DNA of 64,000 nt from Methanococcoides sp. (GTDB taxonomy: Archaea; Halobacteriota; Methanosarcinia; Methanosarcinales; Methanosarcinaceae), in assembly GCA_021108275.1 (NCBI GenBank), contig JAIORD010000041.1, positions 62,001-126,000 of the forward strand, written 5' to 3'. The translations under genes and the position numbers were made by a program. Under the pieces are notes generated by a model. That model was given only the letters and a program-made list of their open reading frames with translations. It ran no database searches and was not told where the DNA came from. Shown piece by piece: positions 1 through 64,000 of the stretch; positions within the stretch are counted from its first letter, which is position 1; the number at the start of each line of letters is the position of its first letter.

Positions 1-1
1 A

Positions 2-1147
2 ACGATACTCGAATGTTCCGAAGAGGACCTGATCGGCAAAAACTATTTTGATAATTTTATCTCAGTGGAAGACAGAAAGCTCAAAATGAAATGTTTCGAA
101 GAGTTTCAGAGCGATCTGAAAAATGATATATGCCCCGTATTCGAAATGCCCATTATTACAAAATCCGGGCAGAAAAAAGTGCTTTCATGGAATGCTATCA
201 GGCTGAAGGATAAGATCGGGAATACAACAGGCATCCTCTGTTCTGGAGAAGATATAACCACTCGTAAGATCGCAGAAGAGGAGGTTAAAAAAGCTAATGA
301 ACACCTTAATCTGCTTATCAGGATATCACCAATTGCAACAATTGTACTTGACAGCGAACAAAACATCGTAACGGCTAATGAGAAAGCTGCAAAACTTCTT
401 GGGTATGCCAATGATGAGATGATCGATAATTCGATATCCACAATAACTTGCAATAATGAATTGTTCGAATTTGCTAATCAGGATAACCTTATTGTAGGAC
501 TATCTAAAAAAGATGGGAACTGTATCGATCTTAACATAGCAACCTCTGTCATAATGGAGAACGAGAACAAGAAGGGACTTGTTGTTACGCTTCAGGATAT
601 TTCCGAACTAAGCGGACTTTTGATTGCTCCTTCTATCGAAGAGAATAAAGAAATAAAAGATACTCCAAAACTTGAAGCAAGTTGTACCTACATACAGGAT
701 AGTGGTGATCTGAATACTTCTTATGAAATATTCGCCACCATGGTCAAGCAAGGAAGACCTGGACTTTGCATAACAAGAGAAAATCCTGCAAAGATAAGGA
801 GTAAGTATAATATTACAAAAACGCCCATTGTCTGGCTTACGAAGGCTAAAGGATCAGAATGTCCTTCGGTAGATCCTACAGAATTGTTCAAACTTCATCC
901 TACAATAGATAATTTTATCAAAAAGGTAAATGACGGCATTATACTGATAGATGGTCTTGAGTATCTCATACTTGAAAATGATCTCAGGTCAGTTATTAAG
1001 TTCATGGAACAGACCAATGACTCGATAATGGCATCTGATTCCAGATTGATCCTTCAGATCGATCCTTTAATTTTCGATACAAAGGACCACCATCTTTTGA
1101 AGAGGTGGATGAGATCGCTTACAGAAGAAGACAATTATAATGAGTGA
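2..1147 (+). CDS. PAS-domain protein with C-terminal DUF835 (5' partial)
   Basis: The frame is open to the left edge, so the start lies outside the window and the GTG at 65 is internal. The visible part holds the end of one PAS domain (including a PAC-like stretch before 'GEDITTRKIAEEEV'), a second PAS domain starting at 'LNLLIRISPIATIVLD', and a C-terminal DUF835 domain recognised by 'GRPGLCITRENP', 'PIVWLTKAKG' and 'ILIDGLEYLI'. DUF835 is an archaeal domain found in signalling proteins; its biochemical role is not established. No kinase or receiver domain is present. The stop lies 10 nt before the next gene, and the third gene follows on the same strand, so a co-transcribed signalling group is likely. 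The domain call is firm; the ligand and the output are unknown. Confidence 0.85.
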   Translation, partial: TILECSEEDLIGKNYFDNFISVEDRKLKMKCFEEFQSDLKNDICPVFEMPIITKSGQKKVLSWNAIRLKDKIGNTTGILCSGEDITTRKIAEEEVKKANEHLNLLIRISPIATIVLDSEQNIVTANEKAAKLLGYANDEMIDNSISTITCNNELFEFANQDNLIVGLSKKDGNCIDLNIATSVIMENENKKGLVVTLQDISELSGLLIAPSIEENKEIKDTPKLEASCTYIQDSGDLNTSYEIFATMVKQGRPGLCITRENPAKIRSKYNITKTPIVWLTKAKGSECPSVDPTELFKLHPTIDNFIKKVNDGIILIDGLEYLILENDLRSVIKFMEQTNDSIMASDSRLILQIDPLIFDTKDHHLLKRWMRSLTEEDNYNE

Positions 1148-1157
1148 GTGAAGAGAG

Positions 1158-2249
1158 ATGGAAATTAAGTTATCATACGTTATCGATCTGCAACGGATCA
1201 TGATAAATATGAGTAGTCATAGCTTGGCATGGAAAAATGCTGTTGTGGCTTTCACAGACAATGATATTTGGTTCCCTTCAGGCTCCGGTTGGAACATGAT
1301 CCCTTACAGATCGATCGAAACTGTGGACCGTGAACTATCTCCTTCCGTAAGAAATAATGTACGAGCAGATACAGGATCTAGTGCAGAGATAGCTATCGAT
1401 TATAAGAAGAATTCGGTATTTGGATCTTCCCATATTAACTATTCAATGATATTTGCAGGGAATCCTGAAGAGATAGAATATATAAGAGCTCATTTGCTTG
1501 AAAGGATCGGTTTCAGAGCAAACACGGATTTTGACGGATTGAAGGAAGAAGAAACAAGACTTTTAAGCCTTCTTACAAGAGGAACAAAGGACGTCAATAG
1601 GTATATTTCACTTGTTTCAACTGATAGGGAAGTTCTCGAGCGTGCTTTTGATACACTGAAGATACGAAAGCTTGTTGATGAAAATGCACAAATAACACAA
1701 CAGGGTCATTATTACCTTGAAAATCTCAAAGAGGATGATCCATTCGATAATGCTCTGCCATTACAATCTTTGACTTCATCGAGTGAAACACCCGACACAT
1801 TCATACCAAAGAACAATATTGTGAGATTTACTAAAAAATATGAATATTCATCAACATCAGGAACTGTTTTTCTTGAAGATCTCTGGTATTTTATCCTATC
1901 CCCTGAGATCAGGGACATCAGCATAAATAAGATCGATATTTTTGATATGGAACTCCATTTGCAGAATCTTTCAGGTGCGACCATATTGATAGAAGCAGAA
2001 GATAATAGAATCCTTCTGGCACTATCTAAAATATTGAATATGAAGGAAAATCTGCATACAAGAGTATTGAATTGCCTTTTCATCGGTATTAAGGAAGAAA
2101 AAGATATAGTCAATCTTCTGTACATTGAGCCTCATGAACTTGAGATGTCAATGAAACAAATGCTTGAAAGTAAAGTTATAAACGCTGAAAATATTCTTAC
2201 TGAAAAAGGGATTGCAACAATAAAACATATCCTTAGGATCAAAAATTAA
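1158..2249 (+). CDS. CheF-like archaeal taxis/signalling protein (tentative)
   Basis: A 363-residue soluble protein. Its N-terminal half is a beta-rich, PH-like segment ('NAVVAFTDNDIWFP', 'IPYRSIETVDRELSPS'). It is followed by a winged-helix-like part ('EEETRLLSLLTRGTKDV', 'LERAFDTLKIRKLVDENA', 'ITQQGHYYLENL') and a second domain with a similar ending ('MLESKVINAENILTEKGIA'). This order and length fit archaeal CheF proteins (DUF439), which link the Che system to the archaellum. The assignment is from pattern memory and not from a search. The gene sits between a PAS-DUF835 protein and a KaiC-like ATPase, which supports a sensory role. The ATG at 1158 follows 'gaagagag', a plausible ribosome-binding site. 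Confidence 0.55.
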   Translation: MEIKLSYVIDLQRIMINMSSHSLAWKNAVVAFTDNDIWFPSGSGWNMIPYRSIETVDRELSPSVRNNVRADTGSSAEIAIDYKKNSVFGSSHINYSMIFAGNPEEIEYIRAHLLERIGFRANTDFDGLKEEETRLLSLLTRGTKDVNRYISLVSTDREVLERAFDTLKIRKLVDENAQITQQGHYYLENLKEDDPFDNALPLQSLTSSSETPDTFIPKNNIVRFTKKYEYSSTSGTVFLEDLWYFILSPEIRDISINKIDIFDMELHLQNLSGATILIEAEDNRILLALSKILNMKENLHTRVLNCLFIGIKEEKDIVNLLYIEPHELEMSMKQMLESKVINAENILTEKGIATIKHILRIKN

Positions 2250-2346
2250 TCCAGACAGGAACAAAATGTTTTATGATGATTGATCGCATTATAGTATAAA
2301 TAAAATTAAATTACGTCAACGTTATTATAGAAAGTGGAGGAATTTG

Positions 2347-3045
2347 GTGAGGTTCATTGATACTATTGAAGGGCTGGACGATATATTCAGTACAGACATA
2401 CCAAAAGGAAGTGTGGTTTTAATAACGGGTGCACCTGGAACTCTTAAATCTGGAATTACTTTTTCCATACTTTCAAAATACCTGAATAATGCCGGAGAGT
2501 TCGGGACCTACATTACCCTTGAGCAAAGCAAAGATAACCACCTTGCAAACATGGAAAGTATGGGACTGGAACTTTCGGATAATCTATCAATATCTGATTT
2601 TAGCGATTATAGACTTCAATACGATGATTTTTCAGGCGATCTGCTAAACCTTATAGAGACAAATATCCTGCAATATAAGCAGAAGATGGGCGATAAGTTT
2701 ACTTGTGTAGCATTGGACTCCCTTGGTGCCCTTTACTCACTCCTCGATGTTGAACCTCAAAAGATGAGAAAAAGACTTTACCATCTTTTTGAACCACTAA
2801 GGCGTGAAAATCTGACAACGTTCGTGATACTTGAAACCACTGCATCCCTTGGAATGAATTATGCAGATAAATTTGAAGGTTATCTTGCAGACGGTATCAT
2901 AGAACTGGGAATTCACATGAAGGATAATACAACGAAACGTTATATACAGGCTAGAAAAATGCGTGCTTCAGCACACAGCATGGATCCCTTCATACTTACA
3001 GTCTCAGATGAGGGACTTAAAGTGTATAGAGGAAATATCTTCTAA
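2347..3045 (+). CDS. KaiC/FlaH-like RecA-family ATPase
   Basis: A RecA-fold ATPase of about 232 residues with a single KaiC-type domain. The Walker A motif is 'GAPGTLKS' and the Walker B region is 'CVALDSLGAL'. 'TFVILETTASLG' and a C-terminal 'RYIQARKMRASAHSMDPF' match the usual layout of single-domain archaeal KaiC homologues, which often partner signalling proteins. I chose GTG at 2347 over TTG at 2344 because GGAGG at 2336-2340 is then 6 nt away instead of 3. It is about 100 nt downstream of the CheF-like gene, behind an AT-rich stretch that could carry its own promoter. FlaH of the archaellum is related, but no other archaellum gene is visible here. Confidence 0.75.
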   Translation: MRFIDTIEGLDDIFSTDIPKGSVVLITGAPGTLKSGITFSILSKYLNNAGEFGTYITLEQSKDNHLANMESMGLELSDNLSISDFSDYRLQYDDFSGDLLNLIETNILQYKQKMGDKFTCVALDSLGALYSLLDVEPQKMRKRLYHLFEPLRRENLTTFVILETTASLGMNYADKFEGYLADGIIELGIHMKDNTTKRYIQARKMRASAHSMDPFILTVSDEGLKVYRGNIF

Positions 3046-3063
3046 AATTTCAAGTACCAGATA

Positions 3064-3175
3064 TTAAGCAAACCCCACTCCTACGAATATAAGTTTAGTC
3101 TCCATCGGAGGATGATGCCAACCTTCCGGTGAGATGCGTTCTTCCATTACAGTTTTACTCACTTTGTTTTTCATC
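3064..3175 (-). pseudogene. 3'-terminal remnant of a second hydantoinase/oxoprolinase gene
   Basis: Read on the minus strand this stretch encodes 'SPEGWHHPPMETKLIFVGVG' plus two residues and a TAA stop. That is almost the same as the last ~35 codons of the intact gene ending at 4612. The similarity extends about 110 bp and then stops. Differences include several synonymous changes and a few replacements, as expected between two once-functional copies. The CobW-type gene lies between the two tails. The short forward frame at 3134-3340 is antisense to this remnant and is not reported as a gene. Confidence 0.85.
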
Positions 3176-3293
3176 GATTGCACCGGTTTAAATCTTGATC
3201 TTGTTGGAAATATTTATTGGCTTTTTCTTAATATTGTTACATTTGTTTGTATTTTAAATTACATGTATCTGTCAAATTCTATGCAGATTATGC

Positions 3294-3334
3294 AAAAAAA
3301 GAGTTGCTCCAAAACTAAATATTTGTTAGGAGCA
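3294..3334 (-). terminator. Stem-loop terminator after the CobW-type gene
   Basis: On the minus strand, TGCTCC (3334-3329) pairs with GGAGCA (3310-3305) and is followed by a run of T (complement of A at 3294-3300). It starts 24 nt past the stop at 3358. Confidence 0.55.
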
Positions 3335-3357
3335 TACTGAAATTGTTAGTAACCGTC

Positions 3358-4503
3358 TCAAGGATTGTGCTCATGATGTGCTTCAAGCTGTTCGATCTCA
3401 ATTCCATAACGCTTGAATACATCTGTTACGAAGGTATCGACGATCTTCACAAGTTCTTTTTTTTCCATCTTCGAGATTGCTGAAAGTATCTTTAACTTAA
3501 GGATCTCATTCTTTCCTGTTTCAATCAGTTCTAATTGTGGATCTTCGAAGTATGCAGTTACATTCATTTTTACTGTATCTGTATCAGAATTCAAGAACAT
3601 CTTGATATGGCCAATGAACTCGGGGCTATGTTCCATAACTTCTGCTTTTATGTTCGTCATGAGCTCCTTTGCGATCAGCTTTGCCCTATCGATATCTGTC
3701 CTGTCTTTGATCTTATACTCTGCAGCATAGGTTGCAACACCTGATGCATCAATGGAGCTTTCTGTTTCCTGCTCATTCCTGATAAGCTCCATATCGTTCT
3801 TGCTGACAAGGGATATGCCATTTGCAGGGGCAATGGATGTTTTTCTCATCTCTTTTGGCTCCGTTTCCTGAACTTTGGCATCAAGAGATCTATTAAGCAG
3901 CTCATCAGGAAGTATCATGTCCATGAAACTATAGAACTTCTCATCGCTATTATTTGCAGAGATCCGTATTATTTTTGCTTTTCTGTTGAGCTGCTGTACA
4001 GATTCTTCTACAATAGATATTTGTATTTTGTCCATAAGGTCGATCTTATTGATGGCAAGGATATCTGCATCCTCTATCTGGCGAGTGGAGAAATGTCTCA
4101 TCTCTTTTAACAGGTGTTTGAACCTGCTGCCATCTATAAGGGTCACAAGAGGTGCTATTTCCGCACCTTCTCCAAGGTCCATCAGTTCGATCTCTCTTTT
4201 GATCACATTTGGAAATGCAATTCCGGTAGGTTCTATTATAAGGACATCCGGATCGTAAGAATTAAAAAGTGTTATCACAGTTGAGCGAAGTCCCATCTTG
4301 AGTGAACAACAGATACATCCGTTAGTTATCTCTTTTGTATCGAAACCAAACTTCTTGATTATGTCGCCATCGATCCCGATCTCTCCTATCTCGTTGACAA
4401 TAATAGCAACTTTGTGCCCCTTGTCCACAAGGTACTTCCCCGTATTGATTATCGTGGTAGTTTTTCCGCTTCCAAGAAAACCTCCAACTACAAGTGTTAA
4501 CAT
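3358..4503 (-). CDS. CobW/HypB-type G3E GTPase (putative metallochaperone)
   Basis: A G3E-family P-loop GTPase of 381 residues. The Walker A motif 'GGFLGSGKTT' is at the N-terminus, the family metal-binding CxCC is 'GCICCSLK' (near residue 64), 'IIEPTGIAFP' follows, and the base-specificity motif is 'INKIDLMD' (near 155). The C-terminal half ('HSPEFIGHIKMFL') is not the usual CobW_C domain and has no His-rich tail. G3E GTPases load metals or cofactors (Ni, Co, Zn, B12) into target proteins. Here it follows the hydantoinase-family gene by 108 nt on the same strand, with a CDF-like membrane protein beyond. The inferred role is metal or corrinoid handling linked to the neighbouring methyltransferases; the actual client is not shown. 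Confidence 0.8.
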   Translation of the reverse strand: MLTLVVGGFLGSGKTTTIINTGKYLVDKGHKVAIIVNEIGEIGIDGDIIKKFGFDTKEITNGCICCSLKMGLRSTVITLFNSYDPDVLIIEPTGIAFPNVIKREIELMDLGEGAEIAPLVTLIDGSRFKHLLKEMRHFSTRQIEDADILAINKIDLMDKIQISIVEESVQQLNRKAKIIRISANNSDEKFYSFMDMILPDELLNRSLDAKVQETEPKEMRKTSIAPANGISLVSKNDMELIRNEQETESSIDASGVATYAAEYKIKDRTDIDRAKLIAKELMTNIKAEVMEHSPEFIGHIKMFLNSDTDTVKMNVTAYFEDPQLELIETGKNEILKLKILSAISKMEKKELVKIVDTFVTDVFKRYGIEIEQLEAHHEHNP

Positions 4504-4611
4504 TTTATTAGCTCCTCTTTATTTTCATGAACGCATCATTCGATCCAAAAATGATACGTTCTTTTCTTTTTATATCTTCGATATATCTTCTGACAACTCA
4601 AATATTAGGCC

Positions 4612-6528
4612 TTAAACAAAACCCACGCCTACGAATATAAGTTTAGTCTCCATCGGAGGATGATGCCAACCTTCCGGTGAGAGGCGTTCTTCTGTAACAC
4701 TTATGCTTACTTTGTTTTCCATGATTCCACACTCTGCCATATAGGAATGGATCAAAGCCCTGCCATGCTCGTTAACAAATTCAAGTGCTTCTACATAAGT
4801 ATTGAACTTCTCTCTTCTTTCAGGTGAATAGACAAAGAAATCTTTATCAGGCTCGCTAAGCGATAATGGCCTTATCATTATTTCCAGACGTTTGACACCT
4901 TTACCAAACAAAGCTCCGGCTGCATTCCCTACATCTGAATGTCGAGGAACTATGATGTCCGCTTTTACAAAGGAGCTGATCTCATCCTTATAAGCAGATA
5001 CAGGCCCTCCAATAAGCACTACTGGCAATTCTACATCGAACCTTGCTTTGAAATTGTGATCAACGATACCACCGATGCTCTCCGAATCAACGCCTGGCAA
5101 CAGGTACGACATCAGTTCGAATGCCATATTTCTCGCAAAACGTTTTTTGAGTAAAGAACACATTTCATATTTGCCTATATTGTTCAATTTAGCCAGAACA
5201 TCGGCAGCCAGTTTTGAAGCTTCTTGATCCCATTGATCATATTCTCCCAGGACATGCAATACATCTGTAGGAGTAAAACCAATAGCTTGCACAAGCCTTT
5301 TGCTTATCAGAGAGCTTAAGACAAAAGTTGAAGGTGGTCCTTTAAGCATTATGGAAATGTCCTCAAATGAGACCGGATCATCTCCAATAACAGACATTAC
5401 CACCTTTTCATTTTCATTCAATTCAATAGGTTCCTGCCTGGTCCCTACAAAGAACTTTGTAGGCTGTATATTTTCATCCAGCAGTCTGCGTGCGATCCAT
5501 TTAATGTTCTTAAGTTTTTCAGGAAAACCGGGATATTTGACCGCTGCAACACAGATCGGCTCCACTCTTCTGGGACCAATGACCAGATCCTTATCTCTTG
5601 TCCATATATGACTATCACCCCCCATTGCCGATGTTTCCATGTGGATAGCTTTTACACGCGTCTGCCATTTTCCGACAACTGCACCAGACTCACTAATATC
5701 TGGTACGCCCTCACAGAGCATTGATACATCTGTACTTGTACCGCCGACATCTATCACAACGCAACTTTCAAGACCTGAAAGAAAAGAAGCGCCAATAAGA
5801 CTTGCAGCAGGACCTGAAAATATCGTCTCGATAGGTCTTTCAAGTGCATCCCTGATACCAACGACAGAACCGTCACATTTGAGCATAAGTAATCTTGCAT
5901 CCATATCACGCCTTTTTATCTCAGAGATCATCGCTTCTATGAAATTCTCACCGACAGGTAAAAGCTGTGCATTAAGGTATGCTGTAACTGCTCTTTCGTA
6001 AGCACCAATATCCTGTGTTAGCTCGTGCCCACAAACGACTGGCATTCCCGTAAGCTTTGATATGAGCTGTTTTGTCTTTAGCTCATGCTCAGGATTCCTT
6101 ATACTGAAATGGGACGATACCGCAAAAGCAGAAACCCTATCCTTTGAACCAAGTACGAAATTATTTATAGCATCAACATCAAGCGGCTTTAATTCATCCC
6201 CCATGTGATCATGACCTCCTGCTACAAAGATGATATCACTTGTCGGGAAATTCTTATTGAGAGAATGATCCCCTATGAGAATAAGACCCACAGGATAGCC
6301 AGTATCTTCCAGCACAGTATTCGTTGCAAGTGTGGTTGAAACCGATATGACATCTACATTTTTCAGATACTTTTCATCGATCCCGTCAATTGCATTCCGT
6401 ATTCCTTCAATATGATCAGGATAGGTGGTCAATGCCTTGTTGGACATCACTACAGACCTGTCACGATCACTTATAAGAATTGCATCAGTATAGGTTCCAC
6501 CTGCATCAATACCAAGACTATATTGCAT
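4612..6528 (-). CDS. Hydantoinase/oxoprolinase-family protein (HyuA-like ATPase)
   Basis: A 638-residue protein of the ASKHA-fold hydantoinase/oxoprolinase family. The phosphate-binding motifs are 'GIDAGGTYTDA' at the N-terminus and 'VVIDVGGTSTDVSML' near residue 260. 'IETIFSGPAASLIGA' is the typical family stretch between them, and 'VVLIGGPVSAY' near 525 is the adenosine-side motif. There is no adjacent HyuB-type subunit, so ordinary hydantoin or 5-oxoproline hydrolysis is doubtful. In methanogens, relatives of this family and RamA share the fold and act in ATP-driven activation; that link is inference. ATG at 6528 is preceded by 'GGTGAAATA'. The gene begins 39 nt after the CDF-like gene and precedes the G3E GTPase, which suggests a three-gene operon. 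Confidence 0.8.
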   Translation of the reverse strand: MQYSLGIDAGGTYTDAILISDRDRSVVMSNKALTTYPDHIEGIRNAIDGIDEKYLKNVDVISVSTTLATNTVLEDTGYPVGLILIGDHSLNKNFPTSDIIFVAGGHDHMGDELKPLDVDAINNFVLGSKDRVSAFAVSSHFSIRNPEHELKTKQLISKLTGMPVVCGHELTQDIGAYERAVTAYLNAQLLPVGENFIEAMISEIKRRDMDARLLMLKCDGSVVGIRDALERPIETIFSGPAASLIGASFLSGLESCVVIDVGGTSTDVSMLCEGVPDISESGAVVGKWQTRVKAIHMETSAMGGDSHIWTRDKDLVIGPRRVEPICVAAVKYPGFPEKLKNIKWIARRLLDENIQPTKFFVGTRQEPIELNENEKVVMSVIGDDPVSFEDISIMLKGPPSTFVLSSLISKRLVQAIGFTPTDVLHVLGEYDQWDQEASKLAADVLAKLNNIGKYEMCSLLKKRFARNMAFELMSYLLPGVDSESIGGIVDHNFKARFDVELPVVLIGGPVSAYKDEISSFVKADIIVPRHSDVGNAAGALFGKGVKRLEIMIRPLSLSEPDKDFFVYSPERREKFNTYVEALEFVNEHGRALIHSYMAECGIMENKVSISVTEERLSPEGWHHPPMETKLIFVGVGFV

Positions 6529-6567
6529 TATTTCACCATGGTCCTAATAAAATTGTATTCAATTGTT

Positions 6568-7416
6568 TCATCGCCTCTCAGGAGGTTCGATGTGTACAAG
6601 TACATCTGAGATCCCTGTAAATGTTCTTTTAAGTTCTTTTTCAATACTTTCAACTATTCTCTGTGCTTCCATAACATACATATCAGAATCCACTTTCACG
6701 TGAATATCCACAAACAGATCGTCCGGTGAACCATGAGTTCGCACTTTAGAACAATTCTCAATTCCTTCAATGGACCTTACAAGACATCGAACATTGCTTT
6801 CATCAAGACAGCATGCATCGCATAATACGTTGCAAGACATGATAACGATCGATATGCAATATTTCATAAGTACGAGAACTAGCAACACTGTTTCTAACAT
6901 TAAAACAGTTGGACTGACTTGAATGAACAAGGTCAGACCGATCAAAACTGAAAACATAACATCTAATTTAAGTGCAAATGAGTGGGATATCCCAGCCTGA
7001 TCAAATTCATCCAAAGAGCAATATTTCAGAATAGCTACTGATAGAATAACAGACATTAAAAGCAAGATATAGATGGAAGTATCCGGCAATAGAGAGTTCC
7101 TTCCATTAATGGTAGAGTGAACTTCAGAGAGGATATACAGACTTGCCAGAATAAAGATGATCGCAATTAACAACGATATCAGAGAACTGTATTTTTTGTA
7201 CCCGTATGGATGAAAATGGTCAGTCGAAAGTGAGATGATACTAGGTACAAAGTGATGAACTAAGGCAATGATACCTATAAATAAGGCAAAATATCCTGTA
7301 ACCTGCACAGCAAGAATATCAGAATAGGTCCCTGCAAATATCCTCAACAGAGCTATTTCGATGAAGACGGAAAGAGCAAGAGATCCGTTTCCGTTCTTTC
7401 TGGTAGAAGTCCTCAA
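6568..7416 (-). CDS. Cation diffusion facilitator-fold membrane protein lacking usual metal ligands
   Basis: A 282-residue protein with about five or six membrane segments and a C-terminal cytoplasmic domain like that of CDF transporters ('VRTHGSPDDLFVDIHVKVD' then 'DVLVHIEP'). The landmark 'HPYGYKKY' after segment 2 fits the family. The acidic/histidine pair normally found on segment 2 (HxxxD) is replaced by hydrophobic residues, on segment 5 only the Asp survives ('ALKLDVMFSVLIGL'), and the C-terminal 'eaH' is 'EAQ'. It may therefore not carry zinc in the standard way. The start is TTG at 7416 behind 'AGGTG'; no better start is in frame. Its neighbours suggest metal biology. Confidence 0.7.
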   Translation of the reverse strand: MRTSTRKNGNGSLALSVFIEIALLRIFAGTYSDILAVQVTGYFALFIGIIALVHHFVPSIISLSTDHFHPYGYKKYSSLISLLIAIIFILASLYILSEVHSTINGRNSLLPDTSIYILLLMSVILSVAILKYCSLDEFDQAGISHSFALKLDVMFSVLIGLTLFIQVSPTVLMLETVLLVLVLMKYCISIVIMSCNVLCDACCLDESNVRCLVRSIEGIENCSKVRTHGSPDDLFVDIHVKVDSDMYVMEAQRIVESIEKELKRTFTGISDVLVHIEPPERR

Positions 7417-7461
7417 TTATTAACACCTGATCTTTTTATTTTCGTTTTAAAGGAGGGGATT

Positions 7462-7481
7462 GACCGACCATATGGACGGTC
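7462..7481. promoter_or_regulatory. 20-bp near-perfect palindrome upstream of the CDF-like gene
   Basis: GACCGACCATATGGACGGTC is an inverted repeat with one mismatched pair. It lies 46-65 nt upstream of the TTG start of the CDF-like gene on the minus strand, a position suited to an operator. It is also 45 nt before the 3' end of the AceTr gene, and no T-run follows, so a terminator is less likely. Confidence 0.45.
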
Positions 7482-7525
7482 ACTATCTGAATATTACATG
7501 CCTGACATTCTAGCTCTATCTTACA

Positions 7526-8143
7526 TTAAAGTGGAGCTACTGTCTTTCCAAAAACTGAATTTGTTACAAGCGCCAGAGATGTGTACAGAGCTGAGATCCC
7601 AAGCAACAAGGTCATGTAACCTGCAAGTGAACCAATACCCATTCCGAAGTTTGCAGCTGCGTTAAGGAAGAATGTCAGAGTAAGAGTGATGAAAACGATG
7701 GTTATCGCTTTAATACCTATCTTGAGTGTTACAAGTAGCAGCACAAGGGAAACAAGTCCCCAGATGAAGAGATAGTAACCTACTGAGATTGCACTGGCTG
7801 CCCCAAGAACTCCGCTTGCAAGACCTGAGGACATCAAGATGAACGCAAAGGAGAACCAGAACAAACCAAATGCTGAAAAAGCAGTTGCACCGAATAGATC
7901 TCCTTTTTTCCATCCCTCTATGCCCGCAAATACCTGTGCAAATCCTCCAAGGAATATCGACATTGAGACGACCATTGTAGCGTCTGTGAAAAAACCTGAA
8001 CCCATCATTCCCAGCATTGTGGCTGCAAAACCAAGGCCTGCAAATCCGAGTGGTGCATGGTCTGCTGTTTTATCGATCATGTGAAACCCATTCGTAGGGT
8101 TACATAAAATACAGTTCTCTGGTATTTCTTCATTATTTGTCAA
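7526..8143 (-). CDS. AceTr family (GPR1/FUN34/YaaH) transporter, copy 1
   Basis: A 205-residue protein with six predicted membrane helices typical of the acetate/succinate transporter family. An N-terminal tail of about 25 residues has two Cys ('NCILCNP'). The family signature NPxPLGL appears as 'DHAPLGFAG', so the Asn-Pro pair is altered; the FLGG-type turn 'SIFLGGFAQVFAG' is kept. In methanogens these proteins are thought to move acetate or another small acid; the substrate here is unknown. The start is TTG at 8143 behind 'GGAAGTGA'. A paralogue with the standard 'NPAPLGL' motif lies at 62218-62790. It is upstream of the palindrome and CDF-like gene, probably as a separate unit. Confidence 0.8.
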   Translation of the reverse strand: MTNNEEIPENCILCNPTNGFHMIDKTADHAPLGFAGLGFAATMLGMMGSGFFTDATMVVSMSIFLGGFAQVFAGIEGWKKGDLFGATAFSAFGLFWFSFAFILMSSGLASGVLGAASAISVGYYLFIWGLVSLVLLLVTLKIGIKAITIVFITLTLTFFLNAAANFGMGIGSLAGYMTLLLGISALYTSLALVTNSVFGKTVAPL

Positions 8144-8404
8144 ATATGATCACTTCCGTTAGTTCGATTAATAACTTTTATAAAATATACTAAATAATAA
8201 TATAACTCGAAATATACAAATGATTGTTAAATGTGATTCTGGGCAAAACTGCACCCATTAATAAATATCAAAAAGACATAAAGGAGATAAAGGGGTTTTA
8301 AATGTCTGAATATCACCTCCAGCATTATGTTTTAGAAGAAAATATTTGTGATTATAAGGTCAAATATAAAATATTGTGTAATACACATTTTTAAGGTGAT
8401 GAAA

Positions 8405-8429
8405 GTAGCCCCGAGCAATACGGGGCTAC
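8405..8429 (-). terminator. Strong stem-loop downstream of mtaB copy 1
   Basis: GTAGCCCCG (8405-8413) and CGGGGCTAC (8421-8429) form a perfect 9-bp stem with a 7-nt loop, 32 nt past the mtaB stop. It is the only GC-rich structure in the 318-bp gap 8144-8461. It is followed on the minus strand by A/T-rich sequence, and could end transcription or protect the 3' end of an abundant mRNA. Nothing else was recognised in the gap. Confidence 0.6.
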
Positions 8430-8461
8430 AATCCACGTTTGGAGACTTCGATGCTAAATGC

Positions 8462-9847
8462 TTAGAGACCGTAGTTCTCTGGCAGGAAGACCTTAACTTC
8501 TTCCTTGTACTTGGTCATGCAATCGCTCATGAAAGTATCCTGGTCGTCTGTGAGTGCCATAAGTGCAGCTTTTGCGTCTGCAAGGGCACCCTTCTCGAAT
8601 TTGGTCATTTCGAGCTTGCCAGCTATGCCTTCTTCCATGATCTCTACTGACTTGATAGCAGCGTTCTTTGCACGGAGGTAAATGTCATTACCGTCCTTGA
8701 CAATAGCTTCACCCACGCGGTATGCGTTGTCATATGCAAGAACATAGCCCTGTGGGTCCCTGTACTTGTCAGAAAGCATAAAGAGGTCCCTGAGAGTCTT
8801 TTCCTGACCTGTTGCTGTTGCTGTGTTCATCAAAGCACAGTCGTAAGCAAGGGACTCTCCCCAGCACTGTACAGAGGTACCACCGAATTCTGCGTGATAT
8901 TCGACAGATTCATTTGACCAAAGGTCACAGCACTGCATAACAAGGTTACCCATGACATCCGAGTGTGCACATGTGGAGGATTTACCTTCCTGTGAGATAG
9001 GTACACCGGAGATAGCTTTTATGATGGTGTTCTCATATCCACAGTCCTTACCTGGGCCAACTGCACCAGCTTCATATGCTGCAAGTGATCTTGGTGCAGA
9101 GATAGCTCTTGCGATGATAGCAAGGGTGTGTGCAAGGTTCTTGTCAAGAAGACCGCCACCAATGAACATTGCAGTGTTTGCTTCGGAACAGTCTGTGTCA
9201 CCTGCGGAAACTACTCCGTGCTTCTTTGCGACAGAGCTGATCTCCTGCCAGAGGAAGTCCATATCCATGGTTCCAAGGCATCCAATAGCATAGAGCATAC
9301 CAGGAACATCGTTCCTCAGGATAGCATAATCGAATACTTCTTTACCACCCATTGATTCAACTGAAAGAAGGTCAGCACCGTTTGCAGCAACCTCTTCAAA
9401 GGACTCCATCAGGACATTGAACTTGTCTCCTCTAAGACCAAGGAAATCACGGTCTTCACGAACGTCACCAGGGGTGTGTCTTAATGCACATTTGATGCCG
9501 TATTCATCGTGGAACTCTTCCATAATGGTCTTCTGTGCGTGTGCGACCTCTCCTCCCCATGTTGGGTTGTTGGTCATCTGCTCGACGTGTTCTGTCTCAA
9601 GGACAACAGCAGGGAAACCTACCTGGACCATACGGTTCATGATATCTGTGGTTATCCTCTGGTATTCTTTGACGAGCTTCTCTTTTGATGCACCTGCTTC
9701 AGGCCTTGGTGCATAGTTAACTTCAGGTGTAGTGTATCCGGCACCGATTTCGAGTCCAAGTCCTGCTTTTACAGGGTGCTTACATTTACCAAAGATCATG
9801 TCATCTGCACTGTCATACGCCATTTTTGTATATCTGTTGATTGCCAT
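8462..9847 (-). CDS. mtaB: Methanol:corrinoid methyltransferase MtaB, copy 1
   Basis: The zinc enzyme that cleaves methanol and methylates the Co(I) corrinoid of MtaC, in the cytoplasm. The 461-residue length equals that of Methanosarcina MtaB, and the sequence follows it from end to end ('GLGLEIGAGYT', 'VNYAPRPEAGASKEKL', 'PENYGL' at the C-terminus). The two cysteine zinc ligands are in 'AGDTDCSEANTAMF' and 'VGPGKDCGYEN'. I start at ATG 9847 (MAINRYTK) because GAGGTGA lies just upstream and the protein then aligns with the family; the upstream codons add only three residues. It is 13 nt after mtaC, so the two are co-transcribed. No in-frame amber codon is needed, unlike the methylamine methyltransferases. 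Confidence 0.97.
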   Translation of the reverse strand: MAINRYTKMAYDSADDMIFGKCKHPVKAGLGLEIGAGYTTPEVNYAPRPEAGASKEKLVKEYQRITTDIMNRMVQVGFPAVVLETEHVEQMTNNPTWGGEVAHAQKTIMEEFHDEYGIKCALRHTPGDVREDRDFLGLRGDKFNVLMESFEEVAANGADLLSVESMGGKEVFDYAILRNDVPGMLYAIGCLGTMDMDFLWQEISSVAKKHGVVSAGDTDCSEANTAMFIGGGLLDKNLAHTLAIIARAISAPRSLAAYEAGAVGPGKDCGYENTIIKAISGVPISQEGKSSTCAHSDVMGNLVMQCCDLWSNESVEYHAEFGGTSVQCWGESLAYDCALMNTATATGQEKTLRDLFMLSDKYRDPQGYVLAYDNAYRVGEAIVKDGNDIYLRAKNAAIKSVEIMEEGIAGKLEMTKFEKGALADAKAALMALTDDQDTFMSDCMTKYKEEVKVFLPENYGL

Positions 9848-9860
9848 TTTTCTCACCTCT

Positions 9861-10631
9861 TCAGTGTTTGTGGAATTCTTCTTTCAGTGCGCTAATGCTA
9901 GATCCTGCAAGGATCTTGTCAGCGATCTTAGGTGCGTCAGCAGCTTCTTCGCCATAAATACCCAGATCGTAGGTAGATACGAAGTCCTGGTTTACAGCTC
10001 CACCACCACAAGCGAATGGAACATTGAGACCTGCTTCAAGTAACCTGTCGTTGACTGCTTTGAAAGCATACATTGTTGTAGTCATCAGTGCAGTACCTGT
10101 AAGCATGAGAGGTTTCTCTGCCTTGACAGCTTCAATTACCTCATCTACAGGAACATCACGGCCAAGGTCAACTACCTCATATCCGTTTGCTCTGAGAAGT
10201 GCAGCGACGATAGATTTACCGATATCGTGAACATCTCCTTCTGCAACATGGCAGACTACCTTTCCTTTAGAAACAGGAGTTTCATCGGACTGTGACTTGC
10301 AGAACTCGATACCGTCGAGCATTGCATCTGCAGACATCATTACGTTTGGCAGGAAGATCGTTCCCTGGTCATACAGATCAGTAACTACTTTCATACCAAC
10401 CATTAGAGCATCGTCGATCAGAGCAATTGGATTCTTTCCTGCTTTGATGGCTTTTTCAAGACCTTCGATAACGTCGTCTTCTTCGCCATCAAAGATTGCT
10501 ACTGCAATTTCCCTGAACAGTGGATCCTTAGGATAAAGTTCAGCTGCAGCATCTTCAGGCGTCATTGCCTTTTCCAATTTCACATTGTATCTTACCAGAA
10601 TTTCACTGGGGTCTATATCCAACCTGGTCAT
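9861..10631 (-). CDS. mtaC: Methanol corrinoid protein MtaC, copy 1
   Basis: A 256-residue corrinoid protein that accepts the methyl group from methanol via MtaB and presents it to MtaA. The N-terminal helical cap domain runs to about residue 120 ('DDALMVGMKVVTDLYDQG'). The B12-binding Rossmann domain follows, with the lower-ligand histidine in 'EGDVHDIGKSIV', then 'VVDLGRDVPVDEV' and 'FACGGGAVNQDFV'. It is first in the mtaCB pair, with a long AT-rich leader upstream. ATG at 10631 is preceded on the minus strand by the purine-rich 'aaaggaaggaagc', a good ribosome-binding site. It is very similar to copy 2 at 12823. Confidence 0.97.
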   Translation of the reverse strand: MTRLDIDPSEILVRYNVKLEKAMTPEDAAAELYPKDPLFREIAVAIFDGEEDDVIEGLEKAIKAGKNPIALIDDALMVGMKVVTDLYDQGTIFLPNVMMSADAMLDGIEFCKSQSDETPVSKGKVVCHVAEGDVHDIGKSIVAALLRANGYEVVDLGRDVPVDEVIEAVKAEKPLMLTGTALMTTTMYAFKAVNDRLLEAGLNVPFACGGGAVNQDFVSTYDLGIYGEEAADAPKIADKILAGSSISALKEEFHKH

Positions 10632-11427
10632 GTTTTGCTTCCTTCCTTTGTTTTTTTTAATAATAATTGAAGTGCTATTCTTCTTGGGAAGAATACCACC
10701 ATCGATCCAATCATAGGATTTCGTTCTGAAAACCTATTCAAACGTCTCTCATTCAAGTATATAAACATTTGTTTCTAAATGATTTTATATATAAGTATTA
10801 CGATTTGATTAAAAAAAAGTACAAAGGTAAAATATATAAAAAATAAGCTTTATTGATATCGAAAATACATAAAAAAATTAACAATATAAAGAACAAACAA
10901 AACAAATTTAGTAAATACATTTATATAATATTATCAAATTCGCTTTAAAAATAACTAATATATAAAACATTTGCAAAATGGAAATATTTGGTCGATACCA
11001 ATATGGATAAATAAAGTCTATTGATGTTTATTTTTAAATATATCAATTGATTTTATAGAAATATATACACTTGAATGTAGAAACTTATAAATATAAAATA
11101 CCATTGCACTATTTTGGTTAAATAAAAAGAAAACGACATCAATAAAAGGATTAATTGAAAATGACAATTCAAGATCATTTTATTATATCAACCAAATTAA
11201 ACAATAATCTGTATATACACAAATTATTAAATAATAAGTATATATACATATTAATTTCGATATTTTCGAATAATACAAAACACTTAAATACTACATATCG
11301 AGGATCAAAGATCCAATCCAAAAAATGGAAATAGATGACTGAAAAATTCATTGCACGACAATCGTAACGAAAAGAAAAAAAGAAAATGGGGCGTAAGATG
11401 GAGAGATAAAAGATAAAAATAAAAACT
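10632..11427 (-). promoter_or_regulatory. Long AT-rich leader/promoter region of mtaCB copy 1
   Basis: This 796-bp gap separates the 3' end of mtaB copy 2 from mtaC copy 1 and holds no gene. It is extremely AT-rich. A TATA-like run (TTATATATAA near 10790 on the minus strand) would give a leader of roughly 130 nt. Within that leader, TATTCTTC (10676-10683) and GAAGAATA (10688-10695) form a perfect 8-bp hairpin with a 4-nt loop. Long structured 5' leaders are known for mta transcripts in Methanosarcina; that this one works in the same way is inference. The part close to 11428 may also end the copy 2 transcript. Confidence 0.4.
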
Positions 11428-12810
11428 TCAGTAACCGTAATTTTCAGGTCTGAAGCTCTCCATCGTTGAAAGTTTGTTTAGATTCTCTTCAATGAACACA
11501 TCCTTTTCATCAGTAAGTGAATGAAGGGACTTGATCGCCTTTGCAAGAGAAGCTTTCTCAAAGCGTGAAAGTTCAAGCTGTCCGCGAGAACCTTCATCAA
11601 CGATATTACATGCCTCTATCGCAGCATTCTTAGCACGTAGATAGATATCATTACCATCCTTTACGATCGATTCACCTATCCTATAAGCATTATCGAATGC
11701 AAGTATGAATGCCTGAGGATCCCTATATCTGTCGGAGACCATGAAAACATCCCTGAATACCTTCGCATATCCAGCCTCTATTGCCGTGTTCATCATGGAA
11801 CAATCATATGATAGGGTCTCCCCCCAACATTGAACACTTGTACCACCAAACTCACCACGGTACTCCACAGATTCATTGGACCAGAGATCGCAGCATTGCA
11901 TAGCAAGATTACCCATGACATCAGAGTGAGCACAAGTTGAGCCCTTTCCTTCCTGTGAGATGGGGACACCAGATATGGCCTTGATTATGGTGTTCTCATA
12001 CCCACAATCTTTACCGGGACCAACAGCTCCTGCTTCATATGCAGCAAGTGAACGCGGTGCTGAAACCGCCCTTGCCACAACAGCAAGGGTGTGGGCAAGC
12101 TTTCTGTCAAGTAGACCACCTGCAATGAACATTGCAGTATTAGCCTGAGAACAATCAGTATCCCCGGCAGCCACAACATCATGTTTCTTTGCTATCTTGC
12201 TAATATCTTCCCATATGAACTCTACATCAAGAGTGCCGAGGATACCTATTGAAAAAAGCACACCTGAGAGATCGTTCCTTATTATTGATGAATCAAAGAC
12301 GCTCTTACCACCAAGTGATTCAATGGAAAGCATATCTGCCCCATTGGAAGCAACCTCTTCAAAAGATTCCAGCAAAAGACCATAAGAGTCACCCCTAAGA
12401 TCGAGGGATTCTTTTCCGCCCCGAATATCAGCAGGCGTATGGCGCAATGCACATTTGATGCCATATTCATCATAAAACTCTTCCATGATGGTCTTCTGTT
12501 CATGTGCTATCTCAGCACCCCATGACGGATTAACGGTCATTTGTTGCACATGTTCCGTTTCAAGCACAACAGAAGGGAAACCGACCTGTACCATTCGTTG
12601 CAGGACATCAGTTGTGATCTTCTGGTATTCTACAATAAGTTTCTCTTTAGACTCACCAGCTGTTGGCCTGGGTGCATAATTAACTTCCGCCGAAGTATAT
12701 CCTGCTCCAATCTCCAGATCAAAACCGGTCTTAACTGGATAGATAGAATGTCCAAAGACCATATCTTCGAAGTCATCATAAGCCATTTTATTATAACGTT
12801 TTAAACTCAA
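11428..12810 (-). CDS. mtaB: Methanol:corrinoid methyltransferase MtaB, copy 2
   Basis: A second MtaB, collinear with copy 1 over its whole length. The zinc-ligand motifs are intact ('AGDTDCSQANTAMF', 'VGPGKDCGYEN') and the 'PENYGY' C-terminus is present. The ATG at 12816 sits only 1-2 nt from GGAGG, whereas TTG at 12810 is 7 nt away and gives a protein starting 'SLKRYNKMAYD', aligned with copy 1. I therefore prefer TTG 12810. Divergence from copy 1 is clear in the last 50 residues ('SLTDEKDVFIEENLNKLSTM'). The pair probably differs in expression or in affinity, as reported for mtaCB1/2/3 isozymes in Methanosarcina. It follows mtaC copy 2 directly; the ribosome-binding site overlaps the mtaC stop region. 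Confidence 0.96.
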   Translation of the reverse strand: MSLKRYNKMAYDDFEDMVFGHSIYPVKTGFDLEIGAGYTSAEVNYAPRPTAGESKEKLIVEYQKITTDVLQRMVQVGFPSVVLETEHVQQMTVNPSWGAEIAHEQKTIMEEFYDEYGIKCALRHTPADIRGGKESLDLRGDSYGLLLESFEEVASNGADMLSIESLGGKSVFDSSIIRNDLSGVLFSIGILGTLDVEFIWEDISKIAKKHDVVAAGDTDCSQANTAMFIAGGLLDRKLAHTLAVVARAVSAPRSLAAYEAGAVGPGKDCGYENTIIKAISGVPISQEGKGSTCAHSDVMGNLAMQCCDLWSNESVEYRGEFGGTSVQCWGETLSYDCSMMNTAIEAGYAKVFRDVFMVSDRYRDPQAFILAFDNAYRIGESIVKDGNDIYLRAKNAAIEACNIVDEGSRGQLELSRFEKASLAKAIKSLHSLTDEKDVFIEENLNKLSTMESFRPENYGY

Positions 12811-12822
12811 ACCCATTCCTCC

Positions 12823-13587
12823 TCAGTGTTTATGGAACTCCTTCCTGAGCTGGCCAATATTCAAGCCGTTGATGATAGCATCTGCGATCTTTGGTACGTC
12901 AGAAGCTTCTTCACAATAAAGGCCAAGTTCATACTGGGACACAAAATCCTGTGTCACCGCACCGCCTCCACACACAACAGGTACATTGATGTCACTTTCA
13001 AGCAACCGGGAATTCACATCCTGGAAACCAATCATCGTTGTCGTCATTAACGACGTTCCCGTAAGCATAATGGGGTTTTCCCTTTTGACAGCCGCAATGA
13101 CCTCTTCCACACAGACATCCTTTCCAAGGTCTACAACTTCATACCCCTTCGCCCTGAGAAGAACGGTCACGATCTTCTTACCAATATCATGGATATCCCC
13201 TTCCACAACATAGGAAACGATCTTACCCTTGTATTCATGCTCCTGACCGGATCGTTCTTTGCAATATTCAATACCTTCGATCATTGCCTGCGCCGAAATA
13301 ATGACATCCGGAAGGTAGAGAACACCGTCATCATAAAGAGTGGAAACTATTTCCATACCCACCATCAGTGCATTGTTAATAAGGTTCAGTGGATCAAGTC
13401 CATTATTGATCGCATTCTGGATACTTTCCACAACCTCATCTTCATCTCCTTCAAAGACGGCTTTCGCGACTTCCCGTATATTCTTTTCCACAGGGAATAA
13501 TTTCTCAGCCACCTCCTCAGGGGTCATTTCCTTTTCCACTTTTACATTATATCGTGTTAGTATACGTTGAGGATTAATATCGATCAC
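12823..13587 (-). CDS. mtaC: Methanol corrinoid protein MtaC, copy 2
   Basis: The 254-residue partner of MtaB copy 2. The lower-ligand motif is 'EGDIHDIGKKIV', and 'VVDLGKDVCVEEV' and 'VVCGGGAVTQDFV' mark the B12 domain. The start is GTG at 13587, with GGAGGG 7 nt upstream. The C-terminal 'LRKEFHKH' matches the 'LKEEFHKH' of copy 1, as expected from duplication of the whole mtaCB pair. The 120 bp upstream (13588-13707) hold a TATA-like run near 13610 and a weak 7-bp inverted repeat (GGTAAAT 13647 / ATTTACC 13676). That repeat could end the sensor gene transcript. Confidence 0.96.
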   Translation of the reverse strand: MIDINPQRILTRYNVKVEKEMTPEEVAEKLFPVEKNIREVAKAVFEGDEDEVVESIQNAINNGLDPLNLINNALMVGMEIVSTLYDDGVLYLPDVIISAQAMIEGIEYCKERSGQEHEYKGKIVSYVVEGDIHDIGKKIVTVLLRAKGYEVVDLGKDVCVEEVIAAVKRENPIMLTGTSLMTTTMIGFQDVNSRLLESDINVPVVCGGGAVTQDFVSQYELGLYCEEASDVPKIADAIINGLNIGQLRKEFHKH

Positions 13588-13707
13588 AATTTAGCCCTCC
13601 ATTAAAATAATTAATATAAATGCCTACAGCTATTCTGATGTGATAAGGTAAATGCAAACATGTGATAAAAACATTATTTACCAGGCAGACAAAACATAAA
13701 GGTCCCT

Positions 13708-16700
13708 TCAATTTATGCCAACCTCCCGACAGATAGCAATGATCGCATCCTGACGATTCCATTTTCCCTTTTGCAATCTTGTTTCCACGGACAGGAGCAT
13801 TCCAGTACCTGTAACCAAAGGTAACCTGAACTCGACCTTATTACCTGTAAGTGCATCCCCAAAGAGCTTTGCTGCTTCGAGTACCTTATTATGAGAATGC
13901 ATTTTTATGAAATTCATGCCAGTTATCTCTTCTTTTGAGTGAGTTAGTTTTTTTGAGACTGCCTCATTGCTGTAGATTACACAACCCTCACTATCCAGAA
14001 CAAGGATCAGATCATCAATACCATCAACGAGTGATTTAAGGTCGTTCTGGTTCTTTTGCATATCGACTTCTGATTCAATGCGACCGATGATGGATCCCAT
14101 CTGTTCAGCAACTGTTTCTACTGATGTACGAATATTGTATGGCATTTCATATTCAGTACGCGATGCAAGGAAAAGAACAGCCACTTCTTCCTCTTGATAT
14201 TTCACCGGGATCACAGCTGTTGCCAGCAGTCCTTCATCTACCCTGTTATCACGCTTTGTCACAGGATAGATATCGGAATACATTTTATAGAGCGGATAAC
14301 CCATCATGAAAAATCGACTCTGCATGGAATCTGCTGCATAGTGAGAATTATTTTTTACAAAATCTTGCGAAAGTCCTTTATGAGATATAAGGTTCAATCC
14401 ACCATTGTTCTTGTCTATTAGATAGAGACTGCCAGAATCGATACTATCTATATGTAAAGCAAATTCCAGAAGCTGGTCAAAGGTTTCCTGAAGGTCCCCT
14501 GAAGGAGTGAAGAAATTACCTACCTCGGACTCAATGTTCAAGAATTGATTGATCCTTTTACGCTCAGTGATATCCATGATGATACCCTGTATATGGATAA
14601 GATCTCCCTCCTCATCATACTGCGGAGTAGATCTTTCGACAACCCATCGAACATCATCAGACCTGGTGATTATCCTGTATTCGAGACGATATTCTGAAGC
14701 ATTTTCTGCAAATTTCCGGGCAAAATAGCTGTGCACCCTTTCCGCATCAGAAGGGTGAATAATGTCACCGTATTGTAGTTTTCCAGAAAGAAAATCCGAC
14801 GGAGAATATCCGAATGTATCGATGTTCTCAGAAACGAATTCAACTGGCCATCCCGACTGAGCATTCCAGAAAAATACAATTGCAGGACTGCTCTTGATAA
14901 CTGTTTGTAATACCTTTTGTACTTCCAGTGAATCAAGCAGTTCCTGTTCTTTCTTTTTCTGCTCAGTTATGTCACGTATGATAGCCATTACAGCAGGCTT
15001 ACCCTGATCATATATGCGCGAAGGACTTATTTCAACAGGAACAATTTCACCCTTACGGTCAAGTAGAGTGACCTCGAATTTATTAGAACTGCTCTTCTGT
15101 TTATCCATAATCTTCGAGAACTGCTTAGTCACCATTCGCCGATATTCAGGTGACAGATAAGAAGAAAAACTGGAATTATGCACCTTTTGGGGAGTAAAAC
15201 CAACGATCTCACAGAACATTGAATTTACAAATTCCAGCACATCATCACGAATTATGATAATGCCGTCATTCCCGTTCTTAACGAGATTGGAGTATTTTTC
15301 TTCCGACACACGTAAAGCTTCATCAGCTTCTCTATGCTCGATCAGTTTTTTCATTTCCTGGATCAATAGTGCCAGGTTACGAGTATCAAGATCATCATAA
15401 GGAGAATCTTTGTTGCCAACTCCCAGAACGAATCGCTCACCTTCTTCATTGGACATGGGAATATCAAAATGACGTGTGATAGTACCGTTCACATCATGGT
15501 CTTTTTCCATTTCAAAAAGATCATTCGGGTAATTTGAAAGCAAATATTTCCCACTTGAGCTCACTTTGATAACTCTGCTGGAAATGTCAAACGGATAATC
15601 ACCCAGGTCCTTGCTCAGTTCGTATTGACCCTTTTCGTCTGTTAAAAGAAGGAAGACCATATCAAAAGAATTGTCTTCATGGATACTGACAAGATAACCG
15701 ATATTGCTCAGAGTTAGTCTTGCAGCAGCCTCCAAAGTGAAATGTAATATATCTTCAATGGATTCATCGGACATCTGGTTGAGTTCAAGAAGCGTCTCAA
15801 GACGAGACTCGTTTAATTGGAGAGAATGTTCACCCATCTTCCTCAGGGTGACATCTTCAAATATGCCCATCCCGCCCTGTAATGATCCATCTATGATCAA
15901 AGAACTGAAAGTGATATGCAGGACAGAATTATTGTTATTTATAATTAGGTGAACATCATCCTCATAGTTCCTCATCTTTCCCGAGATCACATCACTTATG
16001 TCGCTACGAACATCTTTGCAACTAAAAAGATCAAGGACATTATAGCCTGTGATGACATCACGTAAGTGCTCGAATATCTCATTGAATACTTCATTTGAAT
16101 TCGTTATAAGCCCTTTCCGGTCAAAACGAACTATGCCTATGGGTGATTTTTCAAAGATAATCCTGAAGTTCTTTTCAGTATCAACAAGAGCTTTCTCTGC
16201 TTTTCTTTTTTCCCTAATGTCATTTAAGTTCAGCATTACCGCAGACTGTCCTTCGTATTCAATGTAGGAAGTAGTGATCTCCACTGGGATCTCATCTTCA
16301 GTAAGTGAAACAATATTTGCTTCATAAATATTGGAATCATTCTTCTTGCTTGAAAGACATTTATTGTATTTTTTAGAGACCATTCTGCGATATTCAAGCG
16401 AAATATGATCAAGGAAAGGCGAACCAATGATATTGTCTTTTGATGATCCTGTCAGCTCACAGAACTTAGCATTTGTATAACGTACTTCATTGTCAAGGAC
16501 AACAATTATCCCTTCGTTGCCTTTTTCGATCAACGTTGAATATTGACTTTCGTATCGACTACTTTCCTCTTTTGAGGTTTTCAATTCGTCAATATATTCG
16601 AAGGTAACGAGAACAACACAGTCATCATTGTATCTTATCTGTCTCCCGTTGATCATTACCGATCTTGTACCAGCATTGACAAAAGGATATGTCAGCCCAA

Positions 16701-17058
16701 AGTCCTCAAGGGGGAAACCTTCTTTACAAACTCTGCTAAGCCTGCCAAACAGTTCAGGTGAATTTCTCTTGAAAGCAACAAATATGTCAGTATCATTTTC
16801 CAAAAGTTCAGCAGGTTTGATACTGAACATTTTATAGAATGAATCATTCGCATATAATAGATTCAGATTCGGATCAAGTATTATGAGAGCTTCTTTCAAC
16901 GATGCTACTATAGCCTCAAAATAGTTTCCAGGATCATCGGAAAAAGAGAAAGAACTACAGCTATCAGATTCAGATATTCCATCAGACACAACTTTAGATG
17001 AAGTCTTTTTGACAGATATATTATCGGTCTTTTCCATGGAACTGTATATCTTATACAT
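13708..17058 (-). CDS. Large multi-PAS/GAF sensor protein without a kinase domain
   Basis: A 1116-residue soluble protein. In order it shows PAS (about 45-158), PAS (168-285), PAS (293-408), a GAF-like segment (415-575), PAS (585-700), PAS with PAC (715-835, 'GIIMDITERKR'), GAF (838-992) and PAS (1005-1114). It ends at 'IAICREVGIN' with no HisKA, HATPase, receiver or DNA-binding domain, and only 120 bp separate it from mtaC. It has no membrane segment or signal peptide. Repeats PAS2 and PAS4 are alike ('EYRRMVSKKYNK' and 'EYRRMVTKQFSK'), which points to internal duplication. Its place between mtaCB and ramA suggests control of methanol metabolism, comparable in idea to the MsmS-type sensors of Methanosarcina. 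The output partner is unknown. ATG at 17058 touches GGGAG; ATG 17037 is the alternative. Confidence 0.85.
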   Translation of the reverse strand: MYKIYSSMEKTDNISVKKTSSKVVSDGISESDSCSSFSFSDDPGNYFEAIVASLKEALIILDPNLNLLYANDSFYKMFSIKPAELLENDTDIFVAFKRNSPELFGRLSRVCKEGFPLEDFGLTYPFVNAGTRSVMINGRQIRYNDDCVVLVTFEYIDELKTSKEESSRYESQYSTLIEKGNEGIIVVLDNEVRYTNAKFCELTGSSKDNIIGSPFLDHISLEYRRMVSKKYNKCLSSKKNDSNIYEANIVSLTEDEIPVEITTSYIEYEGQSAVMLNLNDIREKRKAEKALVDTEKNFRIIFEKSPIGIVRFDRKGLITNSNEVFNEIFEHLRDVITGYNVLDLFSCKDVRSDISDVISGKMRNYEDDVHLIINNNNSVLHITFSSLIIDGSLQGGMGIFEDVTLRKMGEHSLQLNESRLETLLELNQMSDESIEDILHFTLEAAARLTLSNIGYLVSIHEDNSFDMVFLLLTDEKGQYELSKDLGDYPFDISSRVIKVSSSGKYLLSNYPNDLFEMEKDHDVNGTITRHFDIPMSNEEGERFVLGVGNKDSPYDDLDTRNLALLIQEMKKLIEHREADEALRVSEEKYSNLVKNGNDGIIIIRDDVLEFVNSMFCEIVGFTPQKVHNSSFSSYLSPEYRRMVTKQFSKIMDKQKSSSNKFEVTLLDRKGEIVPVEISPSRIYDQGKPAVMAIIRDITEQKKKEQELLDSLEVQKVLQTVIKSSPAIVFFWNAQSGWPVEFVSENIDTFGYSPSDFLSGKLQYGDIIHPSDAERVHSYFARKFAENASEYRLEYRIITRSDDVRWVVERSTPQYDEEGDLIHIQGIIMDITERKRINQFLNIESEVGNFFTPSGDLQETFDQLLEFALHIDSIDSGSLYLIDKNNGGLNLISHKGLSQDFVKNNSHYAADSMQSRFFMMGYPLYKMYSDIYPVTKRDNRVDEGLLATAVIPVKYQEEEVAVLFLASRTEYEMPYNIRTSVETVAEQMGSIIGRIESEVDMQKNQNDLKSLVDGIDDLILVLDSEGCVIYSNEAVSKKLTHSKEEITGMNFIKMHSHNKVLEAAKLFGDALTGNKVEFRLPLVTGTGMLLSVETRLQKGKWNRQDAIIAICREVGIN

Positions 17059-17249
17059 CTCCCGTTTTTTGATCTAAACAATTTTTTGCTTTTTAAGAAT
17101 GGAATTTATTTGATTCGATTATATATTTGTTTTGAACCCTCTTATAGATGGACAACTCATGATTTATACCTTATCTTCTAAAGGTAGAATCTCCATATTT
17201 TAATGATCTTTCTGAACGAAAGAGTTATCATAAATAAATGAATAAATAA

Positions 17250-17348
17250 ATTTGCTCACATCTAAGATCTATAGTAGCTTCCTTCGATCCAATCTGTTTA
17301 CTCTTTAGACCTATATCCAGTACGTCAGTACAACGGGTGTGAGCAAAT
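17250..17348. repeat. 11-bp inverted repeat bracketing 77 bp
   Basis: ATTTGCTCACA (17250-17260) and TGTGAGCAAAT (17338-17348) are exact reverse complements. They lie in the 314-bp gap between ramA and the sensor gene (17059-17372), just outside the ramA stop. The sequence inside has no reading frame. The repeat may form a long stem or be the ends of a vanished small element. The rest of the gap is AT-rich with TATA-like runs for the sensor gene. Confidence 0.4.
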
Positions 17349-17372
17349 AATTAAATGTTCGCCTCATGAAAA

Positions 17373-18983
17373 TTATTCCACTATTTGGAGATAATGCCAA
17401 TCGAGGACATTTTCCGGGCATGAATGAATACATTTCTGACAGTGTGCACCATCACAAAGATCAGTTCTTATTCTCACAGACCGATCCTTCTGTTCTAATG
17501 CATCGTTTGGACACACATCAACACATTTCTTACAGTCGATACAACCTTCCATATCGATTTGCAGAAATGTACCTATTTGGTCAACCACATGAAGCCCTTC
17601 ATTCCCAAGATCCGGAATATCCTTCTCGACGCGCTTTTCAATTTCTGGCACCTTAGTTACTTCATCGATTGTAGGAAGGCCTTTTTTCTTAAGATATTTT
17701 TTAAGTGTCTTGAAAGGCATACCCTCGTTCCAATAGGAAAGTTCAAGAATGTAAGCATCCTTGAATGCTTCATCCATTGCAAACATTACATGTGTGCCAA
17801 CTATCTCCACTGCAATCTCCTGAAGGTCCCATAATCGTTCTTCTGAAAGTAGTATTTCCCTTGCAACAATAAGAGAAGTGTTCCCTATCTGGCAGATCTT
17901 TGAGACGTTGTAAGGTATCATGCCAATACGATGAGCTTTTATCGCATCCATATAGGTACCGGCAGCACCGGCCATGTATGCGACCTCCACATCTTCCATT
18001 GCAATATTCGCAGCATTACATAATGTCAAATGACCGGCATGTATCGCACCGATAGCCCTTCCAGCTTCAGCAAGGTCTTTTTCTGTGAAATGTAGACCAT
18101 CCTGAAGGTGAAGTTTTTTATCAGGCGTATTTATATTTGGTAATTGTATGATTCCATTTTTTATGGCCTCATCAATAAGTGCAATAACACCGGTACCTGT
18201 GATGCCGATAGCATGCACATCACCATTTTTGAGAACATCACCGTTTTTATAGTTGACAAGGGAACCACTGACGGTGTTCATTTCCTCATCAAGAACGTAA
18301 TTCAAGACATCCCCATTGTTATATTCAACATCTGAGATCACAAATGGGCGTGCAATACTTCCGTCCCCGATCTCCTGACCTTCAAGTGCAGGACCTGCTG
18401 CTGCAGAACCTGTGAAGATGACATTACCGACCTTTAACGCCATTTCCGCATTGGTACCATAATCGGTTGCAATGGCTATCTTATCAGATTCAAGCATTCC
18501 GGACTTTACTATCAACGCAAGAGCATCTGCACCGACCTCGTGTTTGATGGCAGGTGGAATAACTACTTTACAATTAAGGAATTCGAGGCCTTTTACCTGA
18601 GTGCTGTCAATGATACAAGCATTCCTTTTTTGCTCCTCAATATTCATCAACTTCTTTTTTCGCTCTCCTGCATAAGCAAGGTCATCGATTGGAATCCCCT
18701 GGAACAATGATAATTGTATAGGATTTCCACATACAGCGATCCTCTCAACAAGTCCACCTTCCGGTTCAAGTTCATTAAGGATGTGGATGAATGCATTGAC
18801 AACAAGATCATGAGCTTTGTCCTGACCATATGTCATGGCAAAATCCAGATGATCCATAACGTTCGCACCGGGCAGAGGATTTCTCATTGTGATGACAGTT
18901 CTCTGTATCTCACCTGATTCAAGGTCTATTTTTTGTGCCCTGAAACCACTTGTACCAAGATCTATTGCAATTCCTGTTCGCAT
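17373..18983 (-). CDS. ramA: RamA-type corrinoid protein reductive activase
   Basis: A 536-residue iron-sulfur ATPase that reduces inactive Co(II) corrinoid to Co(I) in methyltransferase corrinoid proteins. The N-terminal ASKHA-like domain starts 'GIAIDLGTSGFRAQKID' and continues with 'AIATDYGTNAEMAL' and 'GITGTGVIALIDEAI'. The C-terminus carries two 4Fe-4S motifs, 'CIDCKKCVDVCP' (near 480) and 'CDGAHCQKCIHSCP' (near 510), as in RamA. ATG at 18983 is preceded by AGGAAGGTAA. It stands between the sensor gene and mtaA on the same strand. RamA was defined with methylamines, but homologues also activate MtaC; the substrate preference of this one is not shown by sequence. Confidence 0.93.
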   Translation of the reverse strand: MRTGIAIDLGTSGFRAQKIDLESGEIQRTVITMRNPLPGANVMDHLDFAMTYGQDKAHDLVVNAFIHILNELEPEGGLVERIAVCGNPIQLSLFQGIPIDDLAYAGERKKKLMNIEEQKRNACIIDSTQVKGLEFLNCKVVIPPAIKHEVGADALALIVKSGMLESDKIAIATDYGTNAEMALKVGNVIFTGSAAAGPALEGQEIGDGSIARPFVISDVEYNNGDVLNYVLDEEMNTVSGSLVNYKNGDVLKNGDVHAIGITGTGVIALIDEAIKNGIIQLPNINTPDKKLHLQDGLHFTEKDLAEAGRAIGAIHAGHLTLCNAANIAMEDVEVAYMAGAAGTYMDAIKAHRIGMIPYNVSKICQIGNTSLIVAREILLSEERLWDLQEIAVEIVGTHVMFAMDEAFKDAYILELSYWNEGMPFKTLKKYLKKKGLPTIDEVTKVPEIEKRVEKDIPDLGNEGLHVVDQIGTFLQIDMEGCIDCKKCVDVCPNDALEQKDRSVRIRTDLCDGAHCQKCIHSCPENVLDWHYLQIVE

Positions 18984-19053
18984 AGTATTACCTTCCTGCT
19001 CGACCGATCAATGTGATCGACAATTATTGGCAGATGATTAAAAAGAAATAAAT

Positions 19054-19080
19054 GAAAGGTCCTGCAAAACAAGACCTTTC
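19054..19080 (-). terminator. Stem-loop terminator downstream of mtaA
   Basis: GAAAGGTC (19054-19061) and GACCTTTC (19073-19080) make an 8-bp perfect stem with an 11-nt loop, 48 nt past the mtaA stop. On the minus strand it is followed by a T-rich stretch. It separates mtaA from ramA transcription. Confidence 0.65.
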
Positions 19081-19127
19081 CGATTGGATGTTAAGATTTT
19101 TGTATATATGTTTCGTTTCTACAAATA

Positions 19128-20144
19128 TTATGCAATGTATTCGTCCCTTGCTTCTACAAGGGCTTTAACATTCTCCACAGGAGTGTTTGGTGCAATACCA
19201 CATCCAGGAGAAAGAACTGCAATGCCATCTTCAAGAGCATTCTTTGAATCTGCTTTGACCTTTTCAACATCACCAGAAAGTAACGTGAAAGGACTGGACA
19301 CATTACCAACGATCGCAGCCCTGTCTCCGACAGTTTTGATAGCTCCTTTGAGGTCTGCTACCTTTTCCTCAATGCTAAGTCCTTCGAATTTACAGTCTGC
19401 CATCATACCAAGAATAGGAGTCACATTTCCACAAACATGAAGCACCATCGGACATTTAACTCCTTCTGCAAACCTTGCAAGCCTTGGCTTAAGCATCTTG
19501 TCAAATGTTTCAGGGTTCATAAGGTCAGGGGATGCTACAGGATCAGGCACACATATTACATCTGCACCAGCATCTGCCAGTGCATTTGCATACACTATGC
19601 ATGCATCTGTGGCAAAGTCAAGGATAGTCTCGAAGTCATCTGGTTTCTTGATAGACCATTTCATGAACTTCTTTACACTTACAAGATCGGATGCAAGGGT
19701 TACAGGCCCTTCCATGCCAGCTACCAGAGGAATTTTATCTCCAACTTTATCGATGATTATCTTTGTTGCTTCAAGCACAGCAGGTATTCTGCCATTGCTA
19801 AGAAGGTCATCGGGCATTACGAGATTGTCAACGTCTTTATATGGGTGATCAGTTACAGATGGTTGTCTGTTCTTTGTTCCCATATTAACTTCACAACCCA
19901 TAGCTTCTGCAAGAACTGTCAGACAATATGGATACCTTACAGCTTCAAGACCTGCGATCTCGTGTGATGCTACGGCGAGTGTTGCCAGCTTCTCTGCATC
20001 GGAATGAGCTTCAGGCCATTCTGCACCGGTCTGATCCATAAGATCAACTATGGCGGTCTGTGTTACAGAGACTACCGGGACTTTATCAACTGGTTCGCGG
20101 TTTAACGCTTTCAATAATCTTTCTTTTGGGTTTAAATCGGTCAT
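19128..20144 (-). CDS. mtaA: Methylcobamide:CoM methyltransferase MtaA
   Basis: A 338-residue zinc enzyme of the uroporphyrinogen decarboxylase fold that transfers the methyl group from methyl-MtaC to coenzyme M. Hallmarks are 'EPVDKVPVVSVTQT', 'EAMGCEVNMGTKNRQPSV', 'GMEGPVTLASDLVSVKKFM', the His/Cys zinc ligands in 'VLHVCGNV' and the third ligand in 'SPGCGIAPNTP'. The match to Methanosarcina MtaA is closer than to the methylamine enzyme MtbA in 'TKNRQPSVTDHPY'. The frame stays open upstream to 20303, but ATG 20144 follows GGAGTGA and gives the family length. It has its own promoter region and terminator, so it is probably a monocistronic unit. Confidence 0.95.
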   Translation of the reverse strand: MTDLNPKERLLKALNREPVDKVPVVSVTQTAIVDLMDQTGAEWPEAHSDAEKLATLAVASHEIAGLEAVRYPYCLTVLAEAMGCEVNMGTKNRQPSVTDHPYKDVDNLVMPDDLLSNGRIPAVLEATKIIIDKVGDKIPLVAGMEGPVTLASDLVSVKKFMKWSIKKPDDFETILDFATDACIVYANALADAGADVICVPDPVASPDLMNPETFDKMLKPRLARFAEGVKCPMVLHVCGNVTPILGMMADCKFEGLSIEEKVADLKGAIKTVGDRAAIVGNVSSPFTLLSGDVEKVKADSKNALEDGIAVLSPGCGIAPNTPVENVKALVEARDEYIA

Positions 20145-20736
20145 TTCGATCACTCCTTCATAATTCAAGACCCGGTACATCCGGATACTGATGTTTTTAG
20201 ATTGTCGTTCACACCATCCAATTAATCCAGAGATGGAACAACTGATTATTGGGTAGCTATACCCAAATTTCAAACTGGAATAATCATATATAAGCATATG
20301 CATGCTTCCTATTTAGTATAAATACGTTACTATATGACTCGTATTTTGAACAGTATTCTCTATTGAAATTATAATAGCTATTGATAGCGTTTTTCCTAAA
20401 TAAAAAATTTTCTGAAAAATTAACATATAATTTAATACCAATATACTTATATATGATACTTAATAATTTGAAAAATAAAACTAATATAAAAATAAAGCTA
20501 CTATTAAAAATCTATAATTAAATATATAGAAGTAATAAACGATATCAATAAGCATAATTTATAATAATTAGAATTAATTATTTAAAAAATAGCTATTTGA
20601 TAGTAGAAAAGTACATATATAAAATTATGAAATACCTGACATTATTAGAGGAAAAAAACAAAAAACAATATCTATTTTAAAAAAATGTCAAAGAAATGAA
20701 ATATAATTAATTATATTAGCCTAAAAAAATATTACA
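20145..20736. promoter_or_regulatory. Divergent AT-rich promoter region between mtaA and the phosphatase-like gene
   Basis: No gene is seen in these 592 bp. On the minus strand a TATA-like run near 20285-20296 would give mtaA a leader of about 120 nt. That leader contains TTGGGTA (20249-20255) and TACCCAA (20260-20266), a 7-bp stem with a 4-nt loop. From 20340 to 20736 the DNA is almost pure A/T. A TATA-like stretch near 20704-20717 lies about 25-30 nt before the start of the rightward gene, which may therefore be leaderless. Confidence 0.4.
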
Positions 20737-22197
20737 TTGATCGTGAAGAACGTATCTACATTAAACCATAATTTAAAAAGAAGAGCGATCTTAGTTCTAT
20801 TTTGTCTTATAATAGTGCAACTTTCAACTCCTGTTGTGGCACTCACAGCAATAGATATCCAAAACATAGAAACCGATCATGGTACAATCATACTGATAGT
20901 AGATGGCCTCGGTGCAAGCTATATAGATCCGGAAAAGATCCCTTATGCACTTGATGGAAGCCCTTTGGAAAAGCCAAATATCCAAAATATTTCAGCATTT
21001 GCAAAAGATGGACTTCAAGCATTCAGTGTTCTTACACCCTCTACAGAAGGTGAAAATGGGCATTCGGTGATCGTTACAGGAAATCCCGGAGCTACTTCTG
21101 CAATGATAGCACACAATGATGCTACCGTCTATGATGTTGCCCGTGACAATGGATACCTCATGTTCGCAATATTGGAAAAGGGTGACACGACCGAACTTCT
21201 TGCAGAACAGGATGTTGCCATATATGATAGCACCACATCAATAAATGACCCGCAAATGAAAGTCATGCTCAATGATAATTCCGGTCAGCGCGATACCGAC
21301 ATGATAATCGATGTTGAAAAGATATTCAAAGAATATGCCATTCTGGCTCCGACCTATGTACAGCAACATAAGGAAGGGGAGATCGAGCGCTATAACGCTT
21401 ACAACCTCTGGGGGATCGAAACAGCCCTTGAGGTCATTGAACTGATGGAGCAATATCCTGACCAGAAATACATACTGACAATAAATATCGGTGCCATTGA
21501 TACTGCCGGACTTTATCGCCGAAATGAAGGGTATGTTGAGTGCATCGAAGAACTAGACATTATGGTCCAGCCTCTTATTGAAAGAGCGGAAGATAATGAC
21601 CTCGTATTCATACTAACTTCCGATCACGGGATGGCCTTCCAGTCAACTGACGGACGTGGTGGCAGCAAGTCCGAAAAATATGGAACCTCTCCGGAAGTGC
21701 TTCTGATACCTTTCATTGCAACATCATCCAATATAGAAAGAGCGTTCATTGAAGAACAGTTAGGTCAGGAAGATATTGCACCCACTATCCTTAGTATTCT
21801 TGACCTGCCGAACGAGCTCCGCTTTTCAACCGGTGAACCTTTTGCAACTAAAAAGTATGTTAATTTCAAAGTATTACTTCCAGAAACGGGTAGTGTTAGG
21901 ATATCTTCGGAACAGACCATCCTGGAATCAGAAGGGGATAGCGAGTATATCTTCTACGGACTCGAAAAGGAAAAGGAATACACCATCAACGCTGAGCTTT
22001 CCGGAAATAGTAAACAGGCATATGAAAGAATAGTCTTTGCAGATTCTGATAAGGTCATCCGGTTCGATGCAGATAAAAAGCCGGATAAAAATAAGGATAT
22101 GATACCCAAAGGGATGCGAAAGATCATTGGCTCGACCCTCATCATAGGTATCAATCTAACAGGTCTGGCAATGATATTCAGGGTAGTTAAAAGTTAA
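20737..22197 (+). CDS. Membrane-anchored alkaline-phosphatase-superfamily hydrolase
   Basis: A 486-residue protein with an N-terminal signal/anchor (about residues 15-36), a metalloenzyme domain of the alkaline phosphatase/sulfatase/iPGM fold and a C-terminal membrane helix ('STLIIGINLTGLAMIFRV'). Metal and nucleophile positions are suggested by 'TIILIVDGLGASYID', 'PSTEGENGHSVIVTG', 'TINIGAIDTAG' and 'FILTSDHGMAF'. The domain would face outside the cell. The substrate is not evident; phosphate or sulfate esters are possible. The start is TTG at 20737, or GTG at 20743. There is no ribosome-binding site, but a TATA-like run lies about 25 nt upstream, consistent with a leaderless mRNA. It is probably transcribed with pheA, which begins 48 nt downstream. 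Confidence 0.7.
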   Translation: MIVKNVSTLNHNLKRRAILVLFCLIIVQLSTPVVALTAIDIQNIETDHGTIILIVDGLGASYIDPEKIPYALDGSPLEKPNIQNISAFAKDGLQAFSVLTPSTEGENGHSVIVTGNPGATSAMIAHNDATVYDVARDNGYLMFAILEKGDTTELLAEQDVAIYDSTTSINDPQMKVMLNDNSGQRDTDMIIDVEKIFKEYAILAPTYVQQHKEGEIERYNAYNLWGIETALEVIELMEQYPDQKYILTINIGAIDTAGLYRRNEGYVECIEELDIMVQPLIERAEDNDLVFILTSDHGMAFQSTDGRGGSKSEKYGTSPEVLLIPFIATSSNIERAFIEEQLGQEDIAPTILSILDLPNELRFSTGEPFATKKYVNFKVLLPETGSVRISSEQTILESEGDSEYIFYGLEKEKEYTINAELSGNSKQAYERIVFADSDKVIRFDADKKPDKNKDMIPKGMRKIIGSTLIIGINLTGLAMIFRVVKS

Positions 22198-22244
22198 AGC
22201 CTGCCATCAAAAACTATTTTTAAGAGGCAAGCCCATTTGCACCG

Positions 22245-23099
22245 ATGATCGTTGGCGTACTCGGGCCTGCCGGATCCTACTCGGAAAAAGCAGCAAAAGG
22301 CTGGATAAGCAAAGAATCAAAGTCTGAGGGGACATCCCTTGTCTATTATGATGACATAAACGATACTTTTGCAGCCGTCATCAATGGAGATTCGAACATA
22401 GGAATAATCCCAATAGAGAATTCCATAGAGGGGTCCGTTGGGATCACACTCGATCTGTTGCTTGAGAGCGAGATGACCATTATAGGGGAGATAGTTGTAC
22501 CCATTAAGCATTGTCTTCTCTCGAAGGGTGAGATGAAGGATATAAAAATAATAATGTCACATCCTCAGGCACTGGGCCAGTGCAGTAAGTTCATAAGGGA
22601 ACATTTCAAGAAAGCAGAAATACGTACGACAGGAAGTACATCCCACGCTGCCAAGCTTGCTAATGAGTTCTGCGAGATGGCAGCTATCGCATCAAAGGAA
22701 TCCGCCAGAGAATATGGATTGAAGATACTTGTTCCGAATATTCAGGACTGGGAGAAGAACCATACACGCTTTATCGTCATAAAACAGGGCAAGTGGCAGG
22801 AAGATGAGGTCTGCATACCTAAAAATGATACATGCAAGACATCCATCATTGCTGATATCGATGAGGACAGACCTGGTTCACTCTATGAGATCATAGGTGA
22901 ATTCGCAAAAAGAGACATTAATCTGACCCGCATTGAATCAAGACCATCGAAACGTTCTTTGGGGGATTATCTGTTCTATATTGACATAGAAGGAAGTACA
23001 GGCGATGCAGTTATAAAAGATGCTTTATATTATATAAATTCTAAAGTATCTATGCTCAAAGTCCTTGGTTCCTACAATGGATACAAGCTGGATAACTAA
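22245..23099 (+). CDS. pheA: Prephenate dehydratase
   Basis: A 284-residue monofunctional prephenate dehydratase that turns prephenate into phenylpyruvate in phenylalanine synthesis. The catalytic domain shows 'VGVLGPAGSYSEKAA', 'GIIPIENSIEGSVG', 'IIMSHPQALGQC' and the TRF motif in 'NHTRFIVIKQG' (near 180). A C-terminal ACT domain ('DRPGSLYEIIGEFAKRDIN' and 'ESRPSKR') is the usual site of phenylalanine feedback inhibition. There is no chorismate mutase fusion. The ATG at 22245 gives the normal N-terminus; the ribosome-binding signal is weak ('gaggcaagcc'). Confidence 0.93.
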   Translation: MIVGVLGPAGSYSEKAAKGWISKESKSEGTSLVYYDDINDTFAAVINGDSNIGIIPIENSIEGSVGITLDLLLESEMTIIGEIVVPIKHCLLSKGEMKDIKIIMSHPQALGQCSKFIREHFKKAEIRTTGSTSHAAKLANEFCEMAAIASKESAREYGLKILVPNIQDWEKNHTRFIVIKQGKWQEDEVCIPKNDTCKTSIIADIDEDRPGSLYEIIGEFAKRDINLTRIESRPSKRSLGDYLFYIDIEGSTGDAVIKDALYYINSKVSMLKVLGSYNGYKLDN

Positions 23100-23159
23100 A
23101 AAAGTGTTCATATAAGGGATGAATGTTCATTCAAGTTTGCTTTAGAGAGGATAGTGATC

Positions 23160-24056
23160 ATGGATATTGATAATTTTGTAGAGAAACAGGAAGCTACGGT
23201 CAATAAATACCAGCGTATCTACAAGATCATCGATCTCACTATAATTGCACTGACCTTGTTCACTATTTTAAAAATACTGAATATAGACCAATTTATCCTT
23301 ACATTAAGAACATTTGAACTTTACGCAGATTCTACCTACGGCCCTTCGGGGATGATCTCGGCTGGAGGACTTCTCCTTGCAGCTATTTCTATATTGTTTG
23401 CCATCATCCTTACCTTTGTTTTCCATTACAGGGACAGGAAAGTTCTGTTGATACCATTCATAGAGGAACGTTTCCCAGCACTTCAGGAAAGGCTCAGGAC
23501 TGCCTTTGACAATAGAGATGTGCACAATATAATTTCAGACGACCTGATGGGAAATGTACTGGATGTGGCCTCGAAGATCGACAATTCAAAGCTTATTGAA
23601 AAGAAAAGGCTCAAGAAGAGCATGGTTCTTCTGCTAGCAGTTTTCATTATGTTCACCACAATAAACGTACTGGACTACAGGACAGATCTCACACCCGAGG
23701 ACATCAATGATCTGATAGATGAGATACCGTTCATTCCATCAGCAGAGAATGGAACATCCCCTGATGAACAGTTCACACTTGAAGGAGAAGAAGGAGATTC
23801 AGGTGGAAACAGTGAGGAACTTGTCGGAGAGACCGCTATAATCGTGGTCGAAGGGGAAGAGGTCGACCTCTCATTACCACCGGGAGCAGGAACAGGTTTT
23901 ACTGAAAGCGGAGATGATGAATCACTCCCTCCTGAGTTTGAGAGCTCATCTGCATATGAGGTCGGAAGGATATCATCACCTGCTTACTATGAGCAACTGC
24001 CAGAAGGGTATGAGAGTATCATAAAAGAATACTTTGAGCAGATGGCTAATAACTGA
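23160..24056 (+). CDS. Uncharacterised membrane protein at the head of the MoxR-VWA operon
   Basis: A protein of about 298 residues that I do not recognise as a named family. Three hydrophobic segments are visible (about residues 27-43, 70-90 and 158-175). They are followed by an acidic, Gly/Ser/Glu-rich linker ('SPDEQFTLEGEEGDSGG', 'DVDLSLPPGAG'-like) and a C-terminal segment ending 'YESIIKEYFEQMANN'. Similar proteins sit before moxR genes in other archaea, so a structural role in the same complex is likely but inferred. I prefer ATG 23160 to GTG 23154 because 'GAGAGG' at 23145-23150 is then 9 nt away. The linker probably lies outside the cell. Confidence 0.65.
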   Translation: MDIDNFVEKQEATVNKYQRIYKIIDLTIIALTLFTILKILNIDQFILTLRTFELYADSTYGPSGMISAGGLLLAAISILFAIILTFVFHYRDRKVLLIPFIEERFPALQERLRTAFDNRDVHNIISDDLMGNVLDVASKIDNSKLIEKKRLKKSMVLLLAVFIMFTTINVLDYRTDLTPEDINDLIDEIPFIPSAENGTSPDEQFTLEGEEGDSGGNSEELVGETAIIVVEGEEVDLSLPPGAGTGFTESGDDESLPPEFESSSAYEVGRISSPAYYEQLPEGYESIIKEYFEQMANN

Positions 24057-24203
24057 CCTCAGATAACCACATTGTGACAATAAATATATCAATGATTTTA
24101 TTAATATATCATTATCATTAAATTAACATCGCTACATTCACATTGACCTATTAATTTATACCACCAACAAATTTCGCCAATTGCAATATAAGGAGAACAC
24201 CAC

Positions 24204-25178
24204 ATGAATTCCAATGATGCAAGATCAGGAGACCTTGAACAGACTTACAGAGGTGCTGGTGATGCATTTACAGCACTTTTCAATGAGATCTCCAAGGTCA
24301 TAGTAGGACAGAAGGATACGGTAGAACAGATAATCATTGCAATTCTTTCAAACGGACACGCACTGATGGAAAGTAACCCCGGTCTTGGAAAAACACTTAC
24401 AGTTTCCACCATATCCAAGACAATGGACCTTGGGTTCAGTAGGGTGCAGTGTACCCCTGACCTTATGCCGGCAGATATCACAGGTACACACTTTATTGAA
24501 GAGACGGGAGGGAAAAAAGAGTTCAAATTCGAGCCAGGACCTGTCTTTGCCAACATTGTCCTTGCCGATGAGATAAATCGTGCATCCCCAAAGACACAAT
24601 CTGCATTGCTTGAAGCCATGCAGGAGAAACAGGTCACTGTAGGTAACGATACATTTATTCTAGACAAACCGTTCTTCCTGCTTGCAACCCAGAATCCTAT
24701 AGAAATGGAAGGAACTTTCCCATTGCCGGAAGCACAGCTTGACAGATTCCTTTTGAAGATCGTTCTGGACTATCCCTCATTTGAAGAAGAAAAAGAGATT
24801 GTCAGACGCTACACGAAGTCTGACGAACCACATGTGGGTAAAGTGCTTGACAAGAATATGGTATTACAGCTCCAGCGTCTCACTAGGGACATGCCAATTG
24901 CGGATGATATAAAAGAAAGGGCTATCAAGATCATCATGGCAACCCGCACATGGAAGGAATACATTGAGTTCGGAGCTTCCCCCAGGGCATCTATCGGACT
25001 TATTCTGGCAGCAAAGGCTCGCGCACTGATAAGAGGCAGGAACTTTGTAAGTGTTGAAGATGTTGATTCAATGGCATATCCGGTATTAAGGCACAGGATC
25101 ATCCTCACTTTCGAATCCGAAAGACGTGGGATATCACAGGATCATGTGATAAAGGAAATACTTGCCAAAATTAAATGA
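24204..25178 (+). CDS. MoxR-family AAA+ ATPase
   Basis: A 324-residue AAA+ protein of the MoxR class, which acts as a chaperone-like ATPase with VWA-domain proteins. The Walker A motif is in 'ESNPGLGKTLTVS', the Walker B motif in 'IVLADEINRASPKTQ' and sensor 1 in 'FLLATQNPIEMEGTFPLPEA'. The C-terminal lid holds 'GASPRASIGLILAAKARAL'. GGAGAA precedes the ATG at 24204. The 147-bp gap before it holds a TATA-like run, so it may start a transcript of its own. DUF58 and two VWA proteins follow. Confidence 0.93.
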   Translation: MNSNDARSGDLEQTYRGAGDAFTALFNEISKVIVGQKDTVEQIIIAILSNGHALMESNPGLGKTLTVSTISKTMDLGFSRVQCTPDLMPADITGTHFIEETGGKKEFKFEPGPVFANIVLADEINRASPKTQSALLEAMQEKQVTVGNDTFILDKPFFLLATQNPIEMEGTFPLPEAQLDRFLLKIVLDYPSFEEEKEIVRRYTKSDEPHVGKVLDKNMVLQLQRLTRDMPIADDIKERAIKIIMATRTWKEYIEFGASPRASIGLILAAKARALIRGRNFVSVEDVDSMAYPVLRHRIILTFESERRGISQDHVIKEILAKIK

Positions 25179-25236
25179 TAAGCATCGGTAAGTCTAAGAA
25201 GGAAAAGCCTACGAACACCAATATGATGCTTGAACC

Positions 25237-26118
25237 ATGAGTGACAGAAAACACCGTATAGATGTGGATTTCTTCCGCCAGCTTGACCGCTTTACTTTTC
25301 TGGTAAGGAAGCGGGTCTCCAGTGCTTATGCAGGAAGCAGACGCTCCCACAGGAAAGGACAGGGACTCGATACGATTGGCTATACGGAATACTATCCCGG
25401 AGATGATCTCAAGTCCATTGACTGGAACGTTTATGCAAGGTCAGAGAAGCTCTATGTAAGGGAATTCGAAGAAGATAAATCGGTCACCACACACATCCTT
25501 CTCGATTCAAGTAATAGTATGGACTATACCCTTGACACTGTCACAAAGTTCGAATATGGTGCTATGCTTGCCGCCGGCTTTGCATACCTTGTCACAAAGG
25601 ATAATGATAAATTTGGTATATCTACCTACTCCGAAGATATTGCCATATCCCAGACGCACAGGGGAAGACGTCATTTATTAAGGGATATAGACAGACTTGT
25701 GGAAGTAGAACTTCAAGGTCAGACAGCTCTTGCCCACTGTGTCCAGCGATATGAAAAAATGATAAAGTCACGTTCACTCGTGATCATAATCTCAGATTTC
25801 ATGGAAGACCTCAAATCCATTGAATCCGCGATTTACAGACTTTCAAACCATGATCTCATTCTCATACAGGTGCTTGACCCTTCCGAAAGCGATCTGTCAA
25901 TGCACGGTCATGTCAAGCTGATGGACCTTGAGACCAATGATGAGATGAAGACATATCTTAGTAATAATTTCAAGGATAAGTACCAGGAAGAGCTACAGGC
26001 ACACATCGATGGCATACAGAACATCTGTAACCACGTCGGTGCTGATCTGTATACATTCACGACTGATACGCCCATCTTCGAAGCGTTCTTCAATGCCATC
26101 AACAGGAGGCACATGTAA
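25237..26118 (+). CDS. DUF58 protein (VWA-like) of the MoxR operon
   Basis: A 293-residue DUF58 protein. The signature 'YPGDDLKSIDWNVYARSEKLYVREF' region is present (only its key residues are listed here: YPGDD, R at 'YARS', EF). It is followed by a VWA-like fold with 'ILLDSSNSMDYT' (DxSxS metal site) and 'VIIISDFMEDLKS'. DUF58 proteins accompany MoxR ATPases in envelope-stress or maturation systems. No membrane segment is seen. The stop codon overlaps the next start by one base, showing tight translational coupling. Confidence 0.9.
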   Translation: MSDRKHRIDVDFFRQLDRFTFLVRKRVSSAYAGSRRSHRKGQGLDTIGYTEYYPGDDLKSIDWNVYARSEKLYVREFEEDKSVTTHILLDSSNSMDYTLDTVTKFEYGAMLAAGFAYLVTKDNDKFGISTYSEDIAISQTHRGRRHLLRDIDRLVEVELQGQTALAHCVQRYEKMIKSRSLVIIISDFMEDLKSIESAIYRLSNHDLILIQVLDPSESDLSMHGHVKLMDLETNDEMKTYLSNNFKDKYQEELQAHIDGIQNICNHVGADLYTFTTDTPIFEAFFNAINRRHM

Positions 26119-27989
26119 TGCCTTTTGCGAACATACTCGGACTTGCTGCCCTGGCAAGTATAATCCCACTTATCATATTGTATCTGTTACGCCCAAAACC
26201 CCTGGAACTGAAGATACCTTCACTCATGTTCCTGATGCTTGCAGAGAAGAAAAAGAAGAGATTTGCATCATTGAGGCGACTTATAAAGGACCCGATCTTC
26301 CTTGCCCAACTGCTCATTTTGATATTGATCTCCGTTGCTATAGCCGGACCTTTCTATACCGCCGAAGAGGAACTCAGCGGCGAACATACGATATTCGTCA
26401 TCGATGCCTCTGCCAGTATGAACACTGAGGGCAGGTTCGATAGTGCCACTGATATTGCTAAGACCTATGTCAGTAAGAAGAACAGCATAATACTTGCAGA
26501 GAACATTCCGGTGAACGTGCTGGAAGCCAGTGGTTCTTCCGCTACTAAGAACGCCCTGGACAGCCTTACTCCGAAAGGCTCTGTTGCAGACCTCTCAAGT
26601 GCAATTACCAATGCCATGAGAACCCTTTCAAACGAAGGAGGAAGGATCGTGGTCATCTCAGATTTCACTAACTGGCAGGGAGAAGACCCTGTATCAGCTA
26701 TGAGACTTGCTGAATCCTACGGATTGAAAGTTACCTTTGTAAGAGTAGGTTCACCAACTGACAATGTAGGCATAATACAAGGCTGGATCGATGCCGAAGA
26801 GAATGGTTACACTTATAATTGTGTTGTCAAGAACTATATGGAAACGACACAGAACGTCAAGATGATCATCGATACACCGGGAAGCCAGAACAAAAAGAGT
26901 GTGACACTCGATATCGGTCCATTTTCAACTAAACAGTTCAAGCTTACCGACCTTGGAACCGGTATTACAGAGATCAAGATAGACAGAGAAGACAAACTTG
27001 CAGTTGATAATGCTGCTTATGTATCAATTCCGGCAAATGTGCAGAACGAACTGCTTCTTGTTACCGATGTTAAAGGATCACCTTCGTCAACTGCCCTTTC
27101 ACTGCTGCCGAACATAAAGGCCACTCAATCCAATAATGTGCCTGCTGACCTTAGTGATTATAAGGTCATTGTTGTCGATACACAACAAAGGGCAATAACC
27201 TCTGAAGAAGCTGCAAGGCTTAGCACTTTCATTGAGAACGGTGGGAACGTGCTTGTTATCGCCTCGCCCACACTTGACCCGAAGAATGCGAACATCGACC
27301 TTATGCAATTGCTTCCGGTAAAGATCATTGCCACATCAGAGAGCAGTAAAGGCGTGGCATTGAAGGTCGAACAGGATACGAGGCTCACAGAGGAAGTGAA
27401 ATTCGAGGATATTGCAGTCTACACTTATCTGAATTCGACCATCAGGTCCGATGCAGTGTCCCTTGTTAATACCCCCTCGAATGTACCTATGCTTGCATAT
27501 TGGAATGTAGGTGACGGTACTGTCATGTACCTCGGATTAAGCGATATGCTTGGAGAGGATGCATGGAACAACTTCCACAACCTTCCGGAATATCCTGTGT
27601 TCTGGGCAAAGGTTATCGCATGGCTTGGAGGTACTGGCGACATTGGAGATTACAATATACAGACCGGTGCCGTTTCAGCATTGTCAAAGGAGCAGGAGGT
27701 TACAACTCCTTCAGGTTCTATAACCACGAGCAGATTGCTCTATGATGAAGTGGGTGTCTATGAGGTAGCTGGCAAAAGAATAGCTGTGAACCTTTACGAT
27801 GATATGGAATCCGATACCACGATAGACTCCTCGAACGTGCTTGAAAGAGCAACATCGAATGAAGGCGGCGGTATCATCCGACAGACCACATATACTGCAA
27901 ATAAATACGTTGATATCTACCTGATCATCATTGCAATGCTGCTTGTAGTCCTTGAGATCCTTATCATTAGAAACCGGGGTGAACTATGA
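26118..27989 (+). CDS. BatA-like VWA membrane protein
   Basis: A 623-residue protein with an N-terminal BatA domain ('IIPLIILYLLRPKPLELKIP' followed by a second helix at about 58-75), a VWA domain with an intact MIDAS site ('FVIDASASMNTEG', about residue 95) and 'GGRIVVISDFTNW'. A long beta-rich part resembles a glutamine-amidotransferase-like/CARDB region ('NVLVIASPTLDPKN'), and a C-terminal membrane helix ends the protein ('VDIYLIIIAMLLVVLEILII'). It is coupled to the DUF58 gene by a 1-nt overlap, with GGAGG upstream, and to the next gene by a 4-nt overlap. The likely role is a surface or periplasm-like-space partner of MoxR. Confidence 0.85.
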   Translation: MPFANILGLAALASIIPLIILYLLRPKPLELKIPSLMFLMLAEKKKKRFASLRRLIKDPIFLAQLLILILISVAIAGPFYTAEEELSGEHTIFVIDASASMNTEGRFDSATDIAKTYVSKKNSIILAENIPVNVLEASGSSATKNALDSLTPKGSVADLSSAITNAMRTLSNEGGRIVVISDFTNWQGEDPVSAMRLAESYGLKVTFVRVGSPTDNVGIIQGWIDAEENGYTYNCVVKNYMETTQNVKMIIDTPGSQNKKSVTLDIGPFSTKQFKLTDLGTGITEIKIDREDKLAVDNAAYVSIPANVQNELLLVTDVKGSPSSTALSLLPNIKATQSNNVPADLSDYKVIVVDTQQRAITSEEAARLSTFIENGGNVLVIASPTLDPKNANIDLMQLLPVKIIATSESSKGVALKVEQDTRLTEEVKFEDIAVYTYLNSTIRSDAVSLVNTPSNVPMLAYWNVGDGTVMYLGLSDMLGEDAWNNFHNLPEYPVFWAKVIAWLGGTGDIGDYNIQTGAVSALSKEQEVTTPSGSITTSRLLYDEVGVYEVAGKRIAVNLYDDMESDTTIDSSNVLERATSNEGGGIIRQTTYTANKYVDIYLIIIAMLLVVLEILIIRNRGEL

Positions 27990-30427
27990 CCTTCACGTTC
28001 GAACAACCATTGATGTTTGCATTGATACTGCCTGTAATAATAGGAGGCCTTTTCCTTCTCAGGGAAGGAGCAAGAAGACCAATTATCATCTCACGCATGA
28101 TAGTGCTTTCACTTCTGGTCATCGCACTTGCCTCTCCCACTGCCATTGTCAGTGATGTGACAAGTGATGAGAACCCGAACCTTGTGGTGATCTCTGATGA
28201 GACCGCCAGTATGAGCCTTTTCGAGGAAGGTGTCGGAATGAACGTATATGAGTCACTTACAGCCAATACCCCGACAACATTCATCCGCCTGACCGGTGAA
28301 AGTACATCCCTTGGAGATGCCATCGAGCAATATTCCACCGGAGACAATCAGATAGTGCTCGTCAGTGACGGTAACAACAATTTCGGAAAAGACATCGACG
28401 AATCCCTCCAGTATTCAAAAGAGATGGGTACGACCGTTTATTCCGTTGCACCAGACCTCGAAAAGAACGATATCAGTGTCCAGATGCTTGGGGACAAGAC
28501 CGTGGTCATCGGGAACGAGAACCAGTTCGATATACTGGTTTCCCAGGCAGAAGAAGGTCAGGCCAGATACAGCTTTGAGGTCTATGCAGGTGACACCCTC
28601 ATCAGAAGTGGTACGTTCTCACAGGAAACACGCACGAGGACAATTCGTGTTCCATATACTTTCAAAAAGCTGGGTGCTCAGGAGATGAGAGTAGAACTGA
28701 GCCCGCTGACCGAGGATAAAGATAATATCAACAATGTGTACTACAAATCCGTCTACGTTGTTCCAAAACCTAATATTAATCTGATCACAAGCGATGCAGC
28801 TGCACCCCTTGGCAATATCCTGTACAACCTATACGATGTCTCAAATTCAAAAGAATTTACCAATCTTGACAATAAGAAAACTGTCGTGCTTGATAATGTC
28901 AACATGAGAGAACTATCGGAAAGTGATATTGATAAGCTCAAGGAATACGTATCTCAAGGTAATGGTCTGGTCCTGGTAGGCGGCGAGGCTTCGTTCGATC
29001 GTGGGAACTATCTTGATTCTTCCTTTGAGGAACTACTTCCTGTAGCTTCAAGACCCACTGACTGGAAAGGTGGCAGAAGCATTGTTCTTGTTCTTGATAT
29101 TTCCCAAAGCACAGCTGCCCATGAAACGCTTTCTGACATTCTCGGCAATTCCATATTCATACTTGAGAACGAGAACCTCAGAGATGCATATGCAGGAGTA
29201 ATCGCATTCGGTAGTGAAGGTGTCGATGTTTCCGATGGTCTGGTATATCTTGGAACACATTCAAATCTTGAAAAGCTTGAAGAAAGTATCAGTTCACTTA
29301 CTCCGGGTGCTACAAGTGAAACATCTCTTGATCAGGGTCTTTTAATAGCACAGGAATGGCTTGAGACCGAATCAGGAGAACTTGATATTATAATAGTATC
29401 AGATGGTGGTTTCGGGCAATCATATGATGAGAGCCTTAAAGTCGTAGAAGAGATACACGAGGAGGGCATCGATTTCTATTTCATCCACATCCATGAACAG
29501 GGTGCTCCTTCACAGTATGACAAATTTGGAAACCGTTATTCAGAGGAATTAATGAAGAGTGTGGACGGAACCTATTTCTTTATTGAGAAGGGCGAACGTG
29601 CGAACCTTGTCTTCGAGGATCAAGAGATACCCGAGGAAGAAACAGACGAGACCCCACAATTAACATCCTTCCCGCTTATAGAATACAATCCAAATCACTT
29701 CATCACACGCAATATCGAGATCGAAGGTAATATCACAGGTTTTAATGACGTCACCCCAAAACCAGGTGCAGACAGAATAATCATCACAGCCACAGGTAAG
29801 CCGGTAGTAACCACATGGAGATACGGACTTGGCAGAGTAGCAACCATTACCACGGATAACGGCAGAGGTGGGCAGAACACATGGGCTTCCCAGATGTATT
29901 CGGGTAACAATTCAAAGCTCATATCATCTACCATTAACTGGGCTATCGGTAATCCACAGGTCGAAGAGGGCACTGTTGTTGAAGCTGAGGATACGTGGTT
30001 CGGCACTCCTGCAACACTTTACATCACCCATTACGATGGGAACACACCTGTATTGAGATACAAAGGGAATACCCTTGAACTTGCGGTCACCGGCAAGAGT
30101 AACTATGAGACCACGATCGACCCGAAGAGTATTGGTTTCCACGATGTTTCAGGCTATCCTATAGCTGTGAACTATGCCATCGAATACCGTGATGTCGGTA
30201 TGAATGAAGACCTTCCGGTGTTCATCAAAGCAAATGGCGGTAAGACATACAACGAGAATGAAGCTCTTGCTCTCCTGTTAACTGATGCAAGAGGAAATTC
30301 CCTTAAGAGTATACAAAGGTCCGAAAGCCAGAAGCTCTACTTCCTGATCGCTGCGTTATTGCTGTTCCTTGGAGAAATTGCAGTAAGGCGTATAAGGGAG
30401 ATAAGGGAATCGAAAAAGGGCGATTAA
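27986..30427 (+). CDS. Large VWA-domain membrane protein
   Basis: An 813-residue protein with two N-terminal helices ('MFALILPVIIGGLFLL' and 'MIVLSLLVIALASPTAIV'), an upstream degenerate VWA-like stretch ('LVVISDETASMSLF', 'IVLVSDGNNNFG'), a Big/CARDB-like beta region, and a second VWA domain at about 360-530 ('IVLVLDISQSTAAHETL', 'DIIIVSDGGFGQS'). A C-terminal helix precedes a short basic tail. In the second VWA domain the MIDAS reads DISQST, a fair match. It overlaps the previous gene by ATGA. It ends the operon, as a terminator-like hairpin follows at once. Confidence 0.85.
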   Translation: MTFTFEQPLMFALILPVIIGGLFLLREGARRPIIISRMIVLSLLVIALASPTAIVSDVTSDENPNLVVISDETASMSLFEEGVGMNVYESLTANTPTTFIRLTGESTSLGDAIEQYSTGDNQIVLVSDGNNNFGKDIDESLQYSKEMGTTVYSVAPDLEKNDISVQMLGDKTVVIGNENQFDILVSQAEEGQARYSFEVYAGDTLIRSGTFSQETRTRTIRVPYTFKKLGAQEMRVELSPLTEDKDNINNVYYKSVYVVPKPNINLITSDAAAPLGNILYNLYDVSNSKEFTNLDNKKTVVLDNVNMRELSESDIDKLKEYVSQGNGLVLVGGEASFDRGNYLDSSFEELLPVASRPTDWKGGRSIVLVLDISQSTAAHETLSDILGNSIFILENENLRDAYAGVIAFGSEGVDVSDGLVYLGTHSNLEKLEESISSLTPGATSETSLDQGLLIAQEWLETESGELDIIIVSDGGFGQSYDESLKVVEEIHEEGIDFYFIHIHEQGAPSQYDKFGNRYSEELMKSVDGTYFFIEKGERANLVFEDQEIPEEETDETPQLTSFPLIEYNPNHFITRNIEIEGNITGFNDVTPKPGADRIIITATGKPVVTTWRYGLGRVATITTDNGRGGQNTWASQMYSGNNSKLISSTINWAIGNPQVEEGTVVEAEDTWFGTPATLYITHYDGNTPVLRYKGNTLELAVTGKSNYETTIDPKSIGFHDVSGYPIAVNYAIEYRDVGMNEDLPVFIKANGGKTYNENEALALLLTDARGNSLKSIQRSESQKLYFLIAALLLFLGEIAVRRIREIRESKKGD

Positions 30428-30454
30428 AGGCGGAGTGAATCTGCCTTCTTTTTT
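30427..30454 (+). terminator. Terminator after the MoxR-VWA operon
   Basis: AAGGCGGA (30427-30434) pairs with TCTGCCTT (30440-30447) over 8 bp with one G-T pair and a 5-nt loop, and is followed by CTTTTTT. It begins at the last base of the stop codon. Confidence 0.65.
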
Positions 30455-30573
30455 AAAAAAAACGCATTCAGAAGACTACAAATTGAACTGTAGTTAAAGT
30501 AATGGATATATAAGAAGTACTCATTCTATCACCTGAAGCCAATTAATAACATCATATAATCCAAGGTGACAAA

Positions 30574-31320
30574 ATGAAAAACACATACATACCATTACTT
30601 GTACTCATGGTACTCGCAGTAATAACTGCCGGTGCTATGATAATGAATGCTGACGCTGATGAGAAAATACTGATAGATAACGGTGGACTGGAAGCAGAAA
30701 ATTCACCTGCTGTTGATGATGGAAACAACGACAAACTACAGCCTCTGAATACCATTGCTACCATCATCGGAATCGAAACATGGGATAATACAACAGTTCT
30801 CCTTCTGGACCAGGATGAGAGCGATATCGGCGAAGGATATCCATGTGACATCTATCTGAAGATCGGTCAGGAAACAGCCATTAAAGACAGCAATGGGAAC
30901 GAACTCACCATTGAAGACCTTGAAAACGGAACAAGGATAGAAGCATATTACGGACCTGCTACAACCAGAAGCCTGCCACCACAGAGTGTAGCTGTTAGCA
31001 TTGTCATACTTGATGAGAACGATCAACCAGGTGTTCCACAGCCTGTAAAGACTCTCGGGACCATTCTTGGAACCGAAAAATGGACCAGCAGCACAGTTAT
31101 CCTTCTGGATGAGGACGATGTTGAGATAGGCGAAGGATATCCATGTGACATCTACCTGAGTATCGGTCAGGAAACAACCATCACAGACAGCAATGGGAAC
31201 GAACTTACCATTGAAGACCTTACTGAAGGAACAAGGATAGAAGCTTACTATGGACCAATGGTCACAGCAAGTTTACCGCCACAAAGCGGAACCTTGAAGA
31301 TCGTAGTCTTATCAGAGTGA
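30574..31320 (+). CDS. Anchored extracytoplasmic protein with two tandem DUF3221-like domains
   Basis: A 248-residue protein with an N-terminal hydrophobic anchor (about 5-25) and an acidic linker. Two copies of one domain of about 95 residues follow, at about 58-152 and 158-248. Both copies contain 'IGEGYPCDIYL', 'IGQET', 'DSNGNELTIEDL', 'GTRIEAYYGP' and 'SLPPQS'. The fold resembles the DUF3221/YobA type (small OB-like domain with a Pro-Pro-Gln signature); this is a motif-level judgement. Nucleotide identity between the copies is high, so the duplication is recent. The single Cys in each copy could pair outside the cell. 'AGGTGACAAA' precedes ATG 30574. Function is unknown. Confidence 0.75.
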   Translation: MKNTYIPLLVLMVLAVITAGAMIMNADADEKILIDNGGLEAENSPAVDDGNNDKLQPLNTIATIIGIETWDNTTVLLLDQDESDIGEGYPCDIYLKIGQETAIKDSNGNELTIEDLENGTRIEAYYGPATTRSLPPQSVAVSIVILDENDQPGVPQPVKTLGTILGTEKWTSSTVILLDEDDVEIGEGYPCDIYLSIGQETTITDSNGNELTIEDLTEGTRIEAYYGPMVTASLPPQSGTLKIVVLSE

Positions 31321-31336
31321 AATTAGAATAGCAATT

Positions 31337-31385
31337 GCATGGATACTAAAAGTGATCAGCTTTTACTCCATGCCTCTTCTTTTAG
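31337..31385 (+). terminator. Long stem-loop terminator after the tandem-domain protein
   Basis: GCATGGA (31337-31343) pairs with TCCATGC (31367-31373), and the inner AAAAG/CTTTT also pairs. The structure is followed by TCTTCTTTT. It lies 17 nt past the stop. Confidence 0.6.
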
Positions 31386-31495
31386 AAGAAATTTGATCAA
31401 CTATATCCCTTTCTCCAAAAACTCTAATAACCTTAAAAATTAATCTTATTAACAGTTAAAAAGAATAATTCATTCTAATAACTGGGGGTTAATCA

Positions 31496-33901
31496 ATGGG
31501 AGATAGCAAATACATTCGATGGTTCGAAGAGATACGTATAGAGGATATACCTTCTGTCGGAGGTAAAAATGCCTCACTCGGTGAGATGTATAGGGAACTG
31601 ACAGGGAAGGATATTAAGATACCAAACGGTTTTGCGGTTACAGCGGATGCTTACTGGCATGTGCTGGAATCTGCAGGTGTGCTGCAAGAACTTAAGGATA
31701 GTCTGGAAGGACTGGACACAGCAGATGTCACTGACCTTGCTGTAAGAGGGAAAAAAGCAAGGAGCATAGTACTCGATGCAGGGATACCGGATGATCTCTG
31801 GGAAGAGATAAAAGAAGCTTACGACAAACTGAGCGAAGAGTATGGAACTGAGACCGATGTGGCAGTTCGCAGTTCTGCAACAGCAGAGGACCTTCCTAAT
31901 GCTTCATTTGCAGGACAGCAGGAAACCTACCTAAATGTACACGGCTATCACTCCCTGAAAGATGCATGTAACCGGTGCTTGGCTTCTCTTTTCACGGACA
32001 GGGCGATATCCTATCGTGTGCACCACAAGTTCGATCACTTCAAGGTAGGTCTGTCAATAGGCGTCATGAAGATGGTACGCTCAGACCTTGCATCCAGCGG
32101 GGTCATATTCACCATAGACACCGAATCCGGATTCGAGGATGTTGTATTCATAACCGGCGCTTACGGCCTTGGTGAGAACATCGTGCAGGGACTTGTCAAT
32201 CCGGATGAGTTCTACGTCTTCAAACCCACCTTAAAAGAAGGCTACATGCCTATAATCAAGAAAAGGCTGGGCAGCAAAGAGATAAAGATGATATACGGAC
32301 GTGGAGATTCCCGTATTCTTACCCGTAATGTGGAAGTTCCCCTTGCAGACCAGAGAAAGTTCTGCATCAACGATGATGAGATACTCACTCTTGCAAAATA
32401 TGCTGCCACCATTGAGGACCACTATTCTAAAAAGAAAGGCCAGGCAGTACCCATGGACATAGAATGGGCAAAGGACGGCAACACCGATGAGCTGTTCATT
32501 GTACAGGCAAGACCTGAGACCGTGCAGTCAAGGAAAAGAAAGGATGTCCTTGAAACCTATTTCCTCGATGAGAGGTCGGATGTTCTCGTCACTGCCAGAA
32601 GTGTAGGTGACAAGATAGCAACTGGTGGGGTGCATGTGATCGATGATGTTTCCAAGCTTTCGTCTTTCAAACATGGGGAGATACTGGTGGCTGATACGAC
32701 CACTCCTGACTGGGAACCTATCATGAAACGTGCGGCTGCCATCATCACCAATAAAGGCGGAAGGACATGCCATGCAGCTATCGTCAGCCGTGAGCTTGGA
32801 GTTCCGGCAGTCGTGGGTGCACAAGATGCAACTGAAAAACTGAAGAACGGGATGGATGTCACAGTCAGCTGTGCTGAAGGGGATATCGGCAGGGTCTACG
32901 AAGGCATACTGCCTTTCCACATAGAGACCGTTGACCTCAAGGGTCTGGGAAAGACAAAGACCGAGATGATGATGAACCTCGGCAATCCGGAAGAGGCCTT
33001 TTCCCTTTCCATGATCCCGAACGATGGTATCGGACTCGCAAGACTTGAGTTCATCATCTCGAGTTATATCAAGGTCCACCCAATGGCACTGATCCATCCT
33101 GAAAAGGTTGAAGATGAAAGTGTGCTTGAAGAAATAGAGAAACTCACAGCCGGGTACAAGAGCAAGGAAGACTATTTCGTGGAAAAGCTTTCCCAGGGTG
33201 TAGCGACCATTGTGGCCTCATTCTATCCGAAACCTGTGGTTGTGCGCATGAGCGACTTCAAGTCGAACGAGTATGCAAGCCTGATCGGCGGGAAATATTT
33301 CGAGTTCGAAGAAAGTAACCCAATGATAGGTTTCAGGGGAGCATCCCGCTATTATGATGAACGCTACAGGGAAGGATTCGCACTTGAATGCAAGGCCATG
33401 AAGAAGGTCAGGGATGAGATGGGACTTACGAACCTTATCCTTATGATACCTTTCTGCAGGCGTGTGGAAGAAGCGGAAAAAGTTATCGCGGAAATGAAAA
33501 AGAACGGTCTGGAAAGAGGCCAGAACGGCCTGCAGGTATATGTCATGTGTGAGATACCAAGCAATGTGCTGTTGATCGATGAGTTCAGCAAATACTTCGA
33601 TGGTTTTTCCATTGGCTCCAATGACCTTACCCAGCTGACCCTTGGAGTGGACAGGGATTCGGAGATACTTGCCTCGTCCTTTGATGAAAGGGATGAAGCT
33701 GTGAAGAAAATGGTATCCATGGCAGTTCAGGGAGCAAAGAGGAATGGCAAACACAGTGGAATTTGTGGTCAGGCACCCAGTGATTTCCCAGAATTTGCAG
33801 AGTTCCTTGTGAGAGAAGGTATCGAATCGATCTCGCTCAACCCGGATTCTGTGATGAAGATATCATTGAAGGTCTTGGAAACCGAAAAAGAGATGGAATG
33901 A
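31496..33901 (+). CDS. ppsA: Phosphoenolpyruvate synthase
   Basis: An 801-residue PEP synthase (pyruvate + ATP + water to PEP + AMP + phosphate), used for gluconeogenesis from pyruvate. The N-terminal ATP-grasp domain carries 'SVGGKNASLGEMY' and 'VAVRSSATAEDLPNASFAGQ'. The swivelling domain has the phospho-histidine in 'TNKGGRTCHAAIVSRELG', and the C-terminal TIM-barrel has 'MSDFKSNEYASLIGG', 'IGSNDLTQLTLGVDRDS' and the catalytic Cys in 'SGICGQAPSD'. ATG 31496 follows 'TGGGGGTTAATCA'. The 3' end is part of a 52-bp direct repeat with 36885-36936. Confidence 0.95.
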   Translation: MGDSKYIRWFEEIRIEDIPSVGGKNASLGEMYRELTGKDIKIPNGFAVTADAYWHVLESAGVLQELKDSLEGLDTADVTDLAVRGKKARSIVLDAGIPDDLWEEIKEAYDKLSEEYGTETDVAVRSSATAEDLPNASFAGQQETYLNVHGYHSLKDACNRCLASLFTDRAISYRVHHKFDHFKVGLSIGVMKMVRSDLASSGVIFTIDTESGFEDVVFITGAYGLGENIVQGLVNPDEFYVFKPTLKEGYMPIIKKRLGSKEIKMIYGRGDSRILTRNVEVPLADQRKFCINDDEILTLAKYAATIEDHYSKKKGQAVPMDIEWAKDGNTDELFIVQARPETVQSRKRKDVLETYFLDERSDVLVTARSVGDKIATGGVHVIDDVSKLSSFKHGEILVADTTTPDWEPIMKRAAAIITNKGGRTCHAAIVSRELGVPAVVGAQDATEKLKNGMDVTVSCAEGDIGRVYEGILPFHIETVDLKGLGKTKTEMMMNLGNPEEAFSLSMIPNDGIGLARLEFIISSYIKVHPMALIHPEKVEDESVLEEIEKLTAGYKSKEDYFVEKLSQGVATIVASFYPKPVVVRMSDFKSNEYASLIGGKYFEFEESNPMIGFRGASRYYDERYREGFALECKAMKKVRDEMGLTNLILMIPFCRRVEEAEKVIAEMKKNGLERGQNGLQVYVMCEIPSNVLLIDEFSKYFDGFSIGSNDLTQLTLGVDRDSEILASSFDERDEAVKKMVSMAVQGAKRNGKHSGICGQAPSDFPEFAEFLVREGIESISLNPDSVMKISLKVLETEKEME

Positions 33902-33936
33902 ATTTCTTTTTTCATTCATTTTTCTTTTTTCTTTGT
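33885..33936. repeat. Direct repeat, left copy (ppsA 3' end plus terminator)
   Basis: This 52-bp stretch recurs exactly 3000 bp downstream with about four mismatches, including an uninterrupted 36-bp identity. It spans the last ppsA codons (E-K-E-M-E-stop) and a hairpin GAATGAA (33896-33902) / TTCATTC (33911-33917) set in T-tracts, which serves as the ppsA terminator. Confidence 0.9.
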
Positions 33937-34102
33937 AGTCGATGAAATATGATGGAAGTCAATCCAGTAAGAAGGTGGCTAAAAGTACGTAAATGACTAC
34001 AATTGCAGGACAACGTTTTGACAGAGGGTAATTTCTGTGGCCAGTGTGAGAGGGGAGGGATGAAAAGAAATCTTTTAAGAGATATTTCCCACCTAATTTT
34101 GT

Positions 34103-34561
34103 TCAATAGTTAAACACAAGATATGCAATAATAAAATATCTTAAAAATTTACCTGTAAAAACAAATAAAGTAAACCAAGTAAATCTATATTTAAGAATTC
34201 CACTAGTAACAGTCAATGCATCACCAATTAGAGGTAACCAAGTAAATAATAAAATATATGATCCATATTTGGAAAATAATTTTTCAGATTTACATATTTG
34301 GTCATTGTTAATTTTAAAATATTTTTTTATAATAAAATGTCTTCCTTTTAAACCAATATAGTAACTTGTACATGCACCAAGATAGTTTCCTATTGAAGCC
34401 ACAAAAACAACTGAAATCATATCGAATTTATTCAAAATTAAAAATATAAGAATACCTTCTGAACCAAGAGGAAGTATTGTAGAAGCTAAAAAGCTTGTTA
34501 TAAATAAGCTAACATAACCATAATTATTAAGCAGTGAACTTATTTCAAATAACATATTCAA
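34103..34561 (-). CDS. YqaA/DedA-like SNARE-associated membrane protein
   Basis: A 152-residue membrane protein with about four hydrophobic segments. 'TSFLASTILPLGSEGILIFL', 'ASIGNYLGACTSYYIG' and 'FTWLPLIGDALTVTSGIL' are typical of the YqaA branch of the DedA/VTT family, whose members act in lipid or drug transport and membrane homeostasis. Its codon use is far more AT-rich than that of ppsA or metX, and it lies inside a block flanked by a 52-bp direct repeat, so it is probably acquired. It is divergent from the PEGA gene, with 124 nt between the starts. The gap 33937-34102 holds no recognisable gene. Confidence 0.8.
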   Translation of the reverse strand: MNMLFEISSLLNNYGYVSLFITSFLASTILPLGSEGILIFLILNKFDMISVVFVASIGNYLGACTSYYIGLKGRHFIIKKYFKINNDQICKSEKLFSKYGSYILLFTWLPLIGDALTVTSGILKYRFTWFTLFVFTGKFLRYFIIAYLVFNY

Positions 34562-34691
34562 TCACATATAAACCCATATTTTTATTAAAATTAATCAAAA
34601 GTTTTATTATACATATAATTTATTTTAACCTTTGGAATAATATATATTTACTTTCTTAAAGCACAATAATATTTAAAAAGCGTGATTGAAA

Positions 34692-36869
34692 ATGACTAAA
34701 TCAAAAATTTTTACCCATATCAACACATGTCTTCTGATATTATTTATATTCATTCTATTGATTTCAATTTCTATTCCTGCCAATGCAGGAACACCAAAGG
34801 TTGGAGTAACAACAAGTTTTCCCCAAGATTTGAGTCCAGGAGAGAATTCACAATTGGATGTTAAAGTTTCAGAAATATCTGGGGGAGATTGGATGAAAGA
34901 TGTTACTGTAATGATAACCGTATCTCCTTCAGATGGCATATATTTAAAACGAAACATTGAAAGTGTTGCACGCATCGATAAGTTATCGGACGCTTATTTT
35001 TCATTTCCAATAAATATATTAGAAACTGCACCTTCGGGTGACAAAGTTATACAAATAACAGTTCAATATTATGAAATGGATTTATTTAATATTGATACTT
35101 ATGGACCATATTACGTAACTGAAATTGCGAGTTTTTATGTAAAAGACCAATATGGTTTAATCTCAATTTCGTCAAGTCCAAATAGTGCAAGTGTTTATTT
35201 AGATGGTGTATACAAAGGAGTTGCACCAATAACTTTAAAGAAAATTCCAATTGGCTCACACACTATCAAACTAACAAAATCAGGGTATAACGACGTTTCT
35301 AAGACTGTAACTGTAAGTTCGGGTAAAAATAGTTTAATATCAGAATCACTTAGCGAACAAACCGGTATAATTAGTCTATCTTCAAGTCCAAGTGGTGTAA
35401 GTGTATATCTTGACGGAAAATCTAAAGGAACCACACCTTTAATTTTGAATGGTATTCCAATTGGCTCACACACTATCAAACTAACAAAATCAGGGTATAA
35501 CGACGTTTCTAAGACTGTAACTGTAAGTTCGGGTAAAAATAGTTTAATATCAGAATCACTTAGCGAACAAACCGGTATAATTAGTCTATCTTCAAGTCCA
35601 AGTGGTGTAAGTGTATATCTTGACGGAAAATCTAAAGGAACCACACCTTTAATTTTGAATGGTATTCCAATTGGCTCACACACTATCAAACTAACAAAAT
35701 CAGGGTATAACGACGTTTTTAAAACTGTGACTGTAAGTTCGGGTAAAACTAGTTCTATCTCAAAAAATTTATCCCTAAATCCGATATTACCAATTGGTGC
35801 ATTCCTAGTATTATTCTTGCTCTTTATAGGCATTATTCGAGCCAAAAAATCCAAAAAAAATCCATCCCACAACAATACTCAAAAATCATCTAAAAACACT
35901 GAATCTCTAAAAAATATTCCAGTTCAACAACAAAAGAAGCCTGAGACAAAACAAACTACCCAACCGCCAATAAAAACAAAAGAACAAAAGAACAGGATCT
36001 CAACAAAATCCGCATTCAGTTACAGGGGTGCTACGATCATCCATAAGGTGAAGATTGAGAACCCTACGCAAGAACCCATAAGCGATATAAAAGTTCATCT
36101 TTTCGTTCCAGATGTATTCCTTTTGAAAGATAAAGAAAAATCAATTCCGATACTCGATTCAGGTGAAAGTAAAACCGTTACTTTTGACATCAGACCAAGC
36201 GGGGAATGCGGAGATTGTAATGTATCAGGCACGGTAAACTATTATGATTACAGCAAAAAGAAAAGGCAGGAAATAGATCTTGAGACAAAATCCCTGAGCA
36301 TAATTTGCCCACTGCTCCATATAAACGAGATCAGTACAAAAGATTGGAGAAATGTTGTTAGCAGTCTTGTCAGAACAGAGGAGGCCACAAGAGATATTTC
36401 AATGCCTGCTGAAACACTGTTCAATATGACATCAAGAGTCATTGAAGACATGAATATGTTCATGCTCGATCCAGTTGCTACCTCAACCCCGGAGATGTTC
36501 AATGGGGTGGCAAGGTTCTATGGAGTGGGGATAAAAGACCTGAAATATGCAGCACAGGTTGAAGTTGTTGGTGGTGCAAAAAAAGCAAAAATAATACTAA
36601 AAGCATGGGCAGAGAAAGAGGATGCATTGACAGGTTTCTATCATGGAATGCTCGACGAGATTGAGAAACGTGTTCAGGTAAAGGGCTATATCAATGAGAA
36701 CATGATACAAAATTTCTATCACTATGGCGACAACATAGGTACTCAGGTAAAGGATTCGTTTGTCCAAAGATCGAACATAGGAACTAATTCGAAAACATGC
36801 CCACAATGTAACATTGAATGTGATATGAATGAGAGATTCTGCTTTGAATGTGGTTCAAAGCTGGAATAA
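34692..36869 (+). CDS. PEGA-repeat surface protein with cytoplasmic-type C-terminal domain and zinc ribbon
   Basis: A protein of about 725 residues. It has a signal peptide (about 8-32), an N-terminal beta domain (about 33-150), three PEGA repeats of 70 residues (about 155-360; 'GSHTIKLTKSGYNDVSKTV'), a membrane helix ('ILPIGAFLVLFLLFIGII') and a Lys/Gln-rich linker. A second large domain (about 440-700, 'RGATIIHKVKIENPTQEPIS') follows, and a terminal zinc ribbon has paired Cys ('CPQCNIECDMNERFCFECG'). Base composition changes inside the gene at about 36000: upstream is very AT-rich, downstream looks like the host. The gene may therefore be a fusion of foreign and resident parts. TTG 34686 is an alternative start. 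Confidence 0.8.
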   Translation: MTKSKIFTHINTCLLILFIFILLISISIPANAGTPKVGVTTSFPQDLSPGENSQLDVKVSEISGGDWMKDVTVMITVSPSDGIYLKRNIESVARIDKLSDAYFSFPINILETAPSGDKVIQITVQYYEMDLFNIDTYGPYYVTEIASFYVKDQYGLISISSSPNSASVYLDGVYKGVAPITLKKIPIGSHTIKLTKSGYNDVSKTVTVSSGKNSLISESLSEQTGIISLSSSPSGVSVYLDGKSKGTTPLILNGIPIGSHTIKLTKSGYNDVSKTVTVSSGKNSLISESLSEQTGIISLSSSPSGVSVYLDGKSKGTTPLILNGIPIGSHTIKLTKSGYNDVFKTVTVSSGKTSSISKNLSLNPILPIGAFLVLFLLFIGIIRAKKSKKNPSHNNTQKSSKNTESLKNIPVQQQKKPETKQTTQPPIKTKEQKNRISTKSAFSYRGATIIHKVKIENPTQEPISDIKVHLFVPDVFLLKDKEKSIPILDSGESKTVTFDIRPSGECGDCNVSGTVNYYDYSKKKRQEIDLETKSLSIICPLLHINEISTKDWRNVVSSLVRTEEATRDISMPAETLFNMTSRVIEDMNMFMLDPVATSTPEMFNGVARFYGVGIKDLKYAAQVEVVGGAKKAKIILKAWAEKEDALTGFYHGMLDEIEKRVQVKGYINENMIQNFYHYGDNIGTQVKDSFVQRSNIGTNSKTCPQCNIECDMNERFCFECGSKLE
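35244..35715 (+). repeat. Perfect 210-bp tandem repeat (2.2 units) within the PEGA gene
   Basis: The segment from 35244 is repeated with period 210 (for example TTGGCTCACA at 35251, 35461 and 35671) without visible mismatch until 35716. Each unit encodes 70 residues, one PEGA domain. Identity this high implies recent unequal crossing-over or ongoing copy-number change. Confidence 0.93.
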
Positions 36870-36884
36870 TAAAACAGATGGACA

Positions 36885-36936
36885 AAAAAGAGATGGAATG
36901 AATTTCTTTTTTCATTCATTCTTCTTTTTTCTTTTC
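36885..36936. repeat. Direct repeat, right copy
   Basis: The second copy of the ppsA 3' end and terminator sequence, 16 bp after the PEGA stop. It carries the last ppsA codons out of context and the same GAATGAA/TTCATTC hairpin with T-tracts. It now lies between the PEGA gene and the convergent metX. Confidence 0.9.
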
Positions 36937-36997
36937 AGGACTCATCCTGCAATAGATCAAATAACTGTAAAAGTCTAAAAAATAGAAAGTAAAAGGA

Positions 36998-37017
36998 TCA
37001 ACCGATCAGTCGGTTGA
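36998..37017 (-). terminator. Terminator stem overlapping the metX stop
   Basis: On the minus strand TCAACCGA and TCGGTTGA (37017-37010 and 37005-36998) form an 8-bp stem with a 4-nt loop. The stem includes the last codons and stop of metX and is followed by TCCTTTTACTTTC. It closes the SepCysS-metY-metX operon. Confidence 0.55.
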
Positions 37018-38464
37018 TGTCCTCACTATCGATGATACCAATAAGTCTTTTCTTCTCGCCAACTACAGGCAAAGCCGAGATGCTGTGGCGCTCCAGTCTC
37101 TTGGCAGCAGCTACTATCGGTTCATCAGGGGAAGCCGTCAGAACATCCCTGGTCATTATATTCTCCAGCTTGTCGCACTTCAATGCGACCGCTTTTGAGA
37201 TGTCCCAGGAAGTGACAATACCCACAAGACAGCCGTTCTCATTAACGACAGGCAGATGAGTAAGGGCCTCCTCGAACATGACCTTTGCAGCTGTTTCTAT
37301 GCTCACACCTTCCCTGATGGTCGCAACCTTTTCGGTCATTACATCAGCAACGGATGTGTGAGTCAGGAAATTGTGGATTACATAATTGATCTGGCCGCTT
37401 TCGAGCAGGAAAGCATCGTGTCCATAACTGGATTCGATCTCACGATAACTTACATCATGTTCCTTTACAGTAAGACCTTCGACTATCTTTCTTGAATGAT
37501 ATGGCGAATACAGCCAGTCGGAAGTTATTGAGATCACTAACATCTTTGCCTGTACATCTTTCAGGCCTTCTGCCAGAGAACCGTTCTTTGAAAGGTCGAA
37601 ATAATCCACAGCTTTTGTAACATAAAGATAGGAATTGGCATCGAACCTGCCGGTAAATGTGTCTCCCTGATATTTCAAATAGCTCTCCACCTGAAAATCA
37701 TTGGTCATATCGAACTTGTAGCTTTCACCCTGTTGCAATCTCCTTCCAAACTTCTCATGCATGGAAGCATCGCTAAGATATGTGATGTGAGCGATCATTC
37801 TTGCTGTGGAAAGACCATTTGCCGGGGGTTCACCCTCGTAATAGTCTCCCCCATTCCAGTCAGGGTCAGAGATAATGGCATTCCTGCCAACCTCATTAAA
37901 AGCTATCTGCTGCGGAGATGAGATTGCTGTAGAAGCAATGACCACGGCTTTCTTTACAAGCTCAGGATAGGCAACACACCATTGAAGCGTCTGCATACCA
38001 CCCATGGAACCGCCAACTACTGCAAAAAGAGTGGAGATGCCGAGATAGCTTATCAGCTCTTTCTGGACATTCACCATATCCCCCATCGTTATGACCGGAA
38101 AAGTGATACCATATTGCCGGCCCGTGTCAGGATCGAGGGAAGCCGGTCCGGTAGTACCCTTACAGCCTCCCAGAACATTGGAACATAGCACGAAATACCT
38201 GTCAGTGTCAAGGGCTTTTCCGGGACCGATGATGTCATCCCACCATCCCGGTTTTTTGTCATCGCCACTGTGCCTGCCTGCTGCGTGTGCATCGCCTGTT
38301 AGAGCATGGCAGACAAGGATCGCATTACTTTTCTCCTTATTGAGATTACCATAGGTCTCATAGGCCACCCTGATGTTCTTCAGGGTATGACCGCCTTCTA
38401 ACTGGAACTCACCTTCTATGGTATGGTAGTTCGTTGCCACAATGCCTACAGACCTTTCACTCAT
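36998..38464 (-). CDS. metX: Homoserine O-acetyltransferase with C-terminal CBS pair
   Basis: A 488-residue protein. Residues 1-370 are a MetX alpha/beta hydrolase acetylating homoserine for homocysteine synthesis, with '[17 protein letters not shown]', the nucleophile elbow '[14 protein letters not shown]' and the catalytic His region '[11 protein letters not shown]'. Residues about 375-488 are two CBS domains ('[19 protein letters not shown]' and '[19 protein letters not shown]'), which usually sense adenosyl compounds. The fusion suggests feedback by S-adenosylmethionine or an adenine nucleotide; this is inference. The stop of metY and the ATG of metX are 2 nt apart, so they are coupled. 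Its convergent neighbour is the inserted block. Confidence 0.92.
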
Positions 38465-38466
38465 AC

Positions 38467-41164
<2,698 letters not shown>

Positions 41165-41263
41165 CTGTTCGTTCGGGATATGTGAAGCTTCAAATACTGC
41201 AAATTCCCATCGCTTTCGTCTTGCTGTACATATACCGGCAAGATTATCCGGCTCTGATGCGCG

Positions 41264-41278
41264 GTTAACAGTGTTAAC
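41264..41278. promoter_or_regulatory. GTTAAC-AGT-GTTAAC inverted repeat before the SepCysS operon
   Basis: Two GTTAAC hexamers separated by 3 bp lie about 30-45 bp downstream of a TATA-like sequence (AAATATAAAT on the minus strand, 41305-41318). They are 100 bp before the SepCysS start. This is a suitable place for a repressor operator of the SepCysS-metY-metX transcript. A related palindrome, TTGTTAACAA, is at 41530-41539. Confidence 0.35.
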
Positions 41279-41578
41279 ATTCTGTAGCTTTACTTCAGTT
41301 CTTATTTATATTTACCTATCGTGACAATATATGCAAATTGCCGAAGTTTTCCCGCACTCAAATAAATTTAGTCTTCCATGGTATATAAGAGCAATTTAAT
41401 TGAGAGGAATGTATCATTACAATTGCCAATAGAAAAAAGATAGAATTCAACGCATTCGAAGTTTAAACAATAAAATACGATAACATATAAATAGTATTAT
41501 TTTTTGCAAATTTATTAAAAATACATCCATTGTTAACAACGTTTACTTTAAGTACTAAAAAACTTATATAATAAGTAG

Positions 41579-41709
41579 AGGTCAAGAGTTATGCCGTTTC
41601 TCTTGACCTAAAGCAATATTGTCGAAAAGCCTTAACTTTTCGGGGTTGAAAAGTAGTGGGGGCTAACCGTATTGGCATGTCTGGAACTTCAAAATTCCAG
41701 CATGCCAAT
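41579..41709. ncRNA. Hairpin-rich element: candidate structured RNA or mobile-element end
   Basis: Three strong stems occur in 131 bp with no reading frame. Stem 1: GGTCAAGAG (41580-41588) / CTCTTGACC (41600-41608), 10 bp with the flanking A-T pair. Stem 2: CGAAAAG (41623-41629) / CTTTTCG (41636-41642). Stem 3: ATTGGCATG (41671-41679) / CATGCCAAT (41701-41709) continued by CTGGAA / TTCCAG, 15 bp with one bulge. A TATA-like run (CTTATATAAT, about 41562-41571) precedes it on the plus strand. The rest of the 993-bp gap 41165-42157 holds promoter-like A/T DNA, a transposase remnant and a terminator. Confidence 0.45.
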
Positions 41710-41789
41710 GCATCAATAACTTACATTAACATTTTTTCATCGATCATCAATAAATAGAACAAATTGTTGACAATGTTCGAACTTATCTT

Positions 41790-42010
41790 TAATTATTGAG
41801 TCCATTTCAAAATTCCATTTTCAACCATCTAAAAAACCGCTCCATAATGGTTCTCTCACTGTAAGATTTTGGTTTGAATCTTGTAGCATTCCAATTCTTT
41901 TTTTAGTTTGGTTTCTTTTATAGCCTTGATCTTAACTATCCACAAACATTAGAACTATTATAGGCTTAACATGCAAGAACTTCCAATGGTTTAGATCTTG
42001 GCTCATGGCC
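41790..42010 (-). pseudogene. Decayed IS5-type transposase fragment (C-terminal part)
   Basis: On the minus strand, broken frames read 'RSKPLEVLA', then after frameshifts 'ATRFKPKSYSERTIMERFF' and 'RWLKMEF'. These match the C-terminal third of IS5-family transposases and align with the remnant at 44322-44720. Several stops and frameshifts are present. The two fragments flank the subtilase gene in the same orientation. Confidence 0.65.
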
Positions 42011-42105
42011 ACTCCAAAAGATAGCAGGACAGCTTTTCAGGAATGTGGCTAGAGCCATAGACGAGTTTCAAAAGGAAATACGAATCAAGTTCCAAAAATA
42101 GGTTT

Positions 42106-42124
42106 GGTGTCCAGATCGGACACC
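42106..42124 (-). terminator. Terminator after the subtilase gene
   Basis: GGTGTCC (42106-42112) and GGACACC (42118-42124) form a 7-bp stem with a 5-nt loop, 34 nt past the stop, followed on the minus strand by AAACCTATTTTT. Confidence 0.6.
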
Positions 42125-42157
42125 ATTTAATTTCATCTTTATTCAACGAGGCATTGC

Positions 42158-44230
42158 TTAATGTGCTATTACCCTAACCTCATCAACGTTCGCATCTTCA
42201 TTGTAGCGAGACATCTTTCCTCTGAATTGAATCTTGAGGGTGTCTATGCCGTTCACTTCAATGCTTTCTTCGTGCCAAGTGTTTTCCGTTTCAACATTTC
42301 CCCTTAAAATTGCCTTTTCAGTCCAGGTAGCCCCTCCATCCATGGATACATCAAATGCAAGATATTCCCCGTTGTCGAGGCCACTTTCAATATACCAGGA
42401 GAAGGTAATTGCAGCACTCGTTGTGCCCTGCAAATCTATAGTCTCAGAGGTTAATGTTGCATCCAAAGCCCTGCCATCGATTTCAGCAGAATAGCTGCCG
42501 TCTGTCGAGCGCTGAGCTGAATCGAACCAGTCTCTTTGACTGTCTTCAATCCATAATCCGTTCCATTCACCCTGCTCAAAGCTATCATAGAATAGCTCTT
42601 GTGGCCCACTGGTTTCTTCTTTAATGGTTACCGCTGCGGTGTCTGTATCGGTGAGACCTTCATTATCCGTCACCTTCAGCGTCATTGTGTATGTATTTGG
42701 ACTAGTATAGGTGTGAGTAGTGGTCTCTCCGATTCCTGAGTTTCCATCACCGAAGTTCCAGTCATATGAGACAATGGATCCGTCAGGATCGGATGAAGCA
42801 GAACCATCAAAGGTTATTGGGGATCCTTCATTACCTTCATAGGGACCATTCAAATCTGCCACAGGTGGCTGGTTTGGAGTGGAAACACTTCCATAGTTCA
42901 ATGCAGCAGCTGCATTCACAAGTCCCCACCCATACACATCATCCCGATCAGTATTTCCAAGGTCATCTGCTGTTGTTACAAGTGCCTCCCTAACCTCGTC
43001 AGGATTTGTGGCTACCCCTTCGCCTATCAGAACGGCCGCAACACCCGAGACATGTGGTGCTGCCATAGAGGTTCCCTGGAAGAACCAGTAATTAAAATCA
43101 GCGGGATCCTTGGTATTGGGGTTGAACGTGTTTTGGAGGACACCGTCAGCATGACCATCTCCATTCTGATCCACAGATGTATCTCCGCCTGGTGCCATGA
43201 TATCCAGGTAAGGTCCAGTGTTTGAATACGGGGCGCGGGTTTCATCGTATCTGGTAGCACCAACTGCAATACAGTAATCGTCATAGGCTGCAGGATATTG
43301 AGGTGAATTTCCTCTTTGATACTCATTACCTGCAGCACAGACAATGGTGACCCCATTATTATAAGCATAGGCAAGTGCGGCTTCCAGAGTTTGGCTAGGA
43401 CTAGGGCCTGAAAGGCTCATGCTTATCACTTGTGCACCATTGTTGGTTGCCCAAATGATCCCATCTGCGACGCCGGAATAACTTCCGTTACCTGCGCTAT
43501 TGAGCACCTTTACAGGCATTATTGAGCAGTCATAGGCCACCCCTGCGACACCGAGATCGTTGTTTGTGCTCTGAGCGATGGTTCCTGCCACATGGGTTCC
43601 ATGGGAGTTATCATCGTTTGGATGGGCATCATTGTTGATAAAGTCATATCCAGGTACAAAAGTGGTGTTTGCAAGATCCGGAGCCTGCTCGTATGGTCCA
43701 TAGTCCTCGTATGCGACCCCTGTATCCAGTACGGCCACGATCACAGAGGTATGTACTCCTTCGCTGATATCCCATGCATCTTCCATATGGATCCCACCAT
43801 AGACAGGGTTGTCGAGATGCCATTGATAGGTATATATTGGATCATTTGGCACCATGGATGCTTGCACAATAAAATTTGGCTCCGAATACTCCACATTGGG
43901 ATTCTTGCTGTAGATCTCGACCATCTCCTCGACGGTCTTGCTCTTTGGGATCTTCAATTTTTTGAAACCTACATGAGAGGGGGTGTATGATACTGAAGCC
44001 TCGTGATTGGAATTTATCTGGTCTATCTTTTTATTAGAAACCCCAGACTTGAACTTGACCAGGATCTCATCGGGTGCGTATTGCGCATCATCCTGAACAT
44101 TTAATCTCTTGTCTTCAAATATCTGAACAGGTTTGTCATCTTGTGACAGTGCTGGTACAGCACCAGCGGCCATTAAAATCAAGGCCGTTACAAAACAGAT
44201 CATTATATTGCTTTTATTTTTCACTCCCAC
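42158..44230 (-). CDS. Secreted subtilisin-like serine protease with PKD domain
   Basis: A 690-residue secreted protease. It has a signal peptide (about 8-30), an inhibitor-like propeptide ('YAPDEILVKFKSGVSNKK', about 50-130) and an S8 catalytic domain (about 140-445) with the triad Asp in 'VIVAVLDTGVAYE', His in 'DNSHGTHVAGTIAQ' and Ser in 'FFQGTSMAAPHVSGVAA'. A PKD domain (about 455-545, 'SYDWNFGDGNSG') and a C-terminal jelly-roll-like domain (about 550-690, 'ITFSWYIESGLDNGEYLAF') follow. The composition is more GC-rich than its flanks. It stands alone between two decayed IS5-type fragments, which suggests arrival with or near mobile DNA. The likely role is extracellular protein breakdown or processing of surface proteins. 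Confidence 0.93.
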   Translation of the reverse strand: MGVKNKSNIMICFVTALILMAAGAVPALSQDDKPVQIFEDKRLNVQDDAQYAPDEILVKFKSGVSNKKIDQINSNHEASVSYTPSHVGFKKLKIPKSKTVEEMVEIYSKNPNVEYSEPNFIVQASMVPNDPIYTYQWHLDNPVYGGIHMEDAWDISEGVHTSVIVAVLDTGVAYEDYGPYEQAPDLANTTFVPGYDFINNDAHPNDDNSHGTHVAGTIAQSTNNDLGVAGVAYDCSIMPVKVLNSAGNGSYSGVADGIIWATNNGAQVISMSLSGPSPSQTLEAALAYAYNNGVTIVCAAGNEYQRGNSPQYPAAYDDYCIAVGATRYDETRAPYSNTGPYLDIMAPGGDTSVDQNGDGHADGVLQNTFNPNTKDPADFNYWFFQGTSMAAPHVSGVAAVLIGEGVATNPDEVREALVTTADDLGNTDRDDVYGWGLVNAAAALNYGSVSTPNQPPVADLNGPYEGNEGSPITFDGSASSDPDGSIVSYDWNFGDGNSGIGETTTHTYTSPNTYTMTLKVTDNEGLTDTDTAAVTIKEETSGPQELFYDSFEQGEWNGLWIEDSQRDWFDSAQRSTDGSYSAEIDGRALDATLTSETIDLQGTTSAAITFSWYIESGLDNGEYLAFDVSMDGGATWTEKAILRGNVETENTWHEESIEVNGIDTLKIQFRGKMSRYNEDANVDEVRVIAH

Positions 44231-44321
44231 TCCCCCATAATATCGATAAAAATATGTGGATTTTTAAATACAGTCTATATTTATTTATCAAATCAATATA
44301 TACTTTCGGAATGCATTCTAT

Positions 44322-44720
44322 TTAGGAAGTTAACGCGGTTGACACGAACTCAAGTGTCCCTTTTATCTTCGAGCTTATCCCAAAATAATTATAGTGATGT
44401 AAAATAAAAAATGCAATATCTAATAGATCTTTGAACATTACATTGAGCCTTTCATGCCTCATAGATAATTTTCTGAACCCCATCTTCAACCATCCAAAAA
44501 ATCACCCCATACTGGTACTCTTTCCGCCAGATTTTGGATTGAATCTTATAGGGGTTCCCATTCTTCTTTTTTCGGGTTGCTGTTATTGACTGGTATATTA
44601 CTTTTTATCAGTCTTGATCTTAAGTATCCACGAATATTAGAATTATAATAGACTTAATCTGCAAGAACTTCTACTGATTTGGTTCTTGGTCTTCTTCCAG
44701 CCTCTATTTTGATAGTTTTC
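44322..44720 (-). pseudogene. Decayed IS5-type transposase, C-terminal part
   Basis: On the minus strand the pieces read 'RPRTKSVEVLAD', 'IRGYLRSRLIKSNIPVN', then after a frameshift 'GTPIRFNPKSGGKSTSMG', a stop, and 'FFGWLKMGFRKLSMRHERL' running to a TAA at 44322. This is the C-terminal half of an IS5-family transposase with at least two stops and one frameshift. The matching N-terminus is at 45745-45831, beyond the metallophosphoesterase gene. The remnant fills nearly all of the 508-bp gap 44231-44738. Confidence 0.8.
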
Positions 44721-44738
44721 ATTACTGCACCATTTCTT

Positions 44739-45584
44739 TTAAAAGACCTTTTCCCGTTTGAAATGTACCTTACCCATCTCCAAAAAGATTCGTATCAGAT
44801 GCAGATGCATATCCTCGCCACCCACATTTTCATAATACAAGAACATATTATCATCTTTGGGATGATTGCTAGAGGACAAACTGCCACACATAAAGTGGGT
44901 AAAGGAATGATTCCGATATAGATCATTGGCTTGCATAATTTCCAGTTCGTGGGTATGGCCACAAAAAACGTATTTAATTTTATGTTTTTGTACAAAATCG
45001 ATCAGGTCTACGGAATTTTTTAGAGGATAATCGTCAGTACCCAAAATCGAATAATGGGTGATCAACAAAGGCAGGTCATATTCTGTCAGTTCTATTTCTT
45101 TTGAAACAGCATCCAGGATCTCTTTTTCAACATATCCATCATCATTGTATAGTTCAGTGGTATCGATACTGATAATTAATACAGTTTTTCCATTTATCGA
45201 AATGGATCTGATGAAATTTATATCGGTGAAATTCTCATCAACCTTGGTAATTTCCCGGTTTATAAAAATGTTTTTCTTGCGTGTTATTATCGTTTCAGCG
45301 ATGGAGATAATCTCGGAATTGTCAATATATTTATGGAATAGTTCAGGGAATCGCATATTTCTTTTGTCATGATTACCCAAGGTAGAGATAACATTTTTAC
45401 ACTTAATGGCCTTTAAAAAACGACCCGCTTCAACACACTCATCTTCCAGACCATCTGTTGTATTGTCTCCGGTATTTATGACAATATCGGCATCAAATGA
45501 ATTAATCATCTCCAGCAGGACCAGATCATCTCCATCCCAATGTCGGGGACCGAAATGCAGGTCCGAAATATGCAAAATATTCAT
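44739..45584 (-). CDS. Calcineurin-like metallophosphoesterase
   Basis: A 281-residue cytoplasmic metallophosphoesterase. The metal-site motifs are in order: 'ISDLHFGPRHWDGDD' (DxH), 'VINTGDNTTDG' (GD), 'STLGNHDKR' (GNHD), 'LLITHYSILG' (H) and 'VFCGHTHELEI' (GHxH). The substrate is unknown; 3',5'-cyclic nucleotides or nucleotide diesters are common in this class. ATG 45584 is preceded by AAGGGGGATTTA, a strong ribosome-binding site. The gene sits where the middle of an IS5-type transposase would be expected, with the C-terminal remnant 18 bp past its stop and the N-terminal remnant 160 bp upstream of its start. Confidence 0.9.
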   Translation of the reverse strand: MNILHISDLHFGPRHWDGDDLVLLEMINSFDADIVINTGDNTTDGLEDECVEAGRFLKAIKCKNVISTLGNHDKRNMRFPELFHKYIDNSEIISIAETIITRKKNIFINREITKVDENFTDINFIRSISINGKTVLIISIDTTELYNDDGYVEKEILDAVSKEIELTEYDLPLLITHYSILGTDDYPLKNSVDLIDFVQKHKIKYVFCGHTHELEIMQANDLYRNHSFTHFMCGSLSSSNHPKDDNMFLYYENVGGEDMHLHLIRIFLEMGKVHFKREKVF

Positions 45585-45744
45585 TAAATCCCCCTTGTTA
45601 TAACTGTTGTAAATATGGAATAATAGTTAGACATATTCACTTATGCTAATTATGTTCACATAGATTATAACCTGGTAACCAGTTTTCTGAGCCCTATCTA
45701 TATCCTGTTATAAACAAAGAATACCATTGTTGATCTTTCAACCA

Positions 45745-45831
45745 TTAATTCTTTTTCCACCAGTCCTTGATTGTGACTGAAAAAGATTTAATAAGTCCCC
45801 ATTGTAAATCAGACAGTTCTTCAAATTTCAT
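45745..45831 (-). pseudogene. N-terminal remnant of an IS5-type transposase
   Basis: From ATG 45831 the minus strand reads 'MKFEELSDLQWGLIKSFSV' and reaches a stop at 45745. 'MKFEELSDxQWxLIKP' is the standard start of IS5-family transposases. A 7-bp inverted repeat CATACAA/TTGTATG (45840-45857) lies just outside and may derive from the element end. The rest of the 440-bp gap 45585-46024 holds weakly similar decayed frames and the promoter of the rightward gene. Confidence 0.75.
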
Positions 45832-46024
45832 TATTACCCCATACAAATGATTGTATGAGGTAGTATTTAGAGTTTTGAAATGCACTCATTAGTCTCCCGA
45901 CATGTTCCAGATCAGATGTATCTGTCTGCACTCCACTAATTTTTAAAAGAGTTATTCAAAATTCAGAAACATTTAATAGTCATTAATATCAAACTTTACA
46001 TTAAAAATTGAAAGGTGGGGTCCT

Positions 46025-47146
46025 ATGAAATTGAAAGATAGTCTATGGATAGTATTCGTTATTGTATTCTTATTGTTATCTTTAACATCTAATGCAAGTG
46101 CATCCAGTATGTTCGAGAGTGGTAGCCTGGTAATCATCAATGAAACGGTCGAAGATGATATTTACATTGCAGGTGACACCCTGATAGTGAATGGGGATGT
46201 CCTTGGAGATGTCGTGGCTGCCGGAGGTACTTTGCAGATCACCGGGAATGTATCCGGGGATCTCATTGTTACTGCAGGGGATGTGACAATTACCGGCATT
46301 ATCGGCGATGATGTAAGGGCCGCCTGTGGAACTTTCAAACTTAGCGGCCAGATAGGTGACGATCTTCTGGTAGCTGCCGGCACAGTGTCCACAACTGAGA
46401 ATGCAAACATTGACGGTGATGCGACCATCAGAAGTGGCAATGCCGATCTTGGAGGAAACTTCGGAGGCTTACTTGAAGTCTCAGCAGGTTCACTGGTGCT
46501 CTCAGGTAATGTCGAAGGGGATGCAAAACTGGATTCAGCCGATATAACCATACAACCCGATTCAAGCATAAAAGGTAACCTGGATTACACCACTCCCAAA
46601 GAAATACCAATACCTACCGGCGTTGTAGGTGAAGATGTGAAATTTGACAGGGGAGGAGAGCGCGCTGACAGGTCCGATGCTGATGGAGTATTCAAAGGGA
46701 TAGCCATCATTGGCAAGATCTCATATTACATCTTCCTGTTCGCTCTGGGAGTAATGTCCATTCTGGTCTTCCCGGAAAAGACCGAAGAGATCGCAAAGAA
46801 AATACAGGAAGAACCTCTCAAGAAGATCGCAGTAGGACTGCTGATACTGATAGGGTCATTCATAGGAGCAGTCGTCCTCTTAATAACCATCATCGGCATC
46901 CCAATTGCACTCTTCCTGCTATTGCTGCTGGCCATCGTCCTGATGATCGCAAAGATATACACTGCAATGTGGGTTGGAGAGGTAACGTTCAGAAAAGCAG
47001 GCTTCAAATATAACCAATGGGCTGTACTGGCGGTAGGTCTCCTTATAATACTGATATTAACAGAAATACCATTTGTAGGCGGGATAATCGGCCTTCTGGT
47101 TACACTGGTAGCAATGGGAAGTATGTACTTTGCATTGAAGAATTAA
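46025..47146 (+). CDS. Secreted/membrane bactofilin-like beta-helix protein
   Basis: A 373-residue protein with a signal peptide (about 6-27). A polymer-forming bactofilin-like beta-helix made of short repeats runs from about 30 to 185 ('GDVLGDVVAAGGTLQITGNV', 'SGDLIVTAGDVTITG'). A charged linker precedes about four membrane helices in the C-terminal half ('YYIFLFALGVMSILVF', 'IIGIPIALFLLLLLAIV'). The arrangement of outside beta-helix plus membrane domain is common in archaeal 'polymer-forming cytoskeletal' annotations. The function may be envelope scaffolding; no partner is evident. The ribosome-binding site is AAGGTGGGG before ATG 46025. Confidence 0.85.
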   Translation: MKLKDSLWIVFVIVFLLLSLTSNASASSMFESGSLVIINETVEDDIYIAGDTLIVNGDVLGDVVAAGGTLQITGNVSGDLIVTAGDVTITGIIGDDVRAACGTFKLSGQIGDDLLVAAGTVSTTENANIDGDATIRSGNADLGGNFGGLLEVSAGSLVLSGNVEGDAKLDSADITIQPDSSIKGNLDYTTPKEIPIPTGVVGEDVKFDRGGERADRSDADGVFKGIAIIGKISYYIFLFALGVMSILVFPEKTEEIAKKIQEEPLKKIAVGLLILIGSFIGAVVLLITIIGIPIALFLLLLLAIVLMIAKIYTAMWVGEVTFRKAGFKYNQWAVLAVGLLIILILTEIPFVGGIIGLLVTLVAMGSMYFALKN

Positions 47147-47221
47147 TGCAGGGAATATACTTTTTACTTTTTTACTTTTTTAGCAATAAATGGTATTGTG
47201 AACCTATAAAAAAGAGAGATC

Positions 47222-49150
47222 TCATTCCTCATTTCCACCAACTTCCCCACCATCCCTAACCTTTGGAAGCTTGATATGAACAGTGGTGCCCTTATGGGGT
47301 TCGCTCTCGATCCAGATATCTCCGGAATGAGCATCCACTATCTTTTTACAGATGTAGAGACCCAGACCTGTTCCGCCATATTTTCGTCTTATGGAAGAAT
47401 CTATCTGGTAGAACTTTTTGAACAGGTTTGGGATAAGCTCTTTGGGAATACCGATACCGGTGTCACTGACAGTGAGGTGCAGATGATTTTCTTCATCAGA
47501 TGCTCCAAGGGTGATCATACCACCAGGAGGAGTGAACTTGATAGCATTATCGACAATGTTGTTCAGCATATCGACCAGGTGGGCTTCATCGGCTTCGATG
47601 GTCGGGAGGTCTGAAGGTATGTTCTTTTCGATATGGAGATCATTCGCTTCAACGAGCATGATGGTATCCATAATGGTGTTGCTTATTATTTTTGCTATAT
47701 GACACTCTTTGAATTTGTATTCAATTATCTCTGCCTGTGCCTGACTTATATATAGCAGAGAATTTACCAGGCGCCTGAGCCTGTCGGCATTGCGAAGCAC
47801 GGCTCCAAGTGATGTTTTTTGTGGGCCGTTGATATCACCCAGGGACTCATCATACACATTCTGGGTATAGCCTTTAATGCTGGTAAGCGGTGTCCTTAGC
47901 TCATGGCTGACATTCGACAGGAAGACATCTTTCATCTGGTCCAGTGATTTGAGCTCCTTATTGGCCTTTTCCAGATCATCCGAATAGGTCTGCAGCGAAC
48001 CAAGGATGTCATTCAGGCCAGAGGGTATCTTCCTGAAGTCCACCCCCACATCAGTCTCAGCCCTTCTGTTCAGATCACCTTTCAGGGCAGAATCAGAGAT
48101 ATCTTCAAAATTGGAAACGATCTCGTTTATCGGACGGGTTATGGATATCGCTACCAGATAGGCTGCACCTGCCATGAAAATAAGTGCAAGCGATGAGATG
48201 AGTATAAGTTCATTCCGCAGGGCCGTGACATCTGCGAGCATGTCCTCTTTCGGGATCACCAGAATAAAAGAATAATTACCTGTACGAACCGGTTCATAGA
48301 ATATGATCACATCCTCCCCTGTGGTAGTGTCAACGGTCTCTATATTACCCCCCTGCCCAACAAGGATATCCTCTGCCATGATCGCGATTTCAGTATCGTT
48401 GAAATTATTTAGGGTCTTCATCCCGATCCATTCCTTGTGCACAGGATGGGACAACAGTATACCTGTATTACTAACAGTGAAAGCATACCCCTTCTCAAAA
48501 GCAGTAACATTGGAAACGATCTCATCAATATAGTTGAGCGATACATCGACACCACCAATACCAACGAACTCATCTTCCCTTATTATCGGGGATACATAGC
48601 TCACAATAAGTTCACCCTGATACAGATATGGCTCTGTCAGCACTTCCTGCTCAAGTTGTTTTGGCAATTGATAATAATCTGATGACTCATAGTCAATAAG
48701 GGGTTCCACGAACATGGTACCACCGATCTTGTTCCAATAAGGTACAAGCCGACCTGTGGAATCATACCCTTCAGTACCTGCATATTCAGCATCCTTTCCA
48801 TCGAACGCATTGGGTTCAAAACCCGTATATGTACCTATCAGATTGGGATTCGCGATCAGCACTTCCCTTAGAACATCATTGACCTCATCCCTGTCAGAGG
48901 AATTGTAAACGGTAAGCGTGTTTTCAAGTGTCCTTGCAATGGCCATATTCGATTGCATATCCGAATTGAACTGGTTTGCATAGTTGCTTGCCTTCTCTAT
49001 GGACTTCTTATATGCAAGGTCCTCATGCTGGGACGTGCTGGTAGAAATAATGATAGCTGTAGTAGCAGCCATCACTAAAAGAACACTGAACCCTATGTAT
49101 AGGATCAATTTTACTTTTAGAGGTACATCATCCATTTTCATGCCGAACAC
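47222..49150 (-). CDS. Membrane sensor histidine kinase with dCache-type input
   Basis: A 642-residue kinase. It has a transmembrane helix (about 14-34), a large extracellular dCache domain (about 38-300, with 'YWNKIGGTMFVEPLIDYE' and 'GVDVSLNYIDEIV'), a second helix (about 305-328), HAMP (about 330-385) and a coiled coil. HisKA follows with the phospho-acceptor His in 'LSNVSHELRTPLTSIKGYT', then an HATPase domain (N box 'DNIVDNAIKFTPPGG', G1 'VSDTGIGIPKEL', G2 'GGTGLGLYICKKI'). No receiver domain lies nearby, so the partner must be elsewhere. dCache domains bind small molecules such as amino or organic acids. ATG 49150 or the in-frame ATG 49141 could start it. Confidence 0.92.
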   Translation of the reverse strand: MFGMKMDDVPLKVKLILYIGFSVLLVMAATTAIIISTSTSQHEDLAYKKSIEKASNYANQFNSDMQSNMAIARTLENTLTVYNSSDRDEVNDVLREVLIANPNLIGTYTGFEPNAFDGKDAEYAGTEGYDSTGRLVPYWNKIGGTMFVEPLIDYESSDYYQLPKQLEQEVLTEPYLYQGELIVSYVSPIIREDEFVGIGGVDVSLNYIDEIVSNVTAFEKGYAFTVSNTGILLSHPVHKEWIGMKTLNNFNDTEIAIMAEDILVGQGGNIETVDTTTGEDVIIFYEPVRTGNYSFILVIPKEDMLADVTALRNELILISSLALIFMAGAAYLVAISITRPINEIVSNFEDISDSALKGDLNRRAETDVGVDFRKIPSGLNDILGSLQTYSDDLEKANKELKSLDQMKDVFLSNVSHELRTPLTSIKGYTQNVYDESLGDINGPQKTSLGAVLRNADRLRRLVNSLLYISQAQAEIIEYKFKECHIAKIISNTIMDTIMLVEANDLHIEKNIPSDLPTIEADEAHLVDMLNNIVDNAIKFTPPGGMITLGASDEENHLHLTVSDTGIGIPKELIPNLFKKFYQIDSSIRRKYGGTGLGLYICKKIVDAHSGDIWIESEPHKGTTVHIKLPKVRDGGEVGGNEE

Positions 49151-49486
49151 CTTACTGAAAGGACACAGAATTCACATCAATGAAATCAAATTATCGGGAG
49201 GCAGAAACTCAAAGGAAAGCACACAGCTCTATTATGTAACGGTTGCACTAACTTCAATCCCCAATATTACATTTGAATAACTATCGTATAAATGCCTACC
49301 TGTTGCAACTATTTTGCACCCCCAGAAACGAAATCATAGGATAGATCCATAAGTGTAAAATTTCCTCTACATATCTTTCCGATCATTTTTGTTATCAAAA
49401 AACATTTATATTACCAACTCGATATTATAAACCTCTAAATAATAGCATCCTTATCATGCATTAATTGATATCTCGGATACTTGAAC
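49151..49486. promoter_or_regulatory. Divergent promoter region between two sensor kinase genes
   Basis: No gene, strong hairpin or repeat was found in this 336-bp gap. A TATA-like run near 49406-49417 and another near 49425-49433 lie upstream of the rightward kinase gene. Confidence 0.35.
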
Positions 49487-51484
49487 ATGACCTGCAAAGC
49501 AAATACCCGATGGATATTATTCATAGCAATTGTCCTGATACTCTTATTTTCAATGACAGTTCCAGTTAATGCAAGAGAAGTGAAAGTTGCACTATACCAG
49601 TATGAACCAATGATATTCACTGATGAGAATGGTAATGCTGCTGGAATTACTGTTGATCTTCTCAATGATATGGCAAAACAGAATGACTGGGAGATCGAAT
49701 ACGTAGAGTGTACATGGGCAGAAGCACTTGAGTTCCTTGAAAACGGTGAGGTCGATATTGTCACCAATATTGCATATACTGAAGAAAGAGATTCAGTATT
49801 CAATTTTACTGCAGAACCCGCACATGTCTACTGGAGTCAGGTCTATGTAAGTCCAGACCTCAAAGTTAATTCCATACTTGATCTTTCAGGCAAAACCATC
49901 ATAGGAAATGAAGAGGACTTTAGTTTTAATTATTTCAAAGAACGGATGGAAAAATATAGGGTACAAGCTAACTATATTGAAGTTGCTGAGACCATCACAA
50001 TCTTGGAGTATATCGATAGTGGGAAAGCAGATGCAGGAATAATCCCCCATACTTTTGGTAAGTATTACAGTAGCGGTTATGATGTGAAAGTAACCCCAAT
50101 AGAAACAGAACCTTTTGGACAATATTTTGCAGTTGCAGATGGAACCAATACCGACCTGCTCAATGATATGAATTCATATTTAGCATTGGCAGGAACACCT
50201 TTACAGGAAGTACCTCAACAAAAGGAAGATCTTTTTAAAGAGTTCCTCCCATATTTGGCTGTCGTAGTATGGGTGTTCTCTCTTCTGATCATACTAAATT
50301 TAGTACTTCGGGGTCAGGTCAAAAGAAAAACAGATGAGCTTACGGCAAAGAACCTGCTTCTTGAAGACTATATTGAAGAGAAGAAGAGAAGTGATGAGAA
50401 ATATACCACCATTGTTGAAAAAGGAAATGATGGTATTGTTATTATTCAGGATTATCTGCTCAAGTTCGTAAATCCAACGTTTGGTGAGATTACTGGCTAC
50501 ACAAAAGAGGAATCAATAGGATTACCACTTTTGGATTTTATCTCTGAAGATTACAAGGAATTGGTACTGGATAGATACGAAAGGAGAATAAAAAACGATC
50601 AGACTATTCCGTATAGATATGAATTATATCTTTTATCGAAGGATGGCAAGAAGATCCCGGTTGAGATAAGTGCCTCTTATATTGAATACGATGGGAAGCC
50701 TGCGGATATGGCTATCATAAGAGACATCACTGAGAGAAAGAAGGCTGAATATGTCCTTCAGGAAAAGATCAAGGCAGAGACCATGAACCTTGAGAAGAGT
50801 AAGTTCCTTGCGAATATGAGCCATGAATTAAGAACACCCCTTAATGCCGTCATCGGATTTTCTGAAATGTTATTGCTGGGAACTTTCGGAACGCTCAATG
50901 ATAAACAAACAAAATATACGAACAATATTAATTCAAGCGGAAAACACCTGCTGGATGTGATCAACGATATTCTTGACCTTTCAAAAGTTGAAGCTGGAAG
51001 GATGGACCTACATCCTGAAGAGTTCGACGTATACTCTGCGATAGAGGAAGTGAACATACTGCTCACATCAATGGCCGAAAAAAAGAGGATCGGAATATCT
51101 ACCGATCTTACGGATAACACCATTGTTATTGAGGCTGACAAGACTAAATTCAAGCAGATACTATACAATCTGCTGAGCAATTCACTAAAGTTCACGCCTA
51201 ATAACGGAACTGTCGTCGTGTCTGCGAATGTAAAGGACGAAATGCTCCATGTTGGTGTAAAGGATTCGGGAGTGGGAATTGCCAAAGAAGATATTGGAGC
51301 TATTTTTAGTCCGTTCAGGCAACTCGAAGAAATGAGTTCAAAGGTACAGCAGGGAACAGGGCTTGGTCTTACACTTGTGAAACGTTTTGTGGAAATGCAT
51401 GGCGGCGAGATCTGGGTCGAGAGTGAAGTTGGAAAAGGAAGTACTTTTACGTTCACAATACCTTTGAAAAGCGACATTGAATGA
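49487..51484 (+). CDS. Hybrid-input histidine kinase: SBP_bac_3 - TM - PAS - HisKA - HATPase
   Basis: A kinase of about 665 residues. A signal peptide (about 10-30) is followed by a periplasmic-type solute-binding domain of family 3 (about 32-245, 'KVALYQYEPMIFTDENGNAAG', 'GEVDIVTNIAYTEERD'; only parts of each motif are listed). Then come a membrane helix (about 260-280), a PAS domain (about 310-425, 'IVIIQDYLLKFVNPTFGEI'), HisKA ('LANMSHELRTPLNAVIGFSE') and HATPase ('LLSNSLKFTP', 'VKDSGVGIAKED', 'GTGLGLTLVKRF'). The binding domain suggests direct sensing of an amino acid or similar solute. It has no receiver partner nearby. TTG 49481 is an alternative start two codons upstream. Confidence 0.92.
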   Translation: MTCKANTRWILFIAIVLILLFSMTVPVNAREVKVALYQYEPMIFTDENGNAAGITVDLLNDMAKQNDWEIEYVECTWAEALEFLENGEVDIVTNIAYTEERDSVFNFTAEPAHVYWSQVYVSPDLKVNSILDLSGKTIIGNEEDFSFNYFKERMEKYRVQANYIEVAETITILEYIDSGKADAGIIPHTFGKYYSSGYDVKVTPIETEPFGQYFAVADGTNTDLLNDMNSYLALAGTPLQEVPQQKEDLFKEFLPYLAVVVWVFSLLIILNLVLRGQVKRKTDELTAKNLLLEDYIEEKKRSDEKYTTIVEKGNDGIVIIQDYLLKFVNPTFGEITGYTKEESIGLPLLDFISEDYKELVLDRYERRIKNDQTIPYRYELYLLSKDGKKIPVEISASYIEYDGKPADMAIIRDITERKKAEYVLQEKIKAETMNLEKSKFLANMSHELRTPLNAVIGFSEMLLLGTFGTLNDKQTKYTNNINSSGKHLLDVINDILDLSKVEAGRMDLHPEEFDVYSAIEEVNILLTSMAEKKRIGISTDLTDNTIVIEADKTKFKQILYNLLSNSLKFTPNNGTVVVSANVKDEMLHVGVKDSGVGIAKEDIGAIFSPFRQLEEMSSKVQQGTGLGLTLVKRFVEMHGGEIWVESEVGKGSTFTFTIPLKSDIE

Positions 51485-51552
51485 TTATTTAATATTTTTA
51501 TATTGTTAACGGGTCAAATTCCTTAAATACTATAATTACTATCAGTAATATT

Positions 51553-52110
51553 ATGCAACTTCCAACACCTGAGAGGCTACGACAGAAAAGGCTCGATCTG
51601 ACCCTTACACAAAGTGAAATTGCAAAGCGTGCCGGTGTCAGTCAACCTTTAATAGCACGTATTGAATCAGGTGATGTCGATCCGAGGCTATCGACACTTA
51701 GGAAGATCTTTACTGCTTTTGAGGAAGTAGAGAAGGAAAAAGTGCTGGCAAGAGATATCATGCACACGCTTGTTATTTTTGTCTCTTCTGATGATTCGGT
51801 CGAATCCGCAGTGCATCTGATGGAAGAGAATGGCTTTTCACAGGTTCCGGTAATCGATCAGGGTGTTCCATTGGGCAGTATTTCCGAGGACACTATTATT
51901 AAGGTCATGACAGAGAGAAAAGCATCGGATATTTCCCAGATGAGAATAAAGGATATCATGGGTGATGCCTTCCCGACAGTTTCGCCTACTACTGAACTTA
52001 ATGAGATATCACATCTGCTTGAGAGAAATCCGGCGGTCCTTGTAATTGAGAAGGGTGTTACCACAGGATTCGTTACAAAACACGATGTTATCAAGCTGTT
52101 ACATGGCTAA
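51553..52110 (+). CDS. HTH-CBS transcriptional regulator
   Basis: A 185-residue protein with an N-terminal XRE-type helix-turn-helix (about 5-62, 'TQSEIAKRAGVSQPLIARIE') and two CBS domains (about 68-120, 'ARDIMHTLVIFVSSDDSVE', and 128-183, 'IKDIMGDAFPTVSPTTELNE'). Such archaeal regulators probably bind adenosine-containing ligands at the CBS pair and change DNA binding; the target genes are unknown. The frame starts at ATG 51553, 69 nt past the kinase stop, behind a TATA-like run (near 51523-51532) that would give a very short leader. A class V aminotransferase and ribC follow. Confidence 0.9.
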   Translation: MQLPTPERLRQKRLDLTLTQSEIAKRAGVSQPLIARIESGDVDPRLSTLRKIFTAFEEVEKEKVLARDIMHTLVIFVSSDDSVESAVHLMEENGFSQVPVIDQGVPLGSISEDTIIKVMTERKASDISQMRIKDIMGDAFPTVSPTTELNEISHLLERNPAVLVIEKGVTTGFVTKHDVIKLLHG

Positions 52111-52283
52111 AACAGACTTGCAGGCATTTGTTTGCCGAACCCATGTTATTATTCTTTGTTGCTGACTACAATTATATAGTAGATTTGCATAAAGTAGCTC
52201 AATTATTTATTATTGATAGCGACTATTCATAGAAATAGACACTAATAAGATCAATTATTTATTGAATTTACAGGAGATATCAC

Positions 52284-53426
52284 ATGGACCTTGAAGATAC
52301 ACTACTTATGATGCCTGGCCCTGTTCCTGTTGCACCTCGCGTGCTCAGGGCAATGTCAAGACCTATGATAAACCATAGGGGCAAGGAATTTTCCGCAATG
52401 TTCGATGACTGTACCACCATGCTGAAAGAGATCTTCCAGACAGAGAACGATCTTTTCACCATCAGCGGCTCAGGAACAGCTTCCATGGAAGCAGCTCTTG
52501 GATGCACCATTGATAAGGACGACAAGGTCGTCACTATCGAGAATGGTAAGTTCGGAGAGAGATTCAAAGATATCGCAGCACGATACGGACAGGTCGTTCC
52601 TGTCGAGTGCGAATGGGGAACCTCCGTTGACCTCGATGTTGTAGAGGAGAAGCTTTCCGAGGGTGCCAAGGCTGTTACCATGGTACACAACGAGACCTCA
52701 GCAGGTATACGCAATCCAGCTCCTGAAGTTGGTAAGCTTGCAAAGAAATACGATGCTTTGTTCATCATGGACGGCGTGACCTCCATCGGTGGAGATGATG
52801 TTAAAGTGGATGACTGGGGCGTTGATATCGCTGTTGTCGGTTCACAGAAGTGCATCGCTGCACCACCAGGACTTTCCATGCTTTCAGTAAGCGAACGTGC
52901 TTTTGAGGCTATGAACAAGGAAAATCTGCCATACTATCTTGACCTTAAGGCATACCAGAAGAGTGCAGCCAAGTCACAGACACCATATACACCTGCTGTG
53001 CCTCTGTTCTTCGGTCTTCAGGAAGCTTTGAAGATCGTTATGGAAGAAGGTATGGATGCAAGGATAAAGAGGCAGGCAACAGGCGCTGCTGCTGTCCGTG
53101 CAGCTATGGATGCAATGGGCATCGAGATGTTCCCACAGCTTAACGCGACCAGTGCTTATTCCAGTACAGTTTCCGCAATGAAGGCACCAGAGGGTGTTGA
53201 CAGTAACGATATCAAGAAGGGAATGATGGACAAGGGCATCATCATCGCAGGCGGTCAGAACAGACTCAGCGGTAAGATCTTCAGGATAGGCAGTATGGGC
53301 AATGTTGCTCCAAAGGATCTCATGATGACAATTCAGCACCTTGAACTTGTGTTCAAGAACCTCAATATCGTCAATGAGCTAGGTGCAGGTACCGAGGCTG
53401 CTGCCAAAGTATTTGACACACTATAA
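52284..53426 (+). CDS. Class V PLP-dependent aminotransferase (alanine-glyoxylate/serine-pyruvate type)
   Basis: A 380-residue PLP enzyme of the small-molecule class V aminotransferases. 'LMMPGPVPVAPRVLRAM' opens the protein, 'FTISGSGTASMEAALG' lines the cofactor phosphate site, 'DGVTSIGGDDVKVDDWGVD' carries the PLP aspartate and 'VVGSQKCIAAPPGLSML' the lysine. The C-terminal domain has 'GGQNRLSGKIFRIGSMG'. The family includes alanine-glyoxylate and serine-pyruvate transaminases; sequence alone does not fix the amino donor. GGAGATATCAC precedes ATG 52284. ribC begins 15 nt after the stop, so both are probably on one mRNA. Confidence 0.88.
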   Translation: MDLEDTLLMMPGPVPVAPRVLRAMSRPMINHRGKEFSAMFDDCTTMLKEIFQTENDLFTISGSGTASMEAALGCTIDKDDKVVTIENGKFGERFKDIAARYGQVVPVECEWGTSVDLDVVEEKLSEGAKAVTMVHNETSAGIRNPAPEVGKLAKKYDALFIMDGVTSIGGDDVKVDDWGVDIAVVGSQKCIAAPPGLSMLSVSERAFEAMNKENLPYYLDLKAYQKSAAKSQTPYTPAVPLFFGLQEALKIVMEEGMDARIKRQATGAAAVRAAMDAMGIEMFPQLNATSAYSSTVSAMKAPEGVDSNDIKKGMMDKGIIIAGGQNRLSGKIFRIGSMGNVAPKDLMMTIQHLELVFKNLNIVNELGAGTEAAAKVFDTL

Positions 53427-53438
53427 ACCATAGTATGA

Positions 53439-53906
<468 letters not shown>

Positions 53907-53937
53907 GGTAGTTTCTTTATTCTTTTTTTTGAGATAG

Positions 53938-53995
53938 CTATGAGGAGTATCCTTGTGGAACTCAACATTGTACCTCCACAAAGAAGTTCTCATAG
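53938..53995. other. Two-stage stem-loop between convergent ribC and the CDGSH gene
   Basis: The outer stem is CTATGAG (53938-53944) / CTCATAG (53989-53995) and the inner stem is TTGTGGA (53953-53959) / TCCACAA (53975-53981). It sits between two convergent genes, after a T-run on the ribC side, and could end transcription in both directions. Confidence 0.4.
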
Positions 53996-54049
53996 AATAC
54001 AATTGCAAATTTTTAGTAACAGTATTGCCAGATGGAATAGATAAATGGT

Positions 54050-54685
54050 TCAATTCTTTCCATCCTTAAATTCAGCCTTGGAGTGCTGGCCGTCACAGAA
54101 TGGCTTATTTCGAGATGCACCGCATCTGCAGAGAGCAAAATGGTCTTGGGTTTCGGGTACTGAACCATCAGGGTCATCAAGCCTAACTCCTGTAACATTG
54201 TAAGGTCCATCCTTCAGAACAAAAATTTCCGGTCCATGTGAATAATCCTTGTACAATTTTCCATTAACAGTATAACTCAATGCGCCAGAAGGACAGGTCC
54301 TGATGAGTTTTGCTATTTCTTCTGGGTCTACAGCATCCGGATCTGCCCAGGGTTCTTTACCCTTTTTGAAAACAGAAGGTAGATTACGAACACAATGTCC
54401 TACATGAGAACACACATCTCTGTTACGATGAATGGTAATATGTTTTCCGACGTAAGTATCAACTCTGTCGGGAACACGGTCTTTTTCTTTTTCCCCGGAA
54501 AAATCGTTCCCTAAATGTGTTCCATCACAAAATGGCATATTTGACGATCCCCCACATCTGCAAAGTGGCATAACTGTTTTTGTCTCGATGAAAACACCCT
54601 TTGAATTCCTGAGTGTTTTAAGATCTTTCACAATATATGGTCCATTTTTTGATACTTTTATTGAAGGCTTAACTTCTTTCTCCAC
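54050..54685 (-). CDS. Iron-sulfur protein: CDGSH - Fer4_19 - CDGSH
   Basis: A 211-residue protein with two CDGSH 2Fe-2S motifs, 'CRCGGSSNMPFCDGTH' (about 43-58) and 'CRCGASRNKPFCDGQH' (about 187-202). They flank a divergent 4Fe-4S domain (Fer4_19/DUF1271-like, about 85-140) with Cys in 'CSHVGHCVRNLPSVF' and 'IRTCPSGALSY'. This order is known in bacterial and archaeal redox proteins of uncertain role, probably electron transfer or cluster trafficking. It is on the strand opposite ribC and lies between ribC and a ribC fragment, so it appears to be inserted DNA. ATG 54685 is followed by 'EKEVKPSIKVSKNGPY', the usual entry of the domain. Confidence 0.9.
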   Translation of the reverse strand: MEKEVKPSIKVSKNGPYIVKDLKTLRNSKGVFIETKTVMPLCRCGGSSNMPFCDGTHLGNDFSGEKEKDRVPDRVDTYVGKHITIHRNRDVCSHVGHCVRNLPSVFKKGKEPWADPDAVDPEEIAKLIRTCPSGALSYTVNGKLYKDYSHGPEIFVLKDGPYNVTGVRLDDPDGSVPETQDHFALCRCGASRNKPFCDGQHSKAEFKDGKN

Positions 54686-54767
54686 TGAAACACCCCTATA
54701 ATAAGAAATCTGTGTGCATCGGATTTCTAGTTTTTGTAAGAAACGGCTTTTGTAACAAGATCAGTGA

Positions 54768-55085
<318 letters not shown>

Positions 55086-55190
55086 TGATGTATGTAGAGT
55101 CCACTTTTTACTACATGATTCTACATTTTAGTCCTCAAGCCAACAAAATATAGTGCTGTCTATCAGGACAATACATATAGAGTTCAATCT

Positions 55191-55420
55191 TCATTTATTA
55201 AATCCGATCACAACAATTTTACCAGCTACTCCGAAATTCTTCTTTAACACCTTGTAGAATTCCTCAGTTGTAATGCCGTCATACATTTTATAACTCAATT
55301 CATGAAGAAAAAAGTGTAAACTTTTCTTCCTTTACGGAATCACATATTTCAAACTCATCGATTTGAGAAGACGTTTCTTTTTCCCACTCATAAAACTCAT
55401 CTACGTAAATAAAACAAAAC
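55191..55420 (-). pseudogene. Unidentified frameshifted gene remnant
   Basis: On the minus strand one frame reads 'DEFYEWEKETSSQIDEFEI' and on to a stop near 55315. A second frame then continues 'LHELSYKMYDGITTEEFYKV' and 'VAGKIVVIGFNK' to a TGA at 55191. The codon use and amphipathic helices look protein-coding, and the two frames join sensibly, so this is probably the decayed C-terminus of a small protein. I do not recognise the family. The remainder of the 55089-55512 gap is AT-rich and holds the promoter of the rightward membrane gene. Confidence 0.4.
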
Positions 55421-55512
55421 AACAAAATATACCACATTAAATCCACAAACTTACAATATTAATTTTTAAATAAAAGAATAACTTTTTATAACTAAAGCTT
55501 AAAATTACTAAT

Positions 55513-55935
55513 GTGGTCCCGAAACTTTATTTTTATTCCCTTGGTGTCTGGGTGCTGTTCATCATACCTGCCATATTTAATGGTATATCAATCGGGATCT
55601 ATGCACCCTATACAGATGAACTCCTTACCCACCAGATAAGTTCGGTGATCTTATGCATGGTCATATTTGCAGTCACCTATGTTTTCCTGAAACATTCGGG
55701 TGTTTTGGGGACATCCAGGCAGTATATTTATGTTGGGCTGATCTGGCTGCGCCTGACAGTATCCTTTGAATTCTTCTTCGGGCATTTTGTCATAGGTTAC
55801 TCCTGGCAGCGTTTGTTATATGATTATAATATCTTTGAAGGACGCATCTGGTTGCTTGTGCTAGTTGTAACAGCGACATCCCCCTGGCTTGCTAATAGGA
55901 TACTTGGGGTTCCAACTGACAGGGGATCACAATGA
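55513..55935 (+). CDS. Small multi-pass membrane protein, unknown function
   Basis: A 140-residue protein with four hydrophobic helices (about 8-28, 42-60, 70-92 and 108-128) and conserved-looking polar residues inside or next to them ('YAPYTDELLTHQISS', 'EFFFGHFVIGYSW'). I do not recognise the family. The start is GTG 55513; no clear ribosome-binding site precedes it, but a TATA-like run lies about 30 nt upstream, which would fit a short or absent leader. Neighbours are remnants on both sides, so context gives no clue. Confidence 0.55.
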   Translation: MVPKLYFYSLGVWVLFIIPAIFNGISIGIYAPYTDELLTHQISSVILCMVIFAVTYVFLKHSGVLGTSRQYIYVGLIWLRLTVSFEFFFGHFVIGYSWQRLLYDYNIFEGRIWLLVLVVTATSPWLANRILGVPTDRGSQ

Positions 55936-56094
55936 TATCTACGAGAAGTATAGTTTGAAGGAATTGAAGATTAATTTGCCAATTGTTAATTTATCAGTCA
56001 ATTAAAGAGTAATCACAGTAGATCGATATAAGATCAGATTATTTCCAAGTCGGTTATAGAATAGAAAATTAGGTGCTCTCTAGGGCTAGCCTTT

Positions 56095-56274
56095 TTATTC
56101 ATACTTCATTATTCTTCTTAAAATTACTAGTATTGTACCAACAGAAGCTCCAATAATTATACCCCAGGTAATTCCCATTCCAACATTTCCGAAAACCTTC
56201 CCAAATGTAGCTCCAAAAGCTATACCTAATCCAATCCCTGCTCCAACATATTTAGATGAATCCATCTTCTGCAT
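56095..56274 (-). CDS. Small glycine-zipper membrane protein
   Basis: A protein of about 59 residues from ATG 56274 ('MQKMDSSKYVGAGIGLGIAF'). It has two hydrophobic stretches with regular Gly spacing ('GAGIGLGIAFGATFG' and 'GMGITWGIIIGASVG') and a basic C-terminus. Glycine zippers allow tight helix packing in membranes. The frame is open upstream to 56325, but those residues are rich in Arg/His and do not look coding. The function is unknown; an orphan membrane peptide is possible. Confidence 0.55.
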   Translation of the reverse strand: MQKMDSSKYVGAGIGLGIAFGATFGKVFGNVGMGITWGIIIGASVGTILVILRRIMKYE

Positions 56275-56367
56275 ATTAAAACATAATCTACTATGCCTTA
56301 TAAAATTAGTGTATCTCCTCAACATTGAGTGGGTAATTTAAGATATGTTTTCCCCAATTCAATTGAT

Positions 56368-56463
56368 ATGGTAGATAAAGAACTCATTCAAGTTGCATTA
56401 GGTCTATCATCCTCTTGGTTTGTAAAATGTATGAAGACTGATACATCAAAAAATTTTCAATAA
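56368..56463 (+). pseudogene. N-terminal remnant of an ISL3-type transposase
   Basis: ATG 56368 opens a 31-codon frame 'MVDKELIQVALGLSSSWFVK', the typical beginning of ISL3-family transposases, which ends at a stop at 56461. No further ISL3 motifs follow. In the rest of the 56326-56659 gap, frames on both strands look partly coding (for example minus 'LPDILASKLLTSRSPKIKK') but are interrupted and unidentified. Confidence 0.6.
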
Positions 56464-56659
56464 CCTTCCTTGCTCGAGTTGATCAAAGCCTAATTGATAA
56501 GTTCTTAGTCCTAACAAAGTCCTTACTACCCATTGATCATTTTTCGATCAGGTTCATAACAGCAAGATCCACAATGAACCTGATAGCTTTCTTAATTTTA
56601 GGAGATCTACTTGTAAGCAGCTTTGATGCTAAAATATCAGGGAGGAAGTATTGATATTT

Positions 56660-57286
56660 TTATATTGAACAATGGGTTTCCTGTATCCCAGGCATATCAT
56701 TGATCTTCTTCAATGCATTTTTTGATCGCAGGAACATGGACAGCATCTCAAGTTCATCGTAAGGTATCTGCATTTCTTGAAGGGAGTCTCTGGAATAGAA
56801 ATCCGAAGCTTCCGTTGCATAAGACTCAAGGCTTATCTCCCATTGCAGCAGTTTTTCAACTTTTTCAGCAGCAGGAATATCTGCTCTCGATATTGTGTCC
56901 ATTGCCCAAGATGATATGTCCTTGATAATCATAAAACCCAATGGACATGGTTGTAATCCCAATGATATCCCTGAATCGTTCACTTTGAATGGGTACATAC
57001 CACAAACAGTTAGTCTGTTTTCATAGATCTCACACTTGTTATTTAGGTTAAGAAAAGAACATGGGCTGGTCATAACATAAAGAGACGGAACAAGAATATC
57101 GCTTTTAATATCCTTCGTTCTTTCATGGTTATTTTCTTTTAGAAAATTGAACTCCTCTTCGAATATATGGACCCGTCCATTCCTGCAACATTCTGCCTTA
57201 CAGGTATCAGGACATTCATAGTGTTGCAGAATGTTCTGTATCGTATTGTAGTGAATAGCTTTTTTTACCATCATAACAGAGTTCAA
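56660..57286 (-). CDS. YkgJ-family cysteine-cluster protein
   Basis: A 208-residue soluble protein with the YkgJ/CxxCxxCC (zinc/iron-chelating) pattern. Cys residues are in 'CPDTCKAECCRNGRVHI' (about 25-41), 'SPCSFLNLNNKCEIYENRL' (about 75-93), 'TVCGMYPFKV' and 'LQPCPLGF'. The family is thought to bind a metal or Fe-S cluster; no reaction is established. The C-terminal third is helical ('DELEMLSMFLRSKNALKKI'). ATG 57286 is the first of three closely spaced Met codons (M1, M5 and M6), any of which may be used. It has its own AT-rich promoter region. Confidence 0.8.
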   Translation of the reverse strand: MNSVMMVKKAIHYNTIQNILQHYECPDTCKAECCRNGRVHIFEEEFNFLKENNHERTKDIKSDILVPSLYVMTSPCSFLNLNNKCEIYENRLTVCGMYPFKVNDSGISLGLQPCPLGFMIIKDISSWAMDTISRADIPAAEKVEKLLQWEISLESYATEASDFYSRDSLQEMQIPYDELEMLSMFLRSKNALKKINDMPGIQETHCSI

Positions 57287-57857
57287 AATAGTAAATCTCC
57301 ATTTTTAGAAATTATTTTGTAAATTAAAAATAAAAAGTATCTCCAATAAGGATATAGCACATATATAGGGACTTTGCTTTATTAAAAATAGATAAAATAC
57401 GTTTTTTACGCTTATAATTATTAATAATAACTCCATTATTTTTAAAAATAAATAAGAACAGAAAAATAAGATTTTAAAGTCCAAATTTTACTTTTTGATG
57501 ATATAAATCGAGAATAAATCAAAATAATCGATTTTAAAATATTAATTATAATTTTAAATCAATTCAGAGCCATTAACAGCTTTTTTTTGTTTATTAATGA
57601 ATTAAATATTAATTATTTAGAAAATAAAGCTTTAATAAATCTGTATATTCTTGAAAATGAGATGAAAATAGCTATAGGGAAATTCGGACTTTTTCGGGTC
57701 TTAAATTGTCCATCTTGAGTTCTTTGTCTGTTATGAACCATGGAGAAATTACTTGGACCAATACAAGTAAGCTAATTTCACAGTGTAATCATCCATCCTA
57801 GCTTCCCTTCCCCAGTAGGTCTATGGACAAATAAGAAAATAAAAGAAAAAATGATGT
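57287..57857. other. AT-rich gene-free stretch between phoU and the YkgJ-family gene
   Basis: 57300-57660 is almost pure A/T with TATA-like runs for the YkgJ-family gene. 57661-57830 is less biased but shows no open frame, repeat or known element. Confidence 0.4.
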
Positions 57858-57882
57858 AGATAAGGATTATTGAACCTTATCT
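57858..57882 (-). terminator. Terminator of the pst-phoU operon
   Basis: AGATAAGG (57858-57865) and CCTTATCT (57875-57882) form an 8-bp stem with a 9-nt loop, 10 nt past the phoU stop. On the minus strand it is followed by a long T-rich run. Confidence 0.7.
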
Positions 57883-57891
57883 CCAATATTT

Positions 57892-58542
57892 TTAATTCAG
57901 GTTGACCCTCTGATTAGTTGCGATATAAACGACACCTTCACAGATATTGCATGCATGGTCAGCAATGCGTTCCAGATATCTGAGAACAAAGATAAGATCG
58001 ACAGCATTCGGGATCAGGGCCGCATCCTCTATCATCAGGTTCACCAGTTTTTGCCAGGTGGAATAGAACAATCTGTCAACCTGACTATCTTCTTCAGCAG
58101 TAGCCTTTGCAAGTTCAGCATCATTTTCAGCATAGGCTTTCATTGAATTTTCCATCATCATTTGTGTGATGGATGCAATCGTGTTTATCTCTGCTAATGG
58201 TATGACGTGTTCACCTTCGATCTTACTGACAAGTTCTGCTATGTTCACTGCAAAATCGCTCATTCTTTCAAGGTCGATGGCGATCTTGTATGAAGCGGTT
58301 ATCAAACGAAGGTCCTTTGCCATTGGTTGCTGTAAGGCCAGCAAGTGCACGGTAGCTTTCTCGACATCATATTCAAGATCATCAACAATGGAATCCATCT
58401 CAATGACATTCTTTGCAAGTTCAAGGTCAAGATGTTCTAATGCCTGTACAGAATTCACCAGCATTTTCTGGGATAATTCTCCCATTTCCAGAATTTCCGA
58501 CCTGAGATCCTCAAGTCGCTGACTAAATATTTCTCTGACCAT
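57892..58542 (-). CDS. phoU: Phosphate transport regulator PhoU
   Basis: A 216-residue all-helical protein with two PhoU repeats ('LRSEILEMGELSQKMLVNSV' and 'INTIASITQMMMENSMKAYA'). Each has the metal-binding E/DxxxD-type segment ('EMDSIVDDLEYDVE' and 'EEDSQVDRLFYSTW'). PhoU restrains the Pst transporter when phosphate is sufficient. It is the last gene of the operon, 4 nt after pstB. No PhoR/PhoB pair is near. Confidence 0.93.
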   Translation of the reverse strand: MVREIFSQRLEDLRSEILEMGELSQKMLVNSVQALEHLDLELAKNVIEMDSIVDDLEYDVEKATVHLLALQQPMAKDLRLITASYKIAIDLERMSDFAVNIAELVSKIEGEHVIPLAEINTIASITQMMMENSMKAYAENDAELAKATAEEDSQVDRLFYSTWQKLVNLMIEDAALIPNAVDLIFVLRYLERIADHACNICEGVVYIATNQRVNLN

Positions 58543-58546
58543 AATA

Positions 58547-59314
58547 TCAACCGAATCTTCCTGTTATGTAATCCTCGGTGCTCTTCACCTGCGGATCTTC
58601 AAATATGTGTTTTGTCCTTCCAAACTCGATAATTTCTCCATGCAGGAAGAACGCTGTATGGTCGGAAATACGTGCTGCTTGTTGCATATTGTGTGTCACA
58701 ATGACAATGGTGTAATCCTTTTTAAGTTCAAGAATAAGATCCTCGATCTTGGATGTGGATATAGGGTCAAGAGCGCTGCATGGTTCGTCGAACAGTAGTA
58801 TTTCAGGCTTGACTGCAAGGGTTCTTGCAATGCACAACCTTTGCTGTTGTCCGCCACTAAGCGAAAACGCCGGATCTCCAAGCCTGTCCTGTACCTCCCC
58901 CATAAGGGCAGCATCCTCGAGTGCCTTGTGTACCCTTTTTTTGGTCTCGGATTTTGAACAGCCATGTATCTTCGGACCATAGGCGATATTATCATAGATG
59001 GACATGGGGAAAGGGTTTGGCTTCTGGAAGACCATTCCCACCTTTTTCCTCAGGTCAACGACATCCACATCCTTGTCGTAGATGTTCTCATCATCAACAA
59101 GTACTTCTCCTCCTATCCTGCATGATTTTACTAGATCGTTCATACGGTTCAGGCATCTGAGGAAAGTGGATTTTCCACAGCCTGAAGGACCTATCAAAGC
59201 AGTAACGCTTTTTTCCGGTATGTCAAGTGAAATATCTTTGAGTGCGTGTTTTTCACCATACCAGAGATTGAGGTCTTTAATATTGATATTCGTATTAATT
59301 TCATTTTTAGACAT
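58547..59314 (-). CDS. pstB: Phosphate ABC transporter ATP-binding protein
   Basis: A 255-residue ABC ATPase of the Pst system. The Walker A motif is '[19 protein letters not shown]' (the Cys-containing PstB form), the Q-loop is in '[20 protein letters not shown]', the signature is '[16 protein letters not shown]', the Walker B motif is '[14 protein letters not shown]' and the switch His is in '[11 protein letters not shown]'. The C-terminal '[11 protein letters not shown]' is typical. It sits between pstA and phoU on one transcript. Confidence 0.96.
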
Positions 59315-59336
59315 AAGATCATCCTCGAATTCTCTT

Positions 59337-60197
59337 TTACCTGTTCAATTTGTTCCGGTAATGTCTTCTTATAACTACTGCAATGCTGTTCATCATAACA
59401 ACTATCAAGAGCAGTATCAATGCTGTTCCATACTGTATCGGACGTGTTTGTGAGATACTTGTACCTGAGGTCGCCAGCACGAAAAGGTGGTATGGCAATG
59501 CCATGAACTGGGAGAATACCGAATCAGGTATCCTTGGTAAGAAGTATGCCGCTCCTGTGAGCAGTATAGGTGCTGTTTCACCTGCAACCCTGCCGACACT
59601 CAGGATTATGCCTGTCATCATTCCAGGGATAGCTGCAGGCAGTATGACCTTTCTTGTGGTCTGCCATTTAGTGACGCCAAGGGCAAGGGAAGCTTCCCTG
59701 TATTCCTGTGGCACTGTCATCAATGCTTCTTTGCTTGCACGGATTATCACGGGTACTATTAGCAAAGCTAATGTCAGGGAGGCTGACAGGATCGATGCAC
59801 CAAATCCAAAGTACTTGACGAATAATGCCAGTCCGAAAAGACCGAACACTACGGATGGTGTACCTGCAAGATTATTGATTGCCATCTCAATTGCCCAGGA
59901 AGCACGTCCCGGAGTTGAATATTCATTAAGGTAAATTGCTGAGAGTATGCCAAGAGGAATGGCAAAGGCCATTGAAAGTCCTATAAGCATCAGACTTCCC
60001 ATTATAGCCGGATAAATGCCTCCCTGAGTCATTCTTTTCATCGGCATCTGGGTTATGAAATCAAGGCTGAGTGCACTGTATCCGTTGACAGTAATGTAGA
60101 TCACAATGATCGATACGAAAGCGAGTACAAGTGCCATGGAGAGCCTCAGCGTAGCAAATGCCAGTTTCTCGGATGCCTTTGGTCTTAAGAACATCAT
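59337..60197 (-). CDS. pstA: Phosphate ABC transporter permease PstA
   Basis: A 286-residue permease with six membrane helices. The family loops '[15 protein letters not shown]', '[18 protein letters not shown]' and the EAA-type cytoplasmic loop '[20 protein letters not shown]' are present, as is '[16 protein letters not shown]'-like sequence near the C-terminus ('[14 protein letters not shown]'). Its start overlaps the pstC stop by 4 nt, so the two are translationally coupled. Confidence 0.95.
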
Positions 60198-61087
60198 ACT
60201 CCCTCCTGGAGTCTGTATTTCTTCTTTACGCTGTCAGCGATAAGATTGATGATGAATGTTATTAGGAAAAGTACTGCGCCTACTGCGAACAGGGCATGGA
60301 AATGTTCACTTCCCTGTGGAACTTCTCCCATCTCAAGGGCAATGGTTGCGGTCATGGTCCTTACCGGATCAAAAAGACCTTCGGGGATTCCGGGTATGAT
60401 CGCAGTATTTCCTGTGACCATCATGACGGTCATGGTCTCACCGATAGCTCTTCCGATACCAAGCATAACCGCTGCGGATATTCCTGATAGTGCTGCCGGT
60501 AATACTACCCTGTAGATGGTCTGCCATTTAGTACTTCCAAGGGCAAGGGAACCTTCCTTGAGTGCAGTGGGAACTGAATTAATGGCATCCTCTGACACTG
60601 ATATAATTGTAGGCAATGCCATCATCCCAAGCATGATGGAACCTGCAAGTGCGGTCTGTCCCGTGGGAAGATCTAACAGGTCCTGTAATAATGGGACCAC
60701 TACGATAAGTCCGAAAAAACCATAAACAACAGAAGGTATGCCTGCGAGGATCTCAACAAATGGTTTGATCAATTGTGCTACTTTGGGGTCTGCAAGTTCT
60801 GATATATAGATAGCAGAAGCAATTCCAAGAGGCACTGAAAGGATAATGGCGCCGGCTGTTACGATCAATGATCCTGTCAACAGAGGCAACAATCCGAATT
60901 TTGCCGGTGACGATGATGGATACCAGGAAGTTTCGGTTAAGAACGAAATGATGGAATAATCACCGAACAAAAGATATCCTTCTCTAAAAAGGAAAAAACA
61001 AAGAAGGAATAGGGCTACAACTGTAACTCCACTTACCATTAAGAGCGTGGATTCAATTGCTTTTTCCTTCTTTTTTCTATGCATCAT
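60194..61087 (-). CDS. pstC: Phosphate ABC transporter permease PstC
   Basis: A 297-residue permease with six helices. Key stretches are 'LFREGYLLFGDYSIISFL', 'GIPSVVYGFFGLIVVVPLL', the EAA loop 'EGSLALGSTKWQTIYRVVLP' and 'IGRAIGETMTVMMVTGN'. It pairs with PstA to form the membrane channel. It lies 35 nt after pstS and overlaps pstA. Confidence 0.95.
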   Translation of the reverse strand: MMHRKKKEKAIESTLLMVSGVTVVALFLLCFFLFREGYLLFGDYSIISFLTETSWYPSSSPAKFGLLPLLTGSLIVTAGAIILSVPLGIASAIYISELADPKVAQLIKPFVEILAGIPSVVYGFFGLIVVVPLLQDLLDLPTGQTALAGSIMLGMMALPTIISVSEDAINSVPTALKEGSLALGSTKWQTIYRVVLPAALSGISAAVMLGIGRAIGETMTVMMVTGNTAIIPGIPEGLFDPVRTMTATIALEMGEVPQGSEHFHALFAVGAVLFLITFIINLIADSVKKKYRLQEGV

Positions 61088-61122
61088 AGTTCATCCCTGA
61101 TCCTTAGAGGGTATTAAAAAAG

Positions 61123-61980
61123 TTAAGCAGGGAAGTACCCTACTTCAAAGATGGTTTCTTCTCCTATCTCGCTGGAGATGAACTCAATGAACTCAAGTGC
61201 AAGGCCTTTTGGTTCACCGTTGGTGTAGAAGTAAAGTGGTCTTGCAAGTGGGTATGTACCTGCGAGAATGTTCTCAGAGGTTGGTTCTTCAGCACCGCTG
61301 CCATTGTCCACTGAAAGTGCTTTTGTAGTATCATCAAGGTAAGCAACACCGACATAACCGATAGCGTTCTTGTTCTGTGATACGGTCTGGATGATTGCTC
61401 CGGTTGATGGGTTGATAAGTGCATCAGGCCTGTATTCGGTGCCTGCCAGTACTTCATCTTTGAAGTATTCGTAAGTACCGGAACTACTGTCGCGTGAAAG
61501 GACTACTATTTCACGGTCTTCGCCACCGACCTCATTCCAGTTAGAGATGTCTCCCACATAGATCGCTTTGATCTGCTCGAATGTCATTTCAGATACTGGG
61601 TTTTCCGGGTTCACTACAACAGAGATACCATCCCATGCAATTGTCTGCTCCAGAGGGTCGATGCCATTTGCCTGTGCATTCTCTATCTCTGATCCTTTCA
61701 TTTCTCTTGATGCCATTGCGATGTCTATCTCGCCATCAATGAGTGCTGCGATTCCTACACCGGACCCTCCTCCGATGATGGCTACACTCGTATCAGGGTA
61801 TTCCATCATGAAGACTTCAGCTTCAGCCTGTGCAAGTGGAAGAACTGTATCTGATCCCTTGATCATAATTGACTGCATTTCTTCTTCACTACCGTCATTA
61901 CCAACACAACCTGCTCCGAAAAGAGCAAGCGAAGTGACCAGCAAGAGCGTGATCATATATGAGATTGATTTTTTGGACAT
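61123..61980 (-). CDS. pstS: Phosphate-binding lipoprotein PstS
   Basis: A 285-residue extracytoplasmic phosphate receptor. It has a signal peptide with a lipobox-like 'LALFGAGCVGN', then phosphate-contact stretches 'IMIKGSDTVLPLAQAEAE', 'IIGGGSGVGIAALIDGEIDI' and 'VVLSRDSSSGTYEYFKDEV'. The open frame extends to 62088, but ATG 61980 follows AGAAGG and gives a proper signal peptide. It is the first gene of the operon. 62043-62110 holds several TATA-like runs that could be the phosphate-regulated promoter; no operator could be defined by eye. Confidence 0.95.
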   Translation of the reverse strand: MSKKSISYMITLLLVTSLALFGAGCVGNDGSEEEMQSIMIKGSDTVLPLAQAEAEVFMMEYPDTSVAIIGGGSGVGIAALIDGEIDIAMASREMKGSEIENAQANGIDPLEQTIAWDGISVVVNPENPVSEMTFEQIKAIYVGDISNWNEVGGEDREIVVLSRDSSSGTYEYFKDEVLAGTEYRPDALINPSTGAIIQTVSQNKNAIGYVGVAYLDDTTKALSVDNGSGAEEPTSENILAGTYPLARPLYFYTNGEPKGLALEFIEFISSEIGEETIFEVGYFPA

Positions 61981-62175
61981 TTTAAACCTTCTTGAACCTA
62001 TCCTTTTTGCCTGGTGGACCAGTCCTATAAAGGTGCAAATGAGTTGAAATGCATATATAGTCTCTCTGTATATTATATAGAGGAGCATGTATGCCCGTAT
62101 AGAAACAGTAGTAATATATATTCTATATATTTATCGAGAAATTTAATATATATCTAAAATTTAAAAAGAATGATC

Positions 62176-62198
62176 TAACATCTTTCATCAAGATGTTA
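62176..62198 (-). terminator. Terminator after the AceTr gene copy 2
   Basis: TAACATCTT (62176-62184) and AAGATGTTA (62190-62198) form a 9-bp perfect stem with a 5-nt loop, 20 nt past the stop. On the minus strand it is followed by GATCATTCTTTTT. Confidence 0.7.
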
Positions 62199-62217
62199 AA
62201 GCAAATACAAAATCTTA

Positions 62218-62790
62218 TTATTCACCTATTGGCAAAATCGTTTTACCGAACTTTTCATTTATTATTTCAGCCAGTGCCAGATATATTGCACTGAGACCAC
62301 AAAAGATCCCTTCATAGCCAGCGAATTGCTTTAGTGCTGCATTCCCTGTGAGATCGGATATGGCTAGCAATAAGAATAACAATGTTAATGATCCGAAGAC
62401 GACTTGCAAGGCTCTATTGGCTTTGAATGTCCCTATGAACATCCCGAAGGTGAACAATCCCCACATGAACAGATATGCTGACATTTCGATTGCGCTTGGA
62501 GCTTCCCCCAAACCTAATTTTGGTGCGATCAGTATGAACACCAAAGTGAGCCAGAATGCTCCATATGATGTGAATGCTGTTGTTCCAAAAGTATTACCAT
62601 TTTTCCATTCCATGACCCCTGCTATAATTTGAGCAATGCCTCCATAAAATAGGCCCATAGCTAAGATAGTTACTCCCAGTCCAAAGAATCCTGCATTATG
62701 CAAATTAAGTAACACCGTGGTCATTCCAAACCCCATTAATCCCAATGGTGCCGGATTTGCTGTTGTGATCTTGATCACACTTTCATCCAT
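62218..62790 (-). CDS. AceTr family (GPR1/FUN34/YaaH) transporter, copy 2
   Basis: A transporter of about 190 residues with six helices and the canonical signature '[11 protein letters not shown]' near the N-terminus. '[20 protein letters not shown]' and '[18 protein letters not shown]' match the family that moves acetate or succinate. The first Met of the open frame is a TTG at 62811, but ATG 62790 (MDESVIK) lies 9 nt after AGGGGG and gives the usual length. It is a close paralogue of 7526-8143, which has lost the NP of the signature. The cloverleaf-like DNA at 62846-62957 lies directly upstream and may disturb or supply its promoter. Confidence 0.85.
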
Positions 62791-62845
62791 CTCATACTTC
62801 CCCCTTATCAATTACCATAAAGTTTATCATTCCTAAGCAAGAATA

Positions 62846-62957
62846 CCACCGGTTTTAACCTCACATTAAATCGAAGATTTAATGGGAGTTTCATTTCATC
62901 GAAACATCCAGATTAATCTGGATGTCTTGCAGTGTAACTGCAAGATGAAACCGGTGG
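62846..62957. repeat. Cloverleaf-like multi-hairpin element upstream of tnpB
   Basis: An outer 10-bp inverted repeat, CCACCGGTTT (62846-62855) and AAACCGGTGG (62948-62957), encloses four further hairpins in only 92 bp. They are ATTAAATC/GATTTAAT (62865-62883, 3-nt loop), GTTTC/GAAAC (62888-62905), the perfect 20-bp palindrome CATCCAGATTAATCTGGATG (62905-62924), and CTTGCAGT/ACTGCAAG (62926-62944, 3-nt loop). It ends 71 bp before the tnpB ATG, so it is probably the left end of the IS200/IS605-type element or a separate folded repeat. Confidence 0.7.
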
Positions 62958-63028
62958 ATGAATTGCGTAAACATCTATTTGTTCTTGTTTCTGATAGATA
63001 TTAGTAGTATCGAAGCGTATATAACAAC

Positions 63029-64000
63029 ATGCGGAAATCCTACAAATTCCGTCTGTACCCGACCAAGGAACAGGAGATTGTTCTGGTCAAAACTCTGGAT
63101 GTGTGCAGATACATCTATAACGAGTTCCTTGCGGACAGAAAGAATGCGTATGATAGATGCAATATAGGATTAGGAACATTTGACCAGATAACTCAGGTTA
63201 AGCATATCGAGTGCAAGATACCAGTTCAATCCCAAATTAAGCAGGATGTCATAAGAAGGCTGGGGAAGGCTTTTGATTCTTTTTTCAGAAGGTGCAGATT
63301 AGGTGAGACTCCTGGATATCCGAGATTCAAGGGAAAGGCCAGATACAACAGTTTCACATATCCCCAGTCGGGTTTCAGTATAGAAGGAAGTAAACTGAAA
63401 CTTTCCAAGATCGGAAATATCAAGATCAAGCAGCACCGGGAGATGGAGGGCAGGATCAAGACATGCTCCATCAAGCGTGAAGTCGATCAATGGTATGCAG
63501 TCTTTTCTGTTGACATGGATGCAAGTCCTGAAATGATCGATCCAGCTACATCCATAGGGGTCGATGTAGGGCTTAATTCATGTGTCACATTGAGCAATGG
63601 GGAACAGCTCGATTCTCCTACATATTACCGCAAGTCTGAGAGATCCCTTGCAGTTCAACAAAAGAGACTGAGCAAGAAGAAGAAAGGTTCGGCGAATCGG
63701 TTTAAACAAAAAACTAAAGTTGCAAAAATTCACAGAAAGATACGTGACCAGAGACTTGATTTTAACCATAAGTTGAGCAGGGTTCTTGTCAACAGGTTTG
63801 ACAGGATAGTGTTCGAGGATCTGAGTATCACGAACATGGTCAAGAATCATCCCCTTGCAAAATCAATAATGGATGTTGCATGGGGTCAACTGATCCAGAT
63901 GACAGAAAGCAAAGCGGAAGAAGCTGGCAAATATGTCGAATTGGTTAATTCTCGCAATACATCACAAAAATGCAGCAGTTGTGGAAACATTGTCAGGAAA
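63029..64000 (+). CDS. tnpB: TnpB (IS200/IS605 family RNA-guided nuclease), 3' partial
   Basis: The frame from ATG 63029 is open for 324 codons to the right edge. The N-terminus 'MRKSYKFRLYPTKEQEIVLV' and 'YIYNEFLADRKNAYDR' are typical TnpB/OrfB. The RuvC-I Asp is in 'SIGVDVGLNSCVTLSNGE', the RuvC-II Glu in 'IVFEDLSITNMV', and the zinc ribbon begins in 'NTSQKCSSCGNIV' near the edge. The RuvC-III Asp and the downstream guide (omega/reRNA) region lie outside the window. No tnpA is seen upstream, so it is a TnpB-only (IS1341-like) arrangement at least on this side. All visible catalytic motifs are intact, so the protein may be active. Confidence 0.93.
   Translation, partial: MRKSYKFRLYPTKEQEIVLVKTLDVCRYIYNEFLADRKNAYDRCNIGLGTFDQITQVKHIECKIPVQSQIKQDVIRRLGKAFDSFFRRCRLGETPGYPRFKGKARYNSFTYPQSGFSIEGSKLKLSKIGNIKIKQHREMEGRIKTCSIKREVDQWYAVFSVDMDASPEMIDPATSIGVDVGLNSCVTLSNGEQLDSPTYYRKSERSLAVQQKRLSKKKKGSANRFKQKTKVAKIHRKIRDQRLDFNHKLSRVLVNRFDRIVFEDLSITNMVKNHPLAKSIMDVAWGQLIQMTESKAEEAGKYVELVNSRNTSQKCSSCGNIVRK

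Follow-up and report, generated by a model that had tools for sequence, protein, structure and literature searches.

NifL is a PAS sensor that acts on NifA by protein contact rather than by phosphotransfer, and it keeps a kinase-like C-terminal part. Several regulators described from methanogens also resemble the protein discussed here. First, archaeal REC-PAS-GAF proteins are described as having no obvious output and partners that are not known, and protein contact is the mode of action expected of them (PMC5847659). Second, MsmS and RdmS of Methanosarcina acetivorans are described as cytosolic sensors that carry several PAS/GAF domains and are linked to the regulation of methyltransferases, and as kinases (PMC6944256, PMC11784639). 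Third, mta operons have Msr regulators of the FilR1_middle family, among them MsrDE and MsrC (PMC11619418), which are described as combining an HTH with a DUF1724 domain (PMC11784639). Outside Methanosarcina, the regulation of the methanol operon of Methanolobus vulcani is stated as not known (PMC6855144).

Here, we describe PASQ, our label for a 1116-residue multi-PAS/GAF protein encoded in a 64,000-nucleotide stretch of DNA from Methanococcoides sp.; we refer to the whole stretch as “the window.” Our main reading, to which we give a probability of about 0.6, is that PASQ is a complete PAS/GAF signal protein of the cytosol, has no output domain and serves the methanol methyltransferase locus specifically, with the neighboring corrinoid protein MtaC2 as the best candidate partner.

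PASQ and its relatives

The PASQ gene, which starts with ATG, lies on the minus strand and within a methanol island, the latter as had been predicted from the sequence. The gene order is mtaA, ramA, PASQ gene, mtaC2, mtaB2, mtaC1, mtaB1 (Table 1), and the same strand also encodes a YaaH-type membrane protein, a cation-efflux protein, a hydantoinase-like protein and a CobW protein. The MtaC2 of the window exceeds the MtaC_Meth cut-off of 420 bits and carries the corrinoid motif DxHxxG. A scan for sigma-70-type promoters is uninformative here, the host being an archaeon.

Table 1. Genes of the methanol island in the window and domains of PASQ; row counts refer to the 34 mta-linked members aligned
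Feature	Coordinates	Strand	Evidence
mtaB1	8462..9856	-	PF12176 E 8.1e-239
mtaC1	9861..10631	-	domain/NCBIfam profile; separate clade in MtaC tree
mtaB2, methanol:corrinoid methyltransferase adjoining mtaC2	11428..12816	-	PF12176 E 8.7e-224
mtaC2, corrinoid protein, 120 bp from PASQ gene	12823..13587	-	B12-binding domains; NCBIfam MtaC_Meth 441.8 bits; tree
PASQ, multi-PAS/GAF without output domain	13708..17058	-	ORF, Pfam, full-length orthologues
PAS6, residues ~1003-1113, C-terminal domain	13720..14052	-	AlphaFold2 model; 72/72 readable C-termini; in 34/34 rows
GAF2, residues ~850-990 (Pfam GAF_2 855-991)	14089..14511	-	Pfam and AlphaFold2 model; in 34/34 rows
PAS5, residues ~710-830, PAS_3 type, best conserved domain	14569..14931	-	Pfam and AlphaFold2 model; in 34/34 rows
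PAS4, residues ~575-697	14968..15336	-	Pfam and AlphaFold2 model; in 34/34 rows
GAF1, residues ~405-560	15379..15846	-	Pfam and AlphaFold2 model; in 19/34 rows
PAS3, residues ~290-402	15853..16191	-	Pfam and AlphaFold2 model; in 14/34 rows
PAS2, residues 167-280	16219..16560	-	Pfam and AlphaFold2 model; in 34/34 rows
PAS1, residues 43-155	16594..16932	-	AlphaFold2 model and Pfam; in 31/34 rows
RamA-type corrinoid reductive activase	17373..18983	-	TIGR04270 788.7 bits
mtaA, methylcobamide:CoM methyltransferase	19128..20303	-	NF040654 540.4 bits

The original prediction gave the protein six PAS and two GAF-like domains, with a PAS domain at its end and no kinase, receiver or DNA-binding part, and the ORF, Pfam and AlphaFold2 all agree with this. 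Pfam finds six PAS and two GAF_2 stretches, and no HisKA, HATPase, REC or HTH domain at E values up to 10; the profile search thus reveals no cryptic kinase. The AlphaFold2 order is PAS1-PAS2-PAS3-GAF1-PAS4-PAS5-GAF2-PAS6, with the last strand ending at residue 1112, four residues short of the stop. The model, built from a 34-row alignment (mean pLDDT 74.4, pTM 0.31), is usable for each domain and not for the arrangement of domains. PASQ thus shares with archaeal REC-PAS-GAF regulators the combination of PAS and GAF domains with no additional output, and by Pfam it has no REC domain. It also has no HisKA/HATPase part as in a sensor histidine kinase (Pfam E up to 10; the model ends in PAS6), no C-terminal kinase behind its PAS/GAF array as in MsmS/RdmS-type proteins, and, by Pfam, no HTH and FilR1_middle (PF08350) domains as in Msr/FilR1 regulators. 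No cysteine is invariant across the 34 mta-linked rows; the best conserved are C616 (28/34) and C1026 (29/34). H768 is invariant across the same rows and belongs to what we take to be a motif common to PAS_3 domains. These rows point to no conserved cofactor ligand, be it a heme ligand or a redox-active cysteine as in MsmS/RdmS-type sensors.

PASQ is not a chance ORF, since full-length orthologues occur at four loci of named records: in a scan of named Methanococcoides records, 1116-residue orthologues with 92-93% identity over the full length are found on two M. seepicolus scaffolds, in M. alaskense and in one MAG. The protein is present in 11/11 Methanococcoides genomes (56-100% identity). 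Scoring the best 4-6 candidates per genome, we found matches at E<=1e-100 in 62 of 111 genomes of the family (9/14 genera), some of them not the mta-linked gene, and the PAS5-GAF2-PAS6 module at E<=1e-90 in 59 of 392 sampled genomes of the phylum (8/136 genera), all within the window's family. Two non-archaeal matches (L005, L006) cover PAS sequence partially, at 27% identity.

The number of N-terminal domains varies among mta-linked family members. All eight domains occur in the same order in the rows from Methanococcoides and genera g3 and g9 (in g9, all rows but L062); PAS3 is missing in g8 and g12, and both PAS3 and GAF1 are missing in g10 and g11. Each ORF was read from the earliest start codon that follows a stop, and some may be too long. 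The C-terminus is fixed: it lies 0-26 residues past the aligned end in all 72 sequences in which it is readable. This count omits 15 rows that lack the C-terminal part, being either fragments at the ends of loci or other PAS proteins; one of the 15, in L127, looks like a kinase by its C-terminal sequence. Among the Pfam families listed, no kinase, receiver or HTH domain appears in the 34 mta-linked members (best 25 of 31 families) or in 24 other members (best 25 of 27 families), and further paralogues that stop after a GAF domain have no kinase-like tail. From these alignments and profiles, PASQ is almost certainly an intact member of a conserved output-less family.

Relatives also occur at other loci. 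Shorter PAS/GAF members adjoin trimethylamine genes (L085, L146), one (L179) lies beside dimethylamine-type genes, and six (L071, L072, L083, L092, L093, L129) lie by URO-D-type methyltransferase and corrinoid genes; these substrate labels are tentative and rest partly on protein lengths and motifs. For L078 and L145, the surrounding genes are of other kinds. Small relatives L079 and L179 (window's genome and G010) are directly followed by a REC gene. In g5 and g13, a gene for an ArsR-type HTH protein lies ahead of the shorter paralogues in the same orientation, and no corrinoid gene was seen close to the g13 members. We do not claim the g13 ArsR-type protein as MM2441 type (PMC3510493), the gene order giving no clear match, and found no support for its being MreA.

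MtaC2 as a constant neighbor

An MtaC-family gene lies on the same strand at 51/51 loci of the mta clade besides the window; neighbors were recognized by selected Pfam scans and by BLAST searches that used the proteins of the island as queries, and the mta gene of G038 is outside this set. At the 48 mta loci, the MtaC-family gene is always within 21-478 bp of the PAS gene, downstream in 26 and upstream in 22, the latter in g10. At the three glycine-betaine loci (see below), the distances are 240 bp, 2.2 kb and 2.4 kb, and at the two larger distances an opposite-strand gene intervenes. One of these two intervening genes was scanned and encodes a histidine kinase.

In the MtaC tree, which omits the MtaC2 of G037 (in-frame TAG) and that of G046 (cut by a contig end), MtaC1 proteins, encoded beside MtaB1, form a clade of 42 rows with support of 100/97. 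The MtaC2 group has 44 rows and weaker support (83/82), and neither group includes the MtaC proteins of g8 and g12. Gene order differs among genomes: MtaC2, PAS protein, MtaC1, MtaB1 in g10, and PAS protein, MtaC2, MtaC1, MtaB1 in g11. MtaC2 is paired with its own MtaB2 in Methanococcoides, g3 and g9, where it may be a plain enzyme subunit. In g10 and g11 MtaC2 has no MtaB of its own, and copy counts agree with this, with three MtaC to two MtaB in G058 and G041 among the matches listed. All three lone MtaC2 proteins tested score above the curated MtaC cut-off; the betaine-locus copies L080 and L081 score below 420, at 363 and 350 bits. The DxHxxG motif is kept in all MtaC rows. Six positions set the lone MtaC2 apart, and most are not common to the betaine copies, so no clear signature emerged. 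Judged by its sequence, MtaC2 is a distinct MtaC paralogue, and its place as a steady neighbor of PASQ is a new finding. This constant pairing suggests that PASQ and MtaC2 work together.

The two genes also appear to share a history. In G007, G010 and G063, a PAS relative is accompanied by a lone MtaC-like gene and by genes for a BCCT transporter, an MttB-family protein and one more corrinoid protein; these loci have the layout of a glycine-betaine locus. The betaine-locus MtaC proteins and the lone MtaC2 of g10 and g11 form one clade in the MtaC tree (27 rows, 99/98), and in the PAS tree the betaine-locus proteins form the sister group of the g10 and g11 proteins (28 rows, 100/99). Since the two trees agree, the PAS-MtaC2 pair probably spread as a unit, and the sequences suggest a single joint copying event behind the betaine-locus pairs. 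Across the 33 genomes of g10 and g11, both genes are present in 26 (including G046, with its truncated MtaC2) and neither in seven; mtaB is kept in five of these seven, among the matches listed. Joint loss by one deletion is possible because the genes are adjacent; adjacent genes can be gained and lost together without interacting.

Mirror-tree analysis of g10 favored MtaC2 at first (PAS vs MtaC2, partial r 0.87). With added controls, RamA, MtaB2 and MtaA correlate with the PAS protein equally well or better (Methanococcoides, g9), and in Methanococcoides the PAS distances follow those of RamA best. A specific co-evolution with MtaC2 is therefore not counted as support for the pairing.

Possible modes of action

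The sequences establish a conserved core (PAS4-PAS5-GAF2-PAS6), a fixed C-terminus, a fixed neighborhood, and co-presence and tree agreement with MtaC2. PAS6 is the only conserved exit and no effector follows it in the readable members, so protein contact is the natural reading, and PASQ probably acts in this way. Contact had been proposed in the original prediction, with RamA or an Msr-type regulator as examples of partners; contact survives, and by neighborhood both partners are less likely than MtaC2, because ramA does not adjoin the PAS gene in g10 and g11 and the nearest FilR1/Msr-type pair in the window's genome is ~29 kb from the PASQ gene. Its neighborhood and shared history make MtaC2 the best candidate, and we name it tentatively as the contact partner.

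In the proposed mechanism, the PAS/GAF domains would read a small-molecule or redox cue, probably a cytosolic one in view of the solubility of the array. A long helix connects GAF2 with PAS6 and would relay the change to PAS6, which, having no fused kinase, would signal by docking on another protein. If that protein is MtaC2, its methylation or corrinoid redox state could be read or controlled by the pair, which may then adjust expression or reactivation of the methanol system. A more daring version, which we consider unlikely, is a two-part corrinoid sensor: a methyltransferase-free MtaC2 would carry the methyl or redox signal and PASQ would read it, the pair having been copied as a unit from methanol to glycine-betaine loci, in which a separate corrinoid protein already serves the betaine methyltransferase.

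The alternative that survives best, though doubtful, is that PASQ controls a separate DNA-binding regulator of Msr/FilR1 or ArsR type by contact, as NifL does its target, with MtaC2 as a passenger. The ArsR-type gene ahead of the shorter g5 and g13 paralogues fits this, as do the FilR1-type regulators in 11/11 Methanococcoides genomes. Among the matches listed, FilR1-type genes lie within 10 kb of two of three mtaB copies (7/7 g13/g5 genomes), and in 11 PAS-bearing genomes none comes closer than 20 kb to the mta locus that holds the PAS gene, so PASQ may replace Msr control there. However, no HTH gene is constant beside the mta-linked PAS protein, and 3/11 Methanococcoides genomes have no ArsR-type homologue at E<=1e-20; a constant HTH partner was rejected for the mta-linked clade on these grounds. 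Foldseek with the whole PASQ model returned low-TM PAS proteins, and the NifL-NifA complex (9qq6) matches the PAS parts by sequence and fold, but a fold match is expected of any PAS protein.

Direct control of an enzyme, for example of RamA-driven MtaC reactivation, with no role in transcription, is improbable. It would suit the position of the PAS gene between ramA and mtaC2 in Methanococcoides, and between a ramA-cobW pair and mtaC2 in g3, g8, g9 and part of g12, as well as the close tracking of RamA distances in Methanococcoides, but not the g10 and g11 loci, where ramA does not adjoin the gene. Slimmer still are the chances that PASQ is the output half of a phosphorelay running from an orphan kinase through a REC-only protein. 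Output-less REC-PAS-GAF fusions are described in methanogens (PMC5847659) and a REC gene follows L079 and L179, but these belong to a different, shorter subfamily, and the immediate neighbors recognized at mta loci are mtaC2, ramA or cobW, and mtaC1. Finally, a sensor that lost its kinase through duplication or insertion of mtaCB next door, the other reading of the original prediction, could draw on the frequency of kinases among methanogen multi-PAS/GAF proteins (PMC6944256), but within the genomes searched it is refuted, and a truncated kinase ruled out, by orthologues of the same length and domain order elsewhere (all eight domains across Methanococcoides, g3 and g9), by the same end in 72/72 members, and by conservation across genera with differing mtaCB arrangements.

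Comparison with known systems

A literature search of openly licensed PMC papers found no paper on PASQ. Output-less archaeal PAS/GAF signal proteins are already known; what is new, as far as our searches show, is a family that lacks REC, is associated with methyltransferase loci and keeps a corrinoid protein as its neighbor throughout. In seven genera, this family offers a concrete candidate for the control of methanol genes outside Methanosarcina. Should the MtaC2 pairing hold, it would mean that a subunit of a cobalamin enzyme was recruited as a signal carrier, and archaeal PAS/GAF proteins without output would gain a testable partner.

PASQ differs from NifL in having no kinase-like C-terminal part. 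Like MsmS and RdmS, it would be a cytosolic multi-PAS/GAF sensor tied to methyltransferases, but those proteins are described as kinases (PMC6944256, PMC11784639), whereas PASQ has neither a kinase part nor an invariant cysteine. It possibly does the same job as the Msr regulators, the control of mtaCB (PMC11619418), without the DNA-binding domain described for them (PMC11784639). With the archaeal REC-PAS-GAF proteins, as described in PMC5847659, it shares PAS and GAF domains, occurrence in methanogens, the lack of an obvious output and a proposed action by contact; unlike them, it has no REC domain, is dedicated to a methyltransferase locus and has a corrinoid protein as its constant neighbor.

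Composition of the mta island

The CobW-type and hydantoinase-like genes of the window are part of the mta island. In related genera of the family, namely at the g3, g8 and g9 loci and at two of the three g12 loci, a CobW gene instead directly precedes the PAS/GAF gene. Methanococcoides seepicolus carries the mta island on two scaffolds, 18 (L002) and 6 (L004), with equal identities to the window. The same pair was seen in genome G007; given the estimated contamination of 5% there, the island is either genuinely duplicated or doubled by the assembly.

Corrinoid genes beside PAS/GAF relatives

Three glycine-betaine-type loci have an additional lone MtaC-like corrinoid gene, and another corrinoid gene sits after their MttB-family gene. 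In genome G037, an in-frame TAG breaks the MtaC2 gene, while the adjoining PAS/GAF gene is open.

Coordinates of the features
Feature	Location
CobW-type gene	window 3358-4503
Hydantoinase-like gene	window 4612-6528
Glycine-betaine-type loci	L080:8297-18390; L081:9044-16770; L130:177-10000
Interrupted MtaC2	G037:C9:205514-206275
~300-aa PAS/GAF relative with REC-type gene	L079:224-1597 (contig C22, window's own genome); L179:4450-5823
ArsR-type HTH gene with shorter PAS/GAF paralogue	g13: L073, L074, L075, L077, L140; g5: L071, L072, L129

Regulator-type neighbors of smaller PAS/GAF genes

At the tabulated g13 and g5 loci, a gene for a ~258-aa protein with an ArsR-type HTH directly precedes a shorter PAS/GAF paralogue and shares its strand; at L141, L142 and L143, it is present without the paralogue. 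At two loci, a REC-type gene immediately follows a small PAS/GAF relative on the same strand, and at L179 both genes adjoin a dimethylamine-type methyltransferase locus.

Follow-up and report, generated by a model that had tools for sequence, protein, structure and literature searches.

The 112 bp that lie upstream of tnpB at positions 62846-62957 of the window (the whole stretch of 64,000 nt of Methanococcoides DNA that was analysed) form, judged from sequence comparison, the left end of a mobile IS200/IS605 element of Methanococcoides that has tnpB only. The 3' arm of its plain left-end hairpin (P0, P1 and H0) is split by a module of 47-51 nt that consists of two tandem hairpins (H1-H2), and this module is an independent, multi-copy and precisely inserted mobile repeat of Methanosarcinia. 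In some Methanococcoides copies the second hairpin of the module has in turn taken up a double palindrome of 41-42 nt. As an explanation of the whole structure it is very likely that an IS605-type left end took up an independent mobile repeat in its hairpin, and that the composite still moves.

The segment folds far better than chance both ways, as the preliminary description had proposed to check. The minimum free energy of 62846-62957 is -35.5 kcal/mol as single-stranded DNA (z -9.6 against 200 shuffles) and -57.3 kcal/mol as RNA (z -10.0, also against 200 shuffles), and none of the 200 shuffles matched the quality of the fold. The arms of the 10-bp outer inverted repeat that had been described are present (CCACCGGTTT at 62846-62855 and AAACCGGTGG at 62948-62957), and so are the further hairpins at 62861-62887, at 62926-62944 and, a small one, at about 62889-62904; the perfect palindrome is there too, although its length is 22 bp and not 20 (ACATCCAGATTAATCTGGATGT, 62904-62925). 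The start codon of tnpB, said to follow directly, is found 71 nt past the structure. An extra outer stem, P0, extends the structure to 62837-62966. The conserved closing stem is CCACC/GGTGG only and not the whole 10-bp arm; across the family the other five bases of the arm belong to the mini-hairpin H0, and their pairing with AAACC is largely peculiar to the window copy, because the conserved ACAGGTGG reads ACCGGTGG there.

Covariation was analysed in a set of 25 two-branch copies from Methanococcoides and related genera (A1), which were found by BLAST and make a cleaner set than the module set A3 below. With the model P0-P1-H0-H1-H2, 90.1% of the cells of A1 are paired, and 50 cells have changed on both sides, compared to 16.8 in shuffled alignments, where 0 of 500 had as many; when the helices are slid by 1-3 columns the pairing is only 30-53%. 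Covarying stems across copies, suggested earlier as a check, were thus found for P0, P1, H0 and H2 in this BLAST-selected set. In the nested 42-nt unit the sequence varies too little for covariation to be assessed. The parts of the left end are listed in the table.

Table. Parts of the composite left end and the adjoining gene (window positions)
Feature	Position	Strand	Basis
TTTAT target pentanucleotide left of the element, predicted TnpB TAM	62823..62827	+	Before 40/41 related left ends; kept in empty sites
Element start, variable 5' tip of left end	62828..62836	+	Orthologous empty sites of related copies and own-locus comparison
P0 5' strand GCAA, partner TTGC 62963-62966	62837..62840	+	GCAA/TTGC covaries with GTAA/TTAC
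P1 5' strand CCACC, canonical left-end hairpin	62846..62850	+	Identical hairpin foot in plain left ends and right ends; helix in covariation model
H0 mini-hairpin GGTTTTAACC, tip of canonical left-end hairpin	62851..62860	+	Covaries; resembles right-end tip of Methanolobus and Methanohalophilus copies
Inserted mobile module (TC...AC[A>C]), enlarged here by nested 41-nt unit	62861..62952	+	Flanks rejoin to perfect palindrome CCACCGGTTTTAACCGGTGG; module at many other site kinds
Module hairpin H1, conserved mismatch A62863.G62885	62861..62887	+	Covariation alignments
Module hairpin H2 (TTTCAT/ATGAAA), split by nested unit	62889..62950	+	Strong covariation in copies without nested unit
Nested unit, two palindromes ACATCCAGATT/AATCTGGATGT and CTTGCAGT/ACTGCAAG	62904..62944	+	13 Methanococcoides copies, always same position
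P1 3' strand GGTGG	62953..62957	+	Covariation model
P0 3' strand TTGC	62963..62966	+	Covariation model
tnpB, intact, 379 aa, extends beyond window	63029..64000	+	Pfam OrfB_IS605, HTH_OrfB_IS605, Cas12f1-like_TNB

The window copy has no tnpA, its TnpB is identified by Pfam, and a subterminal hairpin is present at each end of the element, on the left with the P1 foot and on the right as CCACCCATTTTAATGGGTGG; as is usual for the family, the ends are not terminal inverted repeats. The right end of the window element itself (GGAAGCCACCCATTTTAATGGGTGGTAGTTCAC) is found outside the window, at about G000:C6:126151-126183, where G000 is the element's own genome. We searched for empty sites by comparing joined flanks with sister species, and recovered them for four copies in Methanococcoides (L003, L083, L084 and L085) and one in Methanolobus (L098). 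In these the element starts directly after TTTAT and ends with GTAGTTCAC, with exact boundaries and no target duplication, which places the structure inside the element, just after TTTAT, and bears out the earlier suggestion of a transposition end; the empty loci are without the structure. TTTAT stands immediately 5' of 40 of the 41 related left ends, to be compared with a background density of 0.002 per position in these loci, and in some of the empty sites the pentanucleotide differs by at least one base. At the own locus the relatives lack the element, and the right boundary matches a TTTTAT|CCAAAC site in G022, but this is not a clean empty-site pair, as about 150 nt of intergenic DNA have also been lost in the own genome. 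That loss lies at the insertion, between two TTAT-type sites (window 62700-62830, L147-L151), in the intergenic region between a transporter-like and a dihydroorotase-like gene, an interval in which G017 has a DDE insertion sequence. An apparent phosphate-transport operon (PhoU, PstB, PstA, PstC and PstS-like) adjoins the element on the minus strand (57892-62088). For the other suggestion, that the structure is a target of the TnpB system, no support was found.

Comparison with the left ends of other tnpB copies, also proposed in the preliminary description, revealed both branched and plain ends, and the structure is thus not restricted to the window copy. Further tnpB copies in the own genome are 81-85% identical, and the sister copies there have the plain left-end hairpin CCACCCATTTCAATGAGTGG; the left ends of three of them, L004, L005 and L006, are of this kind (e.g. 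GCAAGAAGACCACCCATTTCAATGAGTGGATGAATTGC), and L073 and L076 are further close copies with a plain hairpin alone. The window copy has the same foot as its plain sister copies and an enlarged tip, and the right ends are plain and share the hairpin foot with the left ends. Among full relatives with both tnpA and tnpB, L102 and L103 have branched ends and L073 a plain one. The own genome also contains another, more diverged family of tnpB genes (L010 and L011, on contigs C16 and C10) with a different multi-hairpin structure upstream, in which CTTTCA...TGAAAG encloses several hairpins.

In the TnpB tree, plain, two-branch and four-branch left ends are interleaved, and going by the well-supported branches at least five changes are needed to explain the four-branch type. 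This mosaic of left-end types implies that branched ends remain mobile, and as far as can be read from the sequences the element evidently still jumps with the extra structure in its end. The species M. alaskense has six four-branch left ends at six sites, the left end of L085, with its empty site, is four-branched, and L082 (four-branch) and L073 (plain, with tnpA) are sisters from the same species with the same left-end flank. The module and the nested unit have the same layout in every case, which makes transposition of the composite, along with swapping of left ends between elements, more economical than repeated double insertion.

The nature of the branches became apparent from the covariance model of the left end, which also matched DNA outside IS605 ends. 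What these sites share is the core of 47-51 nt, TCnCATTAAATCnnAGATTTAATGGGAGTTnCAnTTCTnnnAAnTGnAACA. The earlier idea of a folded, REP-like repeat carried by the element turned out to hold, though not in the form expected: a mobile repeat of its own, which occurs elsewhere too, has inserted into the end hairpin and makes up the branches. In the module set A3, where covariation is inflated since some members were chosen by a hairpin finder or by the structure model, 97% of the cells are paired and 11 of 20 pairs have changed on both sides. The search of the own genome and its relatives, likewise recommended at the outset, recovered the module at many further sites: eight genomes have 8 to 66 model matches each, and across the class 73 of 238 genomes and 15 of the 39 sampled genera contain it. 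Outside Methanosarcinaceae there were 17 matches in G119 of the same order, and 10 and 2 in G235 and G236 of the same class. The ends of the module, TC... and ...ACA, are not inverted copies of each other, and the two hairpins are separated by an invariant GAGT, with no GTAG or CGTC tag. No match was found in the viral contigs and phages searched, the plasmids searched gave one partial match (Methanohalobium), and no element encoding a mobiliser of the module was found. A literature search with the module sequences returned nothing relevant, and we found no published description of the module.

The sites where the module sits are of several kinds. When it is removed from IS605 left-end hairpins a perfect palindrome results (CCACCGTTTTCAAACGGTGG, CCCTATGTCTTTAGCATAGGGG and, in the window copy, CCACCGGTTTTAACCGGTGG), and this was seen in Methanolobus and Methanohalophilus as well as in the window copy. 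It occurs in short PATE-like elements of G005, which mostly end with GTAGTTCAC, and there its orientation relative to that end is the opposite; it occurs in intergenic hairpins, and in hairpin repeats of Methanosarcina, one locus of which (L225) also holds an empty copy. These host repeats, TCCCGAGTTTCGCTTCGGGA ... GCACGAGGTCCTTTTCGCTGCGCTCAAGAGGACT, are short and abundant in Methanosarcina (L224, L225, L294-L306). Finally, the module lies in sense orientation within three unrelated transposase genes, and when it is cut out exactly, frames of 313-316 aa, 379 aa or a local frame are recovered. There is no target duplication; the flanks rejoin exactly and the transposase frames are restored. In G017 the module and one base in 942 are all that separates a module-bearing copy (L246) from a module-free one (L327), in a comparison that was anchored at the ATG and left out L261 and L347 (a neighbouring or truncated copy). 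The one-base difference is a C-to-A at the 3' junction of the module. This insertion sequence encodes a DDE transposase (DUF772 and DDE_Tnp_1) and has many module-free and several module-bearing copies in one genome; its loci are L246, L307, L308 and L327 in G017 and L239 and L245 in G022. Tested over 14 host types, a bias of the module towards hairpins in general did not reach significance (p = 0.15), and general hairpin targeting is not claimed. The idea that the insertion replaces a recognised bulge was dropped, the right-end hairpins being perfect. Within left ends neither the orientation nor the position of the module ever varies, a pattern that could also stem from a single insertion with later swapping of left ends instead of repeated insertion.

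The nested two-palindrome unit of 41-42 nt is seen in the H2 loop of 13 copies, in 5 of 11 Methanococcoides genomes and in none of the 101 other genomes of the family, and always at that position. The orthologous tnpB-less remnants L002 (G000:C7) and L099 (G023:C67), with a left-end start and the end GGTGGTAGCAC resembling a right end, have the four-branch form in one species and the two-branch form in the other.

It could be argued that the branches are instead inherent to the IS605 left end and under selection there, with a regulatory or TnpA-binding role, and that the look-alikes elsewhere are derived from them. Among the IS605 ends found by BLAST the module does keep to one arm and one orientation, it is conserved between genera that differ in their left-end feet, and full tnpA+tnpB elements carry it; but close relatives are mobile with plain left ends as well, other palindromes and transposase genes also harbour the module, PATE-like elements have it on the opposite strand, and its removal leaves a perfect palindrome in three lineages of left ends (Methanolobus, Methanohalophilus and the window copy), so we regard this as improbable. 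A riboregulator in the 5' UTR of tnpB, or a small RNA controlling the gene, would suit the very good fold as RNA and the position just 5' of the start codon, and is nevertheless very unlikely, given that PATE-like elements, the interior of genes and IS605 ends before a leftward tnpA all show the same fold. The 9 G.T cells among 515 pair cells of the module, against 67 that have changed on both sides, also suit DNA better than RNA, although weakly. No Rfam family scored above threshold for the structure; the candidate FuFi-1 was rejected at 35.2 bits against a gathering score of 59.6, being single copy and absent from sister copies.

The transposase genes invite yet another thought, that the module is intron-like or bypassed by the ribosome, and so removed seamlessly from the transposase mRNA, its presence in left ends being incidental. 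The sense direction in three unrelated genes with exact restoration of the frame would fit, as would the multicopy state of module-bearing transposase copies and the low divergence of two of them in one genome (dN 0.0014, dS 0.025). By eye, however, there is no bulge-helix-bulge motif and there are no matched take-off and landing codons, most copies of the module are outside genes, the module-bearing pair L312/L313 has many amino-acid differences, and the copies may be mobilised in trans, with gene conversion homogenising them, 19 near-identical module-free copies being present in the same genome; there is hardly any room left for this reading. Another version has a slim chance, in which the 51-nt module is a minimal mobile element that is silent in genes through RNA removal or ribosome skipping, and rides without cost in transposase genes and transposon ends; if true, it would rank among the smallest mobile intron-like elements. 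Chance palindromes or sequence decay, for which nothing more than the AT-rich intergenic context speaks, are practically excluded by the z of about -10, the covariation of the stems and the more than 100 module-model matches in the searched loci.

For the preferred reading, an IS605-type left end with an acquired mobile repeat, a mechanism can be sketched. The Y1 transposase TnpA would act in trans and come from IS605 relatives, for instance L073, L102 or L103; no TnpA of this IS605 type was found in the own genome, where the Y1 proteins are one divergent protein of 267 aa and a fragment. TnpA may bind the foot of the single-stranded hairpin (P0/P1/H0) and tolerate the branches, which would extrude as a large structured bulge, and the composite end would still transpose and spread the module as a passenger. 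An HUH-type or similar activity might move the module itself, inserting it precisely into DNA that is single-stranded or palindromic, and the nested unit could then have spread both through movement of the element and through recombination of left ends.

IS608 and ISDra2 are the models for the IS200/IS605 family, including its tnpB-only (IS1341-like) elements (PMC5934647). The element described here resembles the family in its TnpB gene, in the subterminal hairpins at both ends and in inserting 3' of a fixed pentanucleotide without target duplication. In IS608, ISDra2 and IS605 the main left-end hairpin is followed on its 3' side by a second, small one (PMC5934647), whereas here extra hairpins from a foreign repeat lie inside the main hairpin, and the target is TTTAT. 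The module has its nearest precedent in the SMR-A repeats of Haloquadratum walsbyi, which are about 110 bp long with prominent terminal inverted repeats, insert in near-terminal palindromes of IS605 and PATE elements without target duplication, and have been proposed to inactivate IS605 elements (PMC3119063). Both are short, non-coding, present in up to tens of copies, and without target duplication or a known mobiliser, and the module too is found inside IS605 left-end and PATE-like palindromes, but also at other kinds of sites, among them transposase genes. It differs further in its 47-51 nt, its two tandem hairpins and its non-inverted ends, and in that its hosts still spread. REP dimers, which in bacteria are associated with RAYT and have been found inserted within palindromes (PMC3733652), are likewise short tandem palindromes in many copies, some within longer palindromes; the module, however, has no GTAG/CGTC tag. 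PATEs are short IS605-derived elements that retain only the end palindromes (PMC3119063), and L002/L099, L104 and the short G005 elements are PATE-like, but PATEs keep the IS605 termini and the module has no TTTAT or GTAGTTCAC ends.

The module is thus a widespread mobile repeat of methanogenic archaea, of 47-51 nt and about half the size of the Haloquadratum SMR-A. A transposon end that still moves with a foreign branched insert is directly relevant to the question of what TnpA requires of the IS200/IS605 hairpin. With plain and branched sister elements at hand, along with transposase copies distinguished by the module plus a single base, both this question and that of what mobilises the module are directly testable.
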